A DNA stretch of 64,000 nt from contig JAEEQN010000006.1 in assembly GCA_016285345.1 (NCBI GenBank), forward strand, positions 1 through 64,000, written 5' to 3'. The position numbers and the translations under genes were made by a program. This document shows positions 1-64,000 of this stretch, in pieces; position 1 is the stretch's first letter, and every line of letters begins with the position of its first letter. Under the pieces are notes generated by a model that was not told the origin of the DNA, searched no databases, and saw nothing but the letters and a program-made list of their open reading frames with translations. The stretch comes from Victivallales bacterium (lineage in GTDB: Bacteria; Verrucomicrobiota; Lentisphaeria; Victivallales; UBA1829).

Positions 1-374
1 AGGAACTCCTCATGAGCGCCGAGTACATCATGGCGTCCGGCAACAAGAACGTGATCCTCTGCGAACGCGGCATCCGCACGTTCGAGACCTACACGCGCAA
101 CACGCTCGACATCTCCGCCATCCCGGCTCTGAAGACGCTCTCCCATCTGCCCGTGATCGTCGACCCGAGCCACGCGGCGGGCATCGCGCGGTTCGTCGCG
201 CCGCTCTCCCTCGCGGCCGCGGCCGCCGGAGCGGACGGCATCATCGTGGAGGTCCACAACAACCCGTCCTGCGCCCTGTGCGACGGCGCCCAGTCCATCA
301 CGCCGCCGGTCTTCGACGACCTCATGGAGAAGATCCGCCACATCCTGCCGTTCCGCTGCCAGATTAAGGCCTGA
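1..374 (+). CDS. aroF: 3-deoxy-7-phosphoheptulonate (DAHP) synthase, C-terminal part
   Basis: Only the last part of the gene is in the window; the reading frame is open from base 3 and the true start lies upstream. The enzyme condenses phosphoenolpyruvate and erythrose 4-phosphate in the first step of the shikimate pathway. The visible stretch carries the type I-beta signature: an [11 protein letters not shown] block, then [12 protein letters not shown] (metal and phosphate ligands), then a IIVEVHNNP segment near the C-terminus. The gene sits 9 bp ahead of a chorismate mutase-shikimate kinase fusion and chorismate synthase, which supports an aromatic amino acid operon. Whether a regulatory domain exists cannot be judged because the N-terminus is missing. 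Confidence 0.93.
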
Positions 375-383
375 GGCGTTTTC

Positions 384-1217
384 ATGCCTGACGATCCGCA
401 CAATCCGGCACAGCTCGACACGCTCCGGGGCGAAATCGACGCAATCGACGCGGAACTGCTTCCGGCGTTCATCCGCCGCATGCGGACCGCGGAGCAGATC
501 GCCGATTTCAAGCTCGCCGCGAATGTACCCGTGAGCCGTCCCGGACGCGAACACATCATCCTCGACAAGATCCGCGCCTCGGTGCCGACTGAATTCGCCG
601 ACGACGCCGTGCGTTTCTTCCGCACGATCATCGCGATCAGCTGTTCGCGGCAGCGCATCCGCATCCTGAGTACGAAGCTTGACCGACGCGTCGCGCTCTG
701 CGGCATCAAGCACTGCGGCAAGTCGTGTCTCGGCATCGCGCTCGCGAAGGCGCTCAACGTTCCATTCTTCGACACCGACGAACTGCTCGAAGCCGACGCG
801 GGTAAACCTGTCCGCGCGCTCTATAAGGAAGTCGGCGAAACGCGTTTCCGCGAACTTGAGGCGGAAACCGTCCGCGGGTTCGTCGCGTCGGCGTCTCAAC
901 GCGCGGTCGTCGCGCTCGGCGGCGGCGTAGTCTCCAATCCGTTTCTCACACCTGACGACCTGCACGCGCTCGGCCTCATCGTCTGGATGGACGTCCCCGT
1001 TCCCACGGCGTTCGAGCGCATGGCGCGCGAAGGCTTCCCGCCGTTCCTGGCGGACAAAGCCGATCCGTTCGGCGAGTTCAACCGCATCTGCGACGCCCGC
1101 CGTCCGGTTTTCCGCGCGGCCGCCGACGCCGTGCTCGAACTGCCGCAAGTACTCCCCGTGGAGGAGGCGGTCGACCGCATGCTTACCGTCCTCGAAACAA
1201 AAGTGAATTCAAAATGA
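384..1217 (+). CDS. Chorismate mutase (AroQ type) - shikimate kinase fusion
   Basis: A 277-residue bifunctional protein. Residues about 8-92 resemble an all-helical AroQ chorismate mutase (LDTLRGEIDAIDAELL, then a K39-like FKLA and an R-P-G-RE segment), which converts chorismate to prephenate. Residues about 102-275 are a shikimate kinase: Walker A GIKHCGKS at 107-114, the shikimate-binding FFDTDELLE, an ALGGGVV loop and the RRPVFRAAAD motif. The P-loop has H-C where most AroK proteins have G-A, but the essential G-K-S is intact. The 3' end overlaps the aroC start by 4 bp (ATGA), so the two are probably translationally coupled. The fusion joins one step before and one step after chorismate. 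Confidence 0.9.
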   Translation: MPDDPHNPAQLDTLRGEIDAIDAELLPAFIRRMRTAEQIADFKLAANVPVSRPGREHIILDKIRASVPTEFADDAVRFFRTIIAISCSRQRIRILSTKLDRRVALCGIKHCGKSCLGIALAKALNVPFFDTDELLEADAGKPVRALYKEVGETRFRELEAETVRGFVASASQRAVVALGGGVVSNPFLTPDDLHALGLIVWMDVPVPTAFERMAREGFPPFLADKADPFGEFNRICDARRPVFRAAADAVLELPQVLPVEEAVDRMLTVLETKVNSK

Positions 1218-2275
1218 GCTCCAACACCTTCGGCACACTGTTCCGCGTCACAACCTTCGGCGAATCCCACGGCCCCGCGCTCGGATGCGTCGTCGACGGC
1301 GTCCCCGCCGGGCTTCCGCTCAATTTCGATACGCTTAAATCCGAACTCGCGCGCCGCAGACCAGGCCAGTCCGGCATGACCACGCCGCGCCGGGAGGCCG
1401 ACGAGCCAGAGATCCTTTCCGGCGTACTGAACGGCGTCGCGACCGGCGCACCCATCGCCATCCTCTTCCGCAATACGAACCAGCACAGCGCCGACTACGA
1501 TTCCATCGCAAATCTTTTCCGTCCCGGCCACGCCGATTATGCGTGGGAAAAGAAGTTCGGTTTCCGCGATGCGCGCGGAGGCGGACGCACCTCGGGACGC
1601 GAGACCGTCGCGCGGGTGGCCGCCGGAGCCATCGCAAAACAGTTCCTCGCCAGTCACGGCGCAACCGTCCGAGCCTGTGCGCTTGAGATCGCCGGGATCA
1701 AAGCACAAGTCCTCGACTGGGACCAGGTCGAACGCAATCCCGTCCGCGCCCCGGACGCCGAAGCCGCGGTCCGCATGGCCGACGCGGTCAACGCCGCGCG
1801 TTCGGACAACGACAGCGTCGGCGGCATCATTCTCTGCGAAGCGCTCGGACTGCCCGCCGGACTCGGCGAACCCGTGTTCGACAAGCTGGACGCGCTCACG
1901 GCACATGCGATTCTCTCCATCGGCGGCGTGAAGGGCATCGAGTTCGGCGCGGGATTCGGCGCGGCCGCCATGCGCGGCAGTGCGCACAACGACCCGATCC
2001 TGCCGGACGGCAAGTTCGCATCCAACAATGCAGGCGGCGTGCTCGGCGGCATCTCCAACGGCGATGTCTTCAGCTTCCGCTGCGCGGTCAAGCCGACAGC
2101 CTCCATCAATCGTCCGCAGAAGACGGTCGACCGCGACGGAGCGCCCGCCGAAATCTCCACGCCCGGACGTCACGACCCGTGCCTGGTGCCGCGCATGGTC
2201 CCGGTCGTCGAGGCCATGACCGCCATCGTCCTTGCCGACCTTTTGCTCCTCGCGAAGAACAGCCGCCTCGGCTGA
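1214..2275 (+). CDS. aroC: Chorismate synthase
   Basis: A 353-residue protein of normal family length. It converts 5-enolpyruvylshikimate 3-phosphate to chorismate using reduced FMN. The N-terminus shows the family signature FGESHGPALGCVVDG with the conserved His, followed by RRRPGQS, a GRTSGRETVARVAAGA block, GGIILCEALGLPAG and FGAGF. The C-terminal RHDPCLVPRMVPVVEAM segment is also diagnostic. The ATG overlaps the stop of the upstream fusion gene. It is the last gene of the shikimate operon in this window; a new promoter begins about 120 bp downstream. Confidence 0.97.
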   Translation: MSSNTFGTLFRVTTFGESHGPALGCVVDGVPAGLPLNFDTLKSELARRRPGQSGMTTPRREADEPEILSGVLNGVATGAPIAILFRNTNQHSADYDSIANLFRPGHADYAWEKKFGFRDARGGGRTSGRETVARVAAGAIAKQFLASHGATVRACALEIAGIKAQVLDWDQVERNPVRAPDAEAAVRMADAVNAARSDNDSVGGIILCEALGLPAGLGEPVFDKLDALTAHAILSIGGVKGIEFGAGFGAAAMRGSAHNDPILPDGKFASNNAGGVLGGISNGDVFSFRCAVKPTASINRPQKTVDRDGAPAEISTPGRHDPCLVPRMVPVVEAMTAIVLADLLLLAKNSRLG

Positions 2276-2591
2276 CGGCATTTCCGCGTCTTTTCCGTCC
2301 TGCCTTTTTTCGGAAGAAAGTTCCGGCGAACCGGCCGTTTCGTTTTTCGTAAAAGAAGAAAACAGACAAATCGTCCGGAAAAGGCCGATTCATGCTTGAA
2401 AAAACGGGTCGATGTGCTATAGTATGTTGTATTAGTTTATACTAGTGTTTTTTTTTGCGCGGAAAAAAAGTCCAAATCTGACATCGACCGCGTGAAAAAA
2501 AGAAACCTCGGACCGAAACGAAACAAAAACACGTCGTATCTGATGCGTCTTATTCAGGCGGCGCGTGTTTGTTTTTGGAGCAGACGATACA
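2276..2591 (+). other. Intergenic region between aroC and the polysaccharide cluster
   Basis: This 316-bp gap shows no credible gene. It contains short GC-rich inverted stretches with T-runs soon after aroC (about 2305-2350) that might end the shikimate transcript, though no strong terminator is evident. It then holds one good promoter (2396-2423), a T-tract and an untranslated leader of about 160 bases before the permease start. Confidence 0.6.
2396..2423 (+). promoter_or_regulatory. Sigma70-like promoter of the polysaccharide export cluster
   Basis: TTGAAA at 2396-2401 and TATAGT at 2418-2423 with a 16-bp spacer. The same layout (TTGAAA, 17 bp, TATAGT) is found ahead of the SLC12-like gene at 61033-61061, which supports it as a real promoter form in this genome. 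Confidence 0.65.
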
Positions 2592-3440
2592 GTGGAAGAG
2601 ATATTCCGGGACATTCCTGTTTGGAAAACGCTGAATCCGTGGATGCCGGTGAACCTGGCGATCCGCCAGTACAGCCTGTTTTTCATGATGGTGCGGAACA
2701 ATATTCTGGCGAAATTCCGGCACAGCATCCTCGGTTTTTTCTGGCTGTTCATCCCGCCGATGTGCGTCCTGTTGATCTATGTGTACATGTTCAGCGTGAT
2801 CTTCAAGCTGAAATGGCCGGACGCCGACATCACGTCCCGCTGGAGCTTCGGATTGGTGATCTATACGGGCATCATCCTGTACTCCGGATTCAGCGAGACC
2901 CTGATGGGCAGTCTGAACCTTCTGCTCTCGCGGGCAAGCATCATCAAACGTGTACCGTTCCCGCTGGACCTGCTTTCACCGAGCCTGGCACTGGCGAATT
3001 TCCTGATCATCTACGCGGTTGTTGTGCTGATCTATCTGATCTCGCAGTTCACGAACGGAGGCGGATCGTGGACGGCTCCGCTGTATCTGCCGCTGACGAC
3101 CCTGCCTTTGCTTCTGCTGACGACGGGCTGCGGCTGGATCATCTCGGCCGCGGGCCTCTTCTTCCGCGACCTCGGAAATCTGCTCGGCATCATCATCCTG
3201 TTCCTGTTCTTTTCCACGCCGGTTTTCTACGACATGACCCAAATCCCGGAGCAATACCGCTGGGCAATCTATCTGAATCCCCTGACACCGATTATCATCA
3301 ACACCCGGACCATTATTTTCAAGCCAAGTCCGCCGAACTGGAACCTGGTCGGGCTGTCCTGGCTGACGGCCCTTGTCGTTTTTCAGTTCGGGTTCTGCGT
3401 TTTCATGCGGCTGAGGAGGCGCTTTGCCGATGTCGTCTGA
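2592..3440 (+). CDS. wzm: ABC-2 type polysaccharide export permease (Wzm-like)
   Basis: Inner-membrane subunit of an ATP-driven O-antigen or capsule exporter. About six hydrophobic segments are visible. The N-terminal cytosolic piece has the family pattern R-N-N-I-L-A-K-F-R-H-S-I-L-G-F-F-W before the first membrane helix, and the last third holds the YLNPLTPII motif typical of ABC-2 O-antigen permeases. The start is chosen as GTG 2592 because GGAG (2577-2580) lies at a usable distance; a GTG at 2565 and an ATG at 2643 are alternatives. It overlaps the ATPase gene by 11 bp, so the pair is probably co-translated. It is the first gene of the cluster behind the promoter at 2396. Confidence 0.88.
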   Translation: MEEIFRDIPVWKTLNPWMPVNLAIRQYSLFFMMVRNNILAKFRHSILGFFWLFIPPMCVLLIYVYMFSVIFKLKWPDADITSRWSFGLVIYTGIILYSGFSETLMGSLNLLLSRASIIKRVPFPLDLLSPSLALANFLIIYAVVVLIYLISQFTNGGGSWTAPLYLPLTTLPLLLLTTGCGWIISAAGLFFRDLGNLLGIIILFLFFSTPVFYDMTQIPEQYRWAIYLNPLTPIIINTRTIIFKPSPPNWNLVGLSWLTALVVFQFGFCVFMRLRRRFADVV

Positions 3441-4719
3441 AGAAGTCGTGATCCGTCTGGAAGGAGTCGGCAAGGAATATCCGCGTTTCTCGACGCGGAA
3501 GGAATTGCTTTGGAATCTGCTGTTCCCGTTCCGGTTCAAGAGCAAACGGTTCACCGCGCTGGAGCCTCTCTCCCTGGAAATCCGCAAGGGGGAGTGCGTC
3601 GGCATCATGGGCGTGAACGGCAGCGGAAAAAGCACTCTGTTGCAGATGATCGCCGGGACGCTGTATCCGACGAGCGGGAAAGTCTTCATCGAAGGGCGCG
3701 TGGCCTCCCTGCTGGAACTCGGCAGCTGGATCGACGCGTCCGACACGGGCAGGCAGAACATCTACACGGCGGGGTATTCCCGCGGCCTCAAAAAAGCCGA
3801 GATCGAAGCCCAGATCGACGGCATCATCGAATTCGCCGAGATCGGCGACTTCATCGACCAGCCGGTCTCCACGTATTCCACCGGCATGGTGATGCGCCTG
3901 GCGTTCGCCACCTGCATTTATCTTCAGGCGGACATCCTGCTGCTGGACGAGATCTTCGCGGTAGGCGATTTTCATTTCTCGCAGAAATGCATCGCGTTCC
4001 TCCGCGAATACATCAGGGACAAGACCGTGCTGCTGGTCAGCCACGACTGCAATATTATCTCCATGCTCTGTTCCCGTGCGATCCTGCTGAATCATTCCCG
4101 GCTGATTGCCGACGGCGCGCCGCGAGAGATCACCGAGCGGTACCTGGAGCTCTGCTACGGAGAAAAACAGGACGTCAAGGTCTCGGGGAAACAGGAATGG
4201 AATCCCGCGGAACCGGACTTCCGCAAGGGCGACCCGGTCGAGGCGACCGGATTTCTCCCCGACGAACGTTCCTTCGGCGAAGGCGGCGCGGACATTCTGG
4301 AAACCCTTCTCTCTTCCGACAACGGCGAAACGATGGGGCGGGCACGCGGCGGCGAAGCGGTCAAGTTCATGGTCCGGCTTCTGGCGCGGAAACGCCTCGA
4401 AATGCCCGCGGTCGGATTCCGGGTGCGTTCTCCGGAGGGGATCAACCTGTGGGGCGACACCAGCATCCCGGGCGCGATTCCCGTTCTGGAGAAAGGAGAT
4501 GAAATGGAGGTCGTATTCCGCTTCGTCCTGCCGCGCCTGGCAAACGGCACATACTCCGTCGGCGTGGCGGTCTCGACCGGAAAACTGGAAGATCATCATA
4601 TTCAGGTCTGGAACCACAACGCCATGACGTTCCAAATCAACTCAAGCTATCCGCTCCTGGGGGCCATGGTCGGCCTGCCAATGTCAGCGATCGAATGCCG
4701 CGAGGTTAAACAATCATGA
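3430..4719 (+). CDS. wzt: Polysaccharide export ATPase with C-terminal cargo-binding domain (Wzt-like)
   Basis: ATPase partner of the preceding permease. Residues about 1-245 form an ABC domain with Walker A GVNGSGKS at 61-68, a degenerate signature VSTYSTGMVMRLAF, Walker B ILLLDEIFAVGD and the switch His in LLVSHD. Residues about 265-425 match the position and beta-rich look of the Wzt C-terminal domain, which in studied systems recognises the finished or capped end of the glycan before export. The start ATG 3430 is preferred over TTG 3424 because GAGGAGG (3413-3419) is 10 bases upstream. The stop overlaps the next gene (ATGA). The presence of a C-terminal domain suggests chain-terminus recognition, consistent with the methyltransferase two genes on. 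Confidence 0.9.
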   Translation: MSSEEVVIRLEGVGKEYPRFSTRKELLWNLLFPFRFKSKRFTALEPLSLEIRKGECVGIMGVNGSGKSTLLQMIAGTLYPTSGKVFIEGRVASLLELGSWIDASDTGRQNIYTAGYSRGLKKAEIEAQIDGIIEFAEIGDFIDQPVSTYSTGMVMRLAFATCIYLQADILLLDEIFAVGDFHFSQKCIAFLREYIRDKTVLLVSHDCNIISMLCSRAILLNHSRLIADGAPREITERYLELCYGEKQDVKVSGKQEWNPAEPDFRKGDPVEATGFLPDERSFGEGGADILETLLSSDNGETMGRARGGEAVKFMVRLLARKRLEMPAVGFRVRSPEGINLWGDTSIPGAIPVLEKGDEMEVVFRFVLPRLANGTYSVGVAVSTGKLEDHHIQVWNHNAMTFQINSSYPLLGAMVGLPMSAIECREVKQS

Positions 4720-7700
4720 GCCATAAAAAAGACGAGATTCTGCGTATTTACAACCCGGCCATCCTGCCGGATTCGGTGGATCAGACAAACACACCGAAAC
4801 AGTTCCCGCTGTTCCCGCACACGTCCGCGCACGAGGTGGAACACTACTGCGCCGGCCTGGAACACAATTTGATCCTTCTTCAGAGGGAAATCAACCGCCT
4901 GCGGCTTCAGACCGCCGAACTCCGCAGACAGGTCAATGCGCTCAGTTCGGACTCTGCGAAATACACGGTCGAACGCACGAATCTGGCAAACGAGATCGAA
5001 GCGCTCCGCTGGCAGGTCGAATACGACAAACAGCTGATGCACGACATCCGCACGTCGCGCGCCTGGGGCGTCGCACGCCTTTTCCATTTCCTCTACGGAT
5101 ACCTGACCTTCAACAAAGAGATCATCAAGGAATCCAAGGCATACGTCGACGACGTTACGGTCGCACAGGGGAATTCCGCCTCGAAACTCTCCATGTTCAT
5201 TTACTACATGCTGAACGGCGCGGCGAAAACGTCGAAGCGTTTCAGCAAAGCCGCGGAAGCCGTCATTTCGTCCGGCCCGGACTCCACGCCGGACCAGATC
5301 ACCTACCAGTCCTGCTATCAGGACGACGAACCGTTCCAGGAGATTCCGCGCGACGTCAAGGCCATCACGTTCTATCTCCCGCAGTTCCACACGTTCCCCG
5401 AAAATGACGAATGGTGGGGCAAGGGGTTCACGGAATGGACCAACACGAAGAAGGCCAAACCGCGCTTCCCCGTCCACTATCAGCCCCGCACGCCGCACAA
5501 GGATATCGGCTATTACGACCTGTCCGACGTCGAGACCATCAAAAAACAGGTCGCGCTCGCCAAAGCGCACGGCATTTCGGCGTTCTGCCTCTACTACTAC
5601 TGGTTCGACGGCAAGAAACTCATGGAAAAGCCGCTCGAGCTCATCATGGCGCACCCGGAGATCAAATTCAATTTCTGCCTCTGCTGGGCAAACGAAAACT
5701 GGACCCGGACATGGGACGGCCAGCAGAATTCGGTCCTGATCCAGCAGAACTACTCCGAAGAAAACGACGTCAACTTCATTAAGGACCTCAAGCGCTATAT
5801 CACAGATCCGCGCTATCTGCGCTGTCAGGGCAAACCCGTAATCCTGATTTATCATGCGAAGATCCTGCCGGATCCCAACAAGACGTTTGCCACCTGGCGA
5901 ACCTGGTGCCGGAAGAACGGCGTCGGAGAAATCCAGATATGGTCCTGCCGCACGTTCATCAAGAGCAAGGAATTCAAGATCCTCGACGAGGTCGACCGTG
6001 AAGTCGAATTCCCGCCGCACATGGTTTCCGACCTCGAGATGTTCCCGCCGTCCAGATTCCATGCGTTCAAGGACGATGGCTTCTATTACAATTATCAAAA
6101 AATCATCTCCGATCTTTACCACAGGAAGACGTTCGCCGACGAGTCCCCGTATCCCTTCTACCGCTGCGCCATGCTCGGCTGGGACAACTCCTGCCGCCGC
6201 GAGACCGGATATTCCGTCTGGCAGTATTTCTCCCTCAGTTCCTACCACTACTGGCTCAGAAACATCCTGGAATACACCCGCAAGAACTTCATCGAGAAGG
6301 AACGCTTCATCTTCATCAACGCCTGGAACGAATGGGCGGAAGGCACCTATCTGGAGCCGGACGAATGCTTCGGCTACTCCAGCATAAATACGACGACCCG
6401 CGCCCTCTGCGATCTCCCGCCGCTCCCGGAATACGAAGTCCTCGCGCCCGCGGAATCCACCGCCGTCCAGCCGGGGAAAGTCCTCCTCCACATTCATGTC
6501 TTCTACCCCGATCTCATGGGCGAGATCATCCACTACCTGAACCAGATACCGTTCAAATTCGACTGCGTCATCACGACGGACAGCCGCCGCAAACGCACCG
6601 TGATCATGGGGCGCCTGGATGAAAACCCGGTCTCGAACTGCGAGAAACACACGGTCACCGTAACGCGCAACATCGGCCGCGACGTCGCGCCGTTCTTCGC
6701 GTCCTGCTCCGATCTGATCGACAAGTACGATTTCATCGGTCATTTCCACACCAAGAAATCCATGACCGTCAACTGGGGCCACGAATGGCGCCACTACCTC
6801 CTGGACCAGATGCTCGGCTCCCCGGAGACCGTCGCCGCCATCTTCCGGCGTTTCGACCGCGATCCGCACATCGGACTCTACTTCCCCTCCGCCATCCCGA
6901 CCATGCGCGACTACATGAACTGGGAAAAAAACCTCGACCGCTGCGTGGAACTCCTCAAAGCCATGGGGCTGCCCGCCTCGCTTCCGCAGAAACCGGAGTT
7001 CCCGGTCGGCCAGATGTTCTGGGCACGTACCAAAGCGATTGCGCCGCTTTTCCGCGAAGGCATCATTGATACGAACAAATTCGAAGAAGAAAACTATCAG
7101 ATTTCCGACACGCTGGCACATGCCGTCGAACGCATTTGGAAATACGTCGCGCAGGGGGCCGGATACACCACGCTTTCCGCCGTCGTGCCGCCGCCCGTCC
7201 CGGCGAAGAAAAAGGCCGAACCCGGCGAAGAGAGGGAATATGTGAAACGCCTTGCGGTTTTCATCCATTACGATGCGGAACAGAAGGTCTCCAACGCCGA
7301 CATGTATCTGCTTACCGAACTGAAGAAATGCGCCGACATCGTGTTCGTGAGCAACAGCGGCCTGGTCCGGGACAGCATGAAAAAGGTCTCCCGCATCGCG
7401 ACAAAGGTCATCACGCGCGAAAATGTCGGCTACGATTTCGGCGCATGGCGCGACGCGCTGGAGGAAACCCGTCTCACCGGATACGACGAGCTTGTCCTCC
7501 TGAACAACAGCGTCTACGGACCGATGTACTCCTTCCAGGAGATTTTCGCCCGCATGCGCTCGAACCCCGCCGACTTCTGGGGCATGACCGAATTTCCAGA
7601 GACCGACAATCCGAGGCGCGAAGAGGCGAAGTGGCTCCCGAACGGGATTATCCCGCGTCATATCCAGAGCTACTTTCTTGTTTTCCGCCAGCAGGTCTTC

Positions 7701-8051
7701 ACCTCCGAAGCGTTCAAGGAGTTCTGGAAGAACGTCAAAAATGAAACCACGCTTCCGGCCGTCGTCGCGAACTGTGAAACGCGCCTCAGCAACTATCTGG
7801 AAAAAGCCGGATTCAAATCCGATATCTACCTCCGCGCGTCCGGCCGGCTTCAGGACGTCGACAAGATCACGCCGGAATACAACGCCATCTACTGCAGGCC
7901 GCAGGACTTCCTCATCCTCGGATTCCCGTTCCTGAAGAAGAACATCTGCTACTACCTGCGGCAGCCTGAAATCAACGAGACCGTCCATCTGATCTCGCGT
8001 TTGTACAAGTATCCAACCAATTATATCAAAATAACCGCAAGAACGAGGTGA
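4716..8051 (+). CDS. Three-domain glycan assembly protein: WbsX-like domain plus two RgpF-like domains
   Basis: An 1,111-residue cytosolic protein with no membrane segment. Residues about 45-110 are a coiled coil (LLQREINRLRLQTAELRRQV). Residues about 214-560 match the WbsX/GH99-like glycosyltransferase family: AITFYLPQFHTFPENDEWWG, FTEWTN, CLYYYWFDGKK, CLCWANENWTRTWDG and INAWNEWAEGTYLEPD. From about 587 and again from about 843 there are two rhamnan-synthesis-F-like domains, each starting with a hydrophobic strand plus H or IHYD and containing the N-x-G-x-D motif (TVTRNIGRDVAPFF; ITRENVGYDFGAW). It overlaps wzt by 4 bp. It probably extends the exported polysaccharide, possibly with more than one linkage; the sugars cannot be read from sequence. 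Confidence 0.82.
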   Translation: MSHKKDEILRIYNPAILPDSVDQTNTPKQFPLFPHTSAHEVEHYCAGLEHNLILLQREINRLRLQTAELRRQVNALSSDSAKYTVERTNLANEIEALRWQVEYDKQLMHDIRTSRAWGVARLFHFLYGYLTFNKEIIKESKAYVDDVTVAQGNSASKLSMFIYYMLNGAAKTSKRFSKAAEAVISSGPDSTPDQITYQSCYQDDEPFQEIPRDVKAITFYLPQFHTFPENDEWWGKGFTEWTNTKKAKPRFPVHYQPRTPHKDIGYYDLSDVETIKKQVALAKAHGISAFCLYYYWFDGKKLMEKPLELIMAHPEIKFNFCLCWANENWTRTWDGQQNSVLIQQNYSEENDVNFIKDLKRYITDPRYLRCQGKPVILIYHAKILPDPNKTFATWRTWCRKNGVGEIQIWSCRTFIKSKEFKILDEVDREVEFPPHMVSDLEMFPPSRFHAFKDDGFYYNYQKIISDLYHRKTFADESPYPFYRCAMLGWDNSCRRETGYSVWQYFSLSSYHYWLRNILEYTRKNFIEKERFIFINAWNEWAEGTYLEPDECFGYSSINTTTRALCDLPPLPEYEVLAPAESTAVQPGKVLLHIHVFYPDLMGEIIHYLNQIPFKFDCVITTDSRRKRTVIMGRLDENPVSNCEKHTVTVTRNIGRDVAPFFASCSDLIDKYDFIGHFHTKKSMTVNWGHEWRHYLLDQMLGSPETVAAIFRRFDRDPHIGLYFPSAIPTMRDYMNWEKNLDRCVELLKAMGLPASLPQKPEFPVGQMFWARTKAIAPLFREGIIDTNKFEEENYQISDTLAHAVERIWKYVAQGAGYTTLSAVVPPPVPAKKKAEPGEEREYVKRLAVFIHYDAEQKVSNADMYLLTELKKCADIVFVSNSGLVRDSMKKVSRIATKVITRENVGYDFGAWRDALEETRLTGYDELVLLNNSVYGPMYSFQEIFARMRSNPADFWGMTEFPETDNPRREEAKWLPNGIIPRHIQSYFLVFRQQVFTSEAFKEFWKNVKNETTLPAVVANCETRLSNYLEKAGFKSDIYLRASGRLQDVDKITPEYNAIYCRPQDFLILGFPFLKKNICYYLRQPEINETVHLISRLYKYPTNYIKITARTR

Positions 8052-8054
8052 ATC

Positions 8055-9341
8055 ATGAGCGAAATCGCAAAAGACAAAAAGCGTGACATCGTACGCAGAA
8101 GGGTATTCATGAAGAATGTTCCCGATTACGCAAAACTTTCAGGTCTTGAAATCGGCGCGCTTTGCTCCCCTCTGCTCACGAAGGAAGAATCCAATGTCAA
8201 GTACTACGACATCTTCCCGAAGGAAACCCTGATCGAACATTTCCAGGAGTTCTACCCCGGCAGAACGTTCGTGGACGTCGACTTTGTCGCCAGAACGCGT
8301 TCGCTTTCCGAAGTGCTCGGCGACGTCAAGTTCGATTATTTCATCGCGAACCATGTCATCGAGCACATTCCGGACTTCATCGGCTTCTTCAAGGCCGTCT
8401 ATGAAAGCCTCAACGAAAACGGAAAGTTCTTCCTCGCCATTCCCGACCGCCGTTTCACGTTCGACATCGACCGGTCCGAAACCTCAGCCGGACATCTCGT
8501 CGTCGATTATGAAAACAACGGCAGCGTGGACGCCGCGGAGCACATCCTCGATGCTCTGATCTACCATCAGGAAAGAGATAATCTTAACATCTATTGGAGC
8601 GACATCGAAAGCCAGCGCTACAATTTTGTCCATCATCACCACGTTTTCAACTATGAAACCTTCCTGAGCCGGATCATACGTCCGCTGATCCGCATGCGCT
8701 ATTTCCCGTTCTCGGTTCTCGACTGCCACTACGAGCCCGATCTCGACAATGAATTCGACATCGTCCTTGAGAAATGCACCGACTGGGACAAGATCCATAT
8801 CCTCGGCACTAAAGTTCCCGTTCAGCCGCCGCAGGACGAATCCAGCGTGAACATCTACGATTTCAGGCTCCAGATGTCCCAGATCACGAAATCCGGCTGG
8901 TTCGATCCTCTTTGGTATCTCACCACATATCCCACGGTGCGCATCAGCGGCCTGAACCCTCTCAAGCACTATTACTTCTGGGGCGCTTACCACGGATTCA
9001 ACCCCTCCGAACGTTTCGACTCCAAGTATTATCTGGAATCCAACCCGGACGTCTGTCAGGCCGGACTGAATCCGCTCTGGCATTATCTCCACAACGGGGC
9101 ACAGGAAGGCCGTCGGCCCCTGCCGCCGGAGTCGGAGTCCCCGGTACAGACATCCGCCGCAGGCACGGACGAGGGAAAAGGACAGGACGGCCAGCCCTCC
9201 GGCGCGAACCTTTCCGCCGAAACAGAAAAAACTCCTGCCGGGACCGCCTCCGCGGAAGCACCTGCTGAAGCCGGGGAAACTTCTGCCGGGACTGCCGCGG
9301 CGGATTCGGCCTCCCGCCGTAACCGCGGGAAAAGGAAATGA
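8055..9341 (+). CDS. SAM-dependent methyltransferase with C-terminal 'YYL..NPDV' repeats
   Basis: Residues about 28-235 look like a class I methyltransferase: LSGLEIGALCSPL near the start, then FDYFIANHVIEHIPD and NENGKFFLAIPDRR, the usual post-motif pattern of methyltransferase type 11/23. Residues about 278-358 carry two or three short repeats (GWFDPLWYLTTYPTV, then YYLESNPDVCQAGLNPLWHY, ending GAQEGRRPL) often attached to glycosyltransferases. The last 70 residues are an Ala/Glu/Pro-rich low-complexity tail ending in basic residues. It lies 3 bp after the WbsX-RgpF gene. A reasonable inference is methylation of the glycan end as a stop signal read by the Wzt C-terminal domain; methylation of another sugar is also possible. 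Confidence 0.75.
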   Translation: MSEIAKDKKRDIVRRRVFMKNVPDYAKLSGLEIGALCSPLLTKEESNVKYYDIFPKETLIEHFQEFYPGRTFVDVDFVARTRSLSEVLGDVKFDYFIANHVIEHIPDFIGFFKAVYESLNENGKFFLAIPDRRFTFDIDRSETSAGHLVVDYENNGSVDAAEHILDALIYHQERDNLNIYWSDIESQRYNFVHHHHVFNYETFLSRIIRPLIRMRYFPFSVLDCHYEPDLDNEFDIVLEKCTDWDKIHILGTKVPVQPPQDESSVNIYDFRLQMSQITKSGWFDPLWYLTTYPTVRISGLNPLKHYYFWGAYHGFNPSERFDSKYYLESNPDVCQAGLNPLWHYLHNGAQEGRRPLPPESESPVQTSAAGTDEGKGQDGQPSGANLSAETEKTPAGTASAEAPAEAGETSAGTAAADSASRRNRGKRK

Positions 9342-9393
9342 AACCCGGCCCCCGGAAAACAAATCCGGCTCCAAGGAATAAAACCTCCCTCTC

Positions 9394-10317
9394 ATGAGCA
9401 AGACGCAGGTCAGCGTTCTCCTCTCCGTTCACGGAGACTCCATATTCCTGAAGGACTTTCTGGATTCGCTCGCGAATCAGTCCTTCAGGGATTTTGTACT
9501 GCTGTGCCGTTTCGACGGAGTCCCCTCGCCCGCGATCCTGTCGCTCGTTTCCGGTTTCCCGTCCGCCGTCGTCCTCCCGGATCAGACGCACTACAACGTC
9601 ATCTCCTCGTACCAGCGTCTCCTGGATGCCGCAAAAGAAACGGACACGCCGTATTTCATGTTCGCGGACCAGGACGACGTCTGGCATCCGGACAAGATAG
9701 CCCGGAGCGTTCAGAAGATCAGGGATGCCGAATCCCGCCGCCCGGCGAAAACTCCTGTTTTGGTTCACACCGACCTTCGTGTCGTGGACGAACACCTGAA
9801 GCAGATCGCGCCGTCCATGATTCGCTACCAGTGTCTGAATCCGGCCCGGGTCTCGCTCGCGGACATCATGATCCAGAACAACGTCACAGGCTGTACGACG
9901 ATCTTCAACCGTGCGCTGGCCTCGCTTGCCCGGATTCCGGAGGAGGCCATCTGCCATGACTGGTATCTTGCGCTCACCGCGGCGGCGTTCGGCACGATCG
10001 TTTTTCTCCCGGAAAGCACGGTCGACTACCGCCAGCATGAGGACAACGTTTATGGCACAGTCCCGCGAAAAGGCCTTCTCAGGCATTTCTTCCAAAGGCG
10101 GCATCTCCATGAGAGAGTCCGATTGACCCAACGGCAGGCCGGGGCGTTTCTGGACCATTTCCGCGCGAATCTTTCCGCGGACAAGACCCGCATTCTGGAA
10201 GACTGGAGCCGCTGTCTGACCGAGGCTTCCTACTTCAAACGTCTCGGTACGGTCTGGCGGCACGGCTTCAGGAAGAATGACTGGCTTCGCACCCTCGGTC
10301 TCTGGTGGGCGGCATGA
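9394..10317 (+). CDS. Family 2 glycosyltransferase
   Basis: A 307-residue GT-A fold enzyme. It opens with VSVLLSVHGDSIFLKDFLDSL, the usual GT2 N-terminus, has the nucleotide-sugar/metal motif in MFADQDDVWHPDKI, and a later CHDWYLALTAAAFG block followed by VDYRQHEDNVYG, a pattern seen in rhamnosyl and related transferases. No membrane segment. It follows the methyltransferase by 52 bp and overlaps the next transferase by 4 bp (ATGA). It probably adds one sugar to the lipid-linked repeat unit or adaptor; donor and acceptor are unknown. Confidence 0.87.
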   Translation: MSKTQVSVLLSVHGDSIFLKDFLDSLANQSFRDFVLLCRFDGVPSPAILSLVSGFPSAVVLPDQTHYNVISSYQRLLDAAKETDTPYFMFADQDDVWHPDKIARSVQKIRDAESRRPAKTPVLVHTDLRVVDEHLKQIAPSMIRYQCLNPARVSLADIMIQNNVTGCTTIFNRALASLARIPEEAICHDWYLALTAAAFGTIVFLPESTVDYRQHEDNVYGTVPRKGLLRHFFQRRHLHERVRLTQRQAGAFLDHFRANLSADKTRILEDWSRCLTEASYFKRLGTVWRHGFRKNDWLRTLGLWWAA

Positions 10318-13088
10318 AAACAGCGGTCGTCGTCCCCACGCTCAACGCCGTAAAACGCGGCTGCTGGTACGAACTGCTTCGCGCCATCGCGGAACAGCAG
10401 CTTCAGATTGATCTGAAACTGATCGTCGACAGCGATTCCTCCGATCAGACGGTAGAACTCGCCGCCGCGCTCGGCTGGAAATGTCTCCGGCACGACCGAC
10501 GGAACTTCAACCACGGCACAACCCGCGCCCGCATCGTCCGCTACCTCGCATCAAAGGGGTTCGACACGGTCATTTTCCTCTCGCAGGACGTTGTGCTGTC
10601 GGAACCGGGCACGCTCAAAAAGCTCACGGATTTCCTCTGGATGCATCCGGAAATCTCCGGCTGCTGCGGCAAGCAGATCAGTCTCCATGAAAAAACGCTC
10701 AACGCATGGCAGAGGGAACGCTGTTATCCGAACGCTTCAAGGATAAGGACAGCCGCGGACATCCCGCGCGACGGTCTGATGGCGGCGTTTTTCTCCAATG
10801 CTTTCGCCGCCTGGAAGATCCGGGATCTGATCCGGTTCGGGAATTTCCCGAAAACGGATTTCGGGGAAGACACGCTCCTCGCCGCGCACATTATTGAAAA
10901 CGGCGGTGCTGTCGGCTATTGCGCCGAGGCGATTGCCATCCACGAACACTCCAACGCACCGTTCGAACTGTTCCGGCGAGGCTGGCAGATCGGCAGTTTT
11001 CATCGCCGCAATCCCGACCTTCTGCGGAAATTCAGGGATTCTTCCTTGATCGCGCGGAAAAGCATCCCCGCGGGCGTAATTCTCCCTCTCGCAATCAAAG
11101 CCATGGGTTATTGTTCCGCGCGGTTCCGCGACCTCGTTCTGCCCGCGCTGCTTTTTATCCTGCTCTGGTTTCTGCTCGCACCATGCATCATCCTTGATGA
11201 TTATCCGCTCCCGGACATCGCGACCCGTTACGCCCCCATGGCGGAAGCATTCGCACGGCATGACTGGCGTTTCGCGTTTCATCCGCGCATCACACCGCTC
11301 CTCCCCGTTTCCGCAGGAATGATCGCGTCCATTCTCCGATGCGACGGTTTCCTCGCCTGCAAACTCGCCTCCACGCTCTTCCTTTCGCTTTCCATTTTCC
11401 CCCTCTACGCCGCGACGCGCCGTCTCTTCGGACGTCCGATGGCGGTCCTCACGTCGCTCCTCTTCATCGCCTGCCCGTACATCAGCCGCTTCGGATACTA
11501 CGGAAGCCGCGAATCCGGCACGATCTTCGGGCTTCTTCTCTGCGTTTATGCCGCCGTACTGCTTTCGAAGAATCCGCGCAAATTCGCCCCGTGGGGCTGG
11601 TTCGCCCTGGGAGAAACAGTCATTCTCCTGAGCCGCGGAGACATGCTCCTCTTCGCCGCGCTTCTGTTCACGGCGCTCTTTATTTGGGACTGCATCCGGT
11701 TCCGCATCCCGTTCCGCGGCATCCTCACCGGCTTTGCCGTCTTTATCCTTATACTCCCGACACTCTGTTGCAACAGACGCATGATCGGCTATCCGGTCCT
11801 GGATACACGCCATACGACGATTTTCAAATTCGTTTCGCAGAGGATTCCGACTCTGAAACAACTTGTGTATCCCGATCCCGTCATGCCGGTCGACATTGCC
11901 GCACCGGCTGCGGAAACGCTCCTCACAAAGCCCTTCCACGGGGAATCCGGCTCCGTGGATTACGCAAACGTGCCGGATACGAACGTGCCGGACACGGGCA
12001 TATCGGATACGAACGCGACGGACACGGGCATATCGGATACGAACGTGCCGGACACGGGCATATCGGATACGAACGCGCCGGACACGGGCGTATCGGATAC
12101 GAACGCGCCGGACACGGGCCCGGACACGGCCACAGCGGATACGAACGCGACGGACGCGGGCATATCGGATACGAACGCGCCGGACGCGGGCCCGGACACG
12201 GCCACAGCGGATACCGGCGTGCCGGACACATCCCCGTCCGTCGTTCGGATACCACAACGCTCGTTACGGCATGGGCTGAGTAAATTTCTGAAAACAATCT
12301 GGGGCGGCATTTTCCCGTTCTTCCTCTTTTTCGCCGCAATCGGAATCGTCGGACGCATTCGCCGTCGCCAATGGACCGGATTCGATACGCTCCTGATTAT
12401 GACATTCCTTGTATTTGAGCTTCTCGCGGCGTTTCAGGTGTGTCTCTTCTATGGCGTGCTCGCGACTTCCAGACGGTATCTGTTCATCGGCATCCCGCTT
12501 TATCTGCCGTATGCGGCGCTCGGATTCCGCGATTTCCGGCGTGTCCTCACGGATCTCACATTCGGAAAAACTGTTGCCGCGTTTCTCGCCGTCCTTCTCT
12601 GCGCAGCTTTCTTTTATAAGCTCTATTCTCCGATCTTCACGGAGTTTTTCCACGATTCCGCCAAAGGCATGGAACGCGACATCCAGCTTGCCGCGGCGGA
12701 TTGGATCCGCTCGGACTGGGACAGGCTCCCCGCATCACGGGAAACAGCCCGCCTGAACTTTTTGAAATGCGACCAGTATCAATCGGGGAAACGTCCCCTC
12801 ATCCGCACGACCGGCCAATGGTCCCGCCTCGGCTTCATGGCAGGCGGACAGGACTATCCCGGATTCTTCCCCGTACGGGGCATCCGCCCCGACTATATCG
12901 TCCTTCCCGCGGAAACTTTCGAAGAAAACGGTTCTGACGGCGGCATCCCGGAATTCATCGGTTTTGAAAAAGACGTTCTCCGGGATCCCGGAGCCGGAAC
13001 TCCGCGGTACCGGAAAGTCCACGTCAACAGACTTGACGGCATCACGTTCGCCGTTTTCAGGAATATCGCGTTGCAACCCGGCGACTGA
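10314..13088 (+). CDS. Fusion of a family 2 glycosyltransferase with a membrane GT-C-like glycosyltransferase
   Basis: A 924-residue protein. Residues about 1-260 are a GT2 domain of the RfbN/rhamnosyltransferase kind (VVVPTLNAVKRG, IVDSDSSDQT, FNHGTTRARIV, FLSQDV). From about 270 a series of hydrophobic helices begins, with the loop ILDDYPLPDIATRYAPMAEA and the GYYGSRESGTIFGLLL segment resembling ArnT/PMT-like membrane transferases that use polyprenyl-phosphate sugars. Between two membrane blocks, residues about 552-640, lies an acidic 10-residue repeat array, placed by topology in a periplasmic loop. ATG 10314 is preferred because it overlaps the previous stop. Likely role: adding one sugar in the cytosol and a second in the periplasm, or extending and decorating the exported glycan. 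Confidence 0.78.
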   Translation: MKTAVVVPTLNAVKRGCWYELLRAIAEQQLQIDLKLIVDSDSSDQTVELAAALGWKCLRHDRRNFNHGTTRARIVRYLASKGFDTVIFLSQDVVLSEPGTLKKLTDFLWMHPEISGCCGKQISLHEKTLNAWQRERCYPNASRIRTAADIPRDGLMAAFFSNAFAAWKIRDLIRFGNFPKTDFGEDTLLAAHIIENGGAVGYCAEAIAIHEHSNAPFELFRRGWQIGSFHRRNPDLLRKFRDSSLIARKSIPAGVILPLAIKAMGYCSARFRDLVLPALLFILLWFLLAPCIILDDYPLPDIATRYAPMAEAFARHDWRFAFHPRITPLLPVSAGMIASILRCDGFLACKLASTLFLSLSIFPLYAATRRLFGRPMAVLTSLLFIACPYISRFGYYGSRESGTIFGLLLCVYAAVLLSKNPRKFAPWGWFALGETVILLSRGDMLLFAALLFTALFIWDCIRFRIPFRGILTGFAVFILILPTLCCNRRMIGYPVLDTRHTTIFKFVSQRIPTLKQLVYPDPVMPVDIAAPAAETLLTKPFHGESGSVDYANVPDTNVPDTGISDTNATDTGISDTNVPDTGISDTNAPDTGVSDTNAPDTGPDTATADTNATDAGISDTNAPDAGPDTATADTGVPDTSPSVVRIPQRSLRHGLSKFLKTIWGGIFPFFLFFAAIGIVGRIRRRQWTGFDTLLIMTFLVFELLAAFQVCLFYGVLATSRRYLFIGIPLYLPYAALGFRDFRRVLTDLTFGKTVAAFLAVLLCAAFFYKLYSPIFTEFFHDSAKGMERDIQLAAADWIRSDWDRLPASRETARLNFLKCDQYQSGKRPLIRTTGQWSRLGFMAGGQDYPGFFPVRGIRPDYIVLPAETFEENGSDGGIPEFIGFEKDVLRDPGAGTPRYRKVHVNRLDGITFAVFRNIALQPGD
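11967..12233 (+). repeat. In-frame minisatellite, 30-bp unit with 42-bp variants
   Basis: Seven near-identical direct repeats in the GT2/GT-C fusion gene. Units of 30 bp at 11982, 12012, 12042, 12072 and 12144 encode N-(V/A)-(P/T)-D-(T/A)-G-(I/V)-S-D-T. Units of 42 bp at 12102 and 12174 carry an insert encoding P-D-T-A-T-A. All lengths are multiples of three, so copy-number change would keep the frame. The encoded stretch is acidic and probably unstructured. Confidence 0.95.
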
Positions 13089-13136
13089 TCCGAGCAACAA
13101 CAAGCGCTGAACATATTTGATCTTATTCCGCTTTTT

Positions 13137-13442
13137 TTATGCGCATACAAACTCGCATTTATGGATGCGAGGTAATTCCGATTTTAAATGTTCCTGCGCC
13201 GCAACCAGATCATAGGCTGTTTGGAGATTCAGCCAGAAATCCGGCGTCGTTCCGAAAAACTGACTCAGCCGGAGCGCGGAATCAGCCGTAATCCCGCGCC
13301 GTCCGCGAACGATCTCGTTCACGCGATGACAAGGCACTCGCAATTCCATGGCAAGCTTGTTCTGACTTATCTTCATCGGTTTCAGGAATTCCTCCAGCAG
13401 GATTTCCCCTGGATGAGGATTGATGATCTTGTTTTTGCTCAT
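13137..13442 (-). CDS. higA: HigA-type antitoxin, XRE-family helix-turn-helix
   Basis: A 101-residue antitoxin. The N-terminal NPHPGEILLEEFLKPM followed by a helix-turn-helix (ISQNKLAMELRVPCHRVNEIVRG) and the WLNLQTAYDL segment are characteristic of the VapI/HigA family. It binds and neutralises the toxin and, with it, represses the operon. It starts 11 bp after the toxin stop with a clear AAGGAG site 7 bases before the ATG, so the order is toxin first, as usual for higBA. It converges on the glycosyltransferase gene with a 48-bp gap. Confidence 0.94.
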   Translation of the reverse strand: MSKNKIINPHPGEILLEEFLKPMKISQNKLAMELRVPCHRVNEIVRGRRGITADSALRLSQFFGTTPDFWLNLQTAYDLVAAQEHLKSELPRIHKCEFVCA

Positions 13443-13453
13443 ACCACGTCTCC

Positions 13454-13735
13454 TTAATGATAATCAACGATTTCTATATTATGCGGACCTTCTTCCGTCC
13501 AAGTGAAACAGATGCGGAATCTGTCATTAATCCTGATTGAATATTGTCCTTCACGATCTCCATGAAGAGCCTCCAACCGGTTTCCCGGCGGAATGCGTAG
13601 ATCATACAACTCTTTTGCGGCATCCATCATACGAAGTTTTCGCATCAGGACAGAGGCAAAAGCGGCATAAGGACGGCACATCCGTCCATTGCTTTCCCAG
13701 AAAGCAAACGCATCCGCATCTTTGAAATGAAGCAT
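13454..13735 (-). CDS. higB: HigB/RelE-type mRNA-cleaving toxin
   Basis: A 93-residue toxin of normal length. The second half is highly typical of HigB: LRMMDAAKELYDLRIPPGN, then RLEALHGDREGQYSIRIND, then RFRICFTW and EIVDYH. These proteins cut mRNA on the ribosome. The first 30 residues (FKDADAFAFWESNGRMC) are less conserved but keep the FKD start. It is the first gene of a two-gene operon with higA and has its own promoter and operator just upstream. Confidence 0.93.
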   Translation of the reverse strand: MLHFKDADAFAFWESNGRMCRPYAAFASVLMRKLRMMDAAKELYDLRIPPGNRLEALHGDREGQYSIRINDRFRICFTWTEEGPHNIEIVDYH

Positions 13736-13767
13736 ATTTTACCTTTTTTGAATATGGTCTTGCCTAT

Positions 13768-13795
13768 AACATATAACCAAAATGGTTAAAGTCAA
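13768..13795 (-). promoter_or_regulatory. higBA promoter with embedded palindromic operator
   Basis: On the minus strand TTGACT (13795-13790) and TATGTT (13773-13768) are 16 bp apart. The spacer holds a perfect inverted repeat TAACCA-AAA-TGGTTA (13774-13788). A palindrome between -35 and -10 is the expected site for autorepression by the HigA-HigB complex. Confidence 0.72.
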
Positions 13796-13873
13796 ATCAA
13801 AAACATGGAAAATGTTTTCATTTTCGGACAAACAATGGTGAAACGTGCCGGAACTAATGCGAAAAAAAGACGC

Positions 13874-14782
13874 TCAGACCTTCACGACGCCGCAGAAGAA
13901 CAGGACCAGCAGGATGGCGCCGAGCACGATCCGGTACCAGCCGAAAAGCTTGAAATCGTGTTTCTTCACATAGTCCATGAACCACGCGATCACGCCCCAC
14001 GCCACGAAGAACGCGGTCACGAAGCCGATCGTGAGCGCGATCCACTGCGGACCGGTCAGGTGCGCCCCGCCCTTCACGAGCTTCAGCAGCGAGGCGCCGA
14101 ACATCGTCGGGATCGCCAGGAAGAACGAAAATTCGGCGGCGCATGCGCGGGAACACCCGAGGCACATCGCACCGAGAATCGTCACGGCCGAACGCGAGGT
14201 CCCGGGGACCATCGCGAGACACTGGAAGAAGCCGACCGCGAGCGCATTGCCGTAGCTCATCTTCACGATCTCCGCCGTGCTTGATTCGCGTTGTTCCAGC
14301 TTCCCGCTGAATACGAGCGCCACGCCCCACACGACCAGCGCCACGGACACCACGACGATATTGAAGAGGTGCGCCTCGATGAAATCGTCGAGCAGGAACC
14401 CGATTACGGCGGCGGGGATCACGCCGACCACAACGCGCGACCACAACGGGATCATCGCCTTAAAGCCGTCGATGTTCCACTTCCGCGGGAAGATGGTTCT
14501 GTAGAAATACACCAGCACGGACAGGATCGCGCCGAGCTGGATCACGACCTCGAAGAGCTTGGCGAACGCCTCGTCCTTCATCGGGAAGAAGCTGTCCACG
14601 ATGATCATGTGGCCCGTGCTGCTGATCGGGAGGAATTCGGTCACGCCCTCCACGATGCCCTGTACGAACGCCTGAAGAGAAAGAGTCAAGTCCAAAGTGG
14701 CGCCTTTGGCCGCCAGAATACAGCATAAGATAATCGCGGCGACAATGCTGACCGTTTTTGCTTTCACGGCAAATGTTTTCAT
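13874..14782 (-). CDS. uppP: Undecaprenyl-diphosphatase (UppP/BacA)
   Basis: Integral membrane phosphatase that recycles undecaprenyl diphosphate to the monophosphate used in peptidoglycan and polysaccharide synthesis. Both active-site motifs are clear: EGVTEFLPISSTGHMI and PGTSRSAVTI. About eight hydrophobic segments are visible. At 302 residues it is slightly longer than the usual 265-275 because of an additional N-terminal hydrophobic stretch (VSIVAAIILCCILAAKG). It lies 48 bp downstream of pilT on the same strand and may be the last gene of the rib-pdxJ-pilT transcript. It also serves lipid-carrier demand of the neighbouring polysaccharide cluster, although it is not in that operon. Confidence 0.95.
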   Translation of the reverse strand: MKTFAVKAKTVSIVAAIILCCILAAKGATLDLTLSLQAFVQGIVEGVTEFLPISSTGHMIIVDSFFPMKDEAFAKLFEVVIQLGAILSVLVYFYRTIFPRKWNIDGFKAMIPLWSRVVVGVIPAAVIGFLLDDFIEAHLFNIVVVSVALVVWGVALVFSGKLEQRESSTAEIVKMSYGNALAVGFFQCLAMVPGTSRSAVTILGAMCLGCSRACAAEFSFFLAIPTMFGASLLKLVKGGAHLTGPQWIALTIGFVTAFFVAWGVIAWFMDYVKKHDFKLFGWYRIVLGAILLVLFFCGVVKV

Positions 14783-14830
14783 TATTATGGCAAATCCGTC
14801 CGGGCCAGCAGAGGCCCGGATGCATTGAGG

Positions 14831-15922
14831 TTATTTCGAACTGTTCAGGAAGATGCCCTTCAGGTTCATCTTCAGCGCGGTGGGCGAACTGGACGCGGCG
14901 AGGCCGACTTCCTCGGTGATCTCGCCGTTGTTGATGCGGTCGAGGATCGCCATGTTGAACGTCTGCATGCCGGCCTCGCGGGCGCTTTCCATCGCCTCAG
15001 GCAGCTTCTCGAATTCCTTCTTGGAGATATAGCGCTGGACAACCGGGTCGCAGATCATGACCTCGACGACCGGGACCACGCCCTTGCCGAGCGCCTTCGG
15101 GAGCAGACGCTGCGCGACGGTCGCCTTCAAGTTGGCGGAAAGCGCCTCGAGGATGGTGTCCTGTTCCTGGATCGGATAAAGGTCGAGGATACGCCCGACG
15201 ACCTGGGATGCGTCGGCGGCGTGCACCGTGCTGATGACCATGTGGCCTGTATCGGCTGCCTGAAGCGCGGCCTCGAAACTCTCCTTGTCGCGCATTTCGC
15301 CGACCATGATGACGTCCGGGGCCTGGCGCATGGCATGTGTGAGGGCGCTGTAGAACGACGGGCAGTCCAGCCCGACTTCGCGCTGTTCCACGAACGACTT
15401 GCCGTCGCGGAACTCGTATTCGATCGGGTCCTCGATCGTGATGATGTGCTTCGTGAAATGCTCGTTGATGTGCTGGATCATGGCCGCCAGCGTGGTCGAT
15501 TTGCCGCTGCCGGTGGTGCCGCAGACCAGGATGATGCCGCGCGGGGTCTCCGCGATGCTGCGGAGCACGGGCGGGAGGGAAAGCTCTTCCATGGAGCTGA
15601 TCTTGCTCTTCACATAGCGGAGCGTAATGCCGTGCATGCCGCGCTGTTTGTGCGCGTTGATACGGAAACGCCCCAGTTCCTCCACGCAGTAGGAGAAGTC
15701 CGCGTCGCCGTTCTGCTCGTATTCCTTCAGCATGCGTTCGTCCATGATGCTGTGCAGGAGAGTGTCGAGGAATTCATGCGTCGTGACGAAATCGACGGGA
15801 TAAAGAGCGCCCGCGATGCGGAGGTTGGCCGGGGCGTCCTCCTTGAGCAGGACGTCCGACGCGCCGTGTTCCACGCACTGTGCGAGGATCTGATGGAAGG
15901 TTTCGATGATCTCCGAGGCCAT
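14831..15922 (-). CDS. pilT: Twitching motility / type IV pilus retraction ATPase (PilT)
   Basis: A 363-residue hexameric ATPase that pulls type IV pili back. Visible motifs: an N-terminal domain ending with FRINAHKQRG, Walker A in CGTTGSGKSTTLA, the Asp box around ITIEDPIEYEF, Walker B in RQAPDVIMVGEMRD and the His box HMVISTVHAADA. The C-terminus lacks the AIRNLIRE motif in its usual form, so a PilU-like role cannot be excluded. AAAGGA sits about 8 bases before the ATG. No pilin genes are in the window; the gene is placed between pdxJ and uppP, a housekeeping setting. Confidence 0.92.
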   Translation of the reverse strand: MASEIIETFHQILAQCVEHGASDVLLKEDAPANLRIAGALYPVDFVTTHEFLDTLLHSIMDERMLKEYEQNGDADFSYCVEELGRFRINAHKQRGMHGITLRYVKSKISSMEELSLPPVLRSIAETPRGIILVCGTTGSGKSTTLAAMIQHINEHFTKHIITIEDPIEYEFRDGKSFVEQREVGLDCPSFYSALTHAMRQAPDVIMVGEMRDKESFEAALQAADTGHMVISTVHAADASQVVGRILDLYPIQEQDTILEALSANLKATVAQRLLPKALGKGVVPVVEVMICDPVVQRYISKKEFEKLPEAMESAREAGMQTFNMAILDRINNGEITEEVGLAASSSPTALKMNLKGIFLNSSK

Positions 15923-15961
15923 TTTTGAAATCCTTTCTGCTGGGGTGCAATCTGAACGGGC

Positions 15962-16702
15962 TTATTCGCCCTTGTAATCGTTCATGAGTTCAAGCATATC
16001 CTCGACAGCCGCACCGACGCCCTTCATGATGGCGCGCGCGATGATGCTGTGTCCGATGTTGAGTTCGTGCAGATGCGGAACGGCGGCGAGCAGAGGCTTG
16101 ATGTTTTCGTAGTCGATGCCGTGCCCGGCGTTCACGCCGATGCCGAGCGAATGCGCATACTCCGCACCCTTCGCCAGACGGTCGAGTTCGGCGGTCTGAT
16201 CGGACGAGGAAACGGCGTTGGCGAACGAACCGGTGTGGAGTTCGACGAACTCCGCGCCGCACTGCCTGGCGCAGTCGATCTGCGCGAAATCGGGCGCGAT
16301 GAAGAGGCTGACGGCGATCCCGGCGTTCTTCAGCACGGGCACCCAGCGCATGAGCTTGTCGAGGCTCGCTACGGCGTCGAGGCCGCCCTCTGTCGTAAGC
16401 TCCTGGCGCTTCTCCGGCACCAGGCAGCAGCTCTGCGGACGCACCAGCGTACTCGCGATGCGGACCATCTCTTCGGTCAGGGCCATTTCCATATTGAGGC
16501 GGAGTCCCGCCTGCGAAAGCGAGATCACGTCCGCGTCCTGAATGTGGCGGCGGTCTTCGCGAAGATGGGCGGTGATGCCGTCCGCTCCGGCGGCCATGCA
16601 GAGTTGCGCGGCTTCGAGCGGGGACGGCTGGGAAGCGAGACGGGCCTGGCGGACCGTCGCGACGTGGTCGATATTGACACCAAGTTTCAAAGTTCTGGTC
16701 AT
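15962..16702 (-). CDS. pdxJ: Pyridoxine 5'-phosphate synthase (PdxJ)
   Basis: Last step of DXP-dependent vitamin B6 synthesis: condensation of 3-amino-2-oxopropyl phosphate and deoxyxylulose phosphate. The 246-residue protein begins MTRTLKLGVNIDHVATVRQAR and has GADGITAHLREDRRHI, the ELHTGSFA block, VNAGHGIDYEN and LNIGHSIIARA, all standard for PdxJ. ATG 16702 is chosen over TTG 16717 because the GGAG site overlaps the TTG and sits 9 bases before the ATG. It follows the unknown gene by 47 bp on the same strand. Confidence 0.96.
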   Translation of the reverse strand: MTRTLKLGVNIDHVATVRQARLASQPSPLEAAQLCMAAGADGITAHLREDRRHIQDADVISLSQAGLRLNMEMALTEEMVRIASTLVRPQSCCLVPEKRQELTTEGGLDAVASLDKLMRWVPVLKNAGIAVSLFIAPDFAQIDCARQCGAEFVELHTGSFANAVSSSDQTAELDRLAKGAEYAHSLGIGVNAGHGIDYENIKPLLAAVPHLHELNIGHSIIARAIMKGVGAAVEDMLELMNDYKGE

Positions 16703-16749
16703 ATTCAAAATCTCCAAAAAAAAAAGTAATCTAGTAATATAGCAGAGGT

Positions 16750-17565
16750 TTATTCATTTCGCAAGTCCGAAACCATTTTTGCGAACAAATCCGTCTCCGG
16801 AATCGCCATGCGGTTGCGCGCCGAACGCGGACACAGCAGGTACGGCCCGCGGAACAAACGGCGTTCCAGCAGCTCCGCCCACGGTCTGAACTGCGCCGGA
16901 GCAATGTGGAGGCCGCTGTCGGCATCGTAGACCAGCACCGCCTGATGCGCCTCGCATCCGAGCAGGCCGAGCAGTTCGGATTTATCCTCATCCGGCTTCA
17001 CTTCGAACGGATGGATCTCCAGGCTCAGTTTCACCAGCGGACTGAGCGTGCCACGCAGGAAACGTCCCATCAGCTGCGTCGACTGAATGTCGCGTTCGCT
17101 TTTGAACGGGATGCGGTACGGAATCAGCAGTTCGAAGTTCTCGCGGTACAGGACGGGGACCAGACGGCGGACGATCTCCAGCGCGGCGGCTTCCGCCGCG
17201 TCGTCGCCCAGGATTTGCCGCATATCGAGGCCGAGGAACGCCCCGGACGCGCCCGCCGCCTTGAGCGTGCGGACCATGATCGAAGCCTGTTCCACGTAGT
17301 CGCGGCGGTAGTTGTCCGCCAGAAAAGGCATCTCCCGCGTGAGGTCGGGAGCCATCAGATGTCCGGCGCGCACGCTCCTGTACTTGCAGGACGTCAGACG
17401 CCGCTGAAACTCCGCGTCGCGATGCAGAAAACACTCCGTCGGGAGCTCGACGACGTCGAACGTGCCCGGCGTGAGGAAGTCCGGCACGGACGCCGGATCC
17501 ATGGCGGCATGGCCGAGCGCCAGCCCGAACCGGAGCGTCTTGTAGTCGATCTTATCCGTTTCCAT
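16750..17565 (-). CDS. Conserved-looking protein of unknown function, perhaps a TIM-barrel fold
   Basis: A 271-residue soluble protein not recognised as any named family. It starts METDKIDYKTLRFGLALGH at an ATG that overlaps the ribE stop (ATGA), which makes translational coupling likely. The alternating hydrophobic strands and helices (FDVVELPTE, AGASGAFLGLDMRQIL, FELLIPYRIPF, VKLSLEIHPFEV, AVLVYDADSGLHIAP) look like a (beta-alpha)8 barrel of the sugar-isomerase type, but I see no intact metal-ligand set. Its place between riboflavin and vitamin B6 genes suggests a housekeeping role; function is open. Confidence 0.7.
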   Translation of the reverse strand: METDKIDYKTLRFGLALGHAAMDPASVPDFLTPGTFDVVELPTECFLHRDAEFQRRLTSCKYRSVRAGHLMAPDLTREMPFLADNYRRDYVEQASIMVRTLKAAGASGAFLGLDMRQILGDDAAEAAALEIVRRLVPVLYRENFELLIPYRIPFKSERDIQSTQLMGRFLRGTLSPLVKLSLEIHPFEVKPDEDKSELLGLLGCEAHQAVLVYDADSGLHIAPAQFRPWAELLERRLFRGPYLLCPRSARNRMAIPETDLFAKMVSDLRNE

Positions 17566-18215
17566 CAGAATCCGGCCTCCGTCAGATCGCGCATGGAAAT
17601 CGGCTTCGCGTTCTGCGCGCCGCCGTCCATGTGACGGAGCTGTTCGCAGACGTACTTGCCGATCAGATCGGTCTCGATATTTACGAGGTCGCCCGGCTTC
17701 AGGTCGTCGAGATTGGTCTCGCGCCGGGTCGTCGGGATCAGACGCACCGCGAACGTCTCGTCCGTCACGTCCGTGAGCGTGAGGGAAACACCGTTCACGC
17801 ACACGCTGCCCTTCGTCACGAAGAAGATCCGAAGCCCGGACGGCATTTCCATCCGGAGCTCATAGTCGTCGCCGACTTTCCCGAACGAAACGACCTTCAC
17901 GGCGGCGTCGACGTGTCCGCTGACCAGATGCCCGCCGAGGCGGCTGCCGAGGCTCAGCGCACGTTCCAGATTGACCCGCGCGCCGTTCTTCAGCTGCCCC
18001 AGGTTCGTCCGGTCCAGCGTCTCCTTCATCACGAAAAAAGTCAAAGCCCCGCCCGATTCCTTCTCGAACGTGAGGCACGCGCCGTTCACGGCGATGCTCT
18101 CGCCCTCCTCAAGGTCGGTCCACGGGGTATCGGGCTTCACGGTCAGACGTCCGGCCTTCGCGCCGGTTTCGCGTCCGGTCAGCACTCCGGTCTTTTCAAT
18201 CAATCCAGTAAACAT
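17565..18215 (-). CDS. ribE: Riboflavin synthase, alpha subunit
   Basis: Dismutates two 6,7-dimethyl-8-ribityllumazine molecules to riboflavin. The 216-residue protein has the classic N-terminus MFTGLIEKTG and two similar lumazine-binding halves: ESIAVNGACLT and LGGHLVSGHVD in the first and second parts, GSVCVNGVSLTLTDV and LIPTTRRETNL in the second. ATG 18215 is preceded by GAGGAG at a good distance. It starts 12 bp after ribD and overlaps the next gene by one codon edge (ATGA). No lumazine synthase (ribH) or ribBA is in this operon, so the pathway is split. Confidence 0.96.
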   Translation of the reverse strand: MFTGLIEKTGVLTGRETGAKAGRLTVKPDTPWTDLEEGESIAVNGACLTFEKESGGALTFFVMKETLDRTNLGQLKNGARVNLERALSLGSRLGGHLVSGHVDAAVKVVSFGKVGDDYELRMEMPSGLRIFFVTKGSVCVNGVSLTLTDVTDETFAVRLIPTTRRETNLDDLKPGDLVNIETDLIGKYVCEQLRHMDGGAQNAKPISMRDLTEAGF

Positions 18216-18227
18216 CAAATAATCTCC

Positions 18228-19274
18228 TCAAGATTCCGGGTACAGCGGATACGCTTCGATCCGCAGGTCGCAGCCCAGCTCCGACACACGCAGGCGGTCC
18301 AGCCGGACCGCCTCGGACAACGCGGACGGATCGGGGCCGCCCAGCACGGGACGGCCGCCGCGACCGCCGAGCAGTTTCGGCGCGATATGAAATTCAATCT
18401 TGTCGACGGCGCGGGCGCGGACCGCCGAAGCAGCCAGTTCGCCGCCGCCTTCGATCAGCAGCATGGTCACATTCTCGCGCCCGAGCCGGGCAAGAAACGC
18501 CCGCCAGTCCTCCGGCGTGTCAAGCACAACGGATTCCCAGCCATCGCCCGCGCCGGACAGGATTTCCGGGTGGTGCGTGGCGATAATCCTGCGCGGCGTC
18601 TTCAAGACGGTTCCGTCGGATGTGCGTGCCGTGAAACGGGGCGAATCGGTGCGGAACGTCTCCGCGCCCGCGAGCACCGCGTCCGAAAGGCGTCTCAGAT
18701 ACGCCACGCGTTCCCGCGCGGTTTCCGAGGTGACCCACTTGGAATCCCCGTTCGCGGCGGCGATCTTTCCGTCGAGCGTCTCGGCCATTTTCAGCAGCAC
18801 GAACGGACGGCCCGTCGTGATCCACTTGAAAAACGCCTCGTGATGGACGCGGCATTCCTCTTCCAGCACGCCGATCTCGACCGCAATTCCGGCAGAGCGC
18901 AGGATATCGACGCCGCGCCCGGCGTGTTTCGGGTTCGGGTCGAGGCACCCCACGACCACGCGCCGGATCTTATTGCGGATGATCGCATCGCAGCACGGCG
19001 GCGTGCGCCCCGTGGTGCTGCACGGTTCGAGCGTGACATAAAGATCCGCGCCCGAGGCGTCGGATTCGTGCGGCAGGTTCAGAAATGCCTCGATCTCGGC
19101 ATGCGGACCGCCGCAGCGTTTGTGATGGCCGCGTCCGATAATCCGTCCGTCGCGCACGATGACCGCGCCGACCGCCGGATTCGGGCTGGTATAGCCCGCG
19201 CCGAGTTCAGCTTCGCGCAATGCCTCGCGCATAAAAACCTGGTCGTTTCCGCCGTCCACGAAAGTCCGCTCCAT
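18228..19274 (-). CDS. ribD: Bifunctional riboflavin deaminase/reductase (RibD)
   Basis: Catalyses deamination and then side-chain reduction of the pyrimidine intermediate in riboflavin synthesis. Residues about 12-150 are the deaminase with zinc ligands in GGPHAEIEAF and EPCSTTGRTPPCCDAI. Residues about 155-345 are the NADPH-dependent reductase (FVLLKMAETLDGKIA, DAVLAGAETFRTD, LLIEGGGELAAS). ATG 19274 has no clear ribosome site; GTG 19259 lies 9 bases after a GGAG inside the first codons and is an alternative start. It is the first gene of the minus-strand operon, close behind its promoter. Confidence 0.94.
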   Translation of the reverse strand: MERTFVDGGNDQVFMREALREAELGAGYTSPNPAVGAVIVRDGRIIGRGHHKRCGGPHAEIEAFLNLPHESDASGADLYVTLEPCSTTGRTPPCCDAIIRNKIRRVVVGCLDPNPKHAGRGVDILRSAGIAVEIGVLEEECRVHHEAFFKWITTGRPFVLLKMAETLDGKIAAANGDSKWVTSETARERVAYLRRLSDAVLAGAETFRTDSPRFTARTSDGTVLKTPRRIIATHHPEILSGAGDGWESVVLDTPEDWRAFLARLGRENVTMLLIEGGGELAASAVRARAVDKIEFHIAPKLLGGRGGRPVLGGPDPSALSEAVRLDRLRVSELGCDLRIEAYPLYPES

Positions 19275-19285
19275 ACTGGTTCAAT

Positions 19286-19304
19286 CAGGCGGATGTTCCG
19301 CCTG
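19286..19304 (-). other. Hairpin in the ribD leader
   Basis: A perfect 8-bp stem with a 3-base loop (CAGGCGGA-ACA-TCCGCCTG on the minus strand) in the 5' leader, 12 bases before the annotated ribD ATG. It may be a small translational control element; nothing in the sequence names its ligand. Confidence 0.55.
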
Positions 19305-19333
19305 AGTCCGTCATTAATAAAAAGTACCCCGAA

Positions 19334-19361
19334 AATATAGCTTGTTTTTTCCCGATTGCAA
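19334..19361 (-). promoter_or_regulatory. Promoter of the ribD operon
   Basis: On the minus strand TTGCAA (19361-19356) and TATATT (19339-19334) are 16 bp apart. Transcription would begin only about 50 bases before ribD, too short a leader for an FMN riboswitch. Confidence 0.6.
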
Positions 19362-19392
19362 GACTTTTTCTCTCTTTTTTCCGCTTTGCAAT

Positions 19393-19420
19393 TGGTCTTT
19401 TCGTTTTTTCGTGCTACATT
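19393..19420 (+). promoter_or_regulatory. Possible promoter of the TSCPD gene
   Basis: TTGGTC (19393-19398) and TACATT (19415-19420) with a 16-bp spacer, divergent from the ribD promoter and about 45 bp before the TSCPD start codon. Confidence 0.45.
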
Positions 19421-19465
19421 AAGAGACCGCAACCCTTTTTTCACTTATCCCGAAAGGACTCCGCC

Positions 19466-19726
19466 ATGCACTACACCTACAAAAACAGCCCGCTCGTCTG
19501 CTCCTCCCAGATCGACATCGACATCGACAACGGCGTCATCACCAACGTGGCGTTCACGGGCGGCTGCCCCGGCAACCTCACCGCGATCGGCATCCTCGTG
19601 AAGGGCAAGACTCCGCAGGAAGTCATCGACAAGCTCGAAGGCGTCGACTGCGGCGGCAAAGGCACCTCCTGCACCGACCAGCTCGCCAAGGCGCTGAAGG
19701 AAATCCTCGCGGGAAGACTCGGCTGA
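19466..19726 (+). CDS. Small TSCPD-domain protein
   Basis: An 86-residue protein of the short, stand-alone TSCPD family. Visible hallmarks are TYKNSPLVCSSQIDIDID, FTGGCPGNLTAIG and the near-C-terminal CGGKGTSCTDQLAKAL. The family motif T-S-C-P-D reads T-S-C-T-D here. The domain is also found at the end of some B12-dependent ribonucleotide reductases; the stand-alone protein has no settled function. Three or four cysteines could hold a metal. AAAGGA precedes the ATG. It is followed after 5 bp by an unknown gene, probably in the same transcript. Confidence 0.88.
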   Translation: MHYTYKNSPLVCSSQIDIDIDNGVITNVAFTGGCPGNLTAIGILVKGKTPQEVIDKLEGVDCGGKGTSCTDQLAKALKEILAGRLG

Positions 19727-19731
19727 CGACC

Positions 19732-20346
19732 ATGCCCGCTGACAGACACGGCATCCAGCGCGACATCGAGGCGTTCCAGAACGAACTGGACAAGCTCTTC
19801 AAGCGCCCGAACGAAGCGCCCGTCTACGACACGGAACAGAAGCTCGAAGACGCTATCTCCGACAATCCGCGCTACTACCCGCCCGACCGCAGGCTCGAAC
19901 TCGCGGAGATATTCTTCGGCATCCTCGATTTCGTCTACGAACGCGCCGGGAGCGACGACGATCCGGAAGTCTTCTGCAATCCGGTCCTGCCCGGCGCGGA
20001 CCTCACACGCCTGCCCGAACCCGAAATGCTGTTCCGCTGCATGATGCCGCTGGCATGGTCGATCCGAGGCCGCTGGGTCTACCCGGAGATGAAACGCGTC
20101 ACGGACGACTTCATTTCGTCCTTCACGCACGATCAGGTCAAGCTCGTCTGGCAAATTCTGGATTTCCTGCTCGACCTCTTCCCGGACAAATCCGGTTCCT
20201 CGGCCTCCGCCGAGGTCCGCGCATACTGGCGCGAGCTCGCCGAAGCGCCCGAACGATTCCATGTGGAAACCCCGTCCGAGAAGTCGATCCTGCTCAAAGT
20301 CCTGCTGGAAGCGGCGCAGGACCACAAAATCATCCCGAAGGACTAG
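19732..20346 (+). CDS. Protein of unknown function, acidic and helical
   Basis: A 204-residue soluble protein I do not recognise. It is rich in Asp, Glu, Leu and Arg, with predicted helices and no signal peptide or membrane segment. Recognisable stretches are PPDRRLELAEIFFGILDFVYERAG and FTHDQVKLVWQILDFLLDLF. It starts 5 bp after the TSCPD gene, so the two probably share a message. Codon use matches its neighbours, which supports it as a real gene. A promoter for the next operon lies after its stop. Confidence 0.75.
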   Translation: MPADRHGIQRDIEAFQNELDKLFKRPNEAPVYDTEQKLEDAISDNPRYYPPDRRLELAEIFFGILDFVYERAGSDDDPEVFCNPVLPGADLTRLPEPEMLFRCMMPLAWSIRGRWVYPEMKRVTDDFISSFTHDQVKLVWQILDFLLDLFPDKSGSSASAEVRAYWRELAEAPERFHVETPSEKSILLKVLLEAAQDHKIIPKD

Positions 20347-20429
20347 TGCATCCTGCTTCCGTGGCTCCGTACAGCGACGATTCGTTAAGAGATATACACA
20401 AATAATCCCGAAAAACTTTGTTTCCGGGT

Positions 20430-20457
20430 TTGAAATCCCGCGTCTAAGCTATATATT
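20430..20457 (+). promoter_or_regulatory. Promoter of the FHA-ftsH operon
   Basis: TTGAAA (20430-20435) and TATATT (20452-20457) with a 16-bp spacer, 90 bp before the FHA gene. An AGGAG site (about 20531) precedes the start. Confidence 0.65.
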
Positions 20458-20547
20458 AAAAGACAACTATCGACCCAAGTCAACAATTTCGCTTCCGCGC
20501 ACCACACAGCGGATGCGATTCAATTCAAATCAGGAGTTTATCTGGAA

Positions 20548-21117
20548 ATGCCCGCTATTCCGAAATTCGTCGTGCTCAGCGAACAGCTTCGCGGTCAGAT
20601 GTTTGAACTGAAACAGGATGAGATCTCCGTCGGACGTTCCGACGAGCGCACCATCTGCCTGAAGGACCCCACCGTCAGTACGCTTCACTGCAAGATCACG
20701 CGCAACGGCGACAAGTTCGTCATCGCCGATGCCGGCTCCACCAACGGCACAAAGGTCAACGGCAACCCGCTCACCGAGGAATACGAACTGCAGAACGGCG
20801 ACATCGTCCGCATCGGCGCGTTCGAGCTGCTCTTCGACACCGAGGACAAGACCATGACCATGTCGATCCAGAAGACGCAGACCGGCATCGACATCAACGC
20901 CGCCAGCACGACCCAGACCATCAAGTCCGTCACCAGCACCGGCTTCACCGAACGCAAACAGGGCAGCGGTCTCTCCAACAAGCTCATGATTATCATCGTC
21001 GTCCTCCTCGCGCTCATCTTCCTCGCCATCCTCGGACTCTTCGTGAAGAGCTTCATGGACGGCCAGAACGCGAACGCTTTCATCCCCGCGCAGGACATCG
21101 TGACCCGGACCGTCTAA
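20548..21117 (+). CDS. FHA-domain protein with a C-terminal membrane anchor
   Basis: A 189-residue protein. Residues about 8-95 form a forkhead-associated phosphothreonine-binding domain with the conserved SVGRSDE, STLHCKI and ADAGSTNGTKVNG motifs, including the key Arg, Ser and Asn. A threonine/serine-rich linker (MSIQKTQTGIDINAASTTQT) leads to one membrane helix (LMIIIVVLLALIFLAILGLFV) near residues 148-168. The FHA domain therefore probably faces the cytosol. It stands 3 bp before ftsH, suggesting phosphorylation-dependent recruitment of a partner to the membrane protease, which is inference. No Ser/Thr kinase is in the window. Confidence 0.88.
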   Translation: MPAIPKFVVLSEQLRGQMFELKQDEISVGRSDERTICLKDPTVSTLHCKITRNGDKFVIADAGSTNGTKVNGNPLTEEYELQNGDIVRIGAFELLFDTEDKTMTMSIQKTQTGIDINAASTTQTIKSVTSTGFTERKQGSGLSNKLMIIIVVLLALIFLAILGLFVKSFMDGQNANAFIPAQDIVTRTV

Positions 21118-21120
21118 TTC

Positions 21121-23289
<2,169 letters not shown>

Positions 23290-23304
23290 CCCCGGAGCGT
23301 CCGC

Positions 23305-23607
23305 ATGACGGCCGAAACTCTCGCACCCCTGATTCGCGTCAACGAGTCAGGGGTGTTTTTGTCGTGCCATGTCCAGCCCGGCGCGAAACGCACCGCGGTC
23401 GCGGGGATCTACGGCACGGCATTGAAAATCTCGCTCGCCGCGCCGCCCGTCGACGGCAAGGCGAACAAGGAACTGTGCGTGTTTCTGGCGAAGAAACTGA
23501 ACCTGCCGAAAAGCGCCGTGTCGCTGGTCTCCGGCCAGACATCGCGCGACAAGGTCGTTTTTCTGCCGGGCGTCACGGCCGCCGCTCTCGCCGCCGCATT
23601 GGAGTAA
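23305..23607 (+). CDS. DUF167 (YggU) family protein
   Basis: A 100-residue small protein. The pattern VFLSCHVQPGAKRTAVAG, ISLAAPPVDGKANKELCVFLAKKL and VSLVSGQTSRDKVV is diagnostic for DUF167/YggU. Its role is unknown; the fold is a small alpha-beta domain. It lies between ftsH and mnmA with gaps of 15 and 3 bp. Confidence 0.93.
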   Translation: MTAETLAPLIRVNESGVFLSCHVQPGAKRTAVAGIYGTALKISLAAPPVDGKANKELCVFLAKKLNLPKSAVSLVSGQTSRDKVVFLPGVTAAALAAALE

Positions 23608-23610
23608 ACC

Positions 23611-24696
23611 ATGCCGCAAAAAGCCTCCCACGCGCCTTTCCGAAGCCTCCCCGAAGGTTCCCGTATCCTGCTGGCGTTCAGCGGCGGAGTCGATTCCGCC
23701 GTCGCGGCAGTCCTCGCGCTCCGCGCGGGCTATCAGATTACGGGCATCCATATGACGCTTCTCCCCGGCGGCGAAGAATCCCGGCGGAAAGCAGAGGAAA
23801 CCGCCGCGAAACTCGGGATCGAACTCGTCCATGCGGACTGCACGAAAGCGTTTGAACAGTCCGTTCTGCGTCCGAGCTGGGACATGTACAAATCCGGGTT
23901 CACGCCGAACCCGTGCGCCATCTGCAATCCGAAAGTCAAATTCGGCGCGCTCATGCCGCTGATGGAAAAGCACGGCTGTGCGGCGTTCGCCACGGGGCAT
24001 TATGCGAAAGCGATCGACGCCGGAGACGGCAAAACCGCCCTCGTCCGGGGTTCTTACCGCGAGAAAGACCAGTCGTATTTCCTCTTCGGACTCTCGCAGG
24101 AACAGCTCGCGCGCATCGTCTTCCCGCTCGGCGGCATGACGAAGCCCGAGGTGCGCGAGATCGCCCGCGAGCTTGGGCTTCCGAACGCCGAATCGAAGGA
24201 AAGCCAGGACGCGTGCTTCATGCCGCCGGACAAGACCGCCGCCGAGTTCCTGCATGAGCATTTCGGCGAGACCGTGCCCGGCGGGACGTTCGCCGCCGCC
24301 CCCGACGGGCGCATCCTCGGTCGGCACGACGGCATTTACGCGTACACGATCGGGCAGCGCAAGGGCACAGGCGTGGCGATGGGCGTCCCGGCGTGGGTCA
24401 GCCGCATCGACGCGACCGAAAACAAGGTCTGGCTCACGACGAATCCCGACGACCTTCTGCGCGATTCGCTCGTGTTGCCGTGCGCCCACTGGATCACCAA
24501 GCCCGCCGAAGCCGCCGAATTCCGCGCACAGGTGCAAATTCGCTACCGGTCGCGCCCCGCGGACGCCTCGGTCCTGCTCTCGCCGAACGGCGTGGTCTTT
24601 ATTAAATTCGATGCGCCGCAGCGGGCGGTCACGCCCGGACAGGCGGCCGTCATCTACGACGGGGAAACTCTCCTCGGCGGAGGCTGGATCCCTTAA
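23611..24696 (+). CDS. mnmA: tRNA-specific 2-thiouridylase MnmA
   Basis: Puts sulfur on U34 of Lys, Glu and Gln tRNAs using ATP and a persulfide relay. The 361-residue protein has the PP-loop SGGVDSA (24-30), a first catalytic cysteine in NPCAICN (C102) and the second in KESQDACFMP (C202), the GHYAK block and the GQRKGTG segment. The C-terminal beta-barrel (AQVQIRYRS... VTPGQAAVIY) is complete. GGAG precedes the ATG and overlaps the upstream stop region. The TAA is followed immediately by a palindromic repeat element. Confidence 0.96.
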   Translation: MPQKASHAPFRSLPEGSRILLAFSGGVDSAVAAVLALRAGYQITGIHMTLLPGGEESRRKAEETAAKLGIELVHADCTKAFEQSVLRPSWDMYKSGFTPNPCAICNPKVKFGALMPLMEKHGCAAFATGHYAKAIDAGDGKTALVRGSYREKDQSYFLFGLSQEQLARIVFPLGGMTKPEVREIARELGLPNAESKESQDACFMPPDKTAAEFLHEHFGETVPGGTFAAAPDGRILGRHDGIYAYTIGQRKGTGVAMGVPAWVSRIDATENKVWLTTNPDDLLRDSLVLPCAHWITKPAEAAEFRAQVQIRYRSRPADASVLLSPNGVVFIKFDAPQRAVTPGQAAVIYDGETLLGGGWIP

Positions 24697-24793
24697 GGAG
24701 GACAAGTCCTCCACTTGGGCAGTGCGTGGCTCCGCTCGCGCACGGGGGAGGACAAGTCCTCCACTGCGGAAGTGTCCGGCTTCGCTCGGACAC
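24697..24793 (+). repeat. Composite palindromic repeat element downstream of mnmA
   Basis: Begins on the base after the mnmA stop. Order: palindrome GGAGGACAAGTCCTCC (24697-24712); a 22-bp hairpin GTGCGTG...CGCGCAC (24722-24743); the same GGAGGAC palindrome again (24747-24762); and a second 22-bp hairpin GTGTCCG...CGGACAC (24772-24793). The alternating layout recurs at 60169-60257. It lies between convergent genes and could act as a bidirectional transcript end. Confidence 0.88.
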
Positions 24794-24804
24794 GTGAAAC
24801 AGTT

Positions 24805-26631
24805 TTATGCCTGCGGCTTTTGTTGAGGAGAATCGCTGCTGACCGCGATTACGGCGGCACGACCGAAGACATCCGACGGCGTACTGGACAGCACCACGAC
24901 GCGGCGTTCACCGTCGATCTCGTATTCGCGGACGATCGTTCTGCCCGTGTCGAACGCCTCGCGCACGGCCTTGCCCGCGTCGATGTCCTGGAGCCACGGC
25001 ACGGAAGTGATATTCCTCCACGGGACCTCGACCGTCTGCTCCATCTCGCCGTACTGCATGTGATAGTCGATGATGCGGCCTTCGCGGTCCGTCACCAGCA
25101 CGCGCACCGGCAGGGATTCATAGACTTTTTCCGCCAGGTTGCGTCTTCTGCGGCGCGCACGGATGGAAAGCAGTGTAATGAGCGCCAGTCCGCCCAGCAC
25201 GGCGGCGTTCGCCGCGAGCAGAGCGAAGATGCGCTTTTTCGTCCAGGTGGGGTACACCCTCATCCGCGGCGCTTTTTTTGTGGTCGTGTTCGCCACGATC
25301 ACGTTCTCCTGGAAATCATCCAGACGATCCAGACGGTAACGCTTCTGCGCCGCCTCGTTGAGCCAGAGATCGTCGCTCTCCGGGATGGTCATCGGGATGT
25401 TCTGCCGCGATGCCTCAATCGGGGCTTTTTCAAGCTCTTCCAGCAGGTCGCCGACCTGAACCGCGAGTTTCTTCATGGAACGGCAGAAGCCTCCGACCGC
25501 GTTTTTCCGCGTCGGCGGCGTATCGGCGAAGATCGGGCACGCGTCGAAGTCGGCGGGCAGCCATTCCACGGGGTCAAGCCCCCACTCGAACGAGGACAGC
25601 GATACGATGACCGTGTCCGGCTGGGCCTCCGCCTGAACCGCCGCGCGGAACGCCTCGATCTCCTTACCGGGGACCTCGGCAAGCGACGGATACTGCTGAC
25701 GCATCGTCCGGGAATAGTCCCCGGGCACGAAATCGGACGGCGTGACGGAATCCGGAAGCAGGACGGTCTTCAGTGTCTTCCCGGGGCCGAGCATATCGCG
25801 GAGCGCCGCCTCTTTCTTTTCGTCCCAGTTCATGCGGGACGCCAGCAGCACGATCTTCTTCGTATTGGGGAACGCCCGAAGCGCCAGATCCACGTTCGGC
25901 CACGGGTCCGCAGGGTGCACGATCGCGAAGTTATTGAGTTCCTTTCGTTCCGAATCCCTTGTATCGGTGTACGTGCGGAGTTTTTCATCGAACGAGCTCA
26001 CGCCCGCGAACACCACGGCGAGCTCGCCGTTCAGGTTTTTCGTTTTGAAATCGATGCCGTAATCCCCGTCGAGCAAATTCGCGATCGACGAGGCGATCAC
26101 GTCGGACGCGACGACGATCACGGCACTGTACTGACCTTTCGCCTCGTATAACTTTCTGAATTCATCGTCGGGGAGAACCACGCTGCTATGGAATGAGTTT
26201 TCGATCCGAACGGGGATCACTTCCGTTTCGTTCAGGAAAGACGGATGCACATACATCATCTCCCGTTCCTCGGGGAGCATGGAGAAAACGTCGGGATCCT
26301 CAATGTCCTCCCACCAGTTTTCGCCGAATTGTTCGGCGATCCTGTCCAGCTTCGCCTGTTTCCTCACCTTGCGTTCCGGCTCCGTCTCGCGCCATTTCCG
26401 CATGAGCTCGCGGTATTCCGCCTCATGCTGATCACGCACTTCCGCCAGCCCCTCCATGAATTCCTCCTGGGCACGAGGTCCGGCTTCGGCGGGGAACAGA
26501 ATCAGGACGCGCCTGAATTCCGGCGGTTCAGGCAGCAGATCCGCTCTCGCGGGCATGCCGCAATCGAATAAGGACCGGCCGGTCATCAGCACGGCACAAA
26601 ACAAAAACAGTTTGAAAAGCAGACGTTTCAA
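24805..26631 (-). CDS. Orphan membrane sensor: periplasmic domain, one membrane helix, PAS-like domain, no output domain
   Basis: A 608-residue protein. TTG 26631 is chosen because AGGAG (26643-26639) is 7 bases upstream; the ATG at 26637 is only 1 base from it. The start MKRLLFKLFLFCAVLMTG is a signal peptide. Residues about 30-460 are a periplasmic domain with the look of an ABC-type substrate-binding sensor (VLILFPAEAG, SAVIVVASDVIASSI, TKKIVLLASRM). One membrane helix (FALLAANAAVLGGLALITLL) precedes a basic stretch and a PAS-like domain (RVLVTDREGRIIDYH). The protein then ends with no kinase, GGDEF or other output. It has its own strong promoter. Partners are unknown. Confidence 0.72.
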   Translation of the reverse strand: MKRLLFKLFLFCAVLMTGRSLFDCGMPARADLLPEPPEFRRVLILFPAEAGPRAQEEFMEGLAEVRDQHEAEYRELMRKWRETEPERKVRKQAKLDRIAEQFGENWWEDIEDPDVFSMLPEEREMMYVHPSFLNETEVIPVRIENSFHSSVVLPDDEFRKLYEAKGQYSAVIVVASDVIASSIANLLDGDYGIDFKTKNLNGELAVVFAGVSSFDEKLRTYTDTRDSERKELNNFAIVHPADPWPNVDLALRAFPNTKKIVLLASRMNWDEKKEAALRDMLGPGKTLKTVLLPDSVTPSDFVPGDYSRTMRQQYPSLAEVPGKEIEAFRAAVQAEAQPDTVIVSLSSFEWGLDPVEWLPADFDACPIFADTPPTRKNAVGGFCRSMKKLAVQVGDLLEELEKAPIEASRQNIPMTIPESDDLWLNEAAQKRYRLDRLDDFQENVIVANTTTKKAPRMRVYPTWTKKRIFALLAANAAVLGGLALITLLSIRARRRRRNLAEKVYESLPVRVLVTDREGRIIDYHMQYGEMEQTVEVPWRNITSVPWLQDIDAGKAVREAFDTGRTIVREYEIDGERRVVVLSSTPSDVFGRAAVIAVSSDSPQQKPQA

Positions 26632-26686
26632 ATCCATTCTCCTGAACAGAATCCGGAAATCCGGTTTTCCGATTTATACAGAGAAT

Positions 26687-26715
26687 ATTATACTATCAAC
26701 TCAGTGTAAAATCAA
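26687..26715 (-). promoter_or_regulatory. Promoter of the orphan sensor gene
   Basis: On the minus strand TTGATT (26715-26710) and a perfect TATAAT (26692-26687) are 17 bp apart, about 50 bp before the sensor start. Confidence 0.68.
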
Positions 26716-26752
26716 GCAAAACGGACTATTTTTCGAGGAAAAAGAGACGGAA

Positions 26753-27601
26753 TTACGGTTTCTCCTCAGTCTCCGGCTTTGTCTCTCCGGCTTTGCCTCC
26801 AGCCTCATCCTTCTTCACGATATAGATGTCCTTTTCGTTCAGCGCGGCGTCCATCGGGGACACGTCCGACTCCTTGAAAAGCTCCGCGATCGGGAGCTTG
26901 TTCTGCTTCGCGAGCAGAGCGAACGCCTTCGCATAGAACAGCGCTCCGCGGAAACTGATGTGGCAGCGGTCGGACCTGCCCTGCGGATAGTTTGGATATT
27001 CGCCGGGTTTCAGCTCCAGATACAGCAGCGTGCCCTTCTTCTCCCCGGCGGCGTTCAGCTCTTTGTCGGCATACGCGTACAGGTCGACCAGATCGCATTT
27101 CGTCTCGGCGGCGACCTCGCGCGCGGACTGCAGATAGGGATTCAGGAATCCGGCGGGCTTCAGCGAGCCGTTTTCCAGGTAGATGCCGAACGGGATGGAC
27201 GTGGCAATCACGGGGATGCCGCCCGCCTTGCGCACATCCTCCACGAACCCCTTCATGTTCTCCTTGTACTCGGTCTTCGGGTCGGTGTAGCGCTCCGGCT
27301 TGTCCTTCGTGCCGTCGTTGTGCCCGAACTGAATGATCACGAAGTCGCCCTTCTTGACCTCCTTGAGCAGATTCTCCCAGCGTTTTTCCGCCTTGAAGCT
27401 CTTTGTGGAGCGCCCGCCGATGGAACGGTTCTTCACGGTCACGCCGTCCTTCACGAGTTCCTGCATGCGCTGTCCCCAGCCCTGCTGCGGCGCGTCCTTG
27501 CCGCGGTAGGTCATCATGGTGGAATCGCCCGCCATGTGGATATCGGCGGCGGCGAGCGTGAACACGGCGGAAGCGAAGACGGCGGCAAGCAGTTTTTTCA
27601 T
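26753..27601 (-). CDS. Secreted SGNH-type esterase, similar to rhamnogalacturonan acetylesterase
   Basis: A 282-residue secreted hydrolase. Signal peptide MKKLLAAVFASAVFTLAAA. The SGNH blocks are all visible: GDSTMM with the nucleophile Ser27, the Gly block NRSIGGRSTKSF, the Asn block IQFGHND, and a C-terminal D-R-C-H (SDRCHISF) giving the Asp-His pair. This set matches CE12/RhgT-type enzymes that remove acetyl groups from pectic glycans. The C-terminal tail is Lys/Glu-rich. ATG 27601 follows AGGAG at 7 bases. It lies past the terminator of the sugar importer operon on the same strand, so it is probably transcribed on its own. Confidence 0.85.
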   Translation of the reverse strand: MKKLLAAVFASAVFTLAAADIHMAGDSTMMTYRGKDAPQQGWGQRMQELVKDGVTVKNRSIGGRSTKSFKAEKRWENLLKEVKKGDFVIIQFGHNDGTKDKPERYTDPKTEYKENMKGFVEDVRKAGGIPVIATSIPFGIYLENGSLKPAGFLNPYLQSAREVAAETKCDLVDLYAYADKELNAAGEKKGTLLYLELKPGEYPNYPQGRSDRCHISFRGALFYAKAFALLAKQNKLPIAELFKESDVSPMDAALNEKDIYIVKKDEAGGKAGETKPETEEKP

Positions 27602-27640
27602 TGGTGAACTCCTGAAACAGTATTTGACGATTTGTCCGAT

Positions 27641-27669
27641 ACCATACACCAGAAACATCTGAAATACAA
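27641..27669 (-). promoter_or_regulatory. Possible promoter of the SGNH esterase gene
   Basis: TTGTAT (27669-27664) and TATGGT (27646-27641) on the minus strand, 17 bp apart. The match is weak, but the gene follows a terminator and needs its own promoter. Confidence 0.38.
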
Positions 27670-27691
27670 CCTCGAAACAGGAAAAAAGGCG

Positions 27692-27726
27692 CGAAAAAAC
27701 CGGGAAAGCACTGGGCCTTCCCGGTT
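27692..27726 (-). terminator. Rho-independent terminator after the sugar importer operon
   Basis: On the minus strand a 9-bp stem AACCGGGAA / TTCCCGGTT (27726-27718 with 27706-27698) with an 11-base loop is followed by a T-run. It sits 55 bp after the ytfQ-like stop. Confidence 0.82.
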
Positions 27727-27780
27727 CGGGATCAATGCTGAGGAACCGGAAACCGGTTCGTTCAAGCCGTCTTCAGCCGA

Positions 27781-28785
27781 TCAATACTTGCGGCTGTCGA
27801 CGATCTCCTGCGTGATCTTCTTGGTGACCACGGGCTCTCTGTCGGTACCGACGTTGACGCCGCCGACGTTGTCATACACGCCTTCCACGGAGGGGATGCG
27901 GGAAGGAACGCTCTTGCCGGCATGGATCTGTTCGACCACGTCGAAGAGCTGGGCGCCGATGAGCGGGTTGCACTCGACGGTGCAGTTGGCCTTGCCGGCG
28001 AGGATCTGCTCGAACATGGTCTTGACGCCGTCGATGGAGATGATGATGATGTCCTTGCCGGGCTTCTTGCCGGCTTCTTCGATGGCCTGGATCGCGCCGA
28101 GGGCCATGTCGTCGTTGTGGGCGAAGAGGACCTGGATCTGGTCGGCTTCAGGAGACTTCAGGAACGATTCCATGACTTCCTTGCCTTTGGCGCGGGTGAA
28201 ATCGCCGCTCTGGGACTTGATGATCTTGATGCCGGGATAATTCGCGATGATCTCTTCGAAGCCTTTCTTGCGGTCGATGGCCGGGGCGGAGCCGACGGTG
28301 CCGACGAGTTCGGCGACGTTGGCGTTCTCGCCGACGTTCTTCACGACCCAGCGGCCGGCGCGGCGGCCTTCTTCCACGAAGTCGGAGCCGATGAAGCTGA
28401 CATAGAGGCCGTCTTCGGAGACGTCGACGGCGCGGTCGAAGAGGACGACCGGGATCTCGGCTTCCTTGGCTTCCTTCAGGACGTCTTCAAAACCGGTGGC
28501 GACGACGGGGGAGAAGGAGATCACGTCCACGCCCTTGCTGATGAAGTTGCGGATGGCCTTGATCTGGTTTTCCTGCTTCTGCTGGGCGTCGGAGAACGTC
28601 AGCTCGATGCTGGCGCGCTTTTCAGCCTCGCCCTTGATGGACTCGGTGCTGGCCTTGCGCCAGTCGGATTCGGCGCCGACCTGGGAGAAGCCGACTTTGA
28701 TCTTGGAGCTGTCGCTCTTGGAGCATCCGGTGACGAGGAGCGTCGCGGCCGCGGCGGCCATGATGACGGTTGCAAACTTGTTCAT
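27781..28785 (-). CDS. ytfQ: Sugar ABC transporter substrate-binding lipoprotein, YtfQ-like (galactofuranose type)
   Basis: A 334-residue periplasmic sugar-binding protein of the ribose/galactofuranose family. The start MNKFATVIMAAAAATLLVTGC ends in a lipobox, so it is lipid-anchored. It shares long stretches with YtfQ: VGFSQVGAESDWR, QQKQENQIKAIR, VVATGFEDVLKEAKEAEIPV, QSGDFTRAKGKEVMESF and HNDDMALGAIQAIEEAG. YtfQ of E. coli binds furanose forms of galactose and arabinose. It is the last gene of the operon here, whereas it comes first in E. coli, and a terminator follows. The close arabinanase-like genes make an arabinose-type substrate plausible. Confidence 0.9.
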   Translation of the reverse strand: MNKFATVIMAAAAATLLVTGCSKSDSSKIKVGFSQVGAESDWRKASTESIKGEAEKRASIELTFSDAQQKQENQIKAIRNFISKGVDVISFSPVVATGFEDVLKEAKEAEIPVVLFDRAVDVSEDGLYVSFIGSDFVEEGRRAGRWVVKNVGENANVAELVGTVGSAPAIDRKKGFEEIIANYPGIKIIKSQSGDFTRAKGKEVMESFLKSPEADQIQVLFAHNDDMALGAIQAIEEAGKKPGKDIIIISIDGVKTMFEQILAGKANCTVECNPLIGAQLFDVVEQIHAGKSVPSRIPSVEGVYDNVGGVNVGTDREPVVTKKITQEIVDSRKY

Positions 28786-28822
28786 TCTTGCTTGCCTTTC
28801 TTTGGTTGTTGTTAGGAAAAAG

Positions 28823-29809
28823 TTATTGGGATTTCGATTTGGATTTGGAGATCTTCGTGATCAGGTTCTGCATGAAGATGAACGCGAGCACGAGGAGGCC
28901 GACGATGATGCGCGTCCACCAGGAGTTGATGCGTCCGTCGAACACGATCAGCGTCTGGATCAGGCCGAGCACGAGCACGCCGAAGAGCGAACCGAAGACG
29001 TAGCCGACGCCGCCCGTGAGCAGCGTGCCGCCGATCACGACCGCGGCGATGGCGTCCATTTCCAGGCCGACGCAGTTCAGCGGGTTGCCCGCCTTCAGGT
29101 ATACGGCGTAGACCACGCCCGCGAGCGCGGAGCAGAATCCGGCGATCGTGTAGGTCATGATCTTGGTACGGCCGACCGGGATGCCCATCAGCGTCGCGGC
29201 GAGTTCGTTGTCGCCGATGGCGTAGATGCTGCGTCCGGAACGCGTGCGCTGGGAGAAGAAGATGGCCGCGAGCAGCACAACGATGTACACGATCACGATG
29301 AAACGGAGGTTCATGCCCTTGCCGAGCTTGATCGTGAGGTCGTTCTGGATGAAGTTGAACACCGGGTCGTTCTTGATGCCGATGGATTCCTCGCTCACGA
29401 TGAAGCCGCAGCCGCGGATGAAGAACATGCCGGCGAGCGTCACGAGGAACGGCGGCAGGCTGAAGCAGTGGATGAGCCATCCCTGGAGCATGCCGAACAG
29501 GATGCCGATCACGAGCGCAAGGGCGATCGCGACGAGGGCGTTGCTGCCCGTGGCGATCATCTTCGCGATCAAAATGCTGGTGAAGGCGATGATGGAGCCG
29601 ACCGAGAGGTCGATGCCGCCCGTGAGGATCACCAGCGCGGTGCCGATGGCGGCGATTCCGAGGTAGGCGTTGTCGACGAAGAGGTCGAGGAAGACCTTCG
29701 GGGAGCCGAAGTTCTCAAAGGAGATGATGCCGATCAGATAGACGATGAAGAAAACAAGAATCGTCGCCGAGATCGGCACATAGCGCATCGGGAATTTGAA
29801 CTTTTTCAT
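28823..29809 (-). CDS. yjfF: Sugar ABC transporter permease, YjfF-like
   Basis: A 328-residue inner-membrane permease of the ribose/galactofuranose (RbsC) family with about eight to ten hydrophobic segments. Family motifs are GIAAIGTALVILTGGIDLSVGS, near the cytosolic coupling loop AIGDNELAATLMGIPVGR, and the closing AVVIGGTLLTGGVG. It begins MKKFKFPMRYVPISATILV at ATG 29809, overlapping the upstream permease stop (ATGA), so the two permeases are translationally coupled and probably form a heterodimer. Confidence 0.9.
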   Translation of the reverse strand: MKKFKFPMRYVPISATILVFFIVYLIGIISFENFGSPKVFLDLFVDNAYLGIAAIGTALVILTGGIDLSVGSIIAFTSILIAKMIATGSNALVAIALALVIGILFGMLQGWLIHCFSLPPFLVTLAGMFFIRGCGFIVSEESIGIKNDPVFNFIQNDLTIKLGKGMNLRFIVIVYIVVLLAAIFFSQRTRSGRSIYAIGDNELAATLMGIPVGRTKIMTYTIAGFCSALAGVVYAVYLKAGNPLNCVGLEMDAIAAVVIGGTLLTGGVGYVFGSLFGVLVLGLIQTLIVFDGRINSWWTRIIVGLLVLAFIFMQNLITKISKSKSKSQ

Positions 29810-31038
29810 TGGACGCCTCCTTTCGCGGCCTTCGAAGCGAAGACGGAAAGCACTTTCGCGCGGAAGACCGGCGACTGGAGCAGGCACACGATGATGACCA
29901 CCATGGCTTTCGGCACCTGAACGATTGCCGGGCTCACGTTCTTCATGTACATCGTGGTCGTCAGCGTCTGGATCAGGATCGCGCCGACCAGCGAGCCGGA
30001 GAGGAAGAACCGGCCGCCCGCCATCGAGGTGCCGCCTATCACGGTGGCGAGGATGGCGTCGAGTTCGAGGTAAAGGCCGGCGTTGTTGGAGTCGGCGCAC
30101 TTGATGTTGGAAGCGGCGAGCAGGCCCGCGACGCCCGCGCAGAATCCGCAGATCACGTAGGTGAGCCATTTGATGCGGCGCGCCTCGATGCCGGCATAGC
30201 GGCTGGCGCGTTCGTTGTTGCCGACGGACTCGATGAAGAGCCCGAACGCGGTCTTGCGCGTGAGCAGACCGGCGATTACGTACATCGCGACCACGATCCA
30301 CACCGAGAACGGCAGGAAGAGCGCGTGGCCGTTGCAGAGGAACACCAGTCCGGGGTTGTCGAACGTGATGATCTGGCCGTCTGTGATCAGCTGGGCGACG
30401 CCGCGTCCGGCGACCATCAGCACCAGCGTGGCGACCATCGGCTGGATGCCGAAGCCCGCGACCAGCATGCCGTTCCAGAACCCGGCGAGCGTGGAGAGCA
30501 CGAGCGCGGCGGCGACCGGGATGATCCAGTACCAGGCGGGTCCCATGCCCGCGCCGATGCAGTTGCCCGCGTCAAGCATGGAAATGAGGAGCGCGGCGAT
30601 CGCGCCCGCGATAGCCATGACCGCGCCGACCGAGATGTCGATGCCGCCCGTGGCGATCACGAGCGTCATGCCGATGGCGAGGACCATGACCTTGGAGCCC
30701 TGGTTCAGGATGTCGATCGGGGTGCCGTAGAGGTAGTAGCCGAAAATGGAGACGCCTTTGTCGTCTTTCTTCTCAGGGACAGCCTGCTGTCCGGCGGATT
30801 CTTTCACGGTCTGCTTGGCGGCTTCGACTTCCTCTGCAGCTGCCTGCGCGGCGGCCGTGCCGGCTGCGCCGGGAAGATCGTCCGGGACGGCCGTCGACTG
30901 GACAGCCTGGGCGGAGTCCTGTTTCTTGACTTCGATCTTGAAGAAGTTGTCCGTGAAGATCGCATTGAACAGCAGAAGCAAAGCGAGCGAGACAAGGGGC
31001 CATACGAGATGGCGGAATTTATTCGATGATTTATTCAT
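29806..31038 (-). CDS. ytfT: Sugar ABC transporter permease, YtfT-like, with a periplasmic insert
   Basis: A 410-residue permease, about 70 residues longer than its YtfT relatives. The excess is a low-complexity Ala/Glu/Lys/Gln-rich stretch (residues about 35-95, e.g. AAAQAAAEEVEAAKQTVKES) between the first membrane helix and GTPIDILNQGSKVM. The core is normal: MVLAIGMTLVIATGGIDISVGA, SVGNNERASRYAGIEARRIK and LATVIGGTSMAGG. By topology the insert faces the periplasm, where it could contact the binding protein. It lies 12 bp after the ATPase gene and overlaps the second permease. Confidence 0.9.
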   Translation of the reverse strand: MNKSSNKFRHLVWPLVSLALLLLFNAIFTDNFFKIEVKKQDSAQAVQSTAVPDDLPGAAGTAAAQAAAEEVEAAKQTVKESAGQQAVPEKKDDKGVSIFGYYLYGTPIDILNQGSKVMVLAIGMTLVIATGGIDISVGAVMAIAGAIAALLISMLDAGNCIGAGMGPAWYWIIPVAAALVLSTLAGFWNGMLVAGFGIQPMVATLVLMVAGRGVAQLITDGQIITFDNPGLVFLCNGHALFLPFSVWIVVAMYVIAGLLTRKTAFGLFIESVGNNERASRYAGIEARRIKWLTYVICGFCAGVAGLLAASNIKCADSNNAGLYLELDAILATVIGGTSMAGGRFFLSGSLVGAILIQTLTTTMYMKNVSPAIVQVPKAMVVIIVCLLQSPVFRAKVLSVFASKAAKGGVQ

Positions 31039-31050
31039 GTCGGGGGTCCC

Positions 31051-32544
31051 TTAACCTGCGATGAGTTTCATAACGTTCTTGAGGGAAATGTCGGACCCGG
31101 CGACCTCGCCGACTTTCTTGCGGTCGCGGAGCACGATCACGCGATCGCAGTCGCGGACGACTTCCTCGAGTTCGGAGCTGATGAAGATGACGGCCATGCC
31201 CTCGCCGCAGAGCTGCTGGGTCAGTGCCTCGATCTCGGCCTTCGCGCCGACGTCGATGCCGCGCGTGGGCTCGTCGAGGATCAGGAGCTTCGGATTGGTC
31301 GCGAGCCAGCGGGCGATCAGGACTTTCTGCTGGTTGCCGCCGCTCAGGTGCTTGATCAGCTGTTCGCCGCTCGGGGTCTTGATGCGGAGCAGCTTGATGT
31401 ATTTCTCGGCCATCTCCTCCTGCTGCTTCAGCGTCATGGTCTTCCAGATGCCTTTCGACGCCTGGAGCGCGAGCATGATGTTTTCGCGGATGGTGAGGTC
31501 CGGGATGATGCCGGTCACTTTGCGGTCTTCGGCGATCAGGGCGACTTTCGCCTTGACGGCCTTCTGCGGGGAATTGAAGTTCACGGGCTTGCCGCACATG
31601 GTCATGGTGCCGGAGTCGTGCGGATCCACGCCGAAGATGATCTGCGCGATCTCGGAGCGTCCGGAACCGAGCAGGCCGGCGAGGCCGAGCTGTTCGCCCT
31701 CGCGGATGCTGACGTCGACCGGGCTGATGGTGCCGACGCGGCCGATGCCCTTCGCCTCGTACACGGTGTCGCCGAACTTGGTGTTCTTCACGATCCCGGC
31801 CTGCATCTGGTTGATCTCGTCCGGAGTCTTGCCGATCATCTTCGCGACCATTTCGATGCGAGGCAGGTCCTTCGCATCGTAGGAGCCGACGAGCTGGCCG
31901 TCGCGCAGGATGGTGATGCGGTCGCTGACCTCGTAGACCTGGTCGAGGAAGTGCGTGATGAAGATGATCGCCATGCCTTCCTCGCGGAGCTTCTTCATGA
32001 CCTTGAAGAGTTCCTTCACCTCGTTTTCGTCGAGGCTGGAGGTCGGTTCGTCAAGGATGAGCAGCTTGCAGTCCACGTCCAGTGCGCGGGCGATTGCCAC
32101 GAGCTGCTGAATGGCGATGGAATAGCTGGAAAGGTTCTCGCCGACGTTGATGTCGATGTCGAGCCGGGCGAGCGCCTTGCGGGCCTGCACCTTGCGTTCC
32201 TTCTTGTCGATGAACCCGAGCTTCGTGCGCGGTTCGCGGCCGATGCAGATGTTTTCGGCCACGGACAGGTCGGGCAGCAGGTTCACTTCCTGGTACACGG
32301 TGCTGATGCCGGCGTGTTCGGCGTCCAGCGGGGAACGGAACTTGCACTCCTTCCCGTTGAAATAGACCGAACCCGCGGAGGCGGGATAGACGCCCGTAAT
32401 GATTTTGATGAGCGTGCTTTTCCCCGCGCCGTTTTCTCCCATGAGAGCGTGGATTTCGCCGGCTTTCACCGCGAAATCGACGCCCTTGAGAGCCTTGACC
32501 CCGAGGAATTGCTTCTCAATGCCTTTGGTTTGCAGTAAATCCAT
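31051..32544 (-). CDS. ytfR: Sugar ABC transporter ATPase with two nucleotide-binding domains, YtfR-like
   Basis: A 497-residue double ATPase of the RbsA/MglA/YtfR group. The first half has Walker A GENGAGKST, a signature region SSYSIAIQQLVAIARAL and Walker B LLILDEPTSSLD. The second half lacks a standard Walker A (GLLGSGRSE), as usual in this group, but has LSGGNQQKVLIARWL and LLILDEPTRGIDVG. ATG 32544 is chosen because AGGA lies 7 bases upstream. It is the first gene of the importer operon and is transcribed away from the SDR-flavoprotein-GH43 genes. Confidence 0.93.
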   Translation of the reverse strand: MDLLQTKGIEKQFLGVKALKGVDFAVKAGEIHALMGENGAGKSTLIKIITGVYPASAGSVYFNGKECKFRSPLDAEHAGISTVYQEVNLLPDLSVAENICIGREPRTKLGFIDKKERKVQARKALARLDIDINVGENLSSYSIAIQQLVAIARALDVDCKLLILDEPTSSLDENEVKELFKVMKKLREEGMAIIFITHFLDQVYEVSDRITILRDGQLVGSYDAKDLPRIEMVAKMIGKTPDEINQMQAGIVKNTKFGDTVYEAKGIGRVGTISPVDVSIREGEQLGLAGLLGSGRSEIAQIIFGVDPHDSGTMTMCGKPVNFNSPQKAVKAKVALIAEDRKVTGIIPDLTIRENIMLALQASKGIWKTMTLKQQEEMAEKYIKLLRIKTPSGEQLIKHLSGGNQQKVLIARWLATNPKLLILDEPTRGIDVGAKAEIEALTQQLCGEGMAVIFISSELEEVVRDCDRVIVLRDRKKVGEVAGSDISLKNVMKLIAG

Positions 32545-32580
32545 TCGTCTTTCCTGTGTGAGGGTGAGTGGACGATTAAT

Positions 32581-32609
32581 TAGAATATGTTCTAGAAAAG
32601 ATAGCACAA
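32581..32609 (-). promoter_or_regulatory. Promoter and possible operator of the importer operon
   Basis: On the minus strand TTGTGC (32609-32604) and TATTCT (32587-32582) are 16 bp apart. An inverted repeat TAGAA-TATG-TTCTA (32581-32594) covers the -10 box, as expected for a repressor site. Confidence 0.5.
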
Positions 32610-32697
32610 ATTCGCCGTTTTTCAATCATGTTTTTCTATTTTTCCGGAATTATTTATTTCGATTTTCATATATTTTTTCCTTATCCATACTTTCCTC

Positions 32698-32726
32698 TTG
32701 ATTTTTTACATTCCGGAAACTATATT
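32698..32726 (+). promoter_or_regulatory. Promoter of the SDR-flavoprotein-OYE-GH43 operon
   Basis: TTGATT (32698-32703) and TATATT (32721-32726), 17 bp apart, in an AT-rich intergenic region, about 60 bp before the SDR start. It is back-to-back with the importer promoter. Confidence 0.6.
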
Positions 32727-32787
32727 ATGGCGATTCAAAACGCATCTTTTTTTAGCATATATTTTTTGACGCAAGGAGGCTTTTGAT

Positions 32788-33543
32788 ATGGGCAAAACAG
32801 CCGTCATCACGGGCGCGGGACGCGGCATCGGCGCCGCGATCGCGGAACAACTCGCTTCGGAACACTGGGACGTCGCCCTTCTGGCCCGGAAGCCGCAGGC
32901 CGACGGCGATGCGCAGTGCGCGGAGATCGCGCGGAAATACGGCGTCGAGGCACGTTACTATGTCTGCGATATTTCAAAAACGGACGACCGGAAAAACACG
33001 GTCGAAGCGATCATCCGCGATTTCGGCGGCATCGACGCGCTCGTGAACAACGCCGGAGTCGCGCCGAAAGTGCGCGCGGGCCTGCTCGAAATGAGCGAGG
33101 AAAGCTTCGACTACGTAACGGGCATCAACCTGAAGGGCACGCTCTTCCTCTCCCAGCTCGTCGCGCGGCATTTCGCCGAAAAGAAAAGCGGCGTGATCGT
33201 GAACATCGGGAGCTGTTCCGCCACGGTCGTCAGCACGAACCGCGGCGAATACTGCATCTCGAAGGCCGGAGTCGCCATGGTGACGCAGCTCTTCGCCGTC
33301 GAGATGGCGAAATACGGCGTGAACGTGTACGAGATACGCCCCGGCGTGATCGCCACGGACATGACCGCCTGCGTGAAGGAGAAATACGACAAGCTCATCG
33401 CCGAAGGGCTCACGCTTCAGCCGCGCTGGGGCCGCCCCGAGGACGTCGCGAAGGCCGTCGCCATGATGCTCCGCGGCGACATCGGGTATTCCACCGGACA
33501 GGTCGTGAACGTGGGCGGCGGACTGGAGGTCGTGAGGCTGTGA
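32788..33543 (+). CDS. Short-chain dehydrogenase/reductase
   Basis: A 251-residue classical SDR. It has the cofactor motif TGAGRGIG near the N-terminus, NNAG, the catalytic Ser in NIGSCSATV and the Y-x-x-x-K pair in EYCISKAG. Family relatives include 3-oxoacyl-ACP reductases and sugar or steroid dehydrogenases; the substrate cannot be told from sequence. The extra VSTNRGEY before the catalytic Tyr resembles carbohydrate-pathway SDRs. AAGGAGG is 8 bases before the ATG. It is translationally coupled to the next gene by a GTGA overlap. Confidence 0.9.
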   Translation: MGKTAVITGAGRGIGAAIAEQLASEHWDVALLARKPQADGDAQCAEIARKYGVEARYYVCDISKTDDRKNTVEAIIRDFGGIDALVNNAGVAPKVRAGLLEMSEESFDYVTGINLKGTLFLSQLVARHFAEKKSGVIVNIGSCSATVVSTNRGEYCISKAGVAMVTQLFAVEMAKYGVNVYEIRPGVIATDMTACVKEKYDKLIAEGLTLQPRWGRPEDVAKAVAMMLRGDIGYSTGQVVNVGGGLEVVRL

Positions 33544-35477
33544 AGACCCGCCGTGTCCATACGCTCGTGATCGGGAGCGGAGCCGCCGGGCTGTGCGCCG
33601 CCGTCAGGTTGCACGCGCTCGGCGTGACCGACGTCCTGATCTGTTCCGAAGGGCTCCGCATGGGGACCTCCGTCAACACCGGCAGCGACAAGCAGACCTA
33701 CTACAAGCTCGGCATGTACGGCGCGGAACCGGACTCCCCCGCCCTGATGGCGCGCGACCTCTTCGCGGGCGGCGCGGTCCACGGCGACCTGGCGCTGGTC
33801 GAGGCCGCAGTCTCCCAGCAGGCGTTCGCCCACCTCGCCTCGCTCGGCGTCCCCTTCCCCCACGACGAATTCGGCCAGTTCATCGGCTACAGGACCGACC
33901 ACGACCCGAAACGCCGTGCCACCAGCTGCGGCCCGTACACCTCGCGCGACATGTGTCTGCGCCTCATCGACGCCGTGAAGTCGCGCGGGATCCCCGTGCT
34001 GGAGGACCGCGTGGTCTTCTCCCTGCTCACCGCCCCAGAGGGCGAGGCAAAACGCTGTATCGGCGCGGCGCTCGTGAACCGCAAAGCCGAACGGAAATCC
34101 GACATGATCGAGTTCATCCGCGCGGAAAATGTGGTGTTCGCGACCGGCGGCCCCGGCGGCCTGTACGCCCGGAGCGTGTACCCGGCCGTCCATACGGGCG
34201 GCATCGGCGTGGCGCTTGAGGCTGGTGCGACGGCGCGCAATCTGCCGGAATCGCAGTTCGGACTCGCCTCGCTGAAATTCCGCTGGAACGTCTCCGGCAG
34301 CTACATGCAGGTGCTCCCGAGGTTCATCTCCACGGACAAAAACGGCGGGGATGAACGCGAGTTCCTGCGCGAGTATTTCGACGACGTCCGCGCGCTGGAG
34401 GACGCCGTGTTCCTGAAGGGCTATCAATGGCCGTTCGCCGCCGTCCACGTGCCCGGCTCCTCGCTCGTCGACCTCATGGTCTACGTCGAATCCGAGCTGC
34501 GCGGACGCCGCGTGTGGCTGGACTACCGTACCGATCCCGCCGACCTCGACGTCGCCGCGCTCTCGCAGGAGACGCGCGAGTATCTGCAAAAGAGCGGTTG
34601 CACCGGACGTTCCCCCCTGGAACGCCTCATGCAGATGAACGCGCCCGCCGCGGAGCAGTATCGCGCACACGGCATCGACCTCGCGCAGGAAACGCTCGAG
34701 ATCGCCGTCTGCGCCCAGCACAACAACGGCGGACTCGCCGCGAATCTCTGGTGGGAGTCCGAAAACATCCGCCATCTCTTCCCCGTCGGCGAGGTCAACG
34801 GCTCGCACGGCGTGATCCGGCCCGGCGGCTCCGCGCTGAACGCGGGCCAGGTCGGGGCGTTCCGCGCCGCCGAGTATATCGCCGCGAAGTATGCGGAACC
34901 CGACGGCTCGTTCGACGCGCCGTTCAACGCCGCAGCCGAAAAGATCGAGGAGGATATCTTCGACAAAATGGGAAAAGGCACGTTCTTCGACTGGAAGGAA
35001 CAGCGCGCAATCATGCAGGCGCGCATGAGCAGGTCCGGGGCGTTCCTGCGCGACAAGGAGTCGCTGAAAACCGCCCTGAAGGAGACGCGCGAACAGCTCG
35101 CGAACCTTCAGAACGACGGCCTCGCCTCGAACTCCGCAGCCGAACTCTCCGAACGCCTCCGCACGCGGAGCCTCGTCTTCTCCGCCGCAGTCTACCTCGC
35201 CGCCATGCTCGAACAGGTCGAGGCGGGCGTGGGCTCGCGCGGCGGGTCGGTCGTGCTCACGCCGGACGGTCGCCCCGTTCACGGCAAACTGCCGTTCAGA
35301 ATCGCGGACGAGGACAAAGCGTTCCGCGCCTCGGTCCAGGAGGTCACTGCCGCGCCGGACGGGTCCGTTTCGGTCCGCCGCGTCCCGTGCCGTCCGATCC
35401 CGGAGACGGACGGCTGGTTCGAGACCGTCTGGAAAGCCTGCCGCGAAAATCGCATTTACGACAATACAGGAGACTGA
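33540..35477 (+). CDS. FAD-dependent oxidoreductase of the fumarate reductase / L-aspartate oxidase superfamily
   Basis: A 645-residue flavoprotein. It starts at GTG 33540, overlapping the SDR stop, with GGAGG 10 bases upstream. The N-terminus MKTRRVHTLVIGSGAAGL carries the G-x-G-x-x-G dinucleotide motif. ENVVFATGGPGGLYARS and the C-terminal QHNNGGLAANLWWES, then FPVGEVNGSHGVIRPGGSAL, are the standard second FAD motifs of this superfamily. Relatives reduce or form a C=C bond next to a carboxylate (fumarate, acrylate, urocanate and others). No signal peptide, so cytosolic. It is 3 bp from the OYE-like gene; the two may act in sequence on one substrate. Confidence 0.85.
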   Translation: MKTRRVHTLVIGSGAAGLCAAVRLHALGVTDVLICSEGLRMGTSVNTGSDKQTYYKLGMYGAEPDSPALMARDLFAGGAVHGDLALVEAAVSQQAFAHLASLGVPFPHDEFGQFIGYRTDHDPKRRATSCGPYTSRDMCLRLIDAVKSRGIPVLEDRVVFSLLTAPEGEAKRCIGAALVNRKAERKSDMIEFIRAENVVFATGGPGGLYARSVYPAVHTGGIGVALEAGATARNLPESQFGLASLKFRWNVSGSYMQVLPRFISTDKNGGDEREFLREYFDDVRALEDAVFLKGYQWPFAAVHVPGSSLVDLMVYVESELRGRRVWLDYRTDPADLDVAALSQETREYLQKSGCTGRSPLERLMQMNAPAAEQYRAHGIDLAQETLEIAVCAQHNNGGLAANLWWESENIRHLFPVGEVNGSHGVIRPGGSALNAGQVGAFRAAEYIAAKYAEPDGSFDAPFNAAAEKIEEDIFDKMGKGTFFDWKEQRAIMQARMSRSGAFLRDKESLKTALKETREQLANLQNDGLASNSAAELSERLRTRSLVFSAAVYLAAMLEQVEAGVGSRGGSVVLTPDGRPVHGKLPFRIADEDKAFRASVQEVTAAPDGSVSVRRVPCRPIPETDGWFETVWKACRENRIYDNTGD

Positions 35478-35480
35478 CGC

Positions 35481-36908
35481 ATGGATTACCCGAAACCCGC
35501 CTCGTTCCGCACGCTCGAAGATTTCCGCGCGCACCTCGCCGCATCGAATATCCCCATCGGCCTCGCCGAACTCCCGCCCGCCGGCGAGTCCGCGCTCGCG
35601 AAGCCGCTGAACGGCATCGGCAACCGCTGGGCGGTCCTGCCCATGGAGGGCTGGGACTGCGGACACGACGGCACGCCGTCCGAGTTCACGCGCCGCCGCT
35701 GGCTCCGGTTCGCGTCGAGCGGGGCGAAGCTCATCTACGGCACCGAAGCGGCAGCCGTGATGCATTCCGGACGCAGCAACACCCGCCAGTTGCTGGTCGC
35801 CGACCACACCGTCGGCGCGCTGAAACAGCTCAACGCCGAGATGCGCCGGACACACCGCGAACGCTTCGGCACGGACTCCGACCTGAAGATCGGGCTCCAG
35901 CTCACGCATTCCGGGCGGTTCTCGCATCCCGACGACGACCGCGTGCTCGCCTCGAAGACCGCGTACGCCCATCCCCTGCTCGACAAGAAGTTTCACAACG
36001 GCGCATCGAACGTGGTCACGGACGACGAGGTCGCGGACATCATCGCGCACTTCATCCGCGCCGCCGAGCTCGCGCAGGACGCCGGGTTCGACTTCGTGGA
36101 CGTGAAGCTCGCGCACGGCTACCTCGGGCACGAATTCCTCACCGCCTATGACCGGCCCGGCCCGTTCGGCGGCTCCTTCGAGAACCGCACGCGCTTCTTC
36201 CGCGAGATCGCGGAGGGCATCGCGAAACGCTGTCCCGGCCTTGAGCCCTCCTCGCGCGTCAGTATCTTCGACATCCGCCCGTTCGTGAAGGGCGCGGACG
36301 GCGTCGGCGTGCCGATGGACTGGTCCGGCCCCTACCCTTACGCGTTCGGCGGCGCGGGCGACGGCCTCACGATGGACCCCGACCTGAAGGACACGGTCGC
36401 GCTCGTCGGCCTCATGCGTTCGCTCGGCGTGAAGATGATCTGCGCCACGATTGGCAGTCCCTACTACTGCGTACACATCCAGCGGCCGGCGTTCTATCCG
36501 GTCTCCGACGGCTACCTGCCGCCGCACGATCCGCTCCGCAGCGTGTGGTTCCACATCGAGGCGGTGCGCCGTCTGCGCGAGCTCTGCCTCGGCCTGATCG
36601 TGGTCGGCTCAGGTTACACCGCGCTTCAGGAATACCTCCCGCACGCCGCCGAATACGCCGTGGCGAACGGCCTCACGGATTTCGTCGGGTTCGGGCGCAT
36701 GGCGCTCTCCTACCCCGATTTCTGCGCCGACGTCCTCGCCGGACGCCCCCTGCGCCGCGCCTGCATCTGCCGGACCTTCGGCGACTGCACGAACGCCCCG
36801 CGCGCCGGGCTGATCTCCGGCTGCTACCCGCTCGACGAGTGCTATAAAAAGCGCCCAGAGGCGAAGACGCTCGCCGAGCTCAAAAAGACCGCGAAGAACA
36901 AACAATGA
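35481..36908 (+). CDS. NADH:flavin oxidoreductase, Old Yellow Enzyme-like, with atypical cysteine spacing
   Basis: A 475-residue single-domain flavin reductase. It shows the OYE TIM-barrel motifs LQLTHSGRFSHP (H143) and KLAHGYLGHEFLTAYDRPG followed by GPFGGSFENRTRF. The usual 2,4-dienoyl-CoA-reductase extension with FAD and NADH domains is absent. Near the C-terminus four cysteines (C428, C430, C436, C448) stand in a C-x-C-x5-C-x11-C arrangement. Clustered members of the family use C-x2-C-x3-C-x11-C, so either a shifted iron-sulfur site or a lost one is possible. It is coupled to the preceding flavoprotein and precedes the GH43 genes. Confidence 0.84.
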   Translation: MDYPKPASFRTLEDFRAHLAASNIPIGLAELPPAGESALAKPLNGIGNRWAVLPMEGWDCGHDGTPSEFTRRRWLRFASSGAKLIYGTEAAAVMHSGRSNTRQLLVADHTVGALKQLNAEMRRTHRERFGTDSDLKIGLQLTHSGRFSHPDDDRVLASKTAYAHPLLDKKFHNGASNVVTDDEVADIIAHFIRAAELAQDAGFDFVDVKLAHGYLGHEFLTAYDRPGPFGGSFENRTRFFREIAEGIAKRCPGLEPSSRVSIFDIRPFVKGADGVGVPMDWSGPYPYAFGGAGDGLTMDPDLKDTVALVGLMRSLGVKMICATIGSPYYCVHIQRPAFYPVSDGYLPPHDPLRSVWFHIEAVRRLRELCLGLIVVGSGYTALQEYLPHAAEYAVANGLTDFVGFGRMALSYPDFCADVLAGRPLRRACICRTFGDCTNAPRAGLISGCYPLDECYKKRPEAKTLAELKKTAKNKQ

Positions 36909-36946
36909 CCTCATTTCCAGCAACACTTAAAGGAAAGGTTTTCGTT

Positions 36947-38647
36947 ATGATATCCAAAACCGTTCTGACCGCCGCACTCCTCGCCGCAGCCACGCTCGTT
37001 TCCGCGTTCGCCGCGGAACCCGTCCTCGAATTCAAGGTGAACAAGGATGCGCCGCGCACCGCCGGGATGTGCGGCCCAACGCACGACGAGGAGGTCATCC
37101 ACGGCCTCGGGTCCGACGGCAAACAGCACTATTTCGCGGTCGGCACGGACGTCCGCGGCTCCGGCATCACGATCTGGCAGTCGGACGACCTGGTGAACTG
37201 GCGGGACGTCGGGCGCGTCTTCACGCAGACGAACAAGCCCGCGATCCTGGAGAACGGCGGACGCGGCTTCGCCTACACGTTCCGCAACGTCGAGATCGGC
37301 GACGACGGCGCGTACAAGCTCCTCGACACGCCCGCGCAGGGCAACAACCGCCTCGGCAACGCCTTCTGGGCGCCCTGCATCTATTACCACGTGTATGATC
37401 AGACCTACTACCTCTACTACTGCTGCTCGGCGTTCGGCGTCCGCAACTCGTTCATCGGCTGCGCGAAGAGCAAGACGATCGACAAAGGCTGGGAGGACTG
37501 CGGCGTGCTCATCCACACGCGAGTCGGCGACGGCAAGCGCTTCAACGCGATCGACCCGGCGGTCATTCTGGGCAACAACACCGGGCGCGTCTGGATGGTC
37601 TACGGTTCGTATTTCGGCGGCATCGCGCTCGTCGAACTTGACCCGAAGGATCCCTCGAAACTGCTCCACCCCGGCACGCACGGCAAGACCGTCGCCTCGC
37701 GCACCACGGATACCGTGTTCGACATCAGCACGCTGGAGAAGGCGAAGGCCGCGCCGAAGAACGACCCGACCGCGGGCCAGGGCGTCGAGGGGGCCAGCAT
37801 CCTGTATCACAGGTATATTCACGACGGCTATTATTACCTCTTCGTCTCGTACGACAATCTGGAGTGGAGCTACCACTGCCGCGTCGGACGTTCAAAAGAC
37901 ATCGAGGGGCCGTACCTCGACTACAACGGCAAGCCGCTGATCTACGACCAGCGGAAGCTCGGCGAGGACACCGTGTACGGCACGAAGATCATCGGCCCGT
38001 ACCGCTGGAAATCCACCGGGACCGGCTGGGCGGGAACCGGACACACCACGGTCTTCGGCGAGGGAAACAGGATCATGTTCGGCAGCAACAGCAAATGGCA
38101 GGGCACGCCCGGATCGTTCCTCGGCCTGCGCCGGGTCTTCTGGTCGAAGGACGGCTGGCCCCTGCTCTCGCCCTGCCTGTACGCGGGCGAAGGATTCTCC
38201 ATCGGAAGCGGGGAAGAATATGTCGATGATGAACTGATTCCTTTCGATAACACGGTCAAAAAAGACGGCATCCTGAACTCCGGCGAGTCCGCGCAGTGGG
38301 ATTTCATCGTCTTCAGCCAGTCGCAGGACCGCACGAACCGCCGCGTCGACGAATCGACCGTCTACACGCTCAAAGCGGACGGGACCATCGAGGGCGGCGG
38401 CACGTGGAAGATCGGTTTCTGGAATTCAAGCCGGATGATCGCCGATGGTCGCACGAAGGACGGAAGAGGATTCGGTCATACCTTCCTCACAAACGGCGTT
38501 TCTATGGCCGTCGAGCTCCCCGGCGGCGTGAAGGCGGACGGCGTCTGCGCCTACGGCTGGGATCAGGACCGCAAATGCCAGACCGTGTTCTTCACCGGAC
38601 TCACAGACAAGGGCGTCGCCGTCTGGGGGATGCGAGGCATCCGCTAG
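36947..38647 (+). CDS. Secreted GH43 family protein, endo-arabinanase-like (first of a tandem pair)
   Basis: A 566-residue protein with signal peptide MISKTVLTAALLAAATLVSAFAA. The five-bladed propeller of GH43 is recognised by FWAPCIYYHVYDQTYYLYY, AIDPAV (Asp203) with RVWMVYGSYFGGIA, and GVEGASILYH (Glu281) with GYYYLFVSYD. The first catalytic Asp is probably D47 in THDEEVIHG, where most relatives have H-D-P. The C-terminal about 120 residues (SAQWDFIVFSQ... VYTLKADGTIEGG) form the small barrel seen in arabinanases. ATG 36947 is chosen over 36905 for the signal peptide and AAAGGAAAGG upstream. It likely cleaves alpha-1,5-arabinan. Confidence 0.85.
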   Translation: MISKTVLTAALLAAATLVSAFAAEPVLEFKVNKDAPRTAGMCGPTHDEEVIHGLGSDGKQHYFAVGTDVRGSGITIWQSDDLVNWRDVGRVFTQTNKPAILENGGRGFAYTFRNVEIGDDGAYKLLDTPAQGNNRLGNAFWAPCIYYHVYDQTYYLYYCCSAFGVRNSFIGCAKSKTIDKGWEDCGVLIHTRVGDGKRFNAIDPAVILGNNTGRVWMVYGSYFGGIALVELDPKDPSKLLHPGTHGKTVASRTTDTVFDISTLEKAKAAPKNDPTAGQGVEGASILYHRYIHDGYYYLFVSYDNLEWSYHCRVGRSKDIEGPYLDYNGKPLIYDQRKLGEDTVYGTKIIGPYRWKSTGTGWAGTGHTTVFGEGNRIMFGSNSKWQGTPGSFLGLRRVFWSKDGWPLLSPCLYAGEGFSIGSGEEYVDDELIPFDNTVKKDGILNSGESAQWDFIVFSQSQDRTNRRVDESTVYTLKADGTIEGGGTWKIGFWNSSRMIADGRTKDGRGFGHTFLTNGVSMAVELPGGVKADGVCAYGWDQDRKCQTVFFTGLTDKGVAVWGMRGIR

Positions 38648-38648
38648 T

Positions 38649-38670
38649 AGTGCGCGGCTCCGCTCGCGCA
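38649..38670 (+). repeat. 22-bp palindromic repeat between the GH43 genes
   Basis: A hairpin GTGCGCG...CGCGCAC placed directly after the first GH43 stop. It is one copy of the window-wide repeat (others at 24722, 24772, 60193, 60236 and, inverted, 63413). Confidence 0.85.
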
Positions 38671-38706
38671 CGGAACATCACGAAAAACAACCACGGAGGA
38701 TTTATT

Positions 38707-40437
38707 ATGAAATACAAATCGACCTGCATCTTCGCCGCGGCACTCACCGCCGCGACGCTCGTTTCCGCGTTCGCCGCGGAGCCTGTGCTCGAATTCAAAG
38801 TGAACAAGGACGGCCCGCGCACCGCCGGGATGCTCGGCCCCTCGCACGACGAGGAGGTCATCTACGGCCTCGGCTCCGATGGGAAACAGCACTATTTCGC
38901 GGTCGGCACGGACGTCCGCGGACAGGGCATCACGATCTGGCAGTCGGACGACCTGGTGAACTGGAAGGACGTCGGGAAGGTCTTCACGCAGGCGAATGCG
39001 CCGAAGATCCTGAACGTGGGGCCGCGCGGCTGGAGCTACGACTTCAACGCCGTGACCATCGACGACAAAGGCGAATACGGGTTTCTGACCGAACGCAAGC
39101 CCGGCGCGAACAACTACCGTCTCGGCGGCGGCCAGCCGTTCTGGGCCCCGTGCGTCTACTTCAGCGAGGCGGACAAGACCTATTATCTCTACTACTCCTG
39201 CTCCGCATACGGCACGCGCAATTCGTTCATCGGCTGCGCGAAGAGCAAGACATTAGATAAAGGCTGGGAGGACTGCGGCCAGCTCATCCACACGCGCACC
39301 GGCGACGGCAAACAGTACAACGCCATCGACCCGGTCGTCATCAAGGACGCCGACGGCAAACTGTGGATGATCTACGGCTCGTTCTTCGGCGGCATCGCCA
39401 TCGTGCAGCTGAACCCGGAGGATCCCTCGAAACTGCTCCACCCCGGCACGCACGGCAAGACCATCGCCTGCCGCGGCTATGAAAAAGTCTACGAGCAGGA
39501 CGGATTCGAGGGCAAGCCGACCGTGAGCGTCGACGGGCAGCGTTTCACCGCCTACGGCATCGAAGGCGCGAGCATCGTTTACAATCCCAAAACGAAATAC
39601 TACTATCTCTTCGTCTCCTACGACCGCCTCGCCCTGACTTACCATACGCGCGTCGGACGTTCGAAAGATGTCGAGGGGCCGTATCTGGATTACAACGGCA
39701 AACCGCTGGTCTACGATCAGGAGAAACAGGGGCACGAAGAAGTGAACGGCACCAAGCTCATCGGGCCGTACCGCTGGAAATCGACCGGCGCGGGCTGGGT
39801 CGGCACCGGACACACCACGCTCTTCCGAAAAGACCCGAGGAGCAATTACAGCCATCTCTTCTTCGGCAGCAACAGCAAGGACCGCGCCAACGGCGCGTCG
39901 TTCGTCGGCCTGCGGCGGGTCTTCTGGTCGAAGGACGGCTGGCCGCTGCTCTCGCCCTGCATCTACGCCGGCGAGGATCTGGAGATCGGCAGCGGGGTCA
40001 AAGTCGTCGATGGCAAACCGACCTGGGGCAAAAATATCGTCGAAAAAAACGGCATCCTGAACTCCGGCGAGTCGGCGCAATGGGACTTCATCGTCTTCAG
40101 CGTCACGGACGACACCACGTTCCGGCGCGTCGACGAATCGACGATCTACACGCTCAAGGCGGACGGGACCATCGAGGGCGGCGGCAAATGGGAGCTTGAT
40201 GACGACAAATCGATTACAATGTTCGCGGACGGCCTGTATGGAGGCTATGTCGAGCGTAGGAACGGCATTATCACCCACGTCGAGCTCCCGAACGGCGTGA
40301 AGGCGGATGGCGTCTGCGCCTACGGCTGGGACCAGGACCGCAAAAGCCAGACCGTGTTCTTCACCGGACTCACCGACAAGGGAATACCTGTTTGGGGACA
40401 AAGGATTCCTCCCGCGCCAGAATCCCAGGGAAAATGA
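38707..40437 (+). CDS. Secreted GH43 family protein, endo-arabinanase-like (second of a tandem pair)
   Basis: A 576-residue paralogue of the preceding gene. Signal peptide MKYKSTCIFAAALTAATLVSAFAA, then an almost identical start of the mature protein (EPVLEFKVNKDGPRTAGM). It keeps SHDEEVIYG, FWAPCVYFSEADKTYYLYY, AIDPVV, MIYGSFFGGIA and GIEGASIVY. Loops differ, including an insert around YEQDGFEGKPTVSVDGQRFT, so substrate fit probably diverged. GGAGG lies 7 bases before the ATG. A terminator at 40467 ends the transcript. Confidence 0.86.
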   Translation: MKYKSTCIFAAALTAATLVSAFAAEPVLEFKVNKDGPRTAGMLGPSHDEEVIYGLGSDGKQHYFAVGTDVRGQGITIWQSDDLVNWKDVGKVFTQANAPKILNVGPRGWSYDFNAVTIDDKGEYGFLTERKPGANNYRLGGGQPFWAPCVYFSEADKTYYLYYSCSAYGTRNSFIGCAKSKTLDKGWEDCGQLIHTRTGDGKQYNAIDPVVIKDADGKLWMIYGSFFGGIAIVQLNPEDPSKLLHPGTHGKTIACRGYEKVYEQDGFEGKPTVSVDGQRFTAYGIEGASIVYNPKTKYYYLFVSYDRLALTYHTRVGRSKDVEGPYLDYNGKPLVYDQEKQGHEEVNGTKLIGPYRWKSTGAGWVGTGHTTLFRKDPRSNYSHLFFGSNSKDRANGASFVGLRRVFWSKDGWPLLSPCIYAGEDLEIGSGVKVVDGKPTWGKNIVEKNGILNSGESAQWDFIVFSVTDDTTFRRVDESTIYTLKADGTIEGGGKWELDDDKSITMFADGLYGGYVERRNGIITHVELPNGVKADGVCAYGWDQDRKSQTVFFTGLTDKGIPVWGQRIPPAPESQGK

Positions 40438-40466
40438 ACTGAAACTCTTTTCTTCAAACAGCAAAA

Positions 40467-40506
40467 GAGCCGTCCGGATTCAACTCCGGGCGGCTCGAAC
40501 ATTTTT
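40467..40506 (+). terminator. Terminator of the GH43 operon
   Basis: A 12-bp stem (GAGCCGTCCGGA at 40467-40478 with TCCGGGCGGCTC at 40485-40496, one G-T pair), 6-base loop, and T5 at 40502-40506. Confidence 0.75.
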
Positions 40507-40615
40507 GCCCCTCGAAAAAACTGTAAAAGACCTCTGCAATACGCGTTTCGCGGTCAAGAGAGAAACAACACCAAGGCGCGCAGCGCCCCCAGCGAAGCGG
40601 CAAGTGTTTTCATTA

Positions 40616-40766
40616 GGACGCTCCGCGTCCGGGGGGCGGCTCCTCCGCCTCGGCAAGCTCGCTTGCGCTCGACTTTTTTCTTATACCGCGAGCCGCGCCA
40701 CACATAGTGTGCTGGAGCAGTGCGCCTAGCTTCATTTGCGCACAAAGGGGGAGGCGAAACCGCCTC
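40616..40766. repeat. Cluster of five short palindromes
   Basis: Five hairpins in 150 bp: GGACGC-TCC-GCGTCC (40616-40630), GGCGG-CTCCT-CCGCC (40635-40649), GCAAGC-TC-GCTTGC (40653-40666), CACAC-ATA-GTGTG (40699-40711) and GAGGCG-AAAC-CGCCTC (40751-40766). The last resembles the GGAGG-type palindromes in the composite repeat elements. Confidence 0.8.
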
Positions 40767-41053
40767 TGAGGTAGCGCGTTCGGCTCAGCTCGAAGGCGGG
40801 AAGAGCATGTCGCGGATTCCGGCGGCAAAACGAAACGCAGGGGCATTTAGAGGCGCAAATCGCCTTCTTATATCGCCGTTTCAGCCGTTCCCCTGCCCTT
40901 AAATAGTCTCCGCGCGTTCCGGAAGAGAAGACTATCCTGTTCCCCTGCCCTTTCTTGCAAAATATCCCTCCTCTCTTTTGTTTCCGCACGTTTTCCCATT
41001 CGTTTCACAAGGCGGAACAGCATTTCATCGAAGTAGAAGATGTATGGACGTAG

Positions 41054-41086
41054 AAAAGCCCCTGCACCCGTTTCCAGGTGCAGGGG
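41054..41086 (-). terminator. Rho-independent terminator of the giant gene
   Basis: On the minus strand a perfect 10-bp stem CCCCTGCACC (41059-41068) / GGTGCAGGGG (41077-41086) with an 8-base loop is followed by TTTTC. It lies 59 bp after the stop codon of the 5,300-codon gene. Confidence 0.88.
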
Positions 41087-41144
41087 CCGCTGGTTCACTG
41101 AACCGTCCGGGTTTAGCGGACAGGAGTGAACTGTCGCGCATTAC

Positions 41145-42090
41145 TTATGCGATGACAGTCCATTCCATGGTGACGCCGTAGCCCAGGACAGTCCAGTTTT
41201 CGACGCTCTGGACGCCGTTGTTGTAGTAGCCGAGCATACCGGTGGAGTACTGACGGACCAGGAGTTCATCCTTCTGGTCGCCGTTGTAATCGCCGCAGCC
41301 GGCAATGAACCAGTCGGTGGGATCGAGCTGGCCGATCGAAGCCCAATCGTCGGGGTTGCCGTCCGCGAGCATGACCATCGAACCGGTCGCCTCGTGGAAC
41401 AGCACGATGTCTTCCTTGCCGTCGCCGGCGAAGTCGCCGATCGCGCGGATATCCCAGCCGGACCAGTTGTTGACACCGGTGCCGAGAAGCGTCGACACGC
41501 CGTTCTGGTCGACGGAGTAGAACAGCTGGCCGCCGTTGTAGCTCATCAGCACGGAATCTCTGCCGTCGCCGTCGAAATCGCCGCAACCGGCCAGAGACCA
41601 GTCGTTTCCGGCGAAGTCGAGGCTGAGGCCAACCCACTGATCGGTTCCGTCCTTCCAGAAACCGAGGAGGCTGCGCTCAGGCGCGAACCAGACGATGGAG
41701 TTCTTGCCATCGTAGTTTCCGGTCATGTTGCCGACCTTGGTCTGCCAGGCGATGTCTTCGGCGTTGTACAGATAGCCGACATGCTGCCAGCCGTTCACGT
41801 CGTCGCCGGCGCGGTAGAACCCGATGTAGGCGCCCTTGATCCCCGACTCGGTGGTCACGTTGCCGAACATGACCGCGTCGGCGCAGCCGTCGCCGTCCAT
41901 GTCGTAGCTTCCGAGGTTGTCCCATTCGGGGGAGATCCAGAGCGCGGCGGCGGTCCACCACGTATCCTTGCCGTTCATCCAGTAGCCGTGAGCATGGTTG
42001 CCGGTCACATAGGACTGCGTTTCCTCATCCCATCTCTTGGTCCTGACGAACATGACGTCGGAGGTGCCGTTTCCGTCGCGGTCGCCCTTG
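41145..42090 (-). other. FG-GAP/VCBS-like C-terminal region of the giant protein
   Basis: About 312 residues with at least five repeats of a calcium-loop motif: GDRDGNGTSDVMFV, YDMDGDGCADAVMFG, GDFDGDGRDSVLMSY, GDFAGDGKEDIVLFH and GDYNGDQKDELLVRQ. Each is followed by a Trp- and Gly-rich strand pair. Integrin-type propellers with this motif bind ligands and calcium. It holds several of the protein's few cysteines. Confidence 0.82.
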
Positions 42091-45000
42091 GTAAAGTGCT
42101 GCGGCTCGAACTCGCTGACCTTCAGAGCGAGGTCATCGTTGTCGGTGAAGCCGAGCGAGTAGACGTAATCGCCGATCACAGCGCCCTTGCCGCCGATCTT
42201 CAGCGTGTACAGCTCTCCGCCCTTAAGCATGCTGACTTCGCCGGTGAGTCCGGCGGCATCGGAGGCGAGCAGATAGGTGCCGAGCTCCGTGGCCAGATCG
42301 GCGGTCAGGATGTAGGTCGTCGACTCGCTGGTCGTGACGTTGGAGAAGCCCTTGAACTGAGCTTCCGTCGTGGACGTGGCAGTAATGTCGAACAGGACCA
42401 GGCCGTTGATCGTGATCGGCTTGTCGAAGGTGGCGGTTCCGTAGACGTAGGCGTCGGCGTCGACCGTGATGGTCTTGCTGTAGCCGTCCGCGAAGGAGAT
42501 GCCGCCGCCCACAACGTTGATCTTGCCGTCGGCGGAGGTGCCGGCGATGGCAGGCTGGAGCGTCGCGAACGCGTCGATGCCGATCGTGGCAGTGGTGGAG
42601 CCGTACACTTCAACGGGCTCGCCTTCGGAATACGCGGACCAGGCGCTGTTCACGAAAGCCTGGGCCGGGAGATCGCTGTGCGCTTCGACCGAGAGAACGA
42701 GGTCGGTACCGACGACGGCGATCGAGTAGGCGAGATCATCGACCACGACGGCTTCGCCGCCGACGGTCAGAGTCTTACCCGCGAACGAGATGCCGTCCGT
42801 GAATTCGGTCACGCCGGAAGCGAGCTTGTATTCGCCGATGACGCCGGCCTCATCGGCCAGCGTGTACTTCGTGTCGCCGGACACGAAGGAGAAGCCGGCG
42901 AACTGGGCCGCTTCTTCCGTCACGAAGGCGGTGTCGAAGGCGACCGTGCCGTTGATCGTGACGGCGGTCGCGAACGTGGCATTGCCGACGAGCGTGGAGG
43001 ACGAGTTGATGGAGACGGTCTTGCTGATGGCATCCTTGAAGGAGACCGTGCCGCCGACGACATCGACTTCGCCGTAGTCGACGATGGCAGCGATGGCTTC
43101 GTCGCCGGTCGCGAACGCGTTGTAACCGAAGGTTCCGCCGTCGATGACGATAGCGCCGGTTTCAGAGCCTTCCCATTCGCTGTTCACGTAGGAGAGGGTG
43201 ATGCCCGGATCTTCCTTGGTTTCCTTCGTCAGGGTCAGGACACCTTCCGTGACGCTCAGCGTGTACTCGGCGCCGGCGAAATACGCGCTCTTGTCGAGCG
43301 CCGTGATCTGGCCGAGTACGGCGGAGGACGTCTTCACGGAGATCGGAGCGGTGAACGAGAATTCAGCCGCGCCGCTCGCGAGACTGTAGGTGCCGTCGGT
43401 CTGGGTCGCGTCGACCGTGATCGTGTAGGTCGGAGTGCCGCCAACATAGTTGATGTTGGTGACGATCGGATCCGCGGAGACGGAGACGCCGACGAGGTTG
43501 AAGTCAAGCGTGCCGTTGATGGTGGCGGTCGCGTCGGCGCCGAGAGCGAGCGTTCCGGTCTGGATCGCGCCTGCGTTCACCGTCAGGCTGCCTCCGGTTC
43601 TCACGGTCACGTTGGAAGCGGTCGCGCCTTCGCTGACCGTCAGGCTGCCGTCCTTTTCAATGATGGCAGTGTCGACGATGACGCCGGCGAGAGCGGTGAC
43701 CTTTGCGTCAACCTTCTCGGAGCCGAACGTGACGGTGCCGCCTTCGATCGTGATCGTGCCGCCCTTCATGACGTTGTTCAGAGCGCCGATCGCGGAACCG
43801 AACGCGTCGATGCCGACGGTGGCCGTTTCGCCGGAGATCAGAGTAACGATCGCGCCGGACTCATCGTTCGCCCACTGGGTGTTCACGTACACGTCGTCCT
43901 TGCGCATGACGATGAACAGCGAGTTCCCCTGCTTGGTGACGAGGTATCTGTCGTCGCCGAAGGCCTGGTAGACACCGGTGCCGGAGATGGATCCGGCGGA
44001 CAGGGCCAGGGCCTTGCCGCTGGAGAGGTCGAAACCTTCCGTGGAGATCGCCATCACGCCGTTGTTCTCGAACGCGTCGGTGATGGTGATCGCGACGCCG
44101 GCCGTGTAGGTCAGGTTCGCGCCGGCATCGATCGTGAGGTTGTTGCCCGGCAGGGCAGCAGCGACCGTAACGGAGCCGCCGGTGACGTAGATGCCGCCGT
44201 CCGCGGGCAGAACCGCGAGGGCGTCGGCAATACCGGTGAAGGCGTTCTCATTGAAGAACAGGATATCGCCGGTCGCGGGATAGACGGAGCCGGTGACGTC
44301 CGCCGCGTACGCGCTGTTCACGTAGACGTTCGAGATGGCTTCGTCCTTCAGCTTCAGGACCAGGGCCTTCGGAGCGTAGACCAGCTCGTAGGCGGTGCCG
44401 TCCTGAGTCAGGTTGAGCGTGACCGGGTTTCCGTCCTGATTCTCGGTCTGCTGGAATCCTCCGGTCAGGCTGATCAGGACCTTGCTGGCGCCGTCGTAGC
44501 CGGTGGCGTCGACGTTGATCACGCCAGCGCCCTGGAACGTAACCGTAGCGCCGCTCAGGTAGGTGTCGGCACTGGCGATGTCCAGGATCTGGAACCAGTT
44601 CGCCCACTGGATGTAGCTGGAGGAACCCGAGATCTTCAGGGTCTTCACGCCCATCGTGGAGTTGGTGAGGTTCGTCGTCACAGACGCGGTCAGGAGACAG
44701 TCAATAGTGGAGTTCTCAACCGAGAAGGTGATGTCCGTATTGCTGTTGTGACGGCCGTCATTGCCTTCGACGAGAGCCGCAACACGGGACGTGGAGCCTC
44801 TGAGGTAGGAGTTCTTGATGTTGAACTCGATCGCGTCCATGGACTGGCGGGTCGTGCCGTCGACGCCGGCCTTCTGGGCACCCCAGTCGGTGACGTTGGC
44901 AATCGCGATCCACTTGCTGGTGGGCAGCGTGACATTTTCCCAGTTCCAGACGATCTTGCTCAAACCGGTGTCATCGCTGCCGAAACGGGCGTCGCCGGCG

Positions 45001-48000
45001 AACGGCTTGATGTCGCCGCGGATTTCCCAATCCGTCATGTTGAGCGTGATGTCGCCGAGGATGCTGGACCACTGGCCGACGAACCGGATGTTGCCGTTGT
45101 TGGTGCCGCCCGTCAGATTGATGGTAACGGGCTCGTAGTACGCCAGAGATGCTCCCACAGACCGGTACGTATTGCCGCGGCCGAGGATGTAATCCATGCC
45201 GCCGTCCAGGTAGGTGCCGTCAACTGTGAGGGTGATCGGAACATTGACCTGCTGGGTGGACGAACCCTGGTCGCCGCTCTTGATGCGGAGTGCCGTAACG
45301 GTACCGCCGACCAGGTGCAGGTTCATCGGGGTCGTGCCGGACGGGTTGACCGCGCCCTGGACGTTGTACGCGAAGACCGTGCCGCCTTCGACGACGCTGT
45401 TCAGGGCCGCGTCAAGCGTGTTGAACGCGTTCTCGCCGAAGAACAGGATTTCGCCGGTAAGCTCGTCCTTGACGCCCTGCGTGGCTTCCGCGCTGTACTC
45501 CGTGCTGAAGAAGACGTTGCCCGTGACCTTGACCATGTGGACATTGCCGTCTTCCTGGCTGACATAAGCGCGGAAGGCGGTGGAGCCGTTGATGGTGATG
45601 TCGTCCCTGGTCAGGTTCGTGATGCCTTCGCCGGCGGAGATCAGAGTCACGTTGTACTCGTCCTGCTTGTAGCCGGTCGCGTCGATCGTGAGGGTGGCGT
45701 CTTCAGCGAGAGCAACAGCTCCGGTGACCGTGATGGGCGTGGCGGCGGACATGTTGATCGCGGAGAATCCGGAGAAACCGCCCGCGGTCAGGGTGTTCGT
45801 GACCGTCAGGGTCGCGCCGGCGCTCGTGATCTTGCCGACCTGGGTGCCGCCGGCCACGAAGTCGTGACCGTTGAGGTCCGCGTCTTCGGCGGAGACGCCG
45901 CCGTCCATGATGACGGAGTAGTCCTGGCCGACCGCGGTGATCGCATCGGCGATGCTGTCGAACGCGTTCTTGTTCCAGACGAGTTCGACGCCGTCGATGA
46001 CGGTACCGGTGATGCTGGAATCCCATTCGCTGTTGAAGTACGTATCGCCGACGAACGGGGAGACGACCATGAGGCTCTTCCTGTCGTCGCTGAACTTGGC
46101 CTCGAAGCCTTCCGCGACGGTGAGGACGGCGGTGACGCCGTCGGCGAAGCCCGCTTCGGAAGTCATGACGATCTTCGAGGAGTTGTCGAAGTTCGTGGTG
46201 TCGATCACGATGACGGTGTCGGAGACAGCGCCGGTGACGGAAACGAGGCCGTCCGCGTCGACGTAGACATTCTTGAATCCGAGGACGTCGCCGCCGACGG
46301 TCGCGGTGCCCGCGAAGGTCAGGTAGCTTTCGCCGCCCACGAAGTTGTCCGCGCCGTCGATGACGCCGAGGATCGCCGTGCCGTCGCCGATGGTGATGTT
46401 GGCGTCATGGGAGACCATGGCCATCTCGGCCGCGGCGTAGATGTTCGTCACGGTCGCACCGCTGTTGACGGTGATGTTGGCGGAGGAAACGGTTTCCTGA
46501 ACGTCCGTGGCGTCGCCTCTGTAACCGCCCCAGACGTTGGTGGACTTGCCGCCTTCGAAGACCGTGCGATAGCCGCGGGCTTCGAAGTTCGTCGGTCCGC
46601 CGAGGACGATGAGCGAGGCATCCTCGCCGCGGGCATCCATGGAGGCGGAGGCGGCCCCGATGCCGGAGACGGCGTTGTCGCCGTAGACCAGGATGTTCTT
46701 GGTGCCGTCGGATTCCGTGACATAGGTGCCGGTGGTCGCTTCGGTGTAGGTGTTGCTGAGGAAGACGTCGCCGGCGGTCTTGTAGACGAAGACGCTCTTG
46801 CTGCCGATAACGGCCTTATAGCCTTCGATATCGTAGCCGTCTTCGTCCTGGAAGAAGGCGTTCTCCTTGTTGATGCCGGTGATCGTGGTGCCGACCACGA
46901 CATATTCCTTGGCGTCGCCGGTGTAGCCGGTTTCGCCGCGGAGGATGAACTGCGCGCTGTCGGCCAGACGGATTTCAGCACCGCCCAGGACAACGCCGTC
47001 GGCGATGTCGATGACGTCGACGCCGCGGAGAACGCGGATGTAGTTCTCGCCTTCGACCTTGACGGTGATCTTGCCGGCGATCGTGGAACGGCTGTCGTTG
47101 TTGCCTTCGCCGTGTGCGCTCAGACGGCCTTCCGTGGTGAAGCCGCTGATGGTCACGGTGGCCTCGCCGCTCCAGGTGCCGTTCTGGCATTGACCGAAGA
47201 TACCGATGGACTGGTCGGTGCCGCCGGACACGGTCGTGTCCTTGATCGTCATGTTGATGGTGGTGCTGTTGTCCTCGTCAACATCCCAGGCGTAGATCCA
47301 TCTCTGGGCGGTGATCTTGGTGTTGGTGAGGCTGACGTTGAGTTCCTTCAGCTGACTGCCGTCTTCGCCGTTGTAGGTGTGACGGAACAGGCTGATGCCG
47401 GAATTGACCTGGAGGTTGTTGAGGTTGACGTTCACGGTGCCGCCGGAGATCATGGAGTTCTCGGCGATACGCACATCGCAGCCGTTCGTGCAGCCGTCGA
47501 TCGTGATGTTGTACTGGGTGTCGACGAGTCCGGGATTGTCCGGATCATCGGGATTGGGAACGAGGTCCGCGACGACGAGTCTCTGGAATCCCTTCTTGTC
47601 CGTACCGTTGTTGTAGCCGTACGCCGCGATGTTGGTGTACCAGTTGAACGTGGTGTTTTCCGCCAGGAAGTTGAAGGCGCCGTAACGGGTCTTGCCATCC
47701 GAGCGGTAACGGGCTCCGTGATACTGGTCGCCGTTGTCGTAGCCGACCACGAGACCGCTGATGTTGCTGTTCTTGATGACAGCGTCGAGCGGCTTGTTCG
47801 TGAAGAAGTACGGAGTGTAGACGTTCTGAATGGCAACGACGCCGTCGGCGTAGATCGTGCCGCCCAGTTCGATGTAGGTGGCGACGGTTTCCGGAGTCTG
47901 GTTCAGGTTGTAGTTGTAAACCATCGTGCCGGTGATGCCGTCGATCGTGACGACCTGGCCGTTGATGTTGTTGTTGTTTCTCTCGTCGTCGGGCATGACG

Positions 48001-51000
48001 ACAATGCCGAGCTGGCCGGCCTTGACGCCGATGACGGCCTTCTTCTCTTCATCGTAGTACGGCATGATCAGCGCGTCGTTGTTGGCGGAGCCGACTGTCG
48101 TGCGGCTGAAGGTCTGGCCTTCGACCGGCTGGAGGAAGTTGGCGACTTCGCTGTCAAGGAGCGTGGCGGTTTCGGCGGTCTGCGTGTAACCGGCGAAGTC
48201 CACAGTGAGGGAGCCGCCGTCCGCGACGTAGGTGACGCCGCCGGAAACGGTGATGTCCTTGCCCGCGGAGAACGTGAAGTTCTTCACGCCGTCGATCGAG
48301 GTGATCGCGGTTTCGTCGTTCACGGTCAGGGCGTAGCCGGCCGTGGCGCCTTCGACTCCGGCGATGGTGCCGATGGAGGAAGCGCCGCCGGCGGTGATGC
48401 CGGAGATCTTCACGCTGGAGCCGTCGCCCAGGACGAGGCCGCCGATGGAGACCGCGTTGTCGCGGATGTCGATGCTGGCCTTGCCGCTGAACGTGTAGTT
48501 GCCGTCGAACTGGCCGCCGGTGATGAACAGCGTGTACTGATCCTGAAGCTTACCGATTGCTTCGGCCATGCTGTTGGTCGCATTGACGCCCCAGACGAGG
48601 AGTTCGCCGTTGTAGACCGTGCCGGAGATGTCGGGATCCCAGGCGCTGTTCAGATAGACGTTGCCGGCCAGCTTGGACACGAGGTACAGGGTATCTTCGA
48701 CGTACTTGTAGTCGTAGGTGTCGGTGTCGCCGAGGACGGTGACGGCCGGCTGGTTCGCGACTTCTTCGAAGGAGCTGGAAACAGCGATGACCTTCGAAGG
48801 TCCGACGTACTCGGTCGCGTCGATCGTGATGGTATCGGCGGTGAGAGCGCCGAGGACGGTCAGCTGCGAGGATGCGTCGACCGTGATGGAGGTCGCGGTC
48901 AGGTCATGACCGATGGTCATGTTCGCGATGTTCTTGCCGACTTCGACGCTGTCGAAACCGGTCACGTAGCCGACGATGTCGGCGTTGACGACGGTCTTGC
49001 CGTCCGTCACGGTATCGGCAACGAGATCCTTGCTTAGGACCAGGGTGCTGGTGCCGTCGACCTTGTCCGAGGTACCGTCGATGGTGACCGGGACTTCGGC
49101 CTTCGTTTCCGTTTCGGGGGTGCCGAACGTGCCGCCCGCGAGTTCGATGCGGGCGTCGCCGGTGACGGAGCCGGTGCCGTCGGAAACGCCGAACTTGCCG
49201 GTGAACAGGCCGCCGGTGACCGTGATGTCGACGGACTCGACGGAGAAACCGTCTCTGTCGGAGCCGTAGAAGCCGTTGGCGTAGGCGCCGCCGTAGACGT
49301 TGATCTTGTAGCCGTCAGCGTAGAAATCGGCGTTTTCCGCGACGCCGCCGACGTTGAGGTTGCGTTCGAGGCCCAGCGCCTGACGGGCGTCGATGGCCGC
49401 CTTCGCATCCGCATACGCGGTGAACGCGTTGGAGTTGGACGGAGTATTCTTGTCGATGAGGACGTAGGTGCTGCCGACCTGGAGACCGATGTCGTCATCC
49501 GTGAAGTTGGCGTTGAAGAAGACGTCGCCGTTCTTCGTGATGACGAACGCGCCGTGTCTCAGGCCGAGGCCGCCGATGTAGTCGCCGTTGTTGCCGAGAA
49601 CCGTGAGCGCGACTTCGTCCGCGGTCGCGCGAGGACGGTCGTCGTTGTTGCCGATGCGGAAGTCGGTGCCGTTAAGGAACATCTTGTCGCCGCCGGTGTA
49701 GCCGGTCAGGTCGATCACGACGCTGTTCGGATCGCCCTCACGGGGATCCAGGAAGCGGACGGTGCCGGAGACGTTGAGGGTGGCATCCGCGGAGATCACG
49801 ATGTGATGGAACATTCTCGCATCGATGACGGAGCTAGCCTTGGTGCCGTCGACGTACAGGGTTCTGGTGCCGGCGTAGGCGCCTTCGTTGTAACCGCCGC
49901 CGCCCCTCCATTTCACGGACTTGGCGCCGGAGATCCAGCCCTGGATCGTGGAGTTGTTCAGATGCACGCTGAAGTTGGCCGGATTGTTGGCGTTGCCGCC
50001 CTCGACCAGACCGACGGACCAGTCGCCGCCGTTGAACACGGAGTCCTTGATGTTCAGTTCGACGTTCATGGCGGGCAGAGCCACGTTGTCACCGCGGAAG
50101 ATACCCATCCACTTGGAACCGTTATTGGAGGTCATTCCGGTGATGTTGACTTCCAGCTTGCCCAGGTTGGCGAAATCGGACGCCGTATAGTCGCGGATCA
50201 TCCAGATGTCATCGTGGATCGGCTTCTCGATGTTGATCTGGAACAGATCGCCATTGAAGACGGAGTACTTCGAAACGGCGAAATCGCCGTTGGAGTTGAT
50301 CTGGTTGGTGCCCTTGAAGGTAACGGAAACGTTGCCGTTGAACACCCACTTGGCGTTGGCGTCGCCGTTCAGGATCGCGGAGCCGCCCTGCGGGGTACCG
50401 GTGTTGTCCATCACGATGGTGACGTCTTCGTCGACCGTGATGCGGGCGTTGTTGCCGTAGACGATCGAGAAGTTCGTCGGGCCCTGGGCCACGATGCTGG
50501 CGGGCTTGGTCGGACTTATGTTGCCGGCCTGCGTGCCCGCGGTGCCCCAGTTGTAGACGTACACCGTACCGCCGCGGACCAGAGCCGCGTAGGCGTTGTC
50601 AGTATTGTCGAACGCGTTGACGCCCCAGATCATGTAATCGCCGTTCACGGTGGTGCCGGTGACGGATTCCTTGAAAGACGGATTGACGTAGATGCGGCTC
50701 TTGTCCAGCAAGTACAGATCGTTGTTTTCGACGTACAAGTGGAAGTACGGATTGTCGGAAACGAACGAGGCGGCATTGTCGATGCCGGTGGACGTGTCGA
50801 CGAGCTTGCGCAGGTTGTTGGTTCCAGCGTCGCCGGAGAACTCGGTTCCGGTGACGAAGACCGTGGAACCGGCGACGAGGTCGATGTGTTCGGCCGTGAG
50901 CGTGGAGCCCGAGGAGATCGTGAAGCCGTTGAAGCCTTCGACGGCTCCGGTCACGGTGGCGACGCCGTCGACCGTGAGCGTGGAAGCTCCGGTTCCGGCG

Positions 51001-54000
51001 GAGAGACTGCCCAGCGTGCCGCCTTCAATCTTGAAGTTGAAGCCGTCGACCGTGATGCTGTCGAATTCGCCGCCGTTCATGATGACGCTGTAGCCTTCGC
51101 CGACATTGGCGGCCGCTGCTTCATAGGAGCTGAACGCGTTGACGCCGTAGGTCAGGTAGGCGCCGTTGTAGAACGTGCCGGTGGTCTCTTCCGAATAGGT
51201 GCTGTTCAGATAGACGTCCATCGGGACCGAGGAGAGCAGGGAGAGGACGCCTTCCTGGGTCTCGGCGTTGATCGCGTAGACCAGGCTGTAGTTTTCCTTG
51301 CCTTCGCCGGTGACCACGCCGCTGATGCCCTGCTGGTAGTCGGCGATGCCGTCCTGGGCGATGACCACGGAACGGGAAGCGCCGGTGTAGCCGGTGACGT
51401 CGATCGAGATGACGTTGCCGTCGAGCGTGATGCTGTCGGCGTAGATGCTGCTGTCGGCATAGACGGACAGCGCGGATCCGGTGATGTCGCCGAACGCGGC
51501 GGACACGCCCTTCGCGACCTTGACGGTGTCGAAGTCATCGACGTCGCCGAGCTGGCTGTCGGCCTTGACGTTGAGCGTGGACACGCCTGCGACGTTGTCC
51601 TTGGACCCGTCGAAGTCGGTCGCCTTGGCGAGAGCGCCTTCGATCACGACTGTGGCGTCGCCCTCGACATCGTCCTCGGCCACGACGACGGAACCGACGC
51701 TGGCGTTGGCGTTCAGGGTGACGGTGGAGTCGGAATCGCTGCCGGTGCCGGTCAGGGTGTCGACAGTGGCGCCGGCACGGACGGTCGCGGCGGTGCCGTA
51801 TTCGACTTCAGCGAACGAGCCGCCGGTGACGGCGATGGCGTTGCCCCATTCGGCAGCGCGGGAGGCCGCGACATCGGCGTCGTTCAGAGCGTTGTAGTCG
51901 AAGTACAGGATCTGGCTGCCTTCGAAGGTGCCGTGAACAGCGGCCGTGTAGTTGCTGTTCAGCTGGATTTCGCTGGCCTTGTCGTAGAGACCGATCTGCT
52001 TCAGCGTGGAGCCGCTTTCGATGAGAATGATCTCGTAGCGGTCATTGCCGGAGATGTCCTCGTTGCCGATCATCTCGATATTGGAGCGGTCGGCCGGAGC
52101 ATAGATGCTGTTCGCGCGGATGATCTGGCGGGTGCCGCCTTCGTAGCCGCCCAGATTGATCTTGTACATGGAGTACTGGCCGGCGTTCGGAAGACGGGTG
52201 ACGTCGCCGTTCAGGTCGGCGGACATGAACTGGATGTCATGGTTGACCACGAGCGTGGCGTCCGCGTCGATGACGATGGTTTCCCATTCCATGACCCAGT
52301 GGACATTCGTCGTTTCGCTCTGCTCGCCCTTGACGATGTGCAGGGTCGTCGGGACGTTGAAGTTCTGCAGGGCGTTGCGTCCGTGCGTCAGGGAGTCGCC
52401 GGCGTGGATCTGGCCGTTGGTGGTGTTGTTCCCATCCCAGCCGCCGACGGTGGTGCCGCCGAGGGTCACGGTCATGCTGCCGGAGTTGTACGAGGTATAA
52501 CGCAGCGTGACGTTGTTGTCGCCGCGCCAGTCGCCGGTGTACAGAGCATAGAACCCGCCCGTGACAATGGTGTCGAGGATCGTGAGGTTCAGGTTCGCGT
52601 TGATCACGGTCTGGGCATTGGCATCTTCGCTCAGACGGAAGGCGCGGATGTTCGCGGCGCGCGAGCCCTTGAGCGTGACGTCCAGGTCGATCGGGGCATC
52701 CGCGCTGGTGCCGATGTTGCCGTAGGCGACGTAGAAGTCGGTGATGCTGGAGCCGGAGATCTCGGCGTCGACGTTGCCGTTGAGCGTGGCGCCGAGGTTG
52801 TTGGTGGTAAGACGGAGACCGCCGGCGAAGGTGCTGCCGGAGATGTCGTAGTGGAGATCGCCGTTGATCGTGCTGACGCCGCCGACCGTGGTGGAGGGCT
52901 GGCCGTTGAGCGAGCTGTTGCTGATCGTGACATAGACGTCGCCGTCGACCTGGCTGCCGTTGTCTCTGGCAACGAAATACGTGCCGTGCGACGAGTTGTC
53001 GGCCTGGAACTGGTAGGAATCCTTCATGACGAAGGTGTAGGTGTAATCAGCGCCGATGGTGGCCGTCTTGGCGAGCGCATAGAGGTTGCCTCTCATGGTC
53101 GAGCCGAGGATCATCGTGGTGTGATCGCCCGTGGCGGTGAAGCGCGTGTCGCTGGCAACGCCGCCGTAGATGCTGCTGTTGCCGCTGGCACCAACCATAT
53201 CGACTTCGAACGCGGTGTTGACATCGGTGAAGCCGTTCTGGTTTTTGGTCATGTGATCGACGATGACGATCGTGCCGGAGACGCTTCTCGCCTCGGACTC
53301 GGCCGCGCTCTTCGTCTGGAAGACGTTGACGCCGTCGAACAGAGCATCGCCGGTCGCCTTGTCGAAGTCGCCGTCGACGAAGGAGGGAACGATGACCGTC
53401 TGCTTTTCGGTGACGGGGTTGCCGTCGCCGTCGACCTGAGGAACGCCGTCCACGATGACCTGGACGTCGATCTCTTTCTCCACATACCACATGGGAGCGG
53501 AGAAGACAACGTCGTTGGAAATGAGATATAGGTCGCCCGCGTGCGCGGATTCGCCGCCGAGGACCTGCTTGCCGTAGGACGGCTTGCCGACGACCGTGAC
53601 CTGGTCTTCGGAGAGCGTGACCTTCGTCTTGTCGACGTCGAGGACCAGGCGGGAGCCGGATCCGTTGGAGGCGTCGATGACGATCGGGAGATCGGCCGGG
53701 ATCGTGTCGGCGACGGCCAGGACCGCGCCGGCTTCGATCGTGAGATCGGAGGCGGAGGCGATGCTCTTGGCCTTGCTGTCGCTGGTGACGAGGATGCCCT
53801 TCGTGGTGGTGACGGTGCCGACTTCGGAACCGTCGAGCACGACGGCGAAGTTGCCCGCGTTGACGTCCATGCCGGACTTGTCGCCGACGATGACGATCGT
53901 CGCGCCGGATCTGGCGCCCGCGACGGCTTCCGCGACGCTTGCGAACGCGTTCTTGCCGTAGAGGAGCTTGTGGCCGTCGACGATGCAGTCGGAATCGGCG

Positions 54001-57000
54001 GAGAAGCTGGAGTTGACGAAGACTTCGGAGGCCGAGTAGACGATGATGGAGGTCTTGCTCGCGAGGTATTCATAGTCGCCCTTGTTCAGGCCCGCGAAGT
54101 TGATCGTCCAGCTGTCGGCGCCGTCGTTGGCTCTGAGGATCTCGTTGTAGCCGATCATGTCGCCGACGTTGACGGTGAGGGTCTTGCCGTCGCCGTCGAA
54201 GGAGCTGCCGCCGACCGAGAGGGTGGAGGTGGCGTCGATCGCGACGTTGCCGTAGCCGTAGATGCCGTTCTGGAACGCAACATTGGAGTTGGCGTTGACG
54301 GTGAGGTCGCCGTCCATGGACGCGTCGCCGGCCACGAACAGCGAGGAGGTCGTGATGTTCTTCGCGCCGTTGAGGTTCGAGGCGTAGATCGTGCCGGTGT
54401 TGTCCAGATCCGAGCTCAGGCTGATGGAGCTGTAATCGAGACTGGAGGCGTAGATGACGCCGGAGTTCGTGAAGATGCCGCCGGAAACGCTGAGGTCGCC
54501 GTTGACGTAGATCGTGCCGCTGTTGCTGAACGATCCGCCGGCCGAGATCGCGCCTTCCACGCGAAATTCGCCGGAGTTGACGATAGAGTTTTCGAAGTAG
54601 AGAGAGCTCGCGCCGACAACGCCGCTGTTCTTGATGCTGGCGGCCTGAATGGCGCCCTTGGTGCTGATGGTGCGGAGGTTGGTGATCGCGGCTTCGCTGG
54701 CACTGATGCCGTTGTCGCCGACGTTAAGGGTACCGCCCGAAACGATGATGGCGTCGAAACCGCTGATTTCACCGACTTTGGCATGGCCGGTGACATTGAG
54801 AGTGGAAGTGCCGTCGGTGAACGCGCTGCCGCCGTTGAGTCTGGTGCCGATGTCCGCGCCGTAGACGATACCGGTGAAGGTGCCGTTGCCGGGGGCGTCG
54901 ATGCCGACCGGGCCGCCCAGTTCGACGTTGACGTCGCCGGTGATCTTGTCATAATCGCCGCCGATGTACATTCTGTCAATGCCGCCCTTGGTGATCTTGG
55001 CGTTCACGCTGCCGATCGTATTCGCTTTATCCTCGAAATCCTGTCCGCCGAGGACGAGGATCGTGATATTGGAGGCATTCGTCGGAGCGAAGGTGATCTC
55101 GTCGACAGAGCCGCCGTCCTTGAGACCGCCATAATAGGTGCCGACTGTCGCGGCGCCGACGTCGACGGTCTTGCCTTCGGCGAAGACGGTACCGACCGCG
55201 AGGCCGGATCCGAGCGCCAGATCGAGCTTGCCGTTACTATCCTTACTATTATAGATCGTCTCTACGGAGCCGGAGTTGATGGCCAGAGTGCCTTCGACCG
55301 TATTGTCCGTAGGGAGATAAATTTCATTCGCGGTGAGGCTGGTGAAGGTGGCGTCGATGTCGCCGATCTCCGCGCCGCGGAAATCGACCGTGTTGGCGGT
55401 GAGGCCGGTGGCGTCGAGGAACGAGACGTCCAGATCGCCGAAGCTGACCGTGCCGACGCTGGAGAGGCCGGTGATGATGACCGTGGAATCACCGTGCTTC
55501 ACGCCGGTTTCGCCGATCACGAAGTCTTTGCCTTCCATGCTGATCGCGGCAGTCTGGCCCTGGACGACCACGCTGTAATCCTTGGTCGCGATGGAATCGC
55601 CGATCTGGGTGCTGCCGTCGGGGACGATCGTGATGACGGCCTGGTCGGCGGTAACGGCCTTCTGGGCCTCCGCAACCGAAGAATACCCTGTATATTCTTT
55701 TCCTTCATATATAACAGTGGCGCCGTCCGTGTACGAGCTGTCCACCAGGACGGTTTCGCCTTCGTGCAGGACGAGCTTGTCGCCGACGAGGGAGTACTGT
55801 CCGGGCATGAAGCCGTATTTGAGGCTTTCGCCGTTCAGCGTGACGTCCGTGATGTCGCCGACGCTGAAGTCCGTGAGGCCGCTGATGAGCGTGTTGCTCA
55901 CGGCGGTGTAGGTGCCGGTGACGGCGAGCGTGCCGACGCCCTTGATCGCGCCGACGGAGACTTCCGCGCCCTGGGCCAGATTCACGAGCGTGGCGCCGGA
56001 GATGCTGGTGGCCTGGACTTTCGCGCCTGCGTCGATCGTGATCGTTTTGAAGCGGTCGATGATGCCGGTGACGGTCTTGGTCTCGGAACCGGCGAGGATC
56101 AGGTCGAACTTCTCGACATTCGGGAGGGCTTCGGTGTTGCCGTTGCCGCGGATGTTGGCCGCGGTCGAACCCGCGACGGTGAGTTCGTAGGAGCCGCTCC
56201 AGTCGTCCGCGTTGTTCAGATAACCGATGTTGATGTCACCGCCGACGCTGGAACCGGTGATGGTGACTTTGTATTTCGCCTTGACGGGCATCGGGTCTTC
56301 GTTTTCCCCGACGTTGGTCTGGATGCTGCGGAAAGAACCGAGAATCTTCACGTTGGAGACGGTGCCGGTGATGATGGAAAGCTCATCCGCGTACTCGGCG
56401 TTGGACAGTCTGCCGCTGTGGATGTGGAAATCGTGGTGGCTGTTGTTGCCGTCGGTCTGGATTTCCTTGATCTCGGTATCCGAGACGGTGAAGTTGATAT
56501 CGCCGTTGACAATGCCGAAGTTGCGATACGTGGTGCCGCCCGCGATCACCAGAGAGTTGAGCGTGGAGCCGGAGACATCCACGTTGAAATTGCCGATGAT
56601 GTTGATGCCGGCGAGAAGGGATGCCGGGGCGAGCGTGAAGTTGATGAGCGCGTCTACCAGCGTGATATTGATGCCGTCTTCAGCGACAACCGTGCTGTTG
56701 GCGGTCTTCGGCACGCCGTAAACGTAGTTCGCGGTCGAGCCTTCGAAATGGATGCCGTAGGCGCCGGTGCTGTAGAGGCTGTCGCCGGCGATGAGATAGT
56801 TCGACACATACATGGTCGAGCCGTCCGCGGCATAGACCGTGGTGCCGTCGACGAGAGAGAACCACTTCTTGAGGTGGCTGGAGTCGGGCGCGAACGCGTT
56901 TGCGCCGTTTTCGAGGTCATCTGTAGTCGACCCGAAGACTAGCGCTTCCCCCGTAATGGAACTGGTGCCGCCCAGGGCGTCGATCGCTTCCTGGGAGACA

Positions 57001-57047
57001 TAGGCGGGGTCAAGATAGACATTGCCTGTTGCTTTTGCTGTTGCCAT
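41145..57047 (-). CDS. Giant repetitive surface-type protein (5,300 residues) with FG-GAP/VCBS-like C-terminus
   Basis: One open frame of 5,301 codons starting MATAKATGNVYLDPAYVSQ, with AAGGAG 8 bases upstream. No Sec signal peptide or membrane helix is visible, and cysteine is very rare. Residues 1-4985 are rich in Gly, Thr, Val, Asn, Asp and Ser, a look typical of beta-helix or beta-solenoid adhesins, with about 16 diverged copies of a module (see repeat entry). Residues about 4988-5300 are an FG-GAP/VCBS-like region with D-x-D-G calcium loops. No autotransporter barrel, LPXTG, T9SS or clear RTX motif was found, so the export route is unknown. A signal-less type I secreted adhesin is one option; an S-layer or filament role is another. 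A terminator follows. Confidence 0.85.
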   Translation of the reverse strand: MATAKATGNVYLDPAYVSQEAIDALGGTSSITGEALVFGSTTDDLENGANAFAPDSSHLKKWFSLVDGTTVYAADGSTMYVSNYLIAGDSLYSTGAYGIHFEGSTANYVYGVPKTANSTVVAEDGINITLVDALINFTLAPASLLAGINIIGNFNVDVSGSTLNSLVIAGGTTYRNFGIVNGDINFTVSDTEIKEIQTDGNNSHHDFHIHSGRLSNAEYADELSIITGTVSNVKILGSFRSIQTNVGENEDPMPVKAKYKVTITGSSVGGDINIGYLNNADDWSGSYELTVAGSTAANIRGNGNTEALPNVEKFDLILAGSETKTVTGIIDRFKTITIDAGAKVQATSISGATLVNLAQGAEVSVGAIKGVGTLAVTGTYTAVSNTLISGLTDFSVGDITDVTLNGESLKYGFMPGQYSLVGDKLVLHEGETVLVDSSYTDGATVIYEGKEYTGYSSVAEAQKAVTADQAVITIVPDGSTQIGDSIATKDYSVVVQGQTAAISMEGKDFVIGETGVKHGDSTVIITGLSSVGTVSFGDLDVSFLDATGLTANTVDFRGAEIGDIDATFTSLTANEIYLPTDNTVEGTLAINSGSVETIYNSKDSNGKLDLALGSGLAVGTVFAEGKTVDVGAATVGTYYGGLKDGGSVDEITFAPTNASNITILVLGGQDFEDKANTIGSVNAKITKGGIDRMYIGGDYDKITGDVNVELGGPVGIDAPGNGTFTGIVYGADIGTRLNGGSAFTDGTSTLNVTGHAKVGEISGFDAIIVSGGTLNVGDNGISASEAAITNLRTISTKGAIQAASIKNSGVVGASSLYFENSIVNSGEFRVEGAISAGGSFSNSGTIYVNGDLSVSGGIFTNSGVIYASSLDYSSISLSSDLDNTGTIYASNLNGAKNITTSSLFVAGDASMDGDLTVNANSNVAFQNGIYGYGNVAIDATSTLSVGGSSFDGDGKTLTVNVGDMIGYNEILRANDGADSWTINFAGLNKGDYEYLASKTSIIVYSASEVFVNSSFSADSDCIVDGHKLLYGKNAFASVAEAVAGARSGATIVIVGDKSGMDVNAGNFAVVLDGSEVGTVTTTKGILVTSDSKAKSIASASDLTIEAGAVLAVADTIPADLPIVIDASNGSGSRLVLDVDKTKVTLSEDQVTVVGKPSYGKQVLGGESAHAGDLYLISNDVVFSAPMWYVEKEIDVQVIVDGVPQVDGDGNPVTEKQTVIVPSFVDGDFDKATGDALFDGVNVFQTKSAAESEARSVSGTIVIVDHMTKNQNGFTDVNTAFEVDMVGASGNSSIYGGVASDTRFTATGDHTTMILGSTMRGNLYALAKTATIGADYTYTFVMKDSYQFQADNSSHGTYFVARDNGSQVDGDVYVTISNSSLNGQPSTTVGGVSTINGDLHYDISGSTFAGGLRLTTNNLGATLNGNVDAEISGSSITDFYVAYGNIGTSADAPIDLDVTLKGSRAANIRAFRLSEDANAQTVINANLNLTILDTIVTGGFYALYTGDWRGDNNVTLRYTSYNSGSMTVTLGGTTVGGWDGNNTTNGQIHAGDSLTHGRNALQNFNVPTTLHIVKGEQSETTNVHWVMEWETIVIDADATLVVNHDIQFMSADLNGDVTRLPNAGQYSMYKINLGGYEGGTRQIIRANSIYAPADRSNIEMIGNEDISGNDRYEIILIESGSTLKQIGLYDKASEIQLNSNYTAAVHGTFEGSQILYFDYNALNDADVAASRAAEWGNAIAVTGGSFAEVEYGTAATVRAGATVDTLTGTGSDSDSTVTLNANASVGSVVVAEDDVEGDATVVIEGALAKATDFDGSKDNVAGVSTLNVKADSQLGDVDDFDTVKVAKGVSAAFGDITGSALSVYADSSIYADSITLDGNVISIDVTGYTGASRSVVIAQDGIADYQQGISGVVTGEGKENYSLVYAINAETQEGVLSLLSSVPMDVYLNSTYSEETTGTFYNGAYLTYGVNAFSSYEAAAANVGEGYSVIMNGGEFDSITVDGFNFKIEGGTLGSLSAGTGASTLTVDGVATVTGAVEGFNGFTISSGSTLTAEHIDLVAGSTVFVTGTEFSGDAGTNNLRKLVDTSTGIDNAASFVSDNPYFHLYVENNDLYLLDKSRIYVNPSFKESVTGTTVNGDYMIWGVNAFDNTDNAYAALVRGGTVYVYNWGTAGTQAGNISPTKPASIVAQGPTNFSIVYGNNARITVDEDVTIVMDNTGTPQGGSAILNGDANAKWVFNGNVSVTFKGTNQINSNGDFAVSKYSVFNGDLFQINIEKPIHDDIWMIRDYTASDFANLGKLEVNITGMTSNNGSKWMGIFRGDNVALPAMNVELNIKDSVFNGGDWSVGLVEGGNANNPANFSVHLNNSTIQGWISGAKSVKWRGGGGYNEGAYAGTRTLYVDGTKASSVIDARMFHHIVISADATLNVSGTVRFLDPREGDPNSVVIDLTGYTGGDKMFLNGTDFRIGNNDDRPRATADEVALTVLGNNGDYIGGLGLRHGAFVITKNGDVFFNANFTDDDIGLQVGSTYVLIDKNTPSNSNAFTAYADAKAAIDARQALGLERNLNVGGVAENADFYADGYKINVYGGAYANGFYGSDRDGFSVESVDITVTGGLFTGKFGVSDGTGSVTGDARIELAGGTFGTPETETKAEVPVTIDGTSDKVDGTSTLVLSKDLVADTVTDGKTVVNADIVGYVTGFDSVEVGKNIANMTIGHDLTATSITVDASSQLTVLGALTADTITIDATEYVGPSKVIAVSSSFEEVANQPAVTVLGDTDTYDYKYVEDTLYLVSKLAGNVYLNSAWDPDISGTVYNGELLVWGVNATNSMAEAIGKLQDQYTLFITGGQFDGNYTFSGKASIDIRDNAVSIGGLVLGDGSSVKISGITAGGASSIGTIAGVEGATAGYALTVNDETAITSIDGVKNFTFSAGKDITVSGGVTYVADGGSLTVDFAGYTQTAETATLLDSEVANFLQPVEGQTFSRTTVGSANNDALIMPYYDEEKKAVIGVKAGQLGIVVMPDDERNNNNINGQVVTIDGITGTMVYNYNLNQTPETVATYIELGGTIYADGVVAIQNVYTPYFFTNKPLDAVIKNSNISGLVVGYDNGDQYHGARYRSDGKTRYGAFNFLAENTTFNWYTNIAAYGYNNGTDKKGFQRLVVADLVPNPDDPDNPGLVDTQYNITIDGCTNGCDVRIAENSMISGGTVNVNLNNLQVNSGISLFRHTYNGEDGSQLKELNVSLTNTKITAQRWIYAWDVDEDNSTTINMTIKDTTVSGGTDQSIGIFGQCQNGTWSGEATVTISGFTTEGRLSAHGEGNNDSRSTIAGKITVKVEGENYIRVLRGVDVIDIADGVVLGGAEIRLADSAQFILRGETGYTGDAKEYVVVGTTITGINKENAFFQDEDGYDIEGYKAVIGSKSVFVYKTAGDVFLSNTYTEATTGTYVTESDGTKNILVYGDNAVSGIGAASASMDARGEDASLIVLGGPTNFEARGYRTVFEGGKSTNVWGGYRGDATDVQETVSSANITVNSGATVTNIYAAAEMAMVSHDANITIGDGTAILGVIDGADNFVGGESYLTFAGTATVGGDVLGFKNVYVDADGLVSVTGAVSDTVIVIDTTNFDNSSKIVMTSEAGFADGVTAVLTVAEGFEAKFSDDRKSLMVVSPFVGDTYFNSEWDSSITGTVIDGVELVWNKNAFDSIADAITAVGQDYSVIMDGGVSAEDADLNGHDFVAGGTQVGKITSAGATLTVTNTLTAGGFSGFSAINMSAATPITVTGAVALAEDATLTIDATGYKQDEYNVTLISAGEGITNLTRDDITINGSTAFRAYVSQEDGNVHMVKVTGNVFFSTEYSAEATQGVKDELTGEILFFGENAFNTLDAALNSVVEGGTVFAYNVQGAVNPSGTTPMNLHLVGGTVTALRIKSGDQGSSTQQVNVPITLTVDGTYLDGGMDYILGRGNTYRSVGASLAYYEPVTINLTGGTNNGNIRFVGQWSSILGDITLNMTDWEIRGDIKPFAGDARFGSDDTGLSKIVWNWENVTLPTSKWIAIANVTDWGAQKAGVDGTTRQSMDAIEFNIKNSYLRGSTSRVAALVEGNDGRHNSNTDITFSVENSTIDCLLTASVTTNLTNSTMGVKTLKISGSSSYIQWANWFQILDIASADTYLSGATVTFQGAGVINVDATGYDGASKVLISLTGGFQQTENQDGNPVTLNLTQDGTAYELVYAPKALVLKLKDEAISNVYVNSAYAADVTGSVYPATGDILFFNENAFTGIADALAVLPADGGIYVTGGSVTVAAALPGNNLTIDAGANLTYTAGVAITITDAFENNGVMAISTEGFDLSSGKALALSAGSISGTGVYQAFGDDRYLVTKQGNSLFIVMRKDDVYVNTQWANDESGAIVTLISGETATVGIDAFGSAIGALNNVMKGGTITIEGGTVTFGSEKVDAKVTALAGVIVDTAIIEKDGSLTVSEGATASNVTVRTGGSLTVNAGAIQTGTLALGADATATINGTLDFNLVGVSVSADPIVTNINYVGGTPTYTITVDATQTDGTYSLASGAAEFSFTAPISVKTSSAVLGQITALDKSAYFAGAEYTLSVTEGVLTLTKETKEDPGITLSYVNSEWEGSETGAIVIDGGTFGYNAFATGDEAIAAIVDYGEVDVVGGTVSFKDAISKTVSINSSSTLVGNATFATAVTINGTVAFDTAFVTEEAAQFAGFSFVSGDTKYTLADEAGVIGEYKLASGVTEFTDGISFAGKTLTVGGEAVVVDDLAYSIAVVGTDLVLSVEAHSDLPAQAFVNSAWSAYSEGEPVEVYGSTTATIGIDAFATLQPAIAGTSADGKINVVGGGISFADGYSKTITVDADAYVYGTATFDKPITINGLVLFDITATSTTEAQFKGFSNVTTSESTTYILTADLATELGTYLLASDAAGLTGEVSMLKGGELYTLKIGGKGAVIGDYVYSLGFTDNDDLALKVSEFEPQHFTKGDRDGNGTSDVMFVRTKRWDEETQSYVTGNHAHGYWMNGKDTWWTAAALWISPEWDNLGSYDMDGDGCADAVMFGNVTTESGIKGAYIGFYRAGDDVNGWQHVGYLYNAEDIAWQTKVGNMTGNYDGKNSIVWFAPERSLLGFWKDGTDQWVGLSLDFAGNDWSLAGCGDFDGDGRDSVLMSYNGGQLFYSVDQNGVSTLLGTGVNNWSGWDIRAIGDFAGDGKEDIVLFHEATGSMVMLADGNPDDWASIGQLDPTDWFIAGCGDYNGDQKDELLVRQYSTGMLGYYNNGVQSVENWTVLGYGVTMEWTVIA
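42500..57030 (-). repeat. About 16 diverged 'NS...G.NAF...GG' modules within the giant protein
   Basis: Each module starts with a short strand plus N-S-(A/T/E)-(W/Y/F), e.g. VYLNSTYSEETTGTFYNG, VYLNSAWDPDISGTVYNG, TYFNSEWDSSITGTVIDG, VYVNSAYAADVTGSVYP. It continues with a G-V-N-A-F or G-I-D-A-F box, a short Ala-rich helix and a T-(I/V)-x-(I/V)-x-G-G turn (SVIMNGGEF, TLFITGGQF, GIYVTGGSV). Starts are near residues 10, 433, 1010, 1225, 1700, 1945, 2120, 2510, 2800, 3425, 3670, 3845, 4240, 4385, 4620 and 4800. Spacing varies from about 145 to 575 residues; the interior of each module is a solenoid-like stretch. Confidence 0.8.
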
Positions 57048-57934
57048 AGCTTTTTCTCCTTGGTTGTTAAGCTAGGGTTTCGGTTTCTTGCGAATTTGTT
57101 ACTGTTTTGTTGATTTGTTTGCCTTTCTTTTTCTGGGTTGTGTTGTGGGTTTCCTTTCGGGTTTGTGGTTGAGATTGAATACGGGATGAGATAAAAATCG
57201 TTCTGGTTACGCTTGAACCCGCGGAATCAACCGGGAAGCCGGACAATCCGTCCGGCTCCGCCTCGCGGAGGTCTGCGTCCGCCGAGGCGTCTCTGCACAC
57301 GGCGTCCTGTTTCCAGCGGAGCGGCCGGACGGCGGGACGGCGTTCGGGGGCAGAGAAAACGCACATCGCGGCGACCAGGGCATCCGCCCCGGCGCCGTTC
57401 GCCGTTTCCGTCCGTTTCCAGTTCGTCGTCATCGTCTGTCTCCTGCGGTTTCCCGCGGTTGTTCCGGTTGCTTCTTCAGTCCGGGGTTCGGTTCCCGTCC
57501 TGCTTCTCGGGGCCGCCTTCCGGCAGCCCTTCGATCGGGTTCAAGTCAGTGAAAATCCTGTTCGGCCTGAGCTTTCGTTCAGGCGCCGCTGAGCGGCGTT
57601 CGTGCGTCCCGTCCGGCTTCTTCCGTCTCCGCCCTGCCCTGTCCGGCTCCCGCCGGGATCAGGTTCAGTTCGGACGACCGGCTCTCCGCCGTCCGTTTTT
57701 CCGGTTTACCACCCGGGTCCGGCCTCCTGTTCCGCTCGTTTGCTGTTCGTCTGGTTCATGGTCTGTATCTCGTTTCGTTTTGTGTTCCGTTCAGCTCGCT
57801 CTGTTCGATCTTTTCAGCTCGTCCTGTTCATCCATGTTTGTCCGGTTCGTTTTTCCGTCTCGTCTATCCGTTTCGTTTTGAGCTCATTTTACGCGTTGTG
57901 CCCGCTCACAGGCGATTTTATTTATATTATTCTC
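57048..57934 (-). other. Long purine-rich untranslated leader of the giant gene
   Basis: Between the promoter at 57941-57968 and the start codon at 57047 lie almost 890 bases. The transcript strand is rich in G and A (motifs such as GAACAGGA, GGAGCC, CGAAACGA). It holds at least two very short frames with ATG (57835-57791, 14 codons; 57759-57706, 17 codons) and the 121-codon frame. No known riboswitch was recognised. Confidence 0.5.
57067..57432 (-). CDS. Possible small leader-encoded protein upstream of the giant gene
   Basis: A 121-codon frame ending 19 bp before the giant gene and on the same strand. It has a good ribosome site (AGGAG 7 bases before the ATG). The product, starting MTTNWKRTETANGAGADALV, matches nothing I know. 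Its C-terminal third is Lys/Thr/Gln-rich low complexity (QKKKGKQINKTVTNSQ), which could equally be leader RNA read by chance. It lies within the presumed long leader of the giant transcript. It could be a small accessory protein, a translational coupler or no gene at all. Confidence 0.3.
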   Translation of the reverse strand: MTTNWKRTETANGAGADALVAAMCVFSAPERRPAVRPLRWKQDAVCRDASADADLREAEPDGLSGFPVDSAGSSVTRTIFISSRIQSQPQTRKETHNTTQKKKGKQINKTVTNSQETETLA

Positions 57935-57940
57935 GCGTAT

Positions 57941-57968
57941 ATTATACACGACTAAGAGGGAATTTCAA
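57941..57968 (-). promoter_or_regulatory. Strong promoter on the giant-gene strand
   Basis: On the minus strand TTGAAA (57968-57963) and a perfect TATAAT (57946-57941), 16 bp apart. It is the best promoter match seen upstream of the giant gene and marks the border between the GC-rich leader and the AT-rich segment. Confidence 0.65.
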
Positions 57969-58734
57969 ATGTATTTTTTGCCAGAAAACATGTTCTTTTT
58001 GAGAATAGTGCAGATTATTGACATAAATCCTAAAAAATTCGATGCCCTGGGGTATTCATTCCGGTCATCCCAAAATCCAGAGAAGAGTAAATTAACAAGC
58101 AATTTTTACATCGTCGGATGCCCTGACAGAAAAAAGAAACGGCATCCATTTTTCCCGGCGACGAAAAACAGGCAACAACAAAAAGCACATGCCGCGCCCC
58201 GACACAAAAACAGAAGCCTGTCGCCACAAGAAAGTTAAACAATTCATGCATGCAGAAAGGAAGCAAATAGTTTTGTTCTTTTTCACTCATTTTTTTGTTA
58301 TTTTTTTGTTTCCGTTTCACATACTTTTACAAACTACATTTTTGCCTTCAGAGACCATATTTCAGCAGATATTCACATGCATTCTTTATTTTCGCTCTTC
58401 GCAAAACGCAAGTCGCAAAAAAAGACAAAAAAGATAAAGCTTATAGGTCTTATAAGACTTATAAAAAGATATTTAAATTATCACAACATGCACTCACTAT
58501 CATTTATTGTTATTCCTCTTTCCGCATCTTTCTCTGCCATCGCATTTCTTCGCACACGCACAAATACTACACAACTTTTATCAAAAGATACATTCTATTT
58601 TCTCCGCGCGGTGATATATTATTCAATTGAGTAGAAAAAACAGCCTTTTTTCCTATCCTCAAATTGAACCGGAAAACAAACGCAAAAACCATCATCCCAT
58701 AACACAAAATCAACCCCAAACAGGAGACAACACC
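57969..58734. other. AT-rich non-coding segment
   Basis: Roughly 770 bp, clearly richer in A and T than the rest of the window, between the divergent giant gene and the SASA esterase. Short frames here (for instance on the minus strand at 58030-58320) are low in complexity and have no ribosome sites. A weak plus-strand -10-like TATATT near 58615-58620 could start the esterase message. I see no origin, attachment site or RNA gene. Confidence 0.6.
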
Positions 58735-60168
58735 ATGAAGTTCTTCCGCATGATGAAGGGCCTTATGCCGATCCTCGCGGCGGCCGCCACGACCGCCTGC
58801 GCACAGACGACCGCGGAATCGCAGTTCGATCCGAACGTCGTCAAAATCCCCGCCGACAAGCAGAAATTCCACATCTTCCTGCTGACCGGCCAGTCCAACA
58901 TGGAGGGTGCGGGCTACCCCGTCCTGCCGCAGTATCTGACCGGCACGACGCAGGTGATCGAGCTGACCGACAAGATGGAGTGGGTGAAGAACGTCGCTCC
59001 GTACGGACGCGGCTACGGCCCGGGCGAGGCATTCGCGCTGCACTATGCGAAACTGCATCCGGACGTGACGGTCGGCCTGATCCATGCGGCCCGCGGCGGA
59101 CGCAACATGCGTGAACTGAGCAAGGGCGGCCGCGACAACACCGACCGCGCGCCGAACTACGACAACCTCATCAAGAAGATCAAATTCGCGCAGGAACAGG
59201 GCGAAGTCAAGGCGATGCTCTGGCACCAGGGCGAATCCGACACCGGCAACCGCAACTACATCAACGAGCTCAACAAGCTCGTGACCGACGTCCGCACGGA
59301 CATCGGCATCGCCGACCTGCCGCTCTTCGTGGGCGAACTCGGCCGCTACGTAAACTGGACCGACGGCTTCAACCGGATGATCCAGGACGTCGAATCCAAA
59401 ATCGAGAACTGCAAGCTCATCAGCTCGAAGGGCCTGATGCACCGCGGCGACGAGCTGCACATCTCCGGTTACTCCGTCGAGATCTTCGGCTGCCGTTACC
59501 TTGACGCCTACCTGAAGATGCGCGAACCCGAGACCGCCAAGAAATTCGAGCCGCTCCTCGCCGAAATCGAAAAGAAGATGGCGGAGTACGACGCCCGCTG
59601 GATCACCGTCGAAAACGGCGACATGACGATGGGCGAAGACCGTCCGCTCGGCTGGGAAGCCCGCCGCTGGGATCCCATCCGAATCAATCCCCACCGCGAC
59701 ACCGAAGTTTACGCATCCGCACCCGCTTCGCTCCGTATTGAAAACCTTGATCCGGCGACCGCCCTTCCCTCGGTCCAGGAAATTTCGACGGCTCCCGGCG
59801 CTGACGGCATCGGCACCTGGATCCGCGACGTGGCCGGCACGCACGTGAAGGTCTCCTGCAAGGTGAAGAACGAAGGCTACAGCAAGGTCACGATCCGCAT
59901 CCGCGGTGAAAACTCCGGATTTGCGCGTTGCCTCGACCTCCAGCTCTTCGACGCCACCGACGCCAAGGAATGGACCAGCTACTCCGGCGAATTCGACATT
60001 CCGCGCGATGCCATCCGCGACCGCATCGGCATCATGGTCGAAGGCAAAGGCAAGGCTTGGCTCGACGACGTCGTGATCGAAAAAGTCAAGAACGGCAAGA
60101 CCATCCCCGACACCAAGATCGACGTCGATTACGAGAAGAAGATGAACGAAAGCTTCTCCAAGCTTTAA
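58735..60168 (+). CDS. Secreted SASA-type carbohydrate esterase with C-terminal beta domain
   Basis: A 477-residue exported esterase. Signal peptide MKFFRMMKGLMPILAAAATTACA, with a possible but weak lipobox. Residues about 45-255 are a sialate O-acetylesterase/CE6 (SASA) domain: FLLTGQSNMEGAG with the nucleophile Ser54, MLWHQGESDT and GDELHIS giving the Asp-His pair. Residues about 320-465 are a beta-sandwich (VKVSCKVKNEG, VTIRIRGENSG, AWLDDVVIEKV) like a carbohydrate-binding domain. AGGAGA lies 8 bases before ATG 58735. Expected role: deacetylation of a plant or host glycan. A composite repeat follows the stop directly. Confidence 0.84.
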   Translation: MKFFRMMKGLMPILAAAATTACAQTTAESQFDPNVVKIPADKQKFHIFLLTGQSNMEGAGYPVLPQYLTGTTQVIELTDKMEWVKNVAPYGRGYGPGEAFALHYAKLHPDVTVGLIHAARGGRNMRELSKGGRDNTDRAPNYDNLIKKIKFAQEQGEVKAMLWHQGESDTGNRNYINELNKLVTDVRTDIGIADLPLFVGELGRYVNWTDGFNRMIQDVESKIENCKLISSKGLMHRGDELHISGYSVEIFGCRYLDAYLKMREPETAKKFEPLLAEIEKKMAEYDARWITVENGDMTMGEDRPLGWEARRWDPIRINPHRDTEVYASAPASLRIENLDPATALPSVQEISTAPGADGIGTWIRDVAGTHVKVSCKVKNEGYSKVTIRIRGENSGFARCLDLQLFDATDAKEWTSYSGEFDIPRDAIRDRIGIMVEGKGKAWLDDVVIEKVKNGKTIPDTKIDVDYEKKMNESFSKL

Positions 60169-60257
60169 GGAGGCAGAGCCTCCACTGCGGTAGAGCCGGG
60201 CTCCGCTCCGGCACACTGCAAGCAGTGACGAGGCAGTGTCCGGCTGCGCTCGGGCAC
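60169..60257 (+). repeat. Composite palindromic repeat element downstream of the SASA esterase
   Basis: Starts on the base after the stop. Order: GGAGGC-AGA-GCCTCC (60169-60183); a 22-bp hairpin GAGCCGG...CCGGCAC (60193-60214); CACTGC-AA-GCAGTG (60214-60227); and a second 22-bp hairpin GTGTCCG...CGGGCAC (60236-60257). The layout matches the element after mnmA. Confidence 0.88.
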
Positions 60258-60276
60258 GAAATAGTCTCAACCATAG

Positions 60277-60318
60277 AGCCGCGGATGCCGTAAAAAAAGC
60301 TCCGCGGCTTTTTCTTTT
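60277..60318 (+). terminator. Rho-independent terminator after the SASA esterase
   Basis: Perfect stem AGCCGCGGA (60277-60285) with TCCGCGGCT (60301-60309), then TTTTTCTTTT. The loop contains an A7 run, so it may also work on the other strand. Confidence 0.85.
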
Positions 60319-60329
60319 CCACTCCATAG

Positions 60330-61004
60330 ATGAACGCCAAGAATAAATCAGACAAAACGCCCGAGAAAAAGAAGCGCACAATTATCCGCAGACTCCTGCT
60401 TGTCTTCGCCGTCATGGCGTTTCTGGGTATCCTTGCAATGTTCGCCGCCGACTGCCGCGTCGAACGCTGTGCCGCCGGACGCATTTACAGAGACGTCGAG
60501 TCCGTCCCCGTCCGCGAATACGGTCTGCTGCCCGGCACGTCGCGATTGGTCCACGGGAAGTATCTCAACACGTATTTCTTCAACCGGATCCACGCGGTGG
60601 CCGAACTCTACCGCGCGGGAAAGATCAAAAAGATCATCGTGTCGGGCGACAACAGCCGCACGGACTACAACGAGACGGGCGACATGGCGCAGGAACTGAT
60701 CGCGGAAGGCGTGGCGCCGGAGGACGTGCTGTCCGATTTCGCCGGATTCCGCACGCTGGATTCGGTCGTCCGCGCCCGCAATCTCTTCGGAGCGACCGAA
60801 ATCACGGTCATCTCGCAGAGATTTCACTGCGAACGCGCGATCTATCTCGCCGCGCAGCATGATATTGACGCAATCGGGTTCGAGGCGGACGAAGTCGCGC
60901 CGCAGGCAATCAGGATCAAACTGGCCGTCCGCGAGGCGTTCGCGCGCGTCCTGGCAGTCCTCGATGCCGAAATATTAAACACAAAGCCGCATTTCGAATA
61001 CTGA
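60330..61004 (+). CDS. sanA: SanA-like DUF218 envelope protein
   Basis: A 224-residue inner-membrane-anchored protein of the SanA/YdcF group. One N-terminal membrane helix (LLLVFAVMAFLGILAMFAA) follows a basic cytosolic stretch. The DUF218 domain shows GLLPGTSR, LNTYFFNRIHAVAELYRAGK, IIVSGDNSRTDYNE, AGFRTLDSVVRARNLFG and ISQRFHCERAIYLAAQHDIDA, which follow SanA closely. SanA affects envelope barrier function and vancomycin exclusion in enteric bacteria; the chemistry is unknown. It is preceded by a terminator, and a likely separate promoter follows for the next gene. Confidence 0.88.
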   Translation: MNAKNKSDKTPEKKKRTIIRRLLLVFAVMAFLGILAMFAADCRVERCAAGRIYRDVESVPVREYGLLPGTSRLVHGKYLNTYFFNRIHAVAELYRAGKIKKIIVSGDNSRTDYNETGDMAQELIAEGVAPEDVLSDFAGFRTLDSVVRARNLFGATEITVISQRFHCERAIYLAAQHDIDAIGFEADEVAPQAIRIKLAVREAFARVLAVLDAEILNTKPHFEY

Positions 61005-61032
61005 TTTTTCAGTAAAAAGTCATGTTTCGAGC

Positions 61033-61061
61033 TTGAAAACAAGAAAAAAGGGTGGTATAGT
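61033..61061 (+). promoter_or_regulatory. Promoter of the SLC12-like transporter gene
   Basis: TTGAAA (61033-61038) and TATAGT (61056-61061) with a 17-bp spacer; both boxes are identical to those of the polysaccharide cluster promoter at 2396-2423. Confidence 0.66.
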
Positions 61062-61115
61062 TAGGCCGGAAAAAACGCACCTGAAAGAATCGTCAAAGAG
61101 AAAGACCGCGAAACG

Positions 61116-63386
61116 ATGAAAACGGACCAGAACGAACCGGCGGCGGAACCGGCCGCAAAAGGATACAGTTTCAACACATTCAGCGGGGTCTTCCTGCCGT
61201 CCATCCTGACCATCCTCGGCGTGGTGATGTTCATGCGACTGGGGACGATCGTGGGCAACCTCGGCGTCTCGGGCGCGCTCGGCATCCTGCTGGTCGCGGA
61301 AAGCATCGCCGTCGCCACGGGGCTCTCCATCTCGGCGATCTCCACGAACACGCCGGTGAAGAGCGGCGGCCCGTACTTCCTGATCTCGCGTTCGCTGGGG
61401 CCCGGCTTCGGCGCGTCCATCGGGCTGACCTACTACGTGTCGCAGTCGCTGTCCGTGCCGTTCTACGTGATCGGCTTCACGGAAGCCTTCGTCACGGTGT
61501 TTCCGTCGTTCGCGGACGTCCGGCTGTGGGTCGGGCTGATCCCGCTGGCGGTCCTTTTCACCATCGCGATGATCGGCGCGAACTGGGCGATCCGCACGCA
61601 GTACGTGATCATGGCGATCCTGGCGCTGTCCATCGTGGCGATCCTGGGCGGCGCGGCGGCGAGCGGGCCGACATTAGACACGCTCCGCACCAACTTCCGC
61701 GCGGTCGACGGGATCAAACCCGACATCCTCATCCTCGCGACGAATTTCGCCATCTTCTTCCCCGCCGTGACCGGGTTCCTCGCGGGCGTCAACATGTCCG
61801 GCGACCTGCAGGACGCGCGCAAATCCATCCCGCGTGGCACGATCCTGGCGATCGGCGTCGGGTTCGTGATCTACGCGGTGGAGATACTGCTCTTCGGCGC
61901 GGCATGGGACCGAACCGACCTCATCAAAAACACCTACGGCACGCTCGTGAAAAACGCCGTCTTCCACACCGGATTCCTCGTGTTCGCGGGCATGGCGGCC
62001 GCCACGCTCTCCAGCGCGCTCGGCACACTGATCGGCGCGCCGCGCATCCTTCAGGCGTTCGCCGCGGACAGGATCTTCCATCCGCTGAACTTCTTCGCCT
62101 GGGGACGCGGCAAGAACAACGAACCGCTCCCGGCGATGTGCCTGACGCTCCTGATCTCGGCTGGCATCCTGTTCTGGGGCAGCCGCCAGAGCGGAGGCGG
62201 CACCGCGCTGAACGCCGTCGCCGAGCTCGTGACCATGTTCACGCTCTTTACGTACGCGATCATCAACATCGCGGCCGCCGTCGAGCATTTCGCCGCGAAC
62301 CCGTCCTTCCGCCCGAAATTCCGCCTGTTCCACTGGGCGGTCGGCTGCTACGGGGCGGCGGCGTGCTTCGCCGTGGCGCTCTTCATCAACGCCGGACTGC
62401 TGATCGTGGCGTTCTTCATCGTGGGCGTCCTCTTCCTCGTCGCACGCAGGAAATCGCTCGAAAGCACGTTCGGCGACGCCCGCCGCGGCTACTACTTCGA
62501 ACGCATCCGCCGCTGCCTCATCCATCTGGCATCCATGCCGTCCGATGCGAAAAACTGGCGTCCGCAGATCCTCATCCTCGCCGGACCGAACAAAAAACAC
62601 CTCGCACTCATCCGCTACGGCTCGCTGCTGAACAACGAACGCGGCATCATGTCCGTGGCGCGGTTCCTGAATCCCGGACCCGATCCGGCGGCCGCCGAAA
62701 AACAGCGCAAACAGGAGGAAGCGAAACTCCGCGAGATCGCGGAGGAATCCGGCACGCAGTTCTTCCCGGTCGCCGTCACGACCTCCGAGGAAACGGATTT
62801 CGACGAGGCGCTGAACGTCTTCCTGCAATCGCATTCGCTCGGCCCGCTCGCCCCGAACATCGTCCTCTCCGGCTGGCCCGTCAACGACGACCGCGTCGAA
62901 GCATTCTTTCGGCACCTCCAGACTATCCGGCTGCTCCGCATGAATACGCTCGTCCTCATCAACCCCGAACGCGCCGCGGAAGAGCCGGGCGACGGCCCCA
63001 TCGACATCTGGTGGCGCGGACGCCAGAACGGCTCCCTCATGCTCATCCTCGCGCATCTGCTGACATGCAACCGCGGATGGCACAAGACGAAGATCCGTCT
63101 GCTGCGTCTCGCGGCCCCGGAACACCGTCCCGAGGCGGAAAAGGAGCTCGCGCAGCTCGCCTACGATTCACGCATCGAGGCGCAGCACCTCGTGCTCTCG
63201 CAGGAGGCCGATTTCGAAACCGCGTTCCGCGCATATTCCTCGCACGCATCGCTCGTCTTCCTCGGATTCATCCCTCCGCAGGTCGAGGACTGCCGTTCCT
63301 TCTATGACCGCGTCAGCGCCCAGCTCGAAGGCATGCCGACCACCTTCCTCGCGGCTTCCGCCGGCGACACCGACCTGGATTCGTAA
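61116..63386 (+). CDS. SLC12/cation-chloride cotransporter-like permease with a large cytosolic C-terminus
   Basis: A 756-residue transporter of the APC superfamily. Residues about 20-450 contain about 12 hydrophobic segments. The first is FSGVFLPSILTILGVVMFMRLGTIVG, and the next is STNTPVKSGGPYFLISRSLG; together they match bacterial cation-chloride cotransporter homologues better than plain amino acid permeases. ATNFAIFFPAVTGFLAGVNMSGDL is also typical. The last 290 residues are soluble, with alternating strands and helices (WRPQILILAGPNKKHLALI, PLAPNIVLSGWPVNDDRVE), as in SLC12 C-terminal domains. Ion specificity is not evident. Confidence 0.83.
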   Translation: MKTDQNEPAAEPAAKGYSFNTFSGVFLPSILTILGVVMFMRLGTIVGNLGVSGALGILLVAESIAVATGLSISAISTNTPVKSGGPYFLISRSLGPGFGASIGLTYYVSQSLSVPFYVIGFTEAFVTVFPSFADVRLWVGLIPLAVLFTIAMIGANWAIRTQYVIMAILALSIVAILGGAAASGPTLDTLRTNFRAVDGIKPDILILATNFAIFFPAVTGFLAGVNMSGDLQDARKSIPRGTILAIGVGFVIYAVEILLFGAAWDRTDLIKNTYGTLVKNAVFHTGFLVFAGMAAATLSSALGTLIGAPRILQAFAADRIFHPLNFFAWGRGKNNEPLPAMCLTLLISAGILFWGSRQSGGGTALNAVAELVTMFTLFTYAIINIAAAVEHFAANPSFRPKFRLFHWAVGCYGAAACFAVALFINAGLLIVAFFIVGVLFLVARRKSLESTFGDARRGYYFERIRRCLIHLASMPSDAKNWRPQILILAGPNKKHLALIRYGSLLNNERGIMSVARFLNPGPDPAAAEKQRKQEEAKLREIAEESGTQFFPVAVTTSEETDFDEALNVFLQSHSLGPLAPNIVLSGWPVNDDRVEAFFRHLQTIRLLRMNTLVLINPERAAEEPGDGPIDIWWRGRQNGSLMLILAHLLTCNRGWHKTKIRLLRLAAPEHRPEAEKELAQLAYDSRIEAQHLVLSQEADFETAFRAYSSHASLVFLGFIPPQVEDCRSFYDRVSAQLEGMPTTFLAASAGDTDLDS

Positions 63387-63412
63387 GGCAACCCCTTTCC
63401 ATTTGCCTTCCC

Positions 63413-63434
63413 GTGCCCGAGCGGAGCTGGGCAC
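63413..63434 (-). repeat. 22-bp palindromic repeat, inverted copy
   Basis: Read on the minus strand it is GTGCCCA...CGGGCAC, the same family as the other five copies, here between two convergent genes. Confidence 0.8.
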
Positions 63435-63454
63435 TACTCGGCACACTCTGTGTG

Positions 63455-63835
63455 TTACTTGCGGAAGATGAAGAAGACGGCGCCGCAGAGGCAAAGGGCG
63501 GCCCAGATGAAGTCGAGGCGGAATTTCTCGCCCATGTAGAACATGGAGAACGGGACAAAGACGGTGAGCGTGATGACTTCCTGCATGATCTTGAGCTGGG
63601 CGAGCGTGAGCGGATGCGGCCCGGAGTAGCCGATACGGTTCGCGGGCACCTGCAGCAGATATTCGAACAAAGCAATTCCCCAGCTGACGACGGCGGCGAT
63701 CCACCAGGGCTTTTCCTTCAGGTTCTTCAGGTGCCCGTACCAGGCGAACGTCATGAAGCAGTTCGAGCAAACGAGAAGAAAGATCGTGCGGTAGATGGCG
63801 GGGATGGAGACGACGGTTTCGATGATTTTCTGCAT
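63455..63835 (-). CDS. DUF486 (DMT-like) small membrane protein
   Basis: A 126-residue protein with four membrane helices. The pattern TIFLLVCSNCFMTFAWYGHL, KPWWIAAVVSWGIALFEYLL, QVPANRIGYSGP and LKIMQEVITLTVFVPFSM is diagnostic for DUF486, a member of the drug/metabolite transporter superfamily with unknown substrate. It converges on the SLC12-like gene. The remaining 165 bp to the window edge show no gene. Confidence 0.93.
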   Translation of the reverse strand: MQKIIETVVSIPAIYRTIFLLVCSNCFMTFAWYGHLKNLKEKPWWIAAVVSWGIALFEYLLQVPANRIGYSGPHPLTLAQLKIMQEVITLTVFVPFSMFYMGEKFRLDFIWAALCLCGAVFFIFRK

Positions 63836-64000
63836 GGTGATGCGGTCCTGAAGAAGCCGGACGGCGTTGAAGGTTTGCCCGGCAGGTTATGTTTTACTCC
63901 TGAAATCGGAATAAGAATCGGCGACGCATCGGAGAAGTCCGTTGTGCGCCGCCTGTTTGTTTTTGAGGTGGGATTCGTGTTCTGTCCGGTTATCTCTGTT

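Follow-up and report, generated by a model that had tools for sequence, protein, structure and literature searches.

We think it likely that the tandem array of the window, the 64,000-nt stretch of DNA analyzed here, is the expanded joint of a GT-C glycosyltransferase that was encoded by two genes and has been re-fused, and that it acts as a tolerant periplasmic tether. Relatives encode the GT-C part as two overlapping genes, one for helices 1–7 with the catalytic-type loop and one for the C-terminal membrane half, with the division between them in a predicted periplasmic loop (EL4). A net insertion of 353 nt (2 mod 3) would have removed this boundary and placed both halves in one frame, and in-frame duplication of a 15-bp repeat would then have grown the insert, most of which is now repeat. 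The product would be a hydrophilic, acidic and probably disordered tether, which would keep both modules on a single polypeptide. Coordinates are given in Table 1.

Table 1. Features of the fused gene and its cluster, in window positions.
Feature	Position	Strand	Basis
WbsX/RgpF glycan-synthesis gene, same cluster	4716..8051	+	Pfam
Methyltransferase gene; C-terminal tail with repeat arrays in four sister species	8055..9341	+	Pfam, cluster comparison
Upstream GT2 gene, same cluster	9394..10317	+	Pfam
Fused GT2 + GT-C gene	10305..13088	+	927 codons from GTG 10305; ORF, Pfam
GT2-type glycosyltransferase domain, residues 6–225, predicted cytoplasmic	10320..10979	+	Pfam PF13641/PF00535; membrane side inferred
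N-terminal GT-C module, residues 278–490, ~7 helices	11136..11774	+	Hydropathy, Pfam, profile alignment
Inserted linker region, holds the array	11919..12275 (approximate limits)	+	Net 353 nt more than split sister genes
Tandem array of acidic D-[TA]-x repeats (18 units, each 15 or 12 bp)	11967..12233	+	TRF, codon-wise reading
CTG in place of the split sisters' C-half ATG start	12276..12278	+	Alignment with sisters
C-terminal (variable) GT-C module, residues 658–927	12276..13085	+	Separate gene in 3 sister species

The likely true start of the fused gene is ATG 10314, which overlaps the stop of the upstream GT2 gene as ATGA. The preliminary description had placed the array in a membrane glycosyltransferase, and the gene does look like one: its product matches PF00535 (GT2) above the cut-off, PF13641 just below it (26.9 of 27 bits), and PMT_2 (PF13231) over residues 346–481, also just below (E 3.1e-5; 24.7 bits against a cut-off of 26.1). 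PMT_2 scores above the cut-off in the homologue L020 (32.9 bits), whose alignment matches that of the window protein with an hhalign E of 1e-80, and it is matched by 11 of 16 single-ORF homologues; by way of L020, sequence profiles place the window protein in the GT-C class (PMT_2/ArnT type). Searches of PDB sequences gave no match in two cases and, in a third, a best E of 0.029 confined to the GT2 part. Four sister species have the genes of the surrounding glycan cluster (WbsX/RgpF, methyltransferase, GT2) in the same order.

Hydropathy and charge suggest about seven helices within residues 278–490, followed by a 174-residue loop (491–664) that contains the array, and then the C-terminal membrane half, which has three helices above the cut-off, an assumed fourth (~725–742) and a C-terminal domain. 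Some of the helix assignments were manual: in the N half six segments exceed the cut-off, residues 430–441 were added though below it, and segment 254–272 was left out of the crossings although it passes. Acidic residues (24) outnumber basic ones (12) in the array loop, and the loops taken as cytoplasmic are basic; the assignment of membrane side uses these basic loops and the first external loop (EL1). These data suggest that the array lies in external loop 4 on the periplasmic side, in agreement with the loop proposed earlier, and one crossing more or fewer would make it face the cytoplasm. EL1 (residues 297–331, LPDIATRYAPMAEAFARHDW..FHPR) matches the RYA..GDW region of ArnT, and this stretch aligns with E. 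coli ArnT by hhalign (77.9%, E 1.8e-5). Enzymes of this class have a catalytic acidic residue in EL1 and use a polyprenyl-phosphate sugar. A putative counterpart of that residue is the Asp of the 'RDVAxRYAPMAEAFAxGDW' consensus (D42 in the top row of the alignment), which all 16 aligned homologues share and which the window protein also has.

AlphaFold2 gave a poor model of the whole protein (pLDDT 43), and the N-half model is also poor (pLDDT 54); for the N half the best Foldseek match was chain A of the human OST-A complex (E 0.21). When the N-half model was re-aligned to 501 PDB chains, all of the best 15 rows came from structures of OST/STT3-type enzymes, ArnT, Pmt4 or AglB or from a translocon structure that contains OST. 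Their Z scores of 7.3–9.3 lie under the level that the tool treats as safe for helical folds, and unrelated chains appeared from rank 16 (Z 7.3). This comparison is consistent with a GT-C fold, without being proof of it.

GT-C enzymes are described, in a report on Gpi14 (PMC12653191), as a conserved module of TM1–7 joined to a variable module of TM8 onwards, and EL4 has been described as the joint between them; by helix count, the gene boundary discussed below would fall in EL4. The window protein shares with PMT/ArnT-type enzymes the PMT_2 match, the EL1 region, about seven helices, a large loop and a C-terminal module, but differs in having a GT2 domain fused in front and a low-complexity tandem repeat in the loop, which in relatives is where the enzyme divides into two genes. 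Those eukaryotic PMTs whose EL4 holds MIR domains (PMC12331936) likewise carry a large insert between TMH1–7 and the C-terminal module, whereas the window insert, at a presumed former gene boundary, is a minisatellite that looks disordered and no folded domain. There is also a resemblance to three-component periplasmic glycosylation (lipid-linked donor synthase, flippase and GT-C; PMC11127046) in that a cytoplasmic-type transferase is paired with a GT-C, but here the two are in one chain. A role of the GT2 domain in making a lipid-linked donor would be speculative; its comparison with ArnC gave a probability of 15.7%.

TRF rows cover 11967–12229 with a top score of 287, which bears out the coordinates first given for the array; the second-best array of the window scores 59. 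A chance origin was rejected, because 40 dinucleotide-preserving shuffles of the window gave TRF scores of at most 69. The array can be divided, as it was earlier, into seven repeats of 30 or 42 bp, but in frame there are 18 units of 12 or 15 bp, each opening with GAT or GAC, and the in-frame character asserted earlier holds for all of them, every unit length being a multiple of three. The 15-mers alternate between DTN-x-[PT] and D-[TA]-G-x-S, with degenerate ends, two 12-mers (D-[TA]-G-P) and two DTATA units. Higher-order periods of 30 bp and 72 bp are present, and a 72-bp duplication is identical at 65 of 72 positions. No exact repeat inside the array exceeds 44 bp, so short-read assembly should resolve the array, although the sequence comes from a binned genome (completeness 83%, contamination 4%), the single genome of its species, and the copy number may therefore be wrong. 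Within this 2.78-Mb assembly all 11 exact matches to the unit pattern, and three of four one-mismatch matches, lie in the array, and blastn with the 361-bp array region returned only the self match; we thus rejected the idea of an element repeated across the assembly, there being no second array of this unit.

Comparison with relatives, at one genome per species and with near-identical records possibly absent from the set, shows that the array sits where other species have a gene boundary. Apart from the window, the genus offers four full-length orthologues. Three of these (G001, G004 and G008; RUG10770, RUG11954 and RUG555) encode the enzyme as two ORFs split at the array position, and the fourth (G005) is fused. 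Of the 12 genus relatives, G009 is truncated where its contig ends, and seven others gave no full-length orthologue. Relatives that carry a name are RUG555 'Lentisphaerae', RUG12414, RUG11954, RUG10770 and an uncultured Victivallis, the RUG prefix denoting what we take to be rumen bins. In the three split sisters the stop of the N half overlaps the ATG of the C half, as ATGAGTGA in two and ATGAATGA in one. Further split homologues are found in G032, G132 (L037), G003, G006, G007, G010 and G026, in at least G057, G081, G086, G093 and G105 among 137 genomes of the order, and in at least G163, G178, G188 and G310 among 240 genomes of the phylum. The total is at least 19 split loci, 3 in sister species and 16 further homologous loci, with L098, which repeats L037, counted once; L003, which gave no match, was left unclassed, as were L008 and L010, where the contig ends after the first half. 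The family also occurs in one piece elsewhere, with 27 single-ORF rows in one tree.

At all 19 split loci read, the nearest start overlaps the TGA stop, as ATGA/GTGA or ATGAxTGA, with an overlap of 4 nt in 15 (three of them GTGA) and 8 nt in four. These lengths are counted from the nearest start, the true C-half starts being predicted, and several loci have other in-frame starts (an ATG 11 nt past the first base of the stop in L104 and L105; an ATG at +2 in L037). By their overlapping stop and start the split relatives have the arrangement of a translationally coupled pair, and the two halves putatively form one enzyme, whose activity and substrate are likewise putative. The proportion of overlaps is high compared with the ~15% of overlapping gene pairs given for most groups in PMC6728339, though related rows are not independent. 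The ATGA-type overlap is shared with the termination–reinitiation gene pairs treated there, but in the split relatives it divides an enzyme that is single in other homologues. Sequencing error was rejected as the source of the split, since the same kind of overlap recurs at 19 loci in divergent tree rows. In the literature accessible to our searches we found no description of a split GT-C of this kind, and searches for a minisatellite in a glycosyltransferase, or for overlap, fusion and linker, found nothing.

The distance from GACAT to TT[TC]CT[GT] across the joint is 40 nt in the three split sisters, 393 nt in the window and 150 nt in G005. The net excess over the sisters, 353 nt and 110 nt, is 2 mod 3 in both, and two frames thereby become one, as a frame-joining fusion needs. 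Where the sisters have the C-half ATG the window has CTG, and G005 has no ATG in frame; a stop codon of the old upstream frame persists in both. The overlapping TGA of the sisters corresponds to TAA 12281–12283 of the window, in frame +2. The linkers are unlike, with D-T-x repeats in the window and a Pro/Glu/Thr/Ala stretch in G005. The array is absent from orthologues that are 80–87% identical over the aligned part, in keeping with the recent expansion proposed from the similarity of its units. That the array probably lies at a gene-fusion joint was missed by the preliminary description and is visible only with the sister species.

An alternative explanation is that the window gene is still split, with a frame error in the low-complexity stretch and the C half starting at CTG by reinitiation. 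The array region is open in all six frames, and in the old upstream frame a TAA stands where the stop used to be; one erroneous indel would therefore be enough to mask such a split. We nevertheless regard this as improbable, because the ATG has become CTG and because G005, with an unlike linker, is also a single ORF and also has no in-frame ATG.

Phylogenetic trees agree with the fusion reading. In a tree with 27 single-ORF rows, which leaves out L029 and L032, the fused rows fall inside a clade with six split rows (100/100); in a later tree that also leaves out L025 and G073 they again fall inside a clade with six split rows (100), and in another gene tree inside a clade with five split rows (99/100). 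The window and G005 linkers were left out of the tree alignments. Since the fused rows are nested among split rows, fusion looks like the derived state. The gene trees disagree on whether there was one fusion event or two: the window and G005 pair weakly in the tree with 27 single-ORF rows (69/32), in the later tree (22) and in a DNA tree (69), but not in the tree with five split rows or in the protein tree beside the DNA tree, and flanking genes put the window beside the split L035 (100/98). The split may have arisen once or repeatedly, with the split rows grouping weakly (52/79) in the tree with 27 single-ORF rows and forming three groups in the later one.

For window pairs, dN/dS is 0.13–0.16 in the N half and 0.21–0.28 in the C half, showing that both halves are constrained and that the fused gene is not decaying. 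The array itself behaves otherwise. Read in the frame of the gene, pairs of the four clean 30-mers differ by 0 synonymous and 10 non-synonymous changes (0 and 21 with a fifth 30-mer that runs into a shorter unit), and the 72-bp copies by 0 and 7. The differences are silent more often in frame +1 (4 and 4 for the 30-mers, 4 and 2 for the 72-bp copies) than in the gene's own frame, probably by chance at so few sites. The unit-difference pattern is no evidence for the gene's frame inside the array, and we read the array, from its few sites, as a linker free of protein-level constraint. This would fit neutral growth, in which a fused linker bound only by hydrophilicity and frame was enlarged by replication slippage with no benefit; the tail of the adjacent methyltransferase, too, is rich in repeats that vary from species to species. 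On the other hand, Asp is first and Thr or Ala second in 18/18 units, which could reflect weak constraint, again over few sites; we consider the case for neutral growth evenly balanced.

It had been proposed that slippage would change loop length without breaking the enzyme, as a possible tuning device for surface glycan. The first part fits the comparison, in that relatives have either a gene boundary at this position or 110 nt extra (G005) rather than 353. A contingency locus, in which slippage varies unit number within a population and loop length tunes acceptor choice or activity on a surface glycan, would accord with units that are similar and multiples of three, with loop lengths that differ between species, and with the key role in PMT acceptor recognition given to EL4 in PMC12331936. 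On the single genome of the species we think it unlikely, as relatives have no covalent link at the array position and whole-unit changes cannot switch frame, with all frames open, and hence give no on/off state. Since relatives are encoded as two chains or with a shorter linker, fine tuning of the linker length is improbable. The part taken by EL4 in acceptor recognition (PMC12331936) could also point to the array as a glycosylation acceptor in its own right, or an acceptor mimic, near the active site, with 20 Thr and 9 Ser among the 109 residues 542–650; we judge this highly improbable given that the split sister genes have no such segment.

In addition to the tether reading for this gene, we lean slightly towards a broader view in which GT-C enzymes of several families of the phylum are natural two-subunit enzymes, a seven-helix and a variable module, that two sister species have welded into one chain, the weld here being an expanding frame-neutral minisatellite. 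Natural split and re-fused pairs offer a handle on whether GT-C modules fold as independent subunits, and on the linker length that a periplasmic glycosyltransferase tolerates, and a stop-free repeat can bridge two overlapping genes.

Several further observations were made in and around this locus. An HTH_3 gene (HigA-like by eye; window 13137–13442, minus strand) lies between the GT-C gene and a BacA-family gene, which in the sisters L033 and L035 are only ~25–30 nt apart. The C-terminal tail of the methyltransferase has species-specific Ala/Glu/Pro repeats in four sisters, with 9- and 12-bp units among others (L033 4916–5047; L034 4970–5025; L035 4934–4998, 100% identical; L036 4976–5041); the corresponding window tail (9045–9341) is of low complexity and TRF finds no array there. 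In L104–L107 (G188, G310, G163 and G178, outside the order) the upstream split gene starts GT2-like by eye (LIVGxLGR) and continues into the GT-C part, so the combination of GT2 with a split GT-C may be widespread. Finally, G036 has a pair of equally scoring GT-C copies at a distance of 1.36 Mb (G036:C1:1102958–1104559 and 2465293–2466894), each directly after a separate match to the GT2 part.
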